Shown here one piece after another: positions 1 through 30,460 of a stretch of DNA of 30,460 nt; the first letter of the stretch is position 1; each line of letters begins with the position of its first letter. Made by a program: the position numbers and the translations under genes. Source of the DNA: a virus; the IMG/VR virus record IMGVR_UViG_3300008120_000439, positions 1 through 30,460 of that record, one strand, 5' to 3'. Below the pieces are notes generated by a model. The model searched no databases. It saw nothing but the letters and a program-made list of their open reading frames with translations, and was not told the DNA's origin.

Positions 1-11
1 AAAGAAATGAC

Positions 12-42
12 CCCCCAAAATTTTCCCGGACCCCCAAATTTT
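12..42. repeat. Two C-tract/AT-tract direct repeats
   Basis: CCCCCAAAATTTT at 12-24 and CCCCCAAATTTT at 31-42 are near-identical units 19 bp apart. The AAAATTTT core is self-complementary. Such A/T tracts in GC-rich DNA often bend or bind proteins; function here is unknown. Confidence 0.6.
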
Positions 43-216
43 GCCCCTCCGAGGCCCCAGGAGCCCCGATCGCCCCTCCCCCCGGGCTCATAGGCGGGCG
101 GCTGAGGAACGCCGCCCCTATACCCTCCCTGTCACCTCGTCCCATCACGCCAAATCAGGGGGCCTGTCATCCCTCCTATATAAGGGAGGCGTGACACCCC
201 CCTGACTGACAACCCG

Positions 217-334
217 TAACTCCTTGCAAATCAAGGACTTAGCGCCACAGAGCCTGTCTATCACCCCTGATGACAGGCCCTCCCCTGACAGCCCCCCGCT
301 AATCCCCCTAACTCATTGAAAACACAGCACTTAG
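217..334 (+). repeat. Diverged 26-bp direct repeat (217-242 and 309-334)
   Basis: The two 26-bp segments match at 20 of 26 positions by hand alignment, both starting TAACTC and ending ACTTAG, 92 bp apart. The first copy is also palindromic: 218-226 (AACTCCTTG) against 232-240 (CAAGGACTT) pairs at 8 of 9 positions around a 5-nt centre. The second copy has lost much of the dyad. They could be operator-like protein sites. Confidence 0.55.
252..278 (+). repeat. Stem-loop inverted repeat
   Basis: GCCTGTC (252-258) pairs with GACAGGC (272-278), and after one bulged base ATCA (260-263) pairs with TGAT (268-271), leaving a 4-nt CCCC loop. The arms carry the local TGACAG motif. No T-run follows, so it is not a typical terminator; a protein-binding dyad or structured transcript is more likely. 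Confidence 0.55.
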
Positions 335-391
335 GGCCCAAAACGCCCCACCAAGGCGCCCTGACAGGGCTGACAGAGGGGGAATTTTTTG

Positions 392-428
392 ATTTTTGGG
401 TGCATTTTCCCAAAAATTATGGTATAAT
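392..428 (+). promoter_or_regulatory. Extended -10 promoter with upstream 9-bp palindrome
   Basis: TATAAT at 423-428 is a perfect sigma70 -10 box preceded by TG at 420-421, giving an extended -10 (TGnTATAAT). No good -35 hexamer lies at 16-18 bp spacing. Instead a perfect inverted repeat, ATTTTTGGG (392-400) and CCCAAAAAT (409-417) with an 8-nt centre, occupies that region, as an operator would. Transcription would start near 435 and run into the terminase operon. Confidence 0.65.
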
Positions 429-458
429 GCGTCGCATGATCGTGGGGTGGAGGACTCT

Positions 459-533
459 ATGGGACGAGGTTGGCCTCCTCCCTCCTCCTCCAACCGGCCC
501 GACCCGTATTGCAGCGCCTCCACCCCACCCTGA
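459..533 (+). CDS. Possible 24-aa leader peptide
   Basis: An ATG at 459 has an ideal ribosome binding site (GGAGG at 449-453, 5-nt spacer) and lies about 24 nt after the predicted transcription start. It opens a 24-codon ORF ending at TGA 531-533, rich in Pro and Ser (it includes WPPPSSSNRPDPYC). The likely small-terminase frame has no comparable ribosome site, so this ORF may be a translated leader coupled to it, or the true start of that gene if a frameshift or base error lies in the CCT-rich tract at about 475-491. No homology is recognised. Confidence 0.3.
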   Translation: MGRGWPPPSSSNRPDPYCSASTPP

Positions 534-574
534 CAGCCCATGGCCCTGAAAAATCCCCGCCAACAACAAGTCCG

Positions 575-1012
575 ATGTCACTGGCCGCCAAGGGTGACCT
601 GCTCATCGGGTTTGAGGACAAGCTGCACCGCGAGCTGCTGCCCCTGGCCCACCAGGCCCTCGTAGACGCCCTCATCGACGACAATCTGGGCGTCAAAGCC
701 AAGGTGGCCCTCGAACTGTTCAAGGGCGCCAACCTGATTAAGCGGGCGCCCGTGGCCACCAAGGCCGAACAGCAGGACGCCGACGACCTTTCGGCCTACA
801 TTTTCGCCAAACGGACCCAAGCCCTTCTGGAGGAGACCAGCATTGACATCACGCCCGCCCTCACGACAGCAGACCCGGCACCAGATGCGCCAGGAAATTA
901 TGCGCCTGTTGGACCCGCAGAAAGCGCCGAGGCGCCTGCGACGGATGGCGGCCCGAGCCGGGCACCTCTACACGGCGTGGATGAAGACCCCACCGCCCCC
1001 ACCCGCGCCTGA
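575..1012 (+). CDS. terS: Putative terminase small subunit (145 aa)
   Basis: Called by position: first sizeable ORF before the large terminase, next to a repeat-rich region that could be the packaging site. The first 90 residues are mostly helical and charged (KAKVALELFKGANLIKR, then DDLSAYIFAKRTQALLEE), consistent with a DNA-binding and oligomerising small terminase, but no signature motif is seen. The frame is open from TTG 470; ATG 575 is chosen because the protein becomes gene-like there, though its ribosome site is poor. ATG 540 lies in another frame. After about residue 95 the product becomes Ala/Pro-rich and third-position GC falls, while another frame (843-1028) becomes gene-like, so the true product may switch frame or end differently. 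Confidence 0.5.
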   Translation: MSLAAKGDLLIGFEDKLHRELLPLAHQALVDALIDDNLGVKAKVALELFKGANLIKRAPVATKAEQQDADDLSAYIFAKRTQALLEETSIDITPALTTADPAPDAPGNYAPVGPAESAEAPATDGGPSRAPLHGVDEDPTAPTRA

Positions 1013-1028
1013 GCCCAGCCATGTTTGA
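843..1028 (+). CDS. Overlapping small basic protein, or frameshifted C-terminus of the terminase small subunit
   Basis: In this frame the stretch has higher third-position GC and a protein-like sequence (MRQEIMRLLDPQKAP, RRLRRMAARAGHLYTAWMK), unlike the overlapping Ala/Pro-rich frame. GGAGGAG at 829-835 sits 7 nt before TTG 843, so a separate 61-aa basic helical protein is possible. Otherwise a +1 shift from the upstream frame would give a small-terminase-like protein of about 150 aa. Its TGA (1026-1028) overlaps the ATG of the next gene (1021), which suggests translational coupling and supports this frame being translated. Homologue alignment would separate the two options. Confidence 0.5.
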   Translation: MTSRPPSRQQTRHQMRQEIMRLLDPQKAPRRLRRMAARAGHLYTAWMKTPPPPPAPEPSHV

Positions 1029-1236
1029 CCGCTACACCGACGCCTTCATGAACGGCCACTTCCAGCTGCCGCTGGACATCGCCCAGCAGCCCGACGGCAC
1101 CTACGTCGCCACCTACGAGCGCCCGGACGGCCAGACCATCCGCGCCACCGCCGACGACGTCGCCGAGGCCAACCGCCGCTGCATGGACGCCATTCGGGAG
1201 TCGGTGCTGGACGGCACGCTCCAGCTGGGCCGCTAA
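1021..1236 (+). CDS. Small conserved-looking phage protein (71 aa)
   Basis: A compact 71-residue protein with strong codon bias, overlapping the preceding frame by 8 nt and ending 6 nt before the large terminase. It has an aromatic N-terminus (MFDRYTDAFMNGHFQLPLD), a beta-like centre (DGTYVATYERPDGQTIRATA) and a helical, charged end (DDVAEANRRCMDAIRESVLD). There is no signal peptide or membrane segment. The ribosome binding site is weak, consistent with coupling to upstream translation. Function unknown; its position between terminase genes suggests a packaging or assembly role. Confidence 0.7.
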   Translation: MFDRYTDAFMNGHFQLPLDIAQQPDGTYVATYERPDGQTIRATADDVAEANRRCMDAIRESVLDGTLQLGR

Positions 1237-1242
1237 CCCCCG

Positions 1243-2892
1243 ATGCCGCCGAAGAAGGTCCAGGTTGCCGAGAAGGTCGAGGCCACCAGCGAGGTCCTGC
1301 CCTATCTGCCCTTTGCGGAGGTCATCGCCGACCCCCAGTTGATGGGCGGCCTCTGGACCAAGCACCTCTCCCTGCCCCAGCAGGTGGCCCTGAAAGCCTT
1401 CTACGGCCTGCCCTTGGAGGGGCGCGAACTGGACATCTGGGCCATCTTCAACGACCAGGTGACCTACGACGAGCTGGGCTACCCCCTCAGCACCCAGCCG
1501 CTGCCCTACACGCCCCGCGAATACGACCAGCTCGTGGGCATCCTGGGGCGGCGCTCGGGCAAGTCGTCGGCCATCACCGCCTTCGCCGCCCTGTACGAAA
1601 TCCTCTTTGGCGGGCACCTTGCGTATGTCAAGCCGGGCCAGGATGTCGTGGTGCCCTATATCGCCCAGGACCTGGCCACCGCCAAAGCCAACATGATCTT
1701 CATCGCCCTGATGGCGAACGACGCGCCCCTGCTGCGCAAGCAAATCCTGACCGCCAGCCGGGACCGCATCGACTTTAAGAACGGCATTGTCGTCACGCCT
1801 GAGCCCCCGGCCATCAAGACGGGCCGCGGCATCGCCGTCCCGCTGGTCATCATGGACGAGGTGGGCTTCTGGTATCGGACCGCCGAGGCCGCCAACCCGG
1901 ACTACGAAGTCCAGCGCGCCGTCTCGTTCGCCCAGTCCCAGTTCCCCCGGGCCAAGCAGTTTATCATCTCCACGCCCTACACCGAAGAGGGCCTCCTGTA
2001 CGAATACTGGAAGGCCGGGACCGCTGGGCGCCACATTGACCCCGAGGACCGCCTCGAATACGAGGACGCCCTCGTGATCCAGAGCTCCACCGCCGCCATG
2101 GAGAACCCGGTCATCACCCGGAAGAAACTCCAGAAGCTCAAGAACCAGGACCCGGACGCCTTTATCCGCGAATCCCTGTGCCGCTTCGTCTCGGCCATCA
2201 GCGGCTTCTTTGCCGTCGAGCTGGTCGAGCGGGCCACCAAGGGGCACGGCAAGGGCCGGACCCGCAGTCAGAACGAGGCCCAGGGCCTGCGCCCCCTTTA
2301 CGTCGCGGCCATGGACCCGGCCTTCCGGCACGACAGCTTCGCCTTCGCCATCTTCCACATGGACCCGGACGGCACCGTCGTCCAGGACATCCTCAAGACG
2401 TGGACGCCCGACAGCAAGCGGGGCGAGCGACTGGACCCGGCCACCATTATCGACGAAATCGCCCACCTCACCAAGGAGTGGGGCATCTCGGTCGTCTACA
2501 GCGACCAATACCAGCTGGAAGCCCTCCAACAACTGGCCCTTCAGCACAACTTCGCCATCATCGGCAACGACTTCACGGGCAAATCCAAAGCCAAGATGTA
2601 TGGCTCCCTGCTGCACCTGATGCGCACGGCCAAGCTCAAGCTGCTGGACCTGCCCGTCATCTACCAGCAGCTGACCCAGCTCCAGAAAAAGATGAACGCG
2701 CTGGGCAACGTGCAAATCGCTGCCCCCACCGGGCGCCACGACGACGTGGCCTCCGTCATCGCCCTGGGCACCAGCGTCGCCCTGCTCCACATGCCCACGA
2801 TGGAGCGGCCCAAGAAAGTCCCCACCCTCTTCGAGGAAGGTCTCGCATGTCTGAAACGCAAGAACGCGGCAGCCACGGAAGCCTGGGTCTAG
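1243..2892 (+). CDS. terL: Terminase large subunit (packaging ATPase/nuclease)
   Basis: The 549-aa length suits a large terminase. The N-terminal ATPase has a Walker A at residues 102-109 (GRRSGKSS), a Walker B at 201-206 (LVIMDE) and a coupling motif near 240-245 (FIISTP). The C-terminal RNase H-like nuclease shows acidic residues at D358 (YVAAMDPAFRHD), D421 (VVYSDQYQLEAL) and D500/D501 (GRHDDVAS). It would translocate DNA into the prohead at the portal and cut concatemers. ATG 1243 follows the previous stop by 6 nt with little ribosome site, implying coupling. Its 3' end overlaps the next gene by 46 nt. All motifs are intact. The packaging type (cos, pac or terminal repeat) cannot be read from the sequence alone. 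Confidence 0.95.
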   Translation: MPPKKVQVAEKVEATSEVLPYLPFAEVIADPQLMGGLWTKHLSLPQQVALKAFYGLPLEGRELDIWAIFNDQVTYDELGYPLSTQPLPYTPREYDQLVGILGRRSGKSSAITAFAALYEILFGGHLAYVKPGQDVVVPYIAQDLATAKANMIFIALMANDAPLLRKQILTASRDRIDFKNGIVVTPEPPAIKTGRGIAVPLVIMDEVGFWYRTAEAANPDYEVQRAVSFAQSQFPRAKQFIISTPYTEEGLLYEYWKAGTAGRHIDPEDRLEYEDALVIQSSTAAMENPVITRKKLQKLKNQDPDAFIRESLCRFVSAISGFFAVELVERATKGHGKGRTRSQNEAQGLRPLYVAAMDPAFRHDSFAFAIFHMDPDGTVVQDILKTWTPDSKRGERLDPATIIDEIAHLTKEWGISVVYSDQYQLEALQQLALQHNFAIIGNDFTGKSKAKMYGSLLHLMRTAKLKLLDLPVIYQQLTQLQKKMNALGNVQIAAPTGRHDDVASVIALGTSVALLHMPTMERPKKVPTLFEEGLACLKRKNAAATEAWV

Positions 2893-3239
2893 CCGCCCCG
2901 GCGCCCCGGAAGCGGGGCCGCCCCCGCAAGCATCCGGTCCCGGCGGTGCCCGCCCCTATCCAGACCACGCCCACCGTGGCCGAGGCCTCGGAGCTGATGG
3001 AGCTGGTGCGCCTCATGGTCAAGCAGCAGGCCACGGTCCTCGAACAGATGACCGCCGCGCAGATGGCGACCACCGACCTCATGAAGACGTGGATGCAGAT
3101 GTTTACGCCCAGCGCCCAGCCCCTGCCCTCGTCGAGCGCCGACGAGCGGGCGCTGCGGGCCGCCGAGAAGCAGCTGGAGGAGTGGGACCCCCTCGACCAA
3201 TATCTGGACCCCCGTGACGTCCTGAAAGGATTGATGTAA
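2847..3239 (+). CDS. AT-hook-like small protein (130 aa)
   Basis: Starts at ATG 2847 inside the end of the large terminase gene, with GAGGAAGG (2833-2840) as ribosome site, and ends at a TAATG junction with the portal gene. Residues 21-32 (PRKRGRPRKHPV) contain the GRP core flanked by basic residues typical of an AT-hook, which binds the minor groove of AT-rich DNA. The rest is a Met/Gln-rich helix (LVRLMVKQQATVLEQMTAAQ), probably a coiled coil, and an acidic C-terminus (EEWDPLDQYLDPRD). This layout suggests a DNA-contacting accessory packaging factor, possibly a second small-terminase-like component. The motif is seen; the role is inferred. Confidence 0.75.
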   Translation: MSETQERGSHGSLGLAAPAPRKRGRPRKHPVPAVPAPIQTTPTVAEASELMELVRLMVKQQATVLEQMTAAQMATTDLMKTWMQMFTPSAQPLPSSSADERALRAAEKQLEEWDPLDQYLDPRDVLKGLM

Positions 3240-5455
3240 TGGCCATCGACTCCGGCACCCCCGTCTCCTTTGACGGCGACGCGACCAACCCGCCCAACCC
3301 GGCCAACGAGCCCAACCTGCCCACGGGCGAGCGCACCTTCAGCCCCGACGCCGTGGTGGCCGAGGTCTACCACAAATACGACGTGCGGCGCCAGATGCGG
3401 CGGCCCTACGAAATCCAGTGGTATCTGAACGCCTCCGCGCTGCGGGGCTTCCCCGACGTGCGCTGGAACGCTGAGTTCAACCGCATTGAAATCAAGCGCG
3501 AACCCGCCCACCGCAAGCGCTTCCGCATCAACCACATCAAGCCCAAGTATGTGGCCCGCGTCGCCAAATACACCAAGACGCCGCCCTCCCCCCTCGTCGT
3601 CCCCGCGACCTCGGACCGCGAAGACGTCTTCAACGCCCGGGCCTCCCAGAAGGCCCTCGAATACGTCACCCGGCGGGGCGACCTGCGCAAGAAGTGGATG
3701 CAGGTCATGCAGTGGATTCCCGTCACCGGCAAAGCCTTCTGGTGGCTGCGCTACGACGCCGACAAGATTGGCTATGCCCCCGTCGAACTGGACGGGCGGC
3801 GCGAGCCCATCATGGGCGACATCGAAATTGACTACGGCTCGGCCTTCGAGTTTCTGCCCGCCGACCCGGGCATCGAATTCCTGGCCGACCAGCCCGAAAT
3901 CATGCGCGTCCGCATGATGCAGACGCAGGACATCGAGGAGCGTTTCGGCCTGGAGAAGGGCACCATCGCGCCCGAAAGCTCGGACGCCGACCTCTTCTTC
4001 TACCAGCGCCAAATTGCCGACCTGGGCACGCGCCAGATGGGCATGGCCTCCCGTGCCGTCACGGCCATGGGCGACGACATCAAGGACGGGCGCGGCTACG
4101 CCCTCATGATTGAGTGCTTCACCAAGCCCTGCGCCGCCTACCCCAACGGGCGCTACGTCATCTGCGCGGGCCAGAAGCTCCTCAAGCACGAAGAGGAACT
4201 GCCGGGCAACTTCCAGCACGTCCACCGCAACCCCTACCCCTGCGTCGAATACTGCGATGATGCGGCCCCCGGCCAGTTCTGGCCCGACGCCTTCATCGAG
4301 CGCATGGTGGGCCTCCAGTCCGAATACAACGAATACCGCTCCAAGATGGGCGAAAACCTGGCCATGCACTTCTTCCCCAAGCTGGTGGTGGCCAAGCAGC
4401 TCAACCTGGCCGAGGACGCCTACACCTCCGAGGCGGGCGAGCGCCTGAACGTCAACTTCGTGCCGGGCATTCCCATGCCCCAGTTCCTCCAGCCCAGCAG
4501 CGTCATCGGCGATGCCTGGAACGTCCTGAACACCATCCGCAAGGAAATGGACGACATCACCATGATTTACCCCTCCTCCCTCGGGGGCGCGGGGGGTGCC
4601 TCGTCCGGCTTCCAGACCAACCTGCTCCAGGAGGCCGCCGACCAGGTCCATGGGCCCGCCATCCAGCGTAACGCCCTGGGCCTCGAAGAAGCCTACCTGA
4701 AAATCCGGCACCTGATGAAGCTCTACTATACGGTGCCGCGCCTCATCTCCATCGCGGGCCGGAACAACCTGCCCGAGGTCTACGAGTTCAGCCAGTCCAA
4801 CATCGACGACCAGGCCGACATCAAGATCGAGCCCGACCAGATGATGCCCATGCTCCGCTCGGCCCGCGTGGACATGATTCGCGGGATGGCCGCCGATGGC
4901 CTCTTCGGGGACCGCAACGACCCGAACGTGCGCCGCCGCCTGCTCGACATGATTCGCATGGGCTACCCGGACTTCGAAATCGACCGGGAGCAGCGCGACC
5001 AGGAGCAGGCCCAGCTGGAAAACATCCAGATGACGCGCCAGCAGCCGCTCCAGAAGCCGCAGCCGTGGGAGGACCACCGCGTCCACTGGGAAGCCCATAC
5101 CGACCTCTTCAAGTCGCCCGAGGCCATGGACTGGCCCCAGGACGTGACCACCGCCTACGCGTGGCACGCCATCATTCACCTCAGCTACATGAACCCGGAC
5201 GATGCCCTCAAGATGGCCGGGGAATTCGGCCTGCGCGAGCAGCTCCAGGCCCTGCTGGACCTCCAGCAGCCGCCCCCGCCCCCTCCGGCGCCGGAACCGC
5301 CGCCACCTCCACCTCCGCCGCCCCAGCCCATCAACATCAACGCGGGCATCAAGATGCCGGTGGGCTATACCATTAACCGCAATCCAGAGACGGGCCTCAT
5401 CGAAGGGCTCGTGCCGCAACTGGCGCCCACCCCGGGCGCCCTTCCCCAGGAGTAA
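3239..5455 (+). CDS. Portal protein
   Basis: A 738-aa protein directly after the terminase genes, starting at a TAATG junction with GAAAGGA upstream. Length and position fit the large portal of podovirus-type phages, which forms the dodecameric ring at the DNA-entry vertex and docks the terminase. Portal-like features include an N-terminal helical segment (VYHKYDVRRQMRRPYEIQW), a conserved-looking WIPVTGKAFWWLRYD near residues 159-173, and a long helical clip and stem half (LQSEYNEYRSKMGENLAMHF; VLNTIRKEMDDITMIYPSSL). The C-terminal part has an uncommon run of prolines (residues about 678-698, with an APEP break), then QPININAG, probably a flexible tail. No portal ORF is found elsewhere in the window. 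Confidence 0.88.
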   Translation: MAIDSGTPVSFDGDATNPPNPANEPNLPTGERTFSPDAVVAEVYHKYDVRRQMRRPYEIQWYLNASALRGFPDVRWNAEFNRIEIKREPAHRKRFRINHIKPKYVARVAKYTKTPPSPLVVPATSDREDVFNARASQKALEYVTRRGDLRKKWMQVMQWIPVTGKAFWWLRYDADKIGYAPVELDGRREPIMGDIEIDYGSAFEFLPADPGIEFLADQPEIMRVRMMQTQDIEERFGLEKGTIAPESSDADLFFYQRQIADLGTRQMGMASRAVTAMGDDIKDGRGYALMIECFTKPCAAYPNGRYVICAGQKLLKHEEELPGNFQHVHRNPYPCVEYCDDAAPGQFWPDAFIERMVGLQSEYNEYRSKMGENLAMHFFPKLVVAKQLNLAEDAYTSEAGERLNVNFVPGIPMPQFLQPSSVIGDAWNVLNTIRKEMDDITMIYPSSLGGAGGASSGFQTNLLQEAADQVHGPAIQRNALGLEEAYLKIRHLMKLYYTVPRLISIAGRNNLPEVYEFSQSNIDDQADIKIEPDQMMPMLRSARVDMIRGMAADGLFGDRNDPNVRRRLLDMIRMGYPDFEIDREQRDQEQAQLENIQMTRQQPLQKPQPWEDHRVHWEAHTDLFKSPEAMDWPQDVTTAYAWHAIIHLSYMNPDDALKMAGEFGLREQLQALLDLQQPPPPPPAPEPPPPPPPPPQPININAGIKMPVGYTINRNPETGLIEGLVPQLAPTPGALPQE

Positions 5456-5458
5456 CCC

Positions 5459-5869
5459 ATGGCCGTCAATCCGAAGCGTTCCAATGCCGCCGTCAATGCC
5501 GCCGCCGATGCGGTCTGCGACCTCCTCGACAACGGCTATCTCCGCCTCTACGATGGGGCGCAACCGGCCAATGCCGACACCGCCGTGACGACCCAGGTCC
5601 AACTGGCCGAACTGCGGTGGAACGCCGCCAACGCCTTTGGAGCCGCCACGGCAGGGGTGGCCGTCGCCAACGCCATCAGCCCCGACACGAACGCGGATGC
5701 CACCGGCACGGCCACTTGGTTCCGCGCCCTCAAGGCCGATGGCACGACCGCCGTGTTCGACGGGTCCGTAGGCACCGCCAGCGCCGACCTCATCCTCAAC
5801 TCCACGGCGATTACGGCAGGGGCGAACGTCTCCGTCACCAGCTTCACCTACAACGAGAACAAGGGGTAA
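5459..5869 (+). CDS. Small structural protein of unknown function (136 aa)
   Basis: Starts three bases after the portal stop with AGGAG (5450-5454) upstream. The sequence is Ala/Asn/Thr-rich with a helical N-terminus (AAVNAAADAVCDLLDNGYLR) and a beta-rich rest (ATATWFRALKADGTTAVFDG; ITAGANVSVTSFTYNENKG), typical of small virion-surface or fibre-associated beta-sandwich proteins. There is no signal peptide or membrane helix. It precedes the tail fibre by 3 nt and may be expressed and assembled with it. No named family is recognised with certainty. Confidence 0.75.
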   Translation: MAVNPKRSNAAVNAAADAVCDLLDNGYLRLYDGAQPANADTAVTTQVQLAELRWNAANAFGAATAGVAVANAISPDTNADATGTATWFRALKADGTTAVFDGSVGTASADLILNSTAITAGANVSVTSFTYNENKG

Positions 5870-5872
5870 TCG

Positions 5873-8800
5873 ATGCCCACCTGGCCCACCATTACGGATG
5901 GGGTCACCCGGCTCAGCAATGCCCTGTTCGGCCTCATCAAGACCTACATTGATGACTCGCTGACGGGGCAGGGCCTTCCCTCGGGAGGCGCCACCGGAGA
6001 CCTGCTCCAAAAGAATAGCGCCACGAACTACGACGCGGGCTGGACTGACGCGCCGACGGTAGACAGTGTCACGCTCGACACGGCGGCTGCGGAGGCCACC
6101 GGCATCGCCAAAATCTTCTGGGACGCCACCGAAGGCACCGTGGCCTTTGGCATGGCGGGCGGTGTGGTCACCCAGCAGGTGGGCCGCAATGCCTTTGTCC
6201 GCGCGAAGAACGTCACCGCCAGCCAGATCAACCGGGGCCAAGTCGTCTACCTGACCGGCGCGCAGGGGGACCGCCCCACGATTGAACTGGCCGATGCGAC
6301 GGACGAATCGACCAGCGCGGACACCATTGGCATCGCCGCCGAAGACATCGCCGTCAGCGCCGAAGGCGAAATCTGCATCAGCGGCATTCTCGCCAACGTC
6401 AACACCTACGGCCTGACCGCCGGGGTGATGACCTACCTGTCCGAAACCGCAGGGGCGTGGACCCAGACCCGTCCGACCCAGCCCGCGCACGGCGTCCGTC
6501 TCGGCATCCCCCTCAAGATCAGCAACTCGCCGAGCGGCAACAGCGGCGTCTTCTTCGTCCAAGTCAACAACGGCTACGAATTTGAGGAACTGCACGACGT
6601 CCTTATTACCGCCGCCGCGGCTGGCGACATTCTGAAGCGGAACGCAGGGAATACGCTGTGGGTGAACACGGCCCCCGCGGCCCTCACCAAGACGGACGAC
6701 ACCAACGTCACCCTGACGCTCGGGGGCAATGCGTCCACGGCCCTTGTGAACGCCGCCAGCATCACCGCCGGATGGACGGGGCAGCTGGCCCTTGCCCGGG
6801 GCGGCACGGGCGCCTCCACCCAGCAGGGCGCCCTGAACGCCATTGCTGGCGCGGTCACCAGCGGCCAGTATCTGCGGGGCGACGGCGCCAACGTCACGCT
6901 CGCGGCCATCCAGGCTGGGGACGTCCCCACCCTGAACCAGAACACCACCGGGTCAGCCGCCACCCTGACCACCACACGCACGCTCTGGGGCCAGAACTTC
7001 AACGGCTCCGCCAACGTCACCGGCGCCCTGACCAGCGTCACTGACATCACCATGACGGGCACGCTCTACCTGCCCGCCACGGGCGTCCTGAACTTCGGCA
7101 GTGGCGACGTCACGGTCACCGCCAGCACGAACACGCTGACGTTCGCCGGGGCCAGCAGCGGCTACATCTTCAACGATGGCAACGTCGGCATCGGCACGGC
7201 CAGCCCAAATAAGGCTGGCTTTACCCGTGCGTTGACGATTGAAAGTAGCAGTCAAACCGGCTTGGAGATTGTTGGCTCACAGACCACCGATGCGGCCATC
7301 GGCAATCTCTTGTGGATCAATGCCGCAGCGAGCAACGCGTACATGGGGCAAGTCAGCGCCAGGCGCGATGGCGCAAACAACTCAGGCGCTTTGACATTCA
7401 GTACGTGGAACGGTGGCAGTGGCGCAGAGCGCATGCGTATCACTGCCACCGGCAACGTCGGCATCGGCGTGACGCCGACGTATCGACTTGATATCACAGG
7501 CGGTGCCGGGAGCGCTGTCGCACGATTCAATCAGGCCACCGCTGGCAAAACCGGCGTTTTCTTTGCGGAGAATGGGACGCAGCGAGCGTTCCTGTCGCAG
7601 GTCGGCCTGTATACCGGAAACAGTGACGGCAACTTCGGCATTTTCGTTGAGTCGGGCTACAACTTTCAGATTGCGACCAACGGTTCTGCGGCAGCCAAGC
7701 TAACCGTAGAGACCAGCGGCGTCGTCACACTTGCCAGCAATCTGAACCTCACAGCTGGGCAAATTAACTTCGGCGCTGGCCCGGTGGGCGCCCTCTACAT
7801 GTCGAGTAGTCGGCTCACAGTGCGGTCAGAAAGCACTGATGGCGTGGCGCAGTTTGCCTCCTATGGCATGTATCTGCTTAGGACAGGGCAGACCGCAGGT
7901 CTTTACGTGGAAAGCCCCATCGAAGCACGGGGCGGCCTGCGGATGGGCAGCGGGGCGGCCAACGGCACGATTACGTATGGCGCGACCACGGGCAACACGG
8001 CTAATCGGCTGGTAGAACGCGACGGCAGTGGGCACATTTACTACCAATACGGTTTTGGTAATTACCACAATCAGTCAAGTGCAAACAGCGAAAATCCCAC
8101 CATTAGCCAATTCTGGACACAAAACACCACTGACAACTACGCTCGCAAGTCAAGCCCGCAACACGTCATTAGCCAGCTGGGGCTCCTGTCAAATTACGGC
8201 ACCTCCTACTACCAGGCCAACACCTGGATACAGTTCAACGGCAACTACGGCGTTTATTGGCCCTCCTCCACTGGATGGTCAAGTGTACCCCATCTCTGGC
8301 CGAGCACGTCACAGACCTACGGGTCACTTGAAGTGCAGGGCGTGAAAAATTCCTATGCTGGTTTCTCAATTCTTGACAACATCAGCAGACGCCACTACCT
8401 GATGGGTGAAAGTGGAAACTTTGGTTTGCTGGTCAACAACAGTAGCGTCTGGGCGCTGTATTACTATGCCGCAGGCAACAACATCGGTTATGGGGGAGCC
8501 ACCACCACCAGCGGCTACTCGCACACGTTTTCTGGTGCCGCGTGGTTCAGGAACGCCGTTTATGTGGATAGCACAATCACGGCCTCGGGCACCAAGAGCT
8601 TTGACATCACGCACCCGGTCGTGCCCACGAAGCGCCTCCGCTACGCTGCCATTGAAGGGCCACGTGCGGACGTCCTGCATCGAGGCGTCGCCACCGTCAG
8701 CGGCCATGCCGCGCTGGACCTCGACGCGGAGGCCCAGCTTCTCCCGGGCACCAGTGCCGCTCTGATGCGGGACCTCCAGTGCCAGCTCACCAATCTGTCT

Positions 8801-9031
8801 GAGACATTCTGCCAGCTGCGTGGACGCCTCGACGGCACGACGCTGCACATCTACACGGACAGCCCGGAACCCATCAGAGTCGGGTGGCTCGTTCTTGGGG
8901 AGCGCCAAGACGACGAGATTAAGGCGACCACCGGCACTGACGCCGACGGGCGTCTCATTTCCGAATACGACGCGGACCCGACCATCGGGCAGCGCATCGA
9001 CCCGCCCGCGGCGGCCCTTCAACAGGAGTAA
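5873..9031 (+). CDS. Tail fibre / receptor-binding protein (1052 aa)
   Basis: A long trimeric-fibre-like protein. Residues about 112-235 (RAKNVTASQINRGQVVYLTG onward) match a module I know from phage virion proteins. At about 303-320 there is a fibre repeat (ALARGGTGASTQQG), and about 436-445 (NVGIGTASPN) opens a region rich in Gly/Ser/Asn. The C-terminus from about residue 900 (GTKSFDITHPVVPTKRLRYA) resembles the terminal assembly or chaperone domain of fibres; whether it self-cleaves is unknown. It should recognise the host surface. Base composition drops sharply in the centre (about 7200-8580; 25 of 60 G+C at 8041-8100 against 46 of 60 at 8701-8760), suggesting a swapped specificity module. 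Its position between portal and scaffold is unusual. Confidence 0.85.
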   Translation: MPTWPTITDGVTRLSNALFGLIKTYIDDSLTGQGLPSGGATGDLLQKNSATNYDAGWTDAPTVDSVTLDTAAAEATGIAKIFWDATEGTVAFGMAGGVVTQQVGRNAFVRAKNVTASQINRGQVVYLTGAQGDRPTIELADATDESTSADTIGIAAEDIAVSAEGEICISGILANVNTYGLTAGVMTYLSETAGAWTQTRPTQPAHGVRLGIPLKISNSPSGNSGVFFVQVNNGYEFEELHDVLITAAAAGDILKRNAGNTLWVNTAPAALTKTDDTNVTLTLGGNASTALVNAASITAGWTGQLALARGGTGASTQQGALNAIAGAVTSGQYLRGDGANVTLAAIQAGDVPTLNQNTTGSAATLTTTRTLWGQNFNGSANVTGALTSVTDITMTGTLYLPATGVLNFGSGDVTVTASTNTLTFAGASSGYIFNDGNVGIGTASPNKAGFTRALTIESSSQTGLEIVGSQTTDAAIGNLLWINAAASNAYMGQVSARRDGANNSGALTFSTWNGGSGAERMRITATGNVGIGVTPTYRLDITGGAGSAVARFNQATAGKTGVFFAENGTQRAFLSQVGLYTGNSDGNFGIFVESGYNFQIATNGSAAAKLTVETSGVVTLASNLNLTAGQINFGAGPVGALYMSSSRLTVRSESTDGVAQFASYGMYLLRTGQTAGLYVESPIEARGGLRMGSGAANGTITYGATTGNTANRLVERDGSGHIYYQYGFGNYHNQSSANSENPTISQFWTQNTTDNYARKSSPQHVISQLGLLSNYGTSYYQANTWIQFNGNYGVYWPSSTGWSSVPHLWPSTSQTYGSLEVQGVKNSYAGFSILDNISRRHYLMGESGNFGLLVNNSSVWALYYYAAGNNIGYGGATTTSGYSHTFSGAAWFRNAVYVDSTITASGTKSFDITHPVVPTKRLRYAAIEGPRADVLHRGVATVSGHAALDLDAEAQLLPGTSAALMRDLQCQLTNLSETFCQLRGRLDGTTLHIYTDSPEPIRVGWLVLGERQDDEIKATTGTDADGRLISEYDADPTIGQRIDPPAAALQQE

Positions 9032-9034
9032 GCG

Positions 9035-9379
9035 ATGGCAATTAAAGGGATTATCACGTTTGGGAGTATGCAACTTGACCACCGGATTCCGGTGGGGGGC
9101 GCGGCCCTGACCATGGTGATGCGGATTGTCGATGACCAGTTTGGGGTTATTGGCGAGCGCCGCAAGGAAGTCACAGACCCGGCGCGGATTGCGCAAGTCC
9201 GGCAATTTGTCGAGTCACTGCTGCCAGAACTGTCGGCGGAGGAGGGGTTTCCCGTCGAAATGGAACCAGAGCCCACACCGACGCCCACCCTCCCGGTGAT
9301 GCCGCCCGTCTCGCCGCTCCCCCCGGAGCCGCCCGTGGAAGGCCCGGCGCAACCAGGGCCCACGGACTCCACGACCTAA
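9035..9379 (+). CDS. Small protein with proline-rich tail (114 aa)
   Basis: Follows the tail fibre by 3 nt with AGGAG before the stop. Residues 1-65 look like a folded domain (MAIKGIITFGSMQLDHRIPV; MVMRIVDDQFGVIGERRKEV), and residues about 75-114 are a low-complexity Pro/Glu tail (EPEPTPTPTLPVMPPVSPLP). The fold could be a small beta-domain that attaches to the virion or the fibre, with an extended linker. There are no membrane or signal features. Function unknown; expected to be structural from its neighbours. Confidence 0.7.
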   Translation: MAIKGIITFGSMQLDHRIPVGGAALTMVMRIVDDQFGVIGERRKEVTDPARIAQVRQFVESLLPELSAEEGFPVEMEPEPTPTPTLPVMPPVSPLPPEPPVEGPAQPGPTDSTT

Positions 9380-9382
9380 CCC

Positions 9383-10282
9383 ATGAGCATCACGGGCACT
9401 GGCGATATTGGCGTAGTCTGGCGAGCCATCGCCGACATCGCCGTCGCCAACGAGTCAAAAGCCGACGCGGACGGCTTCGGGCCGCCCAGTTTTGCCGCGT
9501 CCGGCGTCTGGGGCTACGTGGGCGATGGGGCCATCACCACGGCCCCGGCGTCGCTGAGCGCAACCGGCAGCCTCAACTTTGAGGCCGTCGGCACCTTCAC
9601 GACCGCCGCGTCCAGCCTAAGTGGCACGGGCGACGTGCCCTTTATTGGCACGGGCACCTACGTCACGCCTCCGGCCATTCTGGTCGGTGTGGGCGAGGAA
9701 ACCTACGCGGGCTACGGCCAGTTCACCACGGTGCCTGCCAGCCTGTCTGGGGCCGGGCTGACCTCCATCTTTGGCGTCGGCAATTTCGTCTGTGCGCCCG
9801 CGACCTTGGCGGGCACCGCCAAACAGAACAAGCCCAAGGGTGGCCATTCCCGCAAGCAGATGCGGGAATACGAAGAGTTCGTCCGCATGGGCGAGGTCAT
9901 CAAGGGGGAGCTCTTGGGCCATCTGGCGCCCAACGAACTCCAGTCCCCCGAGCACGCCCCGCAACCCCTGCACCTGACGGTCGAGACACGCGAGCCGGAC
10001 GTCCAGCCCGACGTGCCGCCCATGCCGCTCCGGGTGGCGCCGCTGCCCCCCATGACCCTGCCCGAGGTGCGCGTCAAGCCCACCATCGTGGGCACGGGCA
10101 CCTTCACCTCGGATGGCAGCAACCTCGGGGGGCTGGTCCGCAACGCCGTGGTCAACGGCTACAGCGACCTGCTGACCGACCCGCCCACCCTCAAGGGCCG
10201 AGGCACCACCGACATTCACTACGCCCAGCGCAGGCAGGAAGACGCCCTCATCGAGCAGTTCCTCTTGCAACTGGTGGCCTAG
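9383..10282 (+). CDS. Beta-repeat virion protein (299 aa)
   Basis: Residues about 47-145 carry five degenerate repeats of about 21-23 residues with the pattern G-x-G-x-F/Y/I-x-T-x-P-A-x-L-x-G-x-G (GTFTTAASSLSGTG, GQFTTVPASLSGAG, GVGNFVCAPATLAGT); a further one is near residue 235 (GTGTFTSDGSNLGG). Such repeats usually build beta-solenoid or beta-sandwich fibres. A basic and acidic helical segment (SRKQMREYEEFVRMGEVIKG) lies between, then a Pro-rich stretch. It sits between the tail fibre and the capsid genes, so it is likely a fibre, spike or decoration protein. It starts 3 nt after the previous gene without a clear ribosome site, suggesting coupling. Confidence 0.75.
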   Translation: MSITGTGDIGVVWRAIADIAVANESKADADGFGPPSFAASGVWGYVGDGAITTAPASLSATGSLNFEAVGTFTTAASSLSGTGDVPFIGTGTYVTPPAILVGVGEETYAGYGQFTTVPASLSGAGLTSIFGVGNFVCAPATLAGTAKQNKPKGGHSRKQMREYEEFVRMGEVIKGELLGHLAPNELQSPEHAPQPLHLTVETREPDVQPDVPPMPLRVAPLPPMTLPEVRVKPTIVGTGTFTSDGSNLGGLVRNAVVNGYSDLLTDPPTLKGRGTTDIHYAQRRQEDALIEQFLLQLVA

Positions 10283-10294
10283 GTGTGCTAGACT
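10265..10294 (+). promoter_or_regulatory. Sigma70-like promoter with extended -10
   Basis: TTGCAA (10265-10270), 18-bp spacer, TAGACT (10289-10294) preceded by TG at 10286-10287. Transcription would start near 10301, just before the GGAGG of the 80-aa gene. The 11-mer TGTGCTAGACT (10284-10294) recurs exactly at 29304-29314 in the other promoter of this type. The -35 box overlaps the end of the preceding gene. Confidence 0.65.
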
Positions 10295-10312
10295 CGCCAG
10301 CTGGAGGTTCGT

Positions 10313-10555
10313 ATGCAGCCCGAACAGTATTGGAAGGCGAAGGCGCTGGAACTGGAACGCGCCATTCTGGAACAGAACATCAACCAGGCCGTCAAGGCGT
10401 TTGAGGACCGGCTCGTCCCGGCGTTTGCCGAGGCGGGGCTGGACCCCAAGCAGCGCTACACGTTCGACGACGAGGCTCTGGCAGCCACCCCGGTCCAGGC
10501 CCAGGCTGAGGCACCGAAGCCGCAGCTGGTGGTTGACAATTCGCCCGAAGTGTAG
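10313..10555 (+). CDS. Small helical protein upstream of scaffold (80 aa)
   Basis: A good ribosome site (GGAGG, 10303-10307, 5-nt spacer) and its own promoter precede ATG 10313. Residues 1-45 are a charged amphipathic helix (KALELERAILEQNINQAVKA), and the C-terminus is Ala/Pro/Gln-rich (ATPVQAQAEAPKPQLVVDN). The second promoter for the capsid genes (10533-10561) lies in its last codons. No homologue is recognised. From position and helix content it may be a head-assembly accessory factor. Confidence 0.75.
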   Translation: MQPEQYWKAKALELERAILEQNINQAVKAFEDRLVPAFAEAGLDPKQRYTFDDEALAATPVQAQAEAPKPQLVVDNSPEV

Positions 10556-10561
10556 TATACT
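10533..10561 (+). promoter_or_regulatory. Consensus sigma70 promoter for scaffold and capsid genes
   Basis: TTGACA (10533-10538), exactly 17-bp spacer, TATACT (10556-10561). The -35 is perfect and the -10 is 5 of 6. It ends 24 nt before the structured segment (10584-10706) and 159 nt before the likely scaffold start. The same boxes and spacing recur at 17709-17737. It overlaps the 3' end of the 80-aa gene. Confidence 0.75.
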
Positions 10562-10583
10562 TCACTCCTACCCCCCGTCCGCC

Positions 10584-10706
10584 CTGGATGGGGTTCACGC
10601 CCTCAGGTGTCCTACCCGCCTGGGGGCGCCCGCCTGTCGGTAGGACCTCCCACCACGGACCGCTCATCCAGTGGGAGTTCCGAGGACGCCCCTTCGTGGC
10701 ACTCGG
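10584..10706 (+). ncRNA. Structured 5' leader RNA candidate upstream of scaffold
   Basis: Nested complementary segments: outer stem 10584-10592 with 10663-10671 (CTGGATGGG/CTCATCCAG, one G-U pair); inner stem 10609-10616 with 10639-10646 (GTCCTACC/GGTAGGAC, perfect); a small hairpin 10617-10620 with 10625-10628; and a third stem-loop 10680-10684 with 10702-10706 (CCGAG/CTCGG) enclosing GCC/GGC at 10688-10690 and 10698-10700. It starts about 16 nt downstream of the expected transcription start of a consensus promoter and ends 13 nt before the scaffold ATG. It could control translation or stability of the capsid mRNA. A caveat: the scaffold frame stays open through it from ATG 10588. Confidence 0.55.
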
Positions 10707-10719
10707 CCAGAGCATCCTG

Positions 10720-11727
10720 ATGTCCGATCAGATCATCGACGCACCTGACTCTCTCCAGCCCGTCACCGTGGAAAGTGCCCTCTCGGGGGCGTTTGACAAG
10801 GCGATGGCCATGGATTTCGGCGAGACGCCCTCTGCCGAAACGTCCCCCGCTTTGGCGGCCCCTTCTGCGGAAGCACCGGCCCCCAGCGCGAGTCTGAGTC
10901 CTGCCGAGGCGAAAGTCCTCGACCTGCCAGACGATGGGATGGTGAAAGTCAAAGTTGACGGGAAAGAGCAACTCCTTCCGGTCCAAGAGTTTAAGGCGGG
11001 CATTTCGCGGGAAGCGCACTACACCCAGCGAATGCAACAGTTGGCCGAGCAGAAGCGCCAAGCGGAAGACCTGCTGGCCAGCCAGTATGCCCACATCCAG
11101 CAGGAGGCGCAAGCCGTCCAGCTGGCCCAACAGCAACTGGCTGCCTATCTCCAGCAGCAACAGGCCGCCCAGGCGCCGAATCCCGGCACCACGCCACAAG
11201 CTCCAGACCTTGGGGAACTCGCCACCGTGGGCGATGTGCAAGCCTCATTGCAACGCGCGTTGGCCGACATGGCCCAGCAGCAGCACAGCCGAGAGCAGCA
11301 ACTCATTGCTGCGATCAGCCACGCCAGCCAGCAGGTCCAGGAACAGGCCGCCCTCCAGCGGGACAGCGTGTCGTATACCAACGGCCTTCAGTCGGTGCTC
11401 AAGCGGCCCGAATATGAAGTGCTGACCAAGGTGCTCCCGTATGCCGAGGAGTCCATCCGCTACCAAGTGGCGGCCATGGACCCCCCGACCATCCAGGACG
11501 CCATTGCGTATACGGAACAAGTCGCCAAGGAGTGGACCGACAAGCTGCGCAGTGAGGTCATCGACAGTCAGAAGCGGCAACAGGTCGCGCAGGCCCGTGC
11601 CAGACTTGAACCGCCCGCAGGGTCACCGCCGAGTCCCTCCCTTGGCGCCCGTCAGAACTTCTTCAAGAAGGACGGGAAGCTGGATTGGGACGCCCTCAAC
11701 GCGAGGGCAGCGGCCCTGATGGGCTAG
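10720..11727 (+). CDS. Capsid scaffolding protein (335 aa)
   Basis: Directly precedes the major capsid gene and has scaffold composition: an acidic, Ala/Pro-rich N-terminus (SAEAPAPSASLSPAEAKVLD), long Gln/Ala/Glu coiled-coil helices (residues about 100-170 and 185-230, e.g. KRQAEDLLASQYAHIQQEA), and a short basic C-terminal segment (RQNFFKKDGKLDWDALNARA) like those that contact the capsid protein. It would direct prohead assembly and then leave. ATG 10720 is chosen because the sequence after it fits a scaffold N-terminus, but its ribosome site is weak. The frame is open upstream to ATG 10588, so a 44-residue extension through the structured leader cannot be excluded. Confidence 0.82.
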   Translation: MSDQIIDAPDSLQPVTVESALSGAFDKAMAMDFGETPSAETSPALAAPSAEAPAPSASLSPAEAKVLDLPDDGMVKVKVDGKEQLLPVQEFKAGISREAHYTQRMQQLAEQKRQAEDLLASQYAHIQQEAQAVQLAQQQLAAYLQQQQAAQAPNPGTTPQAPDLGELATVGDVQASLQRALADMAQQQHSREQQLIAAISHASQQVQEQAALQRDSVSYTNGLQSVLKRPEYEVLTKVLPYAEESIRYQVAAMDPPTIQDAIAYTEQVAKEWTDKLRSEVIDSQKRQQVAQARARLEPPAGSPPSPSLGARQNFFKKDGKLDWDALNARAAALMG

Positions 11728-11756
11728 TCCCTCCCCCTCATTGAAAGGAGCCAGCC

Positions 11757-12998
11757 ATGGCTTTTGATTACACTGCTGCCGGAAACATCCTCAAGGAAGT
11801 CTACCTTCCGGCCCTCCAGGAACTGCTGAACAACGCCACCCCGCTGCTGGCGGCGATGGAAAAGGAAGTCACCCCGGTCGAGGGTGGCAACTTCGTCATT
11901 GCCCTGCACACGGGCCGCAACTCGGCGGCGGGTATTGCCCGCGCGGAGGGCGGCACGCTGCCGACCGCCGGACAGCAGAGCTACAAGCGCGCCATCGTGC
12001 CCGTGAAGCAGCTCTACTCGCGCATCAACGTCAGCGGCAAGGCCATTGCGGCCACCCGCTCGAACAAGGGTGCCTTCCTGAAGGCCCTTGAGTCGGAAAT
12101 GAAGTATGTCATGGTGGACACCAAGCGCCAGATCAACCGTCAGCTGAACGGCGACGGCACGGGCGCCCTGGCCTACTGGACCGGTGCGGACGACACCTCG
12201 CCCGCGAACGTCGATGACAGCTTCGGCAACGGCACGACCTACCTGCCCTCGGGCGCCACCACGCTGGACCTCATTGATGCCAGCGACAACAGCACGGCGC
12301 TCGGCACGAACATTGTCGTGACCCGTGGCACCGTGGGCGCGACCACGACGTCGGTCAGCTGGACGGGCACCGTCACGGGCTCGGCGGCGGGCGACTACCT
12401 GGTCTACCCCGGCACCATCGGCAAGGAAATGGTCGGCATCAAGGCCGTCATTTCGGCCAGCGACCCGGCCATCCTCGGCGCGGGCGGCCTCCACGGCCTG
12501 CCGGTGGCCTCAAACCCCGACTGGGCCGCGTTCGTGCTCGGCTCGGATTCGGCGAAGCAGGACCTCTCGTTCCCGCTCATCCAGCAGCTGCTCTCGCGCA
12601 TCGTGAGCGAGTCGGCGGTGGACGAGTCGGACATCAAGATGTTCTACTGCCACCCGGCGCTGCGCGACACCTACGTCAAGCTGTGCCAGGACGAGCGCGT
12701 CTTCTACAACGTGATGAAGCTCGACGGCGGCTGGGAAGCGGTGACCTACAACGGCAAGCCCATTGTGGCCGACGTGCAGGCCCGCCGCAACGCCCTGTTC
12801 GCCATCACGCCCTCCAGCCTGTCGCTCATGCAGATGGCGCCGCTGGACTTCATGGACAAGGACGGCTCCATGTTCTACCGCATCTCGGGCGGTGACGTGG
12901 ACGCCTACGGTGCCACCGCGTTCGTCTACCAGGAGCTGGGCTGCAAGGCTCGGAACCAGAACGGCGTGATTGTGGGCCTGAACGAGGTGTGGGTCTAG
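11757..12998 (+). CDS. Major capsid protein (HK97-fold type)
   Basis: A 413-aa protein with the strongest ribosome site of the head block (GAAAGGAG, 11742-11749) right after the scaffold gene. The sequence has the character of HK97-like capsid proteins: an N-terminal helical arm (ILKEVYLPALQELLNNATPL), an E-loop-like region (VEGGNFVIALHTGRNSAAGI), a conserved-looking AITRSNKG-like segment (AIAATRSNKGAFLKALESEM, the spine helix), then a beta-rich, Gly/Thr-rich insert (about residues 150-225) and the peripheral domain ending in SGGDVDAYGATAFVYQELGC. No protease gene was seen nearby, so maturation by cleavage is not indicated. A strong hairpin follows the gene. Confidence 0.9.
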   Translation: MAFDYTAAGNILKEVYLPALQELLNNATPLLAAMEKEVTPVEGGNFVIALHTGRNSAAGIARAEGGTLPTAGQQSYKRAIVPVKQLYSRINVSGKAIAATRSNKGAFLKALESEMKYVMVDTKRQINRQLNGDGTGALAYWTGADDTSPANVDDSFGNGTTYLPSGATTLDLIDASDNSTALGTNIVVTRGTVGATTTSVSWTGTVTGSAAGDYLVYPGTIGKEMVGIKAVISASDPAILGAGGLHGLPVASNPDWAAFVLGSDSAKQDLSFPLIQQLLSRIVSESAVDESDIKMFYCHPALRDTYVKLCQDERVFYNVMKLDGGWEAVTYNGKPIVADVQARRNALFAITPSSLSLMQMAPLDFMDKDGSMFYRISGGDVDAYGATAFVYQELGCKARNQNGVIVGLNEVWV

Positions 12999-13011
12999 GT
13001 CACTAGGCTCT

Positions 13012-13048
13012 GGGGGACGGGGCAATCCCGTCCCGTCCCCCACCTTTT
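13012..13048 (+). terminator. Terminator-like hairpin after major capsid gene
   Basis: A perfect 10-bp stem, GGGGGACGGG (13012-13021) with CCCGTCCCCC (13032-13041), 10-nt loop, followed by ACCTTTT. The T-run is short and preceded by CC, so it is probably a partial terminator or an mRNA-stabilising 3' end that lets capsid transcripts dominate. The next gene begins 22 nt later without an obvious promoter, which implies read-through. Confidence 0.7.
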
Positions 13049-13069
13049 CATCTTGAAAGGAGACACCAG

Positions 13070-13477
13070 ATGGGCAATGCCAAGGCACTGAAGCGCCCTG
13101 CCGTCGTCGCAGGGTTTACCCCTGTCGTCAAGAAGACAGCGGCCTACACCGTCAAGAACTCGGACGCAGGGTCCCTCTTTAAGTGGAACTCGGCGACCGC
13201 GTTCAACTTCTCCCTGCCGCCGGTCAAGAAGACCGCCGCAGGCGTCTACTTCGACTTCTCCATTGAAACCGCGGCCACCAGTGGCACGGGGCATGGAGTC
13301 TCCCCGGACAGCAACGACAAGGTGTTCGGCGTGGCGGGGGCAACCCCCACGGACAACAAGGACGTCTACTTCGCCACGGCGGGGGACGCGATTGGCAATG
13401 GCTTCCGGCTCATCTCCGATGGGGTGGATGGCTGGCACGTTGTGGCCCTGGACGGTACCCTGTCGCAGGAAGCGTAA
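13070..13477 (+). CDS. Probable capsid decoration or head-stabilising protein (135 aa)
   Basis: Immediately downstream of the major capsid gene, where decoration proteins are usual, with a strong ribosome site (GAAAGGAG before ATG 13070). The protein is small and beta-rich with a short internal duplication (PVVKKTAAY near residue 18 and PPVKKTAAG near 45) and Gly/Asp-rich loops (GVSPDSNDKVFGVAGATPTD). There is no signal peptide or membrane segment. Hairpins on both sides (13012-13048 and 13486-13508) would set its transcript level separately. The decoration role is inferred from position and size. Confidence 0.65.
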   Translation: MGNAKALKRPAVVAGFTPVVKKTAAYTVKNSDAGSLFKWNSATAFNFSLPPVKKTAAGVYFDFSIETAATSGTGHGVSPDSNDKVFGVAGATPTDNKDVYFATAGDAIGNGFRLISDGVDGWHVVALDGTLSQEA

Positions 13478-13485
13478 CACCCGAG

Positions 13486-13515
13486 GGGGAGGGCCCAGCG
13501 CCCTCCCCTTCGTTC
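13486..13515 (+). terminator. Second GC-rich terminator-like hairpin
   Basis: GGGGAGGGC (13486-13494) pairs perfectly with GCCCTCCCC (13500-13508) around a 5-nt loop, followed by TTCGTTC. The T-rich tail is weak, so it may be an attenuator or processing site rather than a full stop. It starts a few bases after the decoration gene ends and just before the ribosome site of the zinc-ribbon gene. Confidence 0.6.
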
Positions 13516-13525
13516 TGGAGGATTG

Positions 13526-14074
13526 ATGGAGGCACCGGAGGAGTTTGTCAGTCGGCTCGATTCGGCCTTTGATGGCCGCTTGCGCATTCGGTGGTCAACC
13601 GCTGAGGGCGCCTATCACATTGAACAGCGCGTCGCCCGGGCGCTCGTGAACTTCCCGGCGGGCACGTCCGACGATGAGGCCATTCGCCTCCGGGACGGCT
13701 ACCACCTCATCATGGTGGTGCGCAGCGGGGACCGGATGCCCTGCCCCCGTTGCGGTGTCACCCTTAAGGTGCCGCTCCGCAGTTCGACCGTCGTGACCTG
13801 TGACACCTGTCGGCAGCGCGGCTTGGAATACCGGATTGCCGCCGCCCATTACCCGCTCGATGACACGCTCATCGACCACCTGAAGAGCATCGACCCCCTG
13901 CGGGGCATGTCCAAGGCGCTCCGGGCCAAGGTCGAGGCCCACAACGCCAAGGTCACCGAACAGCAGCAGCAGGCCGTGCTGGACCAACTCACCAGCAAGG
14001 CCAATGACGATTTCAACCGGATTGCCGGAATTCCCTCGGTGGGCTACACCGGCAAAGTCCTCTCCCTGCCCTAG
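13526..14074 (+). CDS. Zinc-ribbon protein in the structural operon (182 aa)
   Basis: ATG 13526 is preferred over TTG 13523 because GGAGG (13517-13521) is better spaced from it. Residues 73-95 hold two CxxC pairs (CPRC at 73-76 and CDTC at 92-95) spaced like a zinc ribbon, inside an otherwise helical, charged protein. The N-terminal region (RLDSAFDGRLRIRWSTAEGA; YHLIMVVRSGDRMPCPRCG) looks like a small alpha/beta domain, and a Gln-rich helix (KVTEQQQQAVLDQLTSKAND) lies near the C-terminus. A metal-binding head-assembly or connector-associated protein is plausible. No enzymatic motif is seen. Function unknown. Confidence 0.72.
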   Translation: MEAPEEFVSRLDSAFDGRLRIRWSTAEGAYHIEQRVARALVNFPAGTSDDEAIRLRDGYHLIMVVRSGDRMPCPRCGVTLKVPLRSSTVVTCDTCRQRGLEYRIAAAHYPLDDTLIDHLKSIDPLRGMSKALRAKVEAHNAKVTEQQQQAVLDQLTSKANDDFNRIAGIPSVGYTGKVLSLP

Positions 14075-14083
14075 GAGGCTCGC

Positions 14084-14407
14084 ATGGCTGATGCCGATTT
14101 CTTTGTCCGCCGCAAACCCTACGCCACCGAGCAACTGACGGTGGGCACGGCGGTCTCCACCCCCACGGTCGCCACGGTCAACAACACGGGCGCCCTGTTC
14201 AACTTCAAGGCCACCGCCGCCGACCTCGAAGTGGGGAGCAACGGCATCATCTACACGCTGGACGGCAGCACGCCGACCGCGACCAACGGGATGACCCTCA
14301 CGAGTGCCAAGCTGACGCTGGCGGGCTACCAGAAGGTCCGGGCCCTGAAGATGATTCGCAGCGGCGGGTCCGACGCCACCGTCAACCTCACCTACTACAA
14401 GGAGTAG
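14084..14407 (+). CDS. Small beta-rich structural protein (107 aa)
   Basis: A good ribosome site (TAGGAGG, just before ATG 14084) follows the zinc-ribbon gene, and the ORF ends 3 nt before the next gene. The sequence is beta-rich (TVNNTGALFNFKATAADLEV; IIYTLDGSTPTATNGMTLTS) and resembles short Ig-like or adhesion-like domains in phage neck or decoration proteins. It has no cysteines, signal or membrane helix. Probably a minor head or neck component, judging by its place before the connector. Confidence 0.72.
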   Translation: MADADFFVRRKPYATEQLTVGTAVSTPTVATVNNTGALFNFKATAADLEVGSNGIIYTLDGSTPTATNGMTLTSAKLTLAGYQKVRALKMIRSGGSDATVNLTYYKE

Positions 14408-14410
14408 TCC

Positions 14411-15349
14411 ATGCGCACCTTCAAGCAGCTGCAAGATGCCGTCTTGCAGTGGATGGCTGATGGGGGCGATACGGGACTGCTGCGCACGCTGGTCAAGGAC
14501 GGGCTGAACCGGACCCACCAGAATCTGCTGAACGACGACCGCTACGACTTCATGCTGTGGCCGCGCAACGAAACCCTGAGCGTGGTGGCCAACCAGAAGG
14601 TCTATGCCCTGCACCCGCAGTTTCAGCATCCGCTCTACTTCTACAATCCCGACACAAACATCTACCTCGAAGAAATCCCGCCCAAGGGCCTGATGGAGTC
14701 CCAGGCCGATTGGGACGATGGGGAGACCGACGAAGTAGACCGGTTCATGCTGACCGGCGTCTCGAAGGTGCAGGCCCAGCCCGCCACGGCAGGCGCCGTG
14801 CTTGTGACCTCGACGGGCGGCCAGTCATCGCCCACCCAGTCTGTCATCATTAGCGGCGTCGCAAACGGCGTGTTCGTGGAAGAGACCCTGAGCTCGGGCA
14901 CGAACTGGTCTACGCTGACCAGCACAAACAGCTACGAGGTCATCACGGACATCACGAAGGTCGGCACCGGCTGGCAGTGGCCCCTCACCATTACGGTGGG
15001 CGCGACGACTATTGTGACGCTCCCGGCCTCGGCCTTCGGCCAGCAATACCGGATGTTTGAGCTGGTGGAGACCCCCACCACGGCCCAGACGGTCCTCTAC
15101 CGGTTCTACCGGGAGCCGCGCCAGCTGGTCAACGATAACGACATCCCAGACCTGCCGGGCCAGTTTGACGACATCCTGGTCTACCAGACCCTGCTGGCAA
15201 TGGTGGGCTACACCCGCGCCACCCCGGACGAGCAGCAGCTCTGGCAGGCCCAGATTCGGCGCCTGACCGACGTGCTCCAGATGACCTACCGCTCCTCCCG
15301 CACGATGGGCGGACGGCCCACCTACACCCGCTACATCCCGAGGGTCTGA
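14411..15349 (+). CDS. Head-tail connector / adaptor protein (312 aa)
   Basis: AAGGAG precedes ATG 14411. The N-terminus is helical (FKQLQDAVLQWMADGGDTGL; LKDGLNRTHQNLL-like), and the segment near 230-265 (YRFYREPRQLVNDNDIPDLP, then QFDDILVYQTLLAMVGYTRA) is typical of podovirus adaptor (tail-tubular-A or gp4/gp6-like) proteins that dock below the portal. Between them, about residues 115-205 are Ser/Thr/Val-rich (GAVLVTSTGGQSSPTQSVII), like an inserted Ig-type domain. The gene ends in a TGATG overlap with the tail-hub gene, suggesting equimolar, coupled expression. Confidence 0.75.
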   Translation: MRTFKQLQDAVLQWMADGGDTGLLRTLVKDGLNRTHQNLLNDDRYDFMLWPRNETLSVVANQKVYALHPQFQHPLYFYNPDTNIYLEEIPPKGLMESQADWDDGETDEVDRFMLTGVSKVQAQPATAGAVLVTSTGGQSSPTQSVIISGVANGVFVEETLSSGTNWSTLTSTNSYEVITDITKVGTGWQWPLTITVGATTIVTLPASAFGQQYRMFELVETPTTAQTVLYRFYREPRQLVNDNDIPDLPGQFDDILVYQTLLAMVGYTRATPDEQQLWQAQIRRLTDVLQMTYRSSRTMGGRPTYTRYIPRV

Positions 15350-17547
15350 TGGAAGACCTCTACCAGGAGCAGACCAATTGGAGTGGGGGCACGCAGCCCG
15401 GCACGCCCGTGGACCGCGTCCCGGAGACGGCGTTTGCCAGCGGCATCAACACGGCCTTTCGTGAAATCGGTTCGGGCACGGCGCTTATCGGGTGCCGTCC
15501 CGGGCTGACCGCCATCAACACGACGGCGCTCGGGGGTGGCAGCGGCGACCCCAACCTGGACTTTGCCCGCCTCTATACCTACGACACCGGCAGCACCTAC
15601 AGCAATTTTATGGCGGTCGTCGTGCGGAACGGCAAGCTCTACTACAAGAATCCCGACAACAGCTTTACCAGTGAAGTGACAATCCCGGCGGGGTGGAGCT
15701 ACGGCAGCAGCACGCAGTGCTTTACAGCGGGCGACTTTGCCATTGACGGCACGGTCTTTAACAACCGCCTCTTCCTCATCAAGCAGTCCGCTACCCCCGA
15801 GCTGCGGTCCTTCACGGGCACCAGCACCGCCCCCACCGTGGCCGTGCCTTGGGGCCTGTCGCCTATTGGCACCGTTGCTGTCACCGCTGTGGCCGGGGGC
15901 GCCAGCCTGCCGACGGGCGAAACCTACGACGTCGCCATCACCAGCTACCACAGCACCACGGGGGCCGAGTCCAGTCTGTCTGCGAGCATTGCGGTCACGC
16001 CGACAGCGGGGCAGCGTATCCAGGTTACCATTACCCCCACGGCAGCCGAGAGTGCCCTCTACACAAACTGGCGCGTCTACCTGCGGCGCCGCAGCACACA
16101 GTCTCGGCTCTATCTGGTCAGTTCACTGGGGACGGGGGGCAACATTGCCATTGGCACCACCACCGTCTACGTGGACCTGACTGCCGCCCAAATCACGGCG
16201 CTGACGACCGCCGCCCCCTCCACGGTCGAGAATAATCCCCCGCCTGCGTCGGCCAAATTTGTCTGCACGTATGGGCGCCGGGTGCTGGTGGCCGACGAGC
16301 GCAATGTCTACTGGTCCAAGCAGGACAAGGCGGACAACTTCCCGCCCCTGAACTACGAGCCCATCGAGACGGGCGAGGGCGACACCATTACGGGCATCTA
16401 CCCCTTCAGCGACGAAGTGGCGCTGGTCTTTACCACCACGGCCATTTGGGGCATCTTCGGTAACGACCCGCAGACGTGGACCTTTAAGGCCATTGACCAC
16501 ACCATTGGCTGCCTGTCCCACCTGAGCATCATCGAGTTCAACGGCCAACTGGGCTGGTGGTCGGACGCCTATGGTCCGGTCGTCTACGACGGCACCACAA
16601 TCGTCAAGCTGGGCGAGCGCGAGTTGGGACGCTCCTCCTATATCGAGGAGTTGAACCTGAGCCGGATCAGCCGGTGCTGGGCCGGGCACGACCCCAAATA
16701 CAGCCGCGTAATCTGGGCGACGCCCGCCACGGGCACGACGCGGAACAGCCGGATGTTTGTCTACAACTATCAGGTCGGCAAATTTGAATCCGAGCAGTGG
16801 GACCCCATGCCCGCCGCGTGCCTGACGATGGCCTATCACAGCGACGGGTCCATTAAGCTGTTTCTGGGTAGTGACCGGGGCCACGTCTTCTACTTCGACG
16901 AGACGGTGCGCAACGACGGTGTGCCCAGCGGCACGGTGACGGGCACTTTTGTGGGGGCAGGCGCCCTGAGCACCATTAGTGGCACCGGCTTCTACGCGAC
17001 CAACGACGGCCTGAAGTGGCGCTGGGTCCTGATTGTGGACAGTGACGCACGCCCAGTCACCAATGTCGAGATTGCCAGCAATACCAGCACGACGCTGACC
17101 CTGGCCACTTCGCCCACTATGACGACGGGCAACGTCTACATCTACTACATCGGCAGCCCCGACCTGCGCTTGGGCACCCGGTCCTACGACATGGGGCTCA
17201 CCTTCTTCCGCAAGCGGTTTGACCGCCTGTATGTCCATGCCAAGGCCAGCACGGCTGGGGCGACCAACATCTGGTTGACGACGCAAATCAACTTTGCCAC
17301 GGCGGCCACGGCAACGGGCCAGAGCCTGGGCCTCGGGGGCGCCAAGTGGGGACCCAGCAACGTCAGTGTGGGCGTCTGGAATACCAGCCAGTGGGTGGGC
17401 GACCAGAACGTCAAGAAGCGGTTTGCCCTCTTTACGCCGGGCCAGAACCTGCAATTGAACCTCCTTCAGTCCCGCACCAATCAAGACGTTATCATCTCGG
17501 CAGTGGGGCTCCTGGCCGGGGTGCAGTCGGAGCGCTACTTTGGCTGA
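15349..17547 (+). CDS. Tail hub / DNA-stabilization (tail-tubular-B-like) protein (732 aa)
   Basis: Translationally coupled to the connector (TGATG). The protein is large, beta-rich and without membrane segments, with propeller-like, Trp/Tyr-rich strands: VYWSKQDKADNFPPLNYEP, TTTAIWGIFGNDPQTWTFKA, LGWWSDAYGPVVYDGTTIVK. This is the pattern of podovirus tail-tubular B and DNA-stabilization proteins that form the nozzle beneath the connector. A fibronectin-like stretch near residues 185-245 (TGETYDVAITSYHSTTGAES; YTNWRVYLRRRS) is probably an inserted domain. It should seal DNA in the head and bind tail appendages. The next gene starts within its last codons. Confidence 0.78.
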   Translation: MEDLYQEQTNWSGGTQPGTPVDRVPETAFASGINTAFREIGSGTALIGCRPGLTAINTTALGGGSGDPNLDFARLYTYDTGSTYSNFMAVVVRNGKLYYKNPDNSFTSEVTIPAGWSYGSSTQCFTAGDFAIDGTVFNNRLFLIKQSATPELRSFTGTSTAPTVAVPWGLSPIGTVAVTAVAGGASLPTGETYDVAITSYHSTTGAESSLSASIAVTPTAGQRIQVTITPTAAESALYTNWRVYLRRRSTQSRLYLVSSLGTGGNIAIGTTTVYVDLTAAQITALTTAAPSTVENNPPPASAKFVCTYGRRVLVADERNVYWSKQDKADNFPPLNYEPIETGEGDTITGIYPFSDEVALVFTTTAIWGIFGNDPQTWTFKAIDHTIGCLSHLSIIEFNGQLGWWSDAYGPVVYDGTTIVKLGERELGRSSYIEELNLSRISRCWAGHDPKYSRVIWATPATGTTRNSRMFVYNYQVGKFESEQWDPMPAACLTMAYHSDGSIKLFLGSDRGHVFYFDETVRNDGVPSGTVTGTFVGAGALSTISGTGFYATNDGLKWRWVLIVDSDARPVTNVEIASNTSTTLTLATSPTMTTGNVYIYYIGSPDLRLGTRSYDMGLTFFRKRFDRLYVHAKASTAGATNIWLTTQINFATAATATGQSLGLGGAKWGPSNVSVGVWNTSQWVGDQNVKKRFALFTPGQNLQLNLLQSRTNQDVIISAVGLLAGVQSERYFG

Positions 17548-17872
17548 AATTACCGGGCTGAGTAAAACCGCGCAGGACGCGGATTTCCTGCGGCAGGTGC
17601 CGTTTCGGCAATACGAAAAGGTGGACGTGACCTTTGCCGTGGCCGACCAAGACACCCCGGTGCCCTACACCCGGCTGACCCCCACGGACCTCAATGCCGT
17701 GAGATTTCTTGACATTGGGGACAAAAGCGTGTATACTCCTTCGACAGGGGCCGCAACAGCAGCGCACGTCTACCGGACCCCGGTGCCCTGGGAAACGCCC
17801 CAACTGATGTATCTGCGGTCGAGCCAAGCGGGCTACTCGACCACCCTTCTCCTCTTTGTGGAGCGTGGCTAA
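17540..17872 (+). CDS. Small tail-associated protein, TTG start (110 aa)
   Basis: Starts at TTG 17540, overlapping the previous stop by 8 nt, with GGAG at 17529-17532. It ends in a TAATG junction with the next gene. The sequence is beta-rich and hydrophilic (QVPFRQYEKVDVTFAVADQD; LRSSQAGYSTTLLLFVERG) with no signal or membrane helix. A strong promoter (17709-17737) lies within its coding sequence. No family is recognised; it is likely a small tail or neck component that links the hub protein to the fibre-like proteins encoded downstream. Confidence 0.72.
   Translation: MAEITGLSKTAQDADFLRQVPFRQYEKVDVTFAVADQDTPVPYTRLTPTDLNAVRFLDIGDKSVYTPSTGAATAAHVYRTPVPWETPQLMYLRSSQAGYSTTLLLFVERG
17709..17737 (+). 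promoter_or_regulatory. Consensus sigma70 promoter inside a coding sequence
   Basis: TTGACA (17709-17714), exact 17-bp spacer, TATACT (17732-17737), the same boxes and spacing as at 10533-10561. It would start transcription near 17744, serving the fibre-like genes from 17872 onward and perhaps the lysis cassette. Such a match is unlikely by chance in GC-rich coding DNA. Confidence 0.7.
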
Positions 17873-18366
17873 TGGCGCTGAGTATTCCCAATACGTTTAC
17901 CGCAGGCACGGATATTGAAGCCACCCCGATGAACGCGAATTTCGCGGAGGTGGCCAACGCGGTGGACAAGCGCGGCGATACGGTCACGGGGAACATCAAT
18001 GCCAGCGCAGGCATCAAGTTTGATGGCGTCGATTTGTCCACGATTCCCGTAGACGGCAGCGGGAACTACCAAGCGCCCCTGTTCGACTACATTGCGACGA
18101 CCACTAACGAGACGCTGACCTTCAGCACCTCGACCCCCAACAAGGTCGTCGTGAACACCGGGTCCTCGGCCATTACCGTCTACCTGTGGGAGGCGCTGAC
18201 GGCGAATAAGGGGGCCATCGTCCACGTCAAGAAGTTCGGGACAGGCGATATCACTATTACCCCGCACGGCAGCCAGACGATTGACGGGGCCGCCTCCGCG
18301 TCCATTACGACCCAATACAAGGCCCTGATGCTGGTCTCCACTGGCACGAACTGGGTGGTGCTCTAA
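17872..18366 (+). CDS. Fibre- or tail-associated beta protein (164 aa)
   Basis: Coupled to the preceding gene (TAATG), with GTGGAGCG upstream. The N-terminus (SIPNTFTAGTDIEATPMNAN FAEVANAVD) is typical of phage tail-fibre N-terminal segments that attach to the virion. The rest is a beta-rich, Thr/Ser/Ile-rich domain (TTTNETLTFSTSTPNKVVVN; GTGDITITPHGSQTIDGAAS). It ends in an overlap with the next fibre gene, so the two may form a two-part fibre: base and repetitive shaft. A 'fibre base' role is inferred. Confidence 0.75.
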   Translation: MALSIPNTFTAGTDIEATPMNANFAEVANAVDKRGDTVTGNINASAGIKFDGVDLSTIPVDGSGNYQAPLFDYIATTTNETLTFSTSTPNKVVVNTGSSAITVYLWEALTANKGAIVHVKKFGTGDITITPHGSQTIDGAASASITTQYKALMLVSTGTNWVVL

Positions 18367-19520
18367 TGAGTCATATTCCAACACCGGTAGCGGTTGGCGA
18401 AGGGGGCACGGGCGCCTCCTCTGCCTCCACGGCCCGCACAAATCTGGGCTTGGGCACCATCGCCACGCAAGCCGCGAATAGTGTCAGCATCACGGGCGGC
18501 ACCATCACAGGCATTACAGACCTCTCAGTCGCTGATGGGGGCACCGGAGCGAGCACGCTTACCGGCTATGTTAAGGGCGCAGGCACTTCAGCACTGACGG
18601 CGTCGGCGACCATCCCCAACACGGACATCACAGGGCTGGGGACGATGTCTACCCAAGCGGCCAGCAACGTCGCCATTACGGGCGGCAGTATTGTTGGGAT
18701 CACGGACCTTGCCCTGGCCGATGGAGGCACTGGGGCGTCTACCGCTGCCAATGCCCGCACCAATTTGGGGGTGACCGCGACGGGCAGCGATACCACCTAC
18801 GCCTATCGCGCCAACAACCTGAGCGACCTGACGAACAGCACGACCGCGCGTGGGAATCTTGGGCTGGGGTCGATGGCCACGCAGAACTCCGGGAGCGTCA
18901 GCATTTCCGGGGGCAGCATCACCGGGATTACGGACTTGGCGGTGGCAGACGGGGGCACAGGCGCATCTGACGCGGGCACGGCGCGGAGCAATCTGGGCCT
19001 CGGAAGTATGGCTACCCAGAATAGTAACAATGTCAATATTTCTGGGGGCACGGTAGCAGCAGCCACCGTATCTGGGAACATCTCCGGCACTGCCGCTGGG
19101 GTCACAGGTTACACAATTAACCAAAGCGTCGGCACCAGCAATCTGCCCACGTTTGCAGGTGTCAACGTTACATCGCCAATTCGCCATACCCTAACAACGA
19201 ATATAGGCATTACAGGCGCCGGAAATGTGTTTGCTATTGGTGGTCCAGTGTGTCTGGTGTATTCAACTGGTGGCACGCCTGGGATTGCTGGCATTACCTC
19301 AAATAATGGCTTCGGGAATGCTGATGGCATGATCCAGTATGTTGTGAACACTGATGTATCAAACAACATCCAGCTGGAGCACGATTCCAGTGCTTCGACT
19401 GCAACGTCCAGAATTCTTTGCCCAGGTGGTGTTGCGTATACCATCGCGCCATTAACTGGGGTGTGTCTTGTGTATGTAACCGCGTCTGGCACGTCGCGGT
19501 GGATCGTAGTGCAGGGGTAA
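18366..19520 (+). CDS. Repetitive tail fibre protein (384 aa)
   Basis: Residues about 10-235 contain four copies of GGTGAS-type repeats with the surrounding pattern TARTNLGLG-x-ATQ and SITGGxITGITDL-xVADGGTGAS, a known phage tail-fibre shaft repeat. The C-terminal third (from about residue 250) is non-repetitive and ends LVYVTASGTSRWIVVQG, a likely tip or receptor-binding head. Base composition drops there (29 of 60 G+C at 19201-19260). It is probably the second, shorter fibre of the virion. It begins at ATG 18366, overlapping the previous stop. Confidence 0.82.
   Translation: MSHIPTPVAVGEGGTGASSASTARTNLGLGTIATQAANSVSITGGTITGITDLSVADGGTGASTLTGYVKGAGTSALTASATIPNTDITGLGTMSTQAASNVAITGGSIVGITDLALADGGTGASTAANARTNLGVTATGSDTTYAYRANNLSDLTNSTTARGNLGLGSMATQNSGSVSISGGSITGITDLAVADGGTGASDAGTARSNLGLGSMATQNSNNVNISGGTVAAATVSGNISGTAAGVTGYTINQSVGTSNLPTFAGVNVTSPIRHTLTTNIGITGAGNVFAIGGPVCLVYSTGGTPGIAGITSNNGFGNADGMIQYVVNTDVSNNIQLEHDSSASTATSRILCPGGVAYTIAPLTGVCLVYVTASGTSRWIVVQG
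18393..19070 (+). repeat. Coding tandem repeats of the second tail fibre
   Basis: About four diverged DNA repeats underlie the GGTGAS protein repeats. Each includes a GGGGGCAC(A/C)GG-type core and the segment encoding NLGLGxMATQ. Unequal recombination here could change fibre length. They are protein-coding, not CRISPR. Confidence 0.65.
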
Positions 19521-19535
19521 CCTATGGAGACTCTC

Positions 19536-19907
19536 ATGCATCAACTCGTGGAACTGATTGTGGGAAGTGCGGTGAGTGTGGCCGCTCCGGCGATTGCCGG
19601 GGCTGCCGTCAAGCTCTTTCAGAAGCTGCGGTTTGACGTCGATGAGGCCAAGCGTCGCAAGATTGAGACCACGGTCACCGACGTGCTCTACGAGGTGGAA
19701 GAGTGGGCCGCCGAGCGCCTGAAGGCCAAGCTGCCCGTGAACTCGGGCCAGAAGCTGTCCCGCGCCGTTACCAAGCTCGTGGACAAGCTGCCGGGCATCA
19801 GCGAGGCCCAGGCCGAAGTGCTGGTGCGCCAGACGCTGCCGCTGCTCGCCATGGGCGCCTCGTGGGCCCTGCGTCGGAAGGACCTGGCTGACGCCAGCGT
19901 GAAGTAA
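19536..19907 (+). CDS. Holin-like lysis protein (123 aa, LLH-type candidate)
   Basis: ATG 19536 is preferred over the in-frame ATG 19524 because GGAGA (19526-19530) sits 5 nt before it. The N-terminus is a hydrophobic segment (VGSAVSVAAPAIAGAAVKLF), followed by charged helices (VTDVLYEVEEWAAERLKAKL; LVDKLPGISEAQAEVLVRQT) in a pattern like the LL-H holin superfamily. It lies directly upstream of a membrane-anchored coiled-coil gene and the endolysin. It should permeabilise the inner membrane and time lysis. Family assignment is moderate. Confidence 0.55.
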   Translation: MHQLVELIVGSAVSVAAPAIAGAAVKLFQKLRFDVDEAKRRKIETTVTDVLYEVEEWAAERLKAKLPVNSGQKLSRAVTKLVDKLPGISEAQAEVLVRQTLPLLAMGASWALRRKDLADASVK

Positions 19908-19912
19908 CCGCC

Positions 19913-20142
19913 GTGGACGTCACTCCCTCCTTCCTGCTGGCGTCTGTGACGGCGCTGGTCGCGCTGGTCGCGTGGGCCGTGCGGGTCGAGGCCCGGGTCA
20001 CGTCCCACAGCGAGAAGCACGTCCAGACCGAAGAGAAGCTCAAAGACATCACCTGCGCGTCATTGACGAGGTGCGGGCCGACATGCGCTACATTCGCCAA
20101 CGCCTCGACGAGATTGCGAAGGAGCGTCATGCTGACAGCTGA
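19913..20142 (+). CDS. Membrane-anchored coiled-coil lysis protein with apparent -1 frameshift
   Basis: Begins at GTG 19913. Residues 6-24 (SFLLASVTALVALVAWAVR) are a single membrane helix, followed by a charged coiled coil (VTSHSEKHVQTEEKLKD). At about 20042-20050 the starting frame becomes Cys/Thr-rich and not gene-like, whereas the -1 frame gives an obvious coiled coil (HLRVIDEVRADMRYIRQRLD, then EIAKERHADS) and ends at TGA 20140-20142, overlapping the endolysin start by 14 nt. The joined product would be about 76 aa, a spanin- or XhlA-like accessory lysis factor. The span is not a multiple of three. A sequencing or assembly error, a recent mutation or recoding could explain it; no clear slippery heptamer is seen. 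Confidence 0.6.
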
Positions 20143-20581
20143 GCAGCAGCAGGCCATTGCCAACGGCATCATTGAGCGCGAAGGGGGCCTCAGCGACCAC
20201 CCGGCAGACCCCGGCGGCCTGACCAAGTTTGGCATCAGCCGCCGCGCCTACCCGCACCTCGACATTGAGCGCCTGACCCGCGCCCAGGCCCAAGCCCTTT
20301 ACGTCCGTGACTACATCCGGGCGTTCAAGCTGCACGAGCTCTCCAATGTGCAGAACGCGGAAATCCTGGCCGATGCGTTCGTCAATGGCTTCCCGGTCAA
20401 GCGCCTCCAGCGGCTGCTGCGCGTGACCCCGGACGGCACCATTGGCCCCCAGACGCTCCAGGCCATGGACGCCGCCAGCGCCAAGCAGCTGCTCGATTGG
20501 CGTCTCGACTGGTATGTGCAAGTGGCCGGGCACCCCTTTTTGGCCGGGTGGGTCAACCGCCTGAGAAAGTTGGGACTCTAA
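20129..20581 (+). CDS. GH108-type endolysin (150 aa)
   Basis: ATG 20129 has AAGGAG (20119-20124) upstream and overlaps the previous coiled-coil ORF. The same frame is open upstream, but that part encodes the preceding gene, so the start is internal. Residues 14-28 (IEREGGLSDHPADPG) contain the EGG motif of glycoside hydrolase 108, with E18 the likely catalytic acid; GGLTKFGIS follows, as in that family. The C-terminal part (RVTPDGTIGPQTLQAMD) resembles the short peptidoglycan-binding domain of these enzymes. It should hydrolyse peptidoglycan for cell exit. No signal peptide is seen, so release depends on the holin. Confidence 0.88.
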   Translation: MLTAEQQQAIANGIIEREGGLSDHPADPGGLTKFGISRRAYPHLDIERLTRAQAQALYVRDYIRAFKLHELSNVQNAEILADAFVNGFPVKRLQRLLRVTPDGTIGPQTLQAMDAASAKQLLDWRLDWYVQVAGHPFLAGWVNRLRKLGL

Positions 20582-20582
20582 C

Positions 20583-21089
20583 ATGCGTCAACCCGATTAC
20601 AAGACGGCGAACCGGCAGATGGGCTTTGTGCCCGGGATGAAGCCGCCCCGCACCACCCAAGCCAACACGGCCCCGATGGGCCTGGGGCAGCCTGCCGGAG
20701 CGCCCGGCCCCGCCCAACCCGCCGCGCCCATGCCGCCCCAGCCGGGCCCCATGGCTCAGATGGGTGGTCCCCAGGGCCCCCCGCCGATGGGCGGGATGCC
20801 CCCGCCGCCGATGGGCCCGCCGCCCCCACCGCCGGGGCCGAGCCGTGCCGACCTGGAGCGGCAGCTGTGGGCCAGCCGCAACAGCCGCAACCCGGTGGCG
20901 GTGCTCGCCGACGCCTATCAGCGCGTGCTGGGCCAGGCCCCCGATTACGACACCATCGACGAACTGCTCCAGCAGCGCGGCATCGACGACTCCCTGCGCC
21001 TCCTCCTGGGCCAGAATCCCCAATCGCTGCTGCGGGGCACCAGCGACCTTCCGGCGGGCTACATGCGCCGCGCCATCCTCGGGTCCTAG
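20583..21089 (+). CDS. Proline/glycine-rich virion-associated protein (168 aa)
   Basis: Starts 1 nt after the endolysin stop with no clear ribosome site. Residues about 30-87 are very rich in Pro, Gly and Met (runs such as GGPQGPPPMGGMPPPPMGPP) and surely disordered. Residues about 88-168 form a helical domain (RADLERQLWASRNSRNPVAV; DTIDELLQQRGIDDSLRLLL). It is the first of several genes for low-complexity proteins that I take as internal virion or ejection components. A protein-linking role is possible; no enzyme motif is present. Confidence 0.72.
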   Translation: MRQPDYKTANRQMGFVPGMKPPRTTQANTAPMGLGQPAGAPGPAQPAAPMPPQPGPMAQMGGPQGPPPMGGMPPPPMGPPPPPPGPSRADLERQLWASRNSRNPVAVLADAYQRVLGQAPDYDTIDELLQQRGIDDSLRLLLGQNPQSLLRGTSDLPAGYMRRAILGS

Positions 21090-21092
21090 CCC

Positions 21093-22043
21093 ATGGCCTA
21101 CGAGAACGAAAATCAGACCGACTACGGCGACCAGCCGCAGGGCTACGGGGCGGCCCCGCAGGGTCCCAACGCCAACGGCCAGCAGCAGAGCGCCTATAAC
21201 GCCCTGCGCGCCGCCTACAAGCGCTACCTGAACCGCGAGCCGTCGGACAGCGAGCTGGAATCGCACCTCGGGGGCCGCTACGACAGCGCCACCGTCCAGC
21301 GGGCCCTCCAGACCATCCAGGGCAGCGCCGAGCGCCAGAGCGTGAACACGCAGGCGGGTTACGACGTGGGCCAGTGGAACGGCCTCTCCCCCGAGGAGCA
21401 GGCCAAGTATCGTGCCGGGGGCGGGGGCCCAACCCAGCCCGGCATTGCCCCGATGCCGCCCGCGCAACTGCCGACTCGTGAGCAGCGGGACCAGCTGAAG
21501 TGGGGCAACGTGGGCCGCATGGAAGGCTTCCAAGTCGGCAGCGACTACGGCGGCGACACGAAGGCCCGCAACTCGGTCAAGAACACCTTTGGCCGCATTG
21601 CCTCCAAGTATTCGGCGACCCCGGATGGCCTGAAGATGGCGATGCAGGACCCCGAGTTCAAGGCCGCCTTCCCCAACGCCCGGCTCGTCGACCATCCCAC
21701 GGGCGACAAGATTGACTTCGGCGGGGTGCTCTCCGACTTTGAAAGCGGCAGCCCCGTAGGGGTGGTCGATGTGGGGCGGTCGTTTGCCGCCAACCAGAAA
21801 GATCAGACCGCCTTCGTGTGGCAGCCCGAGGACACCTCGGCGGATGCCTACCAGCGCACGCAAGCCGCCATCCTCAATCGGGGCGGCGTGCAGACAGGCC
21901 AGGAAGGGCCCGGCTACCGCGTCCCCGACGCCGTCCTCAATGCAGGCGCCCCTGCGGAGTCGGACCCCATCTTCCAATACCTCACGTATCTCCAGTCCCT
22001 GATGGCCCCCGCGCCGCCGCCGGACGAGACCCCCCTGTTCTAA
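21093..22043 (+). CDS. Conserved phage virion-associated protein (316 aa)
   Basis: The N-terminus is low complexity (Gln/Gly/Asn, residues 1-32). It is followed by a short helical motif (ALRAAYKRYLNREPSDSELE) resembling the DUF4214-type repeat, and an alpha/beta domain at about residues 137-250 (GNVGRMEGFQVGSDYGGDTK; NSVKNTFGRIASKYSATPDG; GDKIDFGGVLSDFESGSPVG). I recognise this last arrangement as recurrent in proteins of uncultured tailed phages, but know no function for it. The tail is proline-rich. ATG 21093 lies 3 nt after the previous stop. Likely a structural or ejected protein. Confidence 0.72.
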   Translation: MAYENENQTDYGDQPQGYGAAPQGPNANGQQQSAYNALRAAYKRYLNREPSDSELESHLGGRYDSATVQRALQTIQGSAERQSVNTQAGYDVGQWNGLSPEEQAKYRAGGGGPTQPGIAPMPPAQLPTREQRDQLKWGNVGRMEGFQVGSDYGGDTKARNSVKNTFGRIASKYSATPDGLKMAMQDPEFKAAFPNARLVDHPTGDKIDFGGVLSDFESGSPVGVVDVGRSFAANQKDQTAFVWQPEDTSADAYQRTQAAILNRGGVQTGQEGPGYRVPDAVLNAGAPAESDPIFQYLTYLQSLMAPAPPPDETPLF

Positions 22044-22052
22044 GGAGCCCCT

Positions 22053-23582
22053 ATGGCCTACGGTGACCCCCAGCAACCCCAGATGCAAGTCTACGGGCAA
22101 TCCCAGCGCCCGGCCCGGCAACGTCGCTCCTCGCAGTCGCAGGGCGGCTTCACCGATTATCTCCAGAATCAGGAGTACACGCCGGAACAAGCCGCGACGA
22201 ATTTCCAAAGCCAGTATGGCCGGGCGCCGTCGCAGCAGGACATCCAGCGATTCCAATCGGCCAGCGGCTGGAGCGGGCAGGGTAACATCTCCCAGCAGCA
22301 ATACCAGCAGGGGATGCAGACCATGGGCGGGTTCATGCAGCAGGAGGGCAACCTCGGCGCGGCCCAGATGGCGCAGGTGGGGCAGCCGGGCCAGGTGCAG
22401 ACGTTTGAGCAGTCCCGCCAGCAAGGCCAGCAGCTGGTGGGCCAGTATCAACCCAGCCAGCAGACGCAGCAGCTTCAGAACCAGGCGGGGCAAACCGCGA
22501 TGAACCTGATGCAGCAGGGGCCGATGCAGTTCCAGGCGCCGACGGGCGGCCCCACGCCCGACTTCACTCAGCAGCAGCAGCTCATTGGGCAGCTGCAGGG
22601 CGGGCAGGCCCCGCAAACCAATCAGGCCCTGATGCAGCAGCAGCGTGGGGCTATCAACCAGATTCAGGGGATGCAGGCCGGACCGTTCCAAGCGCCCGAG
22701 GCCGTGGCGCAGGCAGAACGGAACCGCGTGCTGCAAGCCGTCATGGGGCAGCCCGAGGTCTTTGGCCAGCAGCAGCAGGCGCAGATGGCCGAGCAGCAGA
22801 AGGAACAACTCCTGGCCCAGCAGAAAGAGGCGGAGGGCCGGATGAGCCAACTGATGGCGTCACGCGGCCTGAGCGCACGGGGCGGTGCGGACCTGGGTGC
22901 CCAGATGGGCCTGCAAGAAAACCTGATGTCGGGCTTGCTGGCAGGGCAGCGGGACATTGCGCTGAAGTCGGCGGAAGCCAACCGGGCGTCGCAGCTCGGC
23001 GCGATTCAAGCCGTCACCGGGGCGCAGCAGGCCGACATGGCACGCGCCGCACAGGGCTTCCAGACGGGCCTCGAAGGGCAGCGCTTCAATCTGGGCGCCC
23101 AAGAGACGGCGGCACAGCTGGCCGGACAGGCCGGGCAGCAGGAGTTCCAGCAAGCCCTCCAGAGCGGTCAGTTTGGACGCGAGGGGCAACTCGCGGCGCT
23201 TCAGGGGGCGGGCAATCTCGCGGGCCAGCAGATGGCCCAGAACCAGCAGCAATTCCAGCAGGGGCTGGGGACGTTCCAGGCGAACCTCGGGGCGCAGGGC
23301 CAGTTCGGGCAGCAGCAGCTTAACGCGGCGCAACTCGCCAACCAGATGGGCCAGCAGGGCTTCTCAAACTATCTGGCGCAGACGGGCCTGGGGCTCCAGG
23401 GCTTTGGGGCGGCGGAGGCGGCGAACATGGCGCGGGCCCAGTTCGGCCAGGGCAACTACATGGACGCCCTGCGCTACAACCTGCAGGCACGCGGGCAGGA
23501 ACAGAACTACGGGCTGGGCCTGCGGAACCTGGGCCTCAATGAGCAGGAATTGATGTCGGCCCTGTATGGGTATCGGTCCTAA
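22053..23582 (+). CDS. Glutamine-rich internal virion / ejection protein (509 aa)
   Basis: A strong ribosome site (AAGGAG, 22042-22047) precedes ATG 22053. By hand I count about 27 Gln in the first 100 residues, and Gln, Gly, Ala and Met dominate throughout (runs such as QQQQLIGQLQGGQAPQTNQA and GQQLNAAQLANQMGQQ-like). Helical segments around 235-310 (AEQQKEQLLAQQKEAEGRMS; LKSAEANRASQLGAIQAVTG) could form long coiled coils. This composition and place after the lysis genes match podovirus internal core proteins that enter the cell with DNA. No enzyme motif is visible. Confidence 0.75.
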   Translation: MAYGDPQQPQMQVYGQSQRPARQRRSSQSQGGFTDYLQNQEYTPEQAATNFQSQYGRAPSQQDIQRFQSASGWSGQGNISQQQYQQGMQTMGGFMQQEGNLGAAQMAQVGQPGQVQTFEQSRQQGQQLVGQYQPSQQTQQLQNQAGQTAMNLMQQGPMQFQAPTGGPTPDFTQQQQLIGQLQGGQAPQTNQALMQQQRGAINQIQGMQAGPFQAPEAVAQAERNRVLQAVMGQPEVFGQQQQAQMAEQQKEQLLAQQKEAEGRMSQLMASRGLSARGGADLGAQMGLQENLMSGLLAGQRDIALKSAEANRASQLGAIQAVTGAQQADMARAAQGFQTGLEGQRFNLGAQETAAQLAGQAGQQEFQQALQSGQFGREGQLAALQGAGNLAGQQMAQNQQQFQQGLGTFQANLGAQGQFGQQQLNAAQLANQMGQQGFSNYLAQTGLGLQGFGAAEAANMARAQFGQGNYMDALRYNLQARGQEQNYGLGLRNLGLNEQELMSALYGYRS

Positions 23583-23591
23583 GGAGCACTC

Positions 23592-25124
23592 ATGGCACCT
23601 TTGACAAAAGATCAGCTGATTCAACTGGCCGCTGCGTTTGGGCCCTCTATCATCTCGGGGATTGGCCAGGGCGGCCAAGCCGCGGCGGACCGCGCCCTTA
23701 CCGAGCAGGACCGGGCACGGCAGGCCGAGCAGGAGCTCTACAATCGGCGGATGGGGGCGCGCGGGGGACTGGCGGGATTCTTCCAGAACCAGCTGACCCG
23801 TGACATCAACGCCGCCGGAGACTTCGCGGCCCAATCCCCGCTGGGCGCCGAGCAGGCGCTGGCACGGCAGATGGCGCGGCAGCGCGCCGGGGCGGAGGCT
23901 GTGCGGCAATACAAGCCGCCCACCGGGATGAGCCCGGCAGCCTCGGCGTTCGCGGCCCAGCAGCAGAACTTCCTGGCACCGTTCGCCTCCGCCGACTACC
24001 AAGCTACCGTGAGCCCGGAAGCCACGGCCCGCTCCATCGCTGAGCGGCGCAAGGCCCTGGGTGCGATTGACCCCAACTTCCAGTTCGGCAGCATGGGCGA
24101 CTTTGGTCTGCCGGACCTCGGCGGCGAAGTCAGTCAATACCAAGGCGACGTGCGCAGTCGTCGGCAGGCGAGCGAGATGGACCTCCAGCGGCTGCTGACC
24201 GAGCAGATGCGGGAAGCCTCCGCCGCCCAGATTCCCGGCGCCACCAGCGCCACAGCCGCCCCGACCACAGGCGCCGCCACGACCCAAAAGAAGCCCTCTC
24301 TGCTGCGGCGGGTTGTGGGCGCGGCCCTGCCTGTGGCGGCGGCCTTCATCCCGGGCGTCGGCCCGGTGGCCTCGGCGCTGATTCAGGCCGGAGCGGGCGC
24401 GGCAGGCAGCGCGATTGCGGGCGGCGGCCTTAAGGGCGCGTTGACCGGCGCCGCCATGGGCGGCCTCGGTGCCGCGACTGGGGGCCTCGGCTCCGCCGCC
24501 TCGCGCATGGGCGCGGGCGGTGCCAAGGGTGGACTGGGCTCATTTGTTCAGCGGGCCATTCTGGACCCACGGGCCCTGACGCAGATCGCGGGCGGAGCCA
24601 TCGGTGGCGGCACAGGCGCGGCGCTGCAAGCGGCCAGTCTCGGCATGGACCGCATCCAGGGAAATGCTGGACAGAAGCTGCTCAACCAATATGTAGGGTC
24701 CGATGGAGCACTGCGTCAAATTGACCCGTCACTGCTGAATCGTCCCTTGGAATCCGTTAACAGCACCCTGTCCGCCATCCCAGGGATGCGCGTCGGAGGG
24801 GAATTGCAGCCGAATCGGTCAACGGTTGATGCACTGCCACCGACGCTTCAGAGCTCCTCACAGCTGATGGCAGAACTTGCCCGACTGCAAGGGGCTGCCG
24901 CCCCCAGACGCCCGGCCCCACGCCGTCGCGCCAGCGGAGTCGCTGCGGCTGTGAAAACGCCGCCACCCTCCACACCGCCACCATCACCCACGTCAATCGA
25001 TAGGGACGCTGGAGGCAACATGCCCACTATGACGCCTGAGATGTCGGCACGCATTCAGGCATTCCTTGCGGGGCTGGCTCGTGACACCGCTGGCGTTTTT
25101 TATCCGCCGTTTCGCAACCGCTAA
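23592..25124 (+). CDS. Ejection protein with glycine-zipper membrane segment (510 aa)
   Basis: Ribosome site AAGGAG (23581-23586). Residues 1-215 are helical and Gln/Ala/Arg-rich. Residues about 238-315 form a hydrophobic, Gly/Ala-rich block (VVGAALPVAAAFIPGVGPVA; then GAAMGGLGAATGGLGSAASR), like glycine-zipper segments that insert in membranes. The C-terminal part is Pro/Arg-rich and less GC-biased. Such proteins of short-tailed phages form a trans-envelope DNA channel on infection. The membrane-insertion role is inferred from composition and neighbours. Confidence 0.75.
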   Translation: MAPLTKDQLIQLAAAFGPSIISGIGQGGQAAADRALTEQDRARQAEQELYNRRMGARGGLAGFFQNQLTRDINAAGDFAAQSPLGAEQALARQMARQRAGAEAVRQYKPPTGMSPAASAFAAQQQNFLAPFASADYQATVSPEATARSIAERRKALGAIDPNFQFGSMGDFGLPDLGGEVSQYQGDVRSRRQASEMDLQRLLTEQMREASAAQIPGATSATAAPTTGAATTQKKPSLLRRVVGAALPVAAAFIPGVGPVASALIQAGAGAAGSAIAGGGLKGALTGAAMGGLGAATGGLGSAASRMGAGGAKGGLGSFVQRAILDPRALTQIAGGAIGGGTGAALQAASLGMDRIQGNAGQKLLNQYVGSDGALRQIDPSLLNRPLESVNSTLSAIPGMRVGGELQPNRSTVDALPPTLQSSSQLMAELARLQGAAAPRRPAPRRRASGVAAAVKTPPPSTPPPSPTSIDRDAGGNMPTMTPEMSARIQAFLAGLARDTAGVFYPPFRNR

Positions 25125-25139
25125 CCACACGAGGCACCT

Positions 25140-25970
25140 ATGGCATGGTTTGATTATCTGAGTGCAATCGGCACGAACCTGGGCCAGGGGGTTCAGCAGT
25201 TCCAGCGGCAGCAGCAGCTGGCGGCGGAAAACGCCCGGCAGCAGCGAATGATGGCGCTCCAAGAAGCGGCCAACAAGCGGGCCGAGGAGCAAGCCGCTGC
25301 GGAGGAGTTCGAGCGCCTGATGGGGCAAATCGAACCGGGGGCCGAGCTGACGCCCGAGGTGATGGCAGAGCTGACCAATCCTCGGTTTGCCCAATACGTC
25401 AAGGCCGGAGCGGTCAAGACGCCGGAGGGCAAGCTGGTGCGCCGTCCGACGCAGGCGCAACGGAAGGCGGCGCTTGAGCTTGAGACGGCTGGCATGCAGC
25501 GCGATGAGGCCCAGCGTCAGGCCGACGCACGCCAGCGCATCCGTGACGCGGGCAAAGGCATCTACGATCTCTCGATGGACGAGCGCCTGATGCTGGCGAC
25601 CGAAGCGGGCTATGACCCAGAGCGGTTGCTGCGGCAATCAGAGCGCGTCGCGGTCGCCAAGCAGCTGGCGCAAGTGTCGCCGAGCGTGCTCAGCGCAGGC
25701 ATTATGTCCAACGCGCGAATGGCCGCTGCCCAGCTGTCGCCGCAAGAGGCACAGGTCGCGGCGCAGCGGGCGGTCGAGGGCGAGATTCGGCTGAACCCCG
25801 CGCTGCAAATGCAGATTACACAGGACCCGGCACTGTTTGAACGACTCGTCAACGAAAAGGCCACACAGCTGCTGCGTGGCGGGGCGGCTGCCCTGACAGG
25901 GCTGTCGGGCGCTTCGGGTGGAAACCTTATGACTACGCCGTCCGGGAAGAAATACTTCTTTCAGAACTAA
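25140..25970 (+). CDS. Helical internal virion protein (276 aa)
   Basis: ATG 25140 follows GAGG (25130-25133). Residues 15-85 are a nearly continuous Gln/Glu/Arg/Ala helix (QFQRQQQLAAENARQQRMMA; ANKRAEEQAAAEEFERLMGQ), then a mixed helical domain (residues about 135-240, LMLATEAGYDPERLLRQSER; LSPQEAQVAAQRAVEGEIRL). The C-terminus is Gly/Ser-rich and ends KKYFFQN. There is no membrane helix. It is probably a coiled-coil component of the internal core, expressed with the flanking ejection genes. Confidence 0.75.
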   Translation: MAWFDYLSAIGTNLGQGVQQFQRQQQLAAENARQQRMMALQEAANKRAEEQAAAEEFERLMGQIEPGAELTPEVMAELTNPRFAQYVKAGAVKTPEGKLVRRPTQAQRKAALELETAGMQRDEAQRQADARQRIRDAGKGIYDLSMDERLMLATEAGYDPERLLRQSERVAVAKQLAQVSPSVLSAGIMSNARMAAAQLSPQEAQVAAQRAVEGEIRLNPALQMQITQDPALFERLVNEKATQLLRGGAAALTGLSGASGGNLMTTPSGKKYFFQN

Positions 25971-25974
25971 GTCA

Positions 25975-28641
25975 ATGCCACGCTATACGGAGCAAGCAAC
26001 AGGCCGCGTTGTTGTCAGCGACGAGCCCCTGACCCCGGAAGAGCTGGATGAGATTTTCAGTCAGGGGCCCAGCAGCACTGCGGCGGTCCCACCGCCGTCG
26101 CCCGAGGCGCCGACGACGCTGGAGCGCGTGACCAGCGTGCTCAACGCCCCCTTGAATGTGGCGACGGGCGCACTGGCCAGCGGGCTGCGGGCCGCGAAGG
26201 GGACCACGGCCCCTGCCGAAGCCAACCTCGAAGGGTGGGAGCAGGTGCTCTCCGAGACGGGACTGCCCAAGGGACGGACGCGCAGTGCGCTGGCGCTGGC
26301 GGGCGACATCGTCCTCGACCCCCTGAACCTGATGCCCAGCACCTGGGTCACGAAGCCGCTGGGCCTGGCCGCCGACGCTCTTAAGCCGCTGGCAAAGACC
26401 GGAACGGCGCAAGATTTGGCGAAGCTCGCCATGCCGGTGCGCCGACTGTTCCAGCAATACCCGGGCACGGCGTCGGTGGTGGGCAAGCGGGGCCTGACAG
26501 CGGAAGACGCGCTGCGCCTCGAAGCCGCCAAGCAGTCCGCGATTCCCCAGGCGGTCCGCGAGGAGCTGGGGCCTGTAGCCGAATTGCTGCCGGATGAGGC
26601 GGCGCGCACACAAGTCGCTCGCGTGCTGGACCAGCCCCGCCCTCCGGCGCCCTCCCCCTATCGGCAGTCAACGTCGGAGACCCTGCGCGGGCTGACGGGG
26701 CAGCGCACCTTTGGGGCAGCGACCCCGGCCCAGGAGCAGGCGGCCCAGCAACTGGCCGACCTGTTGCAGACGCAGGGCACGAAGGAACAGCAGGCGGGCA
26801 TCTTGGAGTCGATGCGGGAGAACTACTTCCCCTACGTCTTCAAGAAGGCGCCCGGGGCGTTTGGGCAGGGCTCCACCTATGAGGTGGCCGCCCTGTCGGG
26901 CGCCACTCCCTTTGCGAAGCAGCGCAACTATAAGAGCCTGGAAGACGCCATCCAGGGGGCCGCAAAGGACATTGACCCGGCGACGGGCCGTCCAAAATAT
27001 ACGGTCGTGCAGGACGTCATTGAGGCCACGGAGAAGCGTCTGATCTCGGGGCGCCGCGCTCTGAGTAACGTGGACTTCGTGACAGCCATGGCCGACGATT
27101 TCGGCCAAGCAACCTCGGGACCGGGGCTGCGACGACTGCGCACGGAGCAGATGCGACTGCCCAAGCCCCTGCTAGACACGCTGAAGACGACCTACTTCCC
27201 GGAGGCCGTCGCGGATCAGCTCGACAAGACGTCCGTGATTTGGGGCGACCCCCAGGGCTTCTTAGGGGGCCTGCGCAAAGTTAACTCGCTGTTCAAGGCA
27301 GTCGTGACCGGCACCCCAGCCTTCCACGCCACAAACCTGCAAGGCAACGCGGGCATGATGTATGCCGCAGGCATGGACGCGAAGGAGATCGCCAAAGCCT
27401 ACGACCCGGCCACAAGCGTCCCAGAGCTGCACGCCTTGATGGACCAGGGCCGTCTCCCGGCAGCGTCCGTGACCAAGGTGCTGGGCATGAAGAATGCCGT
27501 CCGCAAGCGTGCCGAAGCGGTGGCGGAGAATCTGGACGCGCTCCGGAACCGCCCCATTGCGGGCAGTAAGTTTACGGTGGGCCAGGCGTTTGACGCCGCC
27601 AAGCAATACAACCTTTTTGGCAGCAGCGAAGCGCAGGTGCTCTACGACATGGTGAGCGCCAAGCCGGGCGTCATGCGCACTGCCGCTGACGTGACGCGCT
27701 TTGTGGGCTCCCGCTACATTGAGGACCCGGCCCGGTGGGGCATGCTGCTCGATCAGCTCAAGAAGGGCGAGTCGCTGGAACGGGCCGTGCTGTTCACGAA
27801 AAATCACCTGCTCGATTACAACGAACTCACGGACTTTGAAAAGGCGTTGCGCGATTACGGCGTGGCGCCCTTCTACAGCTGGTTCCGAAAGGTCGTGCCG
27901 CAGCTCGTCGCGTCAACGGCGACTCGTCCGGGGCGCATCAACATCCTGCAAGATGTCTACGGGGCCCCAGAGCGGTTCACGGGCGATGTGGCCATGCCCG
28001 AGTGGATGCGCGAAGAAGGCTACGTGCCGCGTGTGGGGCTGAACCCGCTCCGCGAGGATTTCTTGCAGCGCACCGAAGGCGAGACGCCGGGCAGTGTGGG
28101 CGTGATGCGGGCCGCCAATCCCCTCCTCGAACTGAACCGCGCCACAAGTCCTGCCTCAGCGGCGACGGGCCTGCTGGGGCCCATTCCCCGGGCGGTGCTT
28201 GAAGGCCTCACGAAGCGGGACATCCGCACAGGCACGCCGCTGCTGGATACGCGCACGGGCTATGTGAAGGCGGCGCCGATTGCCGCGCTCGCCGAGTCCC
28301 TGGGGCTGACCGGCATTCCCGGAGGCGCGATTCCGACGCCCGAGGGCATGATGCAGGCGGAGCTGCCCGCCTTCCTCCTGCGGCAGATTCCGCTGCCGCT
28401 GGTGCCCTACGCGCAGCAGTTCATTGGCAGCGTGCCCGAGCAACTGGGCCAGACCCGGGCCCTGACGCTGCTGGACCGTGCCCAGTTGCTCAGCCTGCGC
28501 ATGTTTGGCTTGACGCCGCGTGACTTGACGTCGGACCAGCAGTTGCAAGTCTATAAGGACGCATTGGCAGAACTGGAACGTGAAGCCAATGCGGCACAAA
28601 TGCAAGAGGTGGCGCGCCTGATGCGTGCCAGGAGGCCCTGA
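25975..28641 (+). CDS. Large internal virion protein (888 aa), ejection/polyvalent-like
   Basis: The largest gene of the ejection block, starting 4 nt after the previous stop and ending in a TGATG overlap with the next. Residues about 282-291 (ENYFPYVFKK), 443-456 (VTGTPAFHATNLQG) and about 580-647 (YIEDPARWGMLLDQLKK; KNHLLDYNELTDFEKALRDY; APFYSWFRKVVPQLV) form a pattern that I know from large virion proteins of many tailed phages, where the last segment reads like a helical hairpin with FY-WF-RK. No lytic transglycosylase or protease motif is seen. It is likely packaged in the head and injected early; exact function is unknown. Confidence 0.78.
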   Translation: MPRYTEQATGRVVVSDEPLTPEELDEIFSQGPSSTAAVPPPSPEAPTTLERVTSVLNAPLNVATGALASGLRAAKGTTAPAEANLEGWEQVLSETGLPKGRTRSALALAGDIVLDPLNLMPSTWVTKPLGLAADALKPLAKTGTAQDLAKLAMPVRRLFQQYPGTASVVGKRGLTAEDALRLEAAKQSAIPQAVREELGPVAELLPDEAARTQVARVLDQPRPPAPSPYRQSTSETLRGLTGQRTFGAATPAQEQAAQQLADLLQTQGTKEQQAGILESMRENYFPYVFKKAPGAFGQGSTYEVAALSGATPFAKQRNYKSLEDAIQGAAKDIDPATGRPKYTVVQDVIEATEKRLISGRRALSNVDFVTAMADDFGQATSGPGLRRLRTEQMRLPKPLLDTLKTTYFPEAVADQLDKTSVIWGDPQGFLGGLRKVNSLFKAVVTGTPAFHATNLQGNAGMMYAAGMDAKEIAKAYDPATSVPELHALMDQGRLPAASVTKVLGMKNAVRKRAEAVAENLDALRNRPIAGSKFTVGQAFDAAKQYNLFGSSEAQVLYDMVSAKPGVMRTAADVTRFVGSRYIEDPARWGMLLDQLKKGESLERAVLFTKNHLLDYNELTDFEKALRDYGVAPFYSWFRKVVPQLVASTATRPGRINILQDVYGAPERFTGDVAMPEWMREEGYVPRVGLNPLREDFLQRTEGETPGSVGVMRAANPLLELNRATSPASAATGLLGPIPRAVLEGLTKRDIRTGTPLLDTRTGYVKAAPIAALAESLGLTGIPGGAIPTPEGMMQAELPAFLLRQIPLPLVPYAQQFIGSVPEQLGQTRALTLLDRAQLLSLRMFGLTPRDLTSDQQLQVYKDALAELEREANAAQMQEVARLMRARRP

Positions 28642-29297
28642 TGCCGAAAGACTCGTCTGCGACGCCCACACCGAAACGGACACCCGCCAGCTCTTTCTTG
28701 GACATGCTGGCCCAGGGGGCGGGGTACGCCATGCGCAAGGTAGGCCTGCCCGCGCAGATGCGCTTCCTGCCCCAGGCACTCCTGGGGCAGCGGACGTTTA
28801 CGGCAGCCGACTTGCTGCCGAACGAACTGGAAGACCTGCAGACTGCGGTAGAAAATTCCGCTGCCCGCCTCCGCACAGGTAAGGACAAGCGAGCGGGCGT
28901 GCAGTATTACGACTTTCCCCAGGGGTCGAACAATCTACGCACGATAAAAGCGCTGCTCCCGAGCAATGCGCTGCCGCTCTCCCTGGGGCGCGCCAACTAC
29001 CGCATCGCCCCGGAGACGGGCGAGACCGAGGTGTTTGACACGTATGACTTTCTGAATAGCGCCCGGAAGGCGGACATCGAGAAATATCAACAGGCCCTGG
29101 CCGAAGGGGGACGGCTGGGCCAGTTCAAGGAATTTCTGGCGCAGGCACAGGACTATGCCCCGCAGCGCTTTCTGACGACGGGGCTGCCGCAAGAGCTGGG
29201 GGAACTGTTCCTGCTCGAAGGGCCCGAGGTGGCCATTCGCCTGCCACGCCCAGTGACGCCGCCCAGCCGGGTCCGACGCGCGGTCTTGGCAAATTAG
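28641..29297 (+). CDS. Conserved phage structural protein (218 aa)
   Basis: Starts at ATG 28641, overlapping the TGA of the 888-aa gene. N-terminal residues 1-20 are Ser/Thr/Pro-rich; residues about 20-60 are amphipathic (LDMLAQGAGYAMRKVGLPAQ; LPQALLGQRTFTAADLLPNE). The middle has a compact alpha/beta segment (AGVQYYDFPQGSNNLRTIKA; NYRIAPETGETEVFDTYDFL) and a helical end (IEKYQQALAEGGRLGQFKEF). The C-terminus is Pro/Arg-rich. It closes the ejection operon just before a promoter-bearing gap. I recognise no family; a minor virion component is the best guess. Confidence 0.72.
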   Translation: MPKDSSATPTPKRTPASSFLDMLAQGAGYAMRKVGLPAQMRFLPQALLGQRTFTAADLLPNELEDLQTAVENSAARLRTGKDKRAGVQYYDFPQGSNNLRTIKALLPSNALPLSLGRANYRIAPETGETEVFDTYDFLNSARKADIEKYQQALAEGGRLGQFKEFLAQAQDYAPQRFLTTGLPQELGELFLLEGPEVAIRLPRPVTPPSRVRRAVLAN

Positions 29298-29314
29298 GCA
29301 AAATGTGCTAGACT
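29286..29314 (+). promoter_or_regulatory. Sigma70-like promoter giving a leaderless or near-leaderless transcript
   Basis: TTGGCA (29286-29291, 5 of 6 consensus), exact 17-bp spacer, TAGACT (29309-29314) with TG at 29306-29307. Predicted transcription start is near 29320-29321, the ATG of the next gene, so the mRNA would have almost no leader. Shares the 11-mer TGTGCTAGACT with the promoter at 10284-10294. It overlaps the end of the previous gene. Confidence 0.7.
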
Positions 29315-29320
29315 GCCCGG

Positions 29321-30082
29321 ATGCAGAAGTTTATCTTCTCGCCGGATAAGCATGTGGGATGGGAGCGGGACGGGAAGTCCACCCGGCCCCTCCATGACGC
29401 CAAGGCCATCGGGGCCCTCATGGCCTTCGCCCGGGATTTCAAGCCCGACCTGTGGATTGAAGGGGGCGACAATCTCGACTGTGGCGCCGTGAGTCACTGG
29501 CTCAAGGACCGCCACCTGAGCGCCAAGGACCTGAACTTGCAGCGGGACCTCGACGCCTACGACGCCCTGGTGCTCCAGCCGCTCAAGCAGCTGAAGAGCC
29601 TGAAGCGCAAGGTCTGGATGAAGGGGAACCATGAAGACTGGCTGGATCAACTGGCCGAGCGGGAACCCGGCCTCGCCGACCTCCTTCAGGTGGACACCCT
29701 GCTGGACCTTGACGACTGGGACATCGTGGAACGGGGCGGAGTGGTCAGCGCCGGGAAGCTCCACTTCATCCATGGCGACACCCTCCCCAACAGCAAGAAC
29801 ATGGCGGAGCGGGCGGTCATCAGTTACGAGCACTCGATTCGGTTCGGCCACTTCCACACCTATCAGGTGGCCTCGAAATACGGGCAGCTTGACGGCGATG
29901 TGAAGACCGGGGTAAGCGTGCCGGGGCTGTGCCGCCGCAACCCGAACTACCTGAAGAATCGCCCCAACCAGTGGTCCCAGGGCTTCTGCTGGGGCTACAT
30001 CCACCCCGATGGCACGTTCAACGACTACGTGGCCATCATCACGAAAGGACGGTTCACCATCCATGGCCACACCTACACCTAA
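29321..30082 (+). CDS. Calcineurin-like metallophosphoesterase (253 aa)
   Basis: The full set of metallophosphoesterase metal ligands is present: D9-x-H11 (SPDKHVG), G49-D50 (WIEGGDNLD), G102-N103-H104-E105 (GNHED), H151-G152-D153 (FIHGDT) and G176-H177-F178-H179 (GHFH). It should hydrolyse phosphomono- or diesters with two metal ions; nucleic acid or nucleotide substrates are usual in phages, but the substrate is not known. ATG 29321 has no ribosome site and coincides with the expected transcription start, suggesting leaderless translation. It begins a new transcription unit with a different function from the structural block. Confidence 0.88.
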   Translation: MQKFIFSPDKHVGWERDGKSTRPLHDAKAIGALMAFARDFKPDLWIEGGDNLDCGAVSHWLKDRHLSAKDLNLQRDLDAYDALVLQPLKQLKSLKRKVWMKGNHEDWLDQLAEREPGLADLLQVDTLLDLDDWDIVERGGVVSAGKLHFIHGDTLPNSKNMAERAVISYEHSIRFGHFHTYQVASKYGQLDGDVKTGVSVPGLCRRNPNYLKNRPNQWSQGFCWGYIHPDGTFNDYVAIITKGRFTIHGHTYT

Positions 30083-30329
30083 GGCTGACCCCCTCGCCGG
30101 GCTGACCGACATCCTGCGCGACCTGTTCTCGACCCTCTCCGCGCCCCCGCCCAAGCTGAAGGCCCCGAAGAAGATGGCCGCCTCCGAGCCCGAAGAGGAG
30201 GAGGACGACGAGGACGAGGACGAGGACGAAATGCCGATGCCCATGCCCCCCGTCGGTAAGGGGATGCGCCGCCTCACCATCTCCATCCTGATGCCCGCCA
30301 AGGGCAAGAAGTCGCTGCCCCTGAAGTAG
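30063..30329 (+). CDS. Small protein with an acidic tract (88 aa)
   Basis: ATG 30063 lies inside the end of the phosphoesterase gene (20-nt overlap), with AAAGGA (30045-30050) upstream. Residues 42-57 are a strongly acidic run (PEEEEDDEDEDEDE), flanked by Lys/Pro-rich sequence (KLKAPKKMAA; GKGMRRLTISILMPAKGKKS). It may mimic DNA or bind a basic partner or metal; that is a guess from charge. The start 30063 is preferred over upstream in-frame codons that fall in the phosphoesterase. No homologue is recognised. Confidence 0.65.
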   Translation: MATPTPKADPLAGLTDILRDLFSTLSAPPPKLKAPKKMAASEPEEEEDDEDEDEDEMPMPMPPVGKGMRRLTISILMPAKGKKSLPLK

Positions 30330-30335
30330 GGTGCG

Positions 30336-30460
30336 ATGATCGACGGCGCCCTGGCATGGATTAGTTGGATTGCCCAGTGGGTGGGCCAGTTCATCCCGAA
30401 ATGGGAGGTGCTGGACCCCACCCTCGGTTGGGTGAAATTCCGCCGGGGCCGCCTCCACTC
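30336..30460 (+). CDS. N-terminus of an SPFH/band-7-like protein (partial, cut by window end)
   Basis: Only 41 codons are visible. The ORF starts at ATG 30336, 6 nt after the previous stop, and is open to the window end. Residues 1-20 are Trp/Ile-rich (ALAWISWIAQWVGQFIPKW), a likely amphipathic membrane-facing helix, followed by VLDPTLGWVKFRRGRLHS. This resembles the N-terminus of SPFH (band-7 or prohibitin-like) proteins that phages carry, where G-x-V-K-F-x-x-G-R begins the domain. Membrane-associated scaffolding is the family role. Tentative, because the rest is missing. Confidence 0.45.
   Translation, partial: MIDGALAWISWIAQWVGQFIPKWEVLDPTLGWVKFRRGRLH

Follow-up and report, generated by a model that had tools for sequence, protein, structure and literature searches.

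How does a phage scaffold gene without a Shine-Dalgarno sequence begin translation, and what is the segment that separates its start codon from a consensus promoter? Scaffold protein has to be produced in proper proportion to capsid protein. The question is raised by a viral stretch of 30,460 nt (IMG/VR record IMGVR_UViG_3300008120_000439, positions 1–30,460; here called the window), in which most genes, including the capsid gene (anti-Shine-Dalgarno duplex −7.9 kcal/mol), carry a Shine-Dalgarno sequence, whereas the scaffold start at ATG 10720 has none (duplex only −2.7 kcal/mol). We consider it reasonably probable that the 5' leader of the scaffold–capsid transcript is a conserved, non-coding RNA of ~150 nt with two pseudoknots, which acts in cis on scaffold translation.

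The segment upstream of the scaffold start codon

The sigma-70-type promoter described in the initial annotation is exact in sequence and position (Table 1). A promoter search returned this one site, against a mean of 0.3 in shuffled sequence, and no second site with 11/12 matches in the first 15.5 kb of the window. The promoter occupies the same position, with diverged spacers, in L001, L003–L010, L012, L019, L020, L043, L044, L050, L052, L054 and L069. In the L011-type and L018-type lineages the promoter is not directly upstream of the leader and another gene precedes the RNA. The initial annotation had cautioned that the scaffold frame is open from ATG 10588; this frame meets stops in L006 and L007, and by protein homology the conserved scaffold N terminus begins at 10720. 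Because the frame from 10588 is broken in relatives, the segment is non-coding.

Relatives were found among IMG/VR phages by capsid and portal protein searches and by DNA patterns. They comprise about 13 distinct leader lineages with scaffold proteins about 40–100% identical, namely window/L001/L003/L004/L005; L006 (with the partial L089); L007; L009 (with L008 and L010); L043; L044; L050; L054; L012/L019; the L011 group; L018/L081; L020; and L069–L071.

Table 1. Positions of the leader elements and adjoining genes in the window
Feature	Position	Strand	Sequence or description	Basis
Sigma-70-type promoter	10533..10561	+	−35 TTGACA (10533–10538), 17-nt spacer, −10 TATACT (10556–10561); 11/12 matches	Consensus search; position kept in relatives
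SL1	10573..10593	+	Hairpin CCCCGTCC-gccct-GGATGGGG	MFE; compensatory changes in L007
SLB	10598..10628	+	12-bp hairpin (10598–10609/10617–10628), 7-nt loop	Pairing in window clade
PK1	10610..10645	+	SLB loop TCCTACC (10610–10616) with GGTAGGA (10639–10645)	Compensation in L007; recurrence
SL2	10647..10677	+	CTCCCAC, CAC, GGA, CCGCTCA, TCC, A, GTGGGAG	Covariation
SL3	10680..10706	+	CCGAG, GAC, GCC, CCTTCGT, GGC, A, CTCGG	Covariation
PK2	10662..10713	+	SL2 loop GCTC (10662–10665) with GAGC (10710–10713)	Covariation
Scaffold protein gene	10720..11727	+	ATG 10720; head scaffolding protein	PHROG 3927, E 5e-6
Major capsid protein gene	11757..12998	+	AAAGGAG before ATG	PHROG 14242, E 5e-64

Fold and covariation of the leader

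The elements follow one another in the order promoter, SL1, SLB (whose loop pairs downstream to form PK1), SL2, SL3, PK2 strand, 5–7 nt and ATG. In SL2 the outer stem is separated from a 3-bp inner stem by a 3x1 internal loop (5' CAC, 3' A), and the inner stem is capped by a loop of ~7 nt. SL3, which the initial annotation had correctly placed as a third stem-loop, repeats this plan with NAC/A as its 3x1 internal loop. In PK2, the SL2 loop pairs with a strand that in the window ends 6 nt before the ATG, the position of a Shine-Dalgarno sequence. The paired strands are GCTC/GAGC in the window, L006 and L007, GCAC/GTGC in L009, L043, L044, L050 and L054, GCGC/GCGC in L012, GACG/CGTC in L018, GCAG/CTGC in L020, ACGC/GCGT in L069 and CGCG/CGCG in L011. 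Every lineage has 5, 6 or 7 nt between the end of the PK2 strand and the ATG, while the SL2–SL3 linker ranges from 2 to 18 nt. A leader defined by SL2 with CAC/A, SL3 with NAC/A and PK2 at 5–7 nt from the scaffold ATG occurs across 13 lineages, with deviations in internal-loop letters or sizes in L009, L011, L018, L020, L044 and L069. By this comparison, SL2 and PK2 are the best-conserved parts of the leader.

Folding energy, a check that the initial annotation had proposed, does favour the window segment (MFE −71.2 kcal/mol against −62.3 ± 3.9 for shuffled sequence, with 5 of 200 shuffles as good), but a z of −2.3 is modest and energy alone is insufficient to settle the structure. Covariation in relatives, also proposed there, gives good support for a structured mRNA leader upstream of the scaffold gene. 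When 14 leaders are aligned by MAFFT without regard to structure, 82.7% of cells are paired, compared with 65.0 ± 1.6 with shuffled partners and 27–44% when partners are slid by 1–3 columns; two-sided changes occur at 15/22 pairs and in 50 cells against 16 expected, the structure having been read from the same sequences as were used for these pair counts. A covariance model built from SL2 and SL3 only recovered all full-length leaders (28–84 bits). On the resulting alignment PK2, which lies outside the model, has 92.9% of cells paired, with AU, UA, CG and GC pairs and a covariation of 0.508 against 0.120 when shuffled. The 4-bp match between loop and tail is present in 10/10 representative lineages, whereas 2000 shuffles of the tail gave it in 1.75 lineages on average and in 6 at most.

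Since kinship between sequences can mislead pair counts, a tree-aware null was used, in which columns evolved independently along the inferred tree in 1000 simulations. This null reached the observed values in 0/1000 simulations each for the SL2 outer stem, PK2 and the SL3 outer stem, in 3/1000 for the SL2 inner stem and in 9/1000 for the SL3 inner stem. Among 2871 column pairs in the tree-aware test the best is a PK2 pair, with an E of its own of only 0.15 because lineages are few; the covariation evidence is thus cumulative and does not come from single pairs. RNAalifold on alignment A4 recovered only SL2. The SL2+SL3 model gave no match in L047 and L074, and the scaffold leader is without the structure in two relatives, L047/L048 and L074. 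Nor was there a convincing match in the GenBank phages Jasmine and ctLwi270, distant capsid relatives at about 28% identity. Among 289 bacterial genomes of one phylum, the leader was found only in the L050-bearing genome; two further weak matches, L126 and L127, look like chance, as does a match in L123 (16.6 bits).

In the upstream half of the leader, pairing across SL1, SLB and PK1 combined reaches 96.3% within the window clade, and six changes affect both sides of a pair. For SL1, 96.9% of cells are paired and compensatory changes are found in L007; a hairpin at the same place is also present in the L009/L043/L044/L050/L054 group. In that group the 5' hairpin GCTGACGTTTCAGC is nearly invariant within an otherwise freely varying upstream leader. 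SLB is paired in 100% of cells, with changes on both sides at two pairs. The initial annotation had nested an 8-bp stem (10609–10616/10639–10646) inside a 9-bp outer stem (10584–10592/10663–10671). The complementarity of the 8 bp is exact, but the 12-bp SLB hairpin holds the 5' strand as its loop, so that the stem forms an H-type pseudoknot, PK1, instead of being nested. The outer stem is complementary at 9/9 positions in the window but at 8/9 in L006 and only 5/9 in L007, and it also excludes the conserved SL1 and SL2; it was therefore rejected. The fold first proposed thus retains its 8 bp and its third stem, loses its outer stem and had missed SL2 and PK2.

PK1 shows a C-G to U-A compensatory change in L007, and its sequence is almost wholly different between lineages (CCTACC/GGTAGG, CCTATC/GATAGG, CCCACACAC/GTGTGTGGG, CATCATC/GATGATG, GACAGT/ACTGTC); the L054 version, GAATTC/GAATTC, was assigned by eye. 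Against dinucleotide shuffles the H-type pseudoknot has p<=0.02 in 10/13 leaders, with a Fisher value of 7e-12 that includes near relatives, which are not independent. In this search the best topology of L054 was a competing one and those of L012 and L011 were non-significant. An alternative partner of GGTAGG (10639) is a 5' copy of CCTACC (10567–10572), which is preferred by MFE. This pairing was judged less likely because in L007 the loop copy co-changes (CCTATC/GATAGG) and the 5' copy is CCTGCC. SLB was also considered as a terminator or attenuator and set aside; a 3' T run follows it in L050, L054, L044 and L009, but neither the window clade nor L043 has one.

Start-site geometry and probable control of scaffold translation

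Comparison of the lineages shows the fold, its conservation, the fixed 5–7 nt spacing and the missing Shine-Dalgarno sequence. Scaffold starts in leader-bearing phages offer a weak anti-Shine-Dalgarno duplex (−0.3 to −4.7 kcal/mol), the one exception being L044, where the last SL3 strand resembles a Shine-Dalgarno sequence (−11.5), a doubtful case. Capsid starts in the relatives mostly have AGGAG or GGAG. In the leader-less L047 and L074, which are two relatives only, the scaffold gene does have a Shine-Dalgarno sequence (GAGG or AGGAG; −7.0 and −9.4). A missing Shine-Dalgarno sequence is not by itself proof, as the capsid gene of L020 also lacks one. The RNA lies directly before the scaffold gene in all leader lineages, including L011 and L018, where no promoter is adjacent; it therefore appears tied to the start codon and not to the transcript end. 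Since it is so placed, and since the scaffold Shine-Dalgarno sequence is absent with the leader and present without it, PK2 probably gates initiation. The suggestion in the initial annotation that the element could set scaffold translation fits the start-codon geometry and the missing Shine-Dalgarno sequence, and we infer that the RNA regulates translation.

The same geometry bears on two other roles. An mRNA stability or processing element, guarding the scaffold–capsid transcript from decay with no direct part in initiation, would suit the location at the predicted transcript 5' end in most lineages and the long GC stem of SLB followed by a T run in several of them, but would not account for the PK2 covariation, for the constant spacing from the ATG or for the absent Shine-Dalgarno sequence; moreover, in L011 and L018 the RNA follows another gene and not a promoter, and we regard such a role as improbable. 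A trans-acting or packaged RNA for head assembly or DNA packaging, like the phi29 pRNA, could be imagined from the elaborate fold beside the capsid genes, and a packaging-linked RNA had been offered as an option. Nothing specific speaks for it: in all lineages the RNA directly adjoins one and the same start codon, as a cis leader would, rather than standing alone, ends in pairing with the start region, is followed by no conserved terminator and has no Rfam family match, phi29 packaging RNA included. We give this option very little credence.

In the favoured cis-acting leader, PK1, formed by the SLB loop and its downstream strand, stands in front of SL2, and the SL2 loop reaches over SL3 to pair with nucleotides −10 to −7 relative to the scaffold ATG. 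The folded RNA would thereby cover the 30S binding place, where no Shine-Dalgarno sequence competes, and opening or locking of PK2 would set how much scaffold is translated, the capsid gene retaining a Shine-Dalgarno sequence of its own. Effector identity and direction of control are a matter of guesswork. SL2 and SL3, which share the NAC/A internal loop, would be the most plausible docking sites, the repeated loops being, at a guess, a repeated docking motif, and the effector would most likely be a capsid-assembly protein, the scaffold itself or another, acting in an autoregulatory loop. Such a protein is favoured because of the autoregulation of the P22 scaffold, the pseudoknot in the T4 gene 32 leader and the repeated NAC/A loops. 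More tentatively, and with doubt outweighing confidence, the leader may represent a novel class of RNA, with a pseudoknot helix taking the place of the Shine-Dalgarno helix at a phage start codon and with scaffold translation coupled to the status of head assembly by binding of scaffold or capsid protein to the NAC/A hairpins.

Alternatively, the RNA could be a constitutive activator without an effector, an internal-entry-like element that recruits or places the 30S subunit without a Shine-Dalgarno sequence, the PK2 helix lying at the usual place of the helix between Shine-Dalgarno and anti-Shine-Dalgarno. The spacing fixed at 5–7 nt, the presence of a Shine-Dalgarno sequence only where the RNA is absent and the requirement for scaffold in quantity would all be consistent with this. 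Yet a compact fold beside the AUG usually hinders initiation, and we know of no bacterial precedent for a pseudoknot-based element of this kind replacing a Shine-Dalgarno sequence, so that we think activation unlikely. An RNA so conserved and so sharply delimited at the start codon of the scaffold gene makes the question of scaffold autoregulation testable by single compensatory mutants, and adds a structured RNA family to the tailed phages.

Known RNAs and neighbouring signals

Rfam 15 has no family at or above the gathering threshold in the window, and at E<=10 the leaders gave chance matches only (L31-Actinobacteria, 15.1/35 bits; radC, 12.8/40; SNORA77, 13.1/42), with none for L020. Keyword searches of the literature on phage leader RNAs and capsid genes found no description, which, given their limited coverage, is weak evidence of novelty. 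Judged on these searches, the leader RNA appears to be new and to belong to no known family.

In architecture the leader resembles the preQ1-II riboswitch, which has a similar HLout-like order, with a loop pairing just before the AUG at the Shine-Dalgarno position, a second hairpin in between and other stems upstream (PMC11625349). On this model a small molecule or ion would stabilise PK2 and shut the start site. Against it, the preQ1-II consensus (RF01054) has no match in the window or the tested relatives, none of the PK2 strands GAGC, GTGC, GCGC, CGTC, CTGC, GCGT and CGCG is a Shine-Dalgarno sequence, and the leader has an extra upstream pseudoknot. Few unpaired bases beyond NAC/A are conserved, with no long invariant pocket, the target is a viral structural gene for virion assembly and not metabolism, and no Rfam family matches. 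A riboswitch therefore seems to us a poor candidate.

Pseudoknots at the initiation region that are bound by a protein of the same message are found in E. coli rpsO (S15) and the alpha operon (S4). The leader has no sequence relation to either, as judged by Rfam, the likeness being a pseudoknot at the initiation region; the rpsO translational pseudoknot is described in PMC3014915. As in the gene 32 leaders of T4, T2 and RB69, an H-type pseudoknot lies in a phage mRNA leader upstream of one gene, here as PK1 and PK2; the T4 pseudoknot is bound by its own gene product for translational autocontrol, and a 2010 review of T4 considered it possibly the only viral pseudoknot in translation autoregulation (PMC3014915). 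That pseudoknot, ~67 nt upstream, is the nucleation point for binding over an A+U-rich ribosome site (PMC3014915), whereas the window leader has two pseudoknots, one of them directly at the start codon, precedes a scaffold gene and has a putative effector.

We know of no RNA element that has been demonstrated to underlie autoregulation of the P22 scaffold gene. That autoregulation itself was reported by Wyckoff and Casjens in 1985, as cited in PMC5744158; the phages are not closely related, and the likeness, as far as that citation goes, is at the level of scaffold regulation and not of an RNA element. Both the P22 case and the gene 32 pseudoknot of T4 serve as functional precedents rather than relatives.

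Downstream, a 13-bp hairpin followed by CCTTTTC (13011–13042) separates the capsid gene from the gene after it, and a strong hairpin directly 3' of the capsid gene is also present in most relatives; scaffold and capsid may for this reason form their own transcription unit. In L012 and L020, promoter-like sequences (TTGACA..., TTGACT... with TATA-like boxes) lie just 3' of the capsid gene. Another TTGACA-17-TATACT is found at 17709–17737, within gene 17540–17872 and upstream of gene 17872, and may be a chance occurrence or an internal promoter. The −10 region of the leader promoter (10547–10563) lies within an imperfect palindrome, GAAGTGTAGTATACTTC, a possible operator that is not conserved in distant relatives. 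An identical string, GTGCTAGACT, forms the −10 region of two further promoter-like sites, which may be a second promoter class of the phage: one at 10265–10294 (TTGCAA-18-TAGACT), before gene 10313 and kept in L001 and L003–L006, and one at 29286–29314 (TTGGCA-17-TAGACT), which ends 6 nt before ATG 29321.
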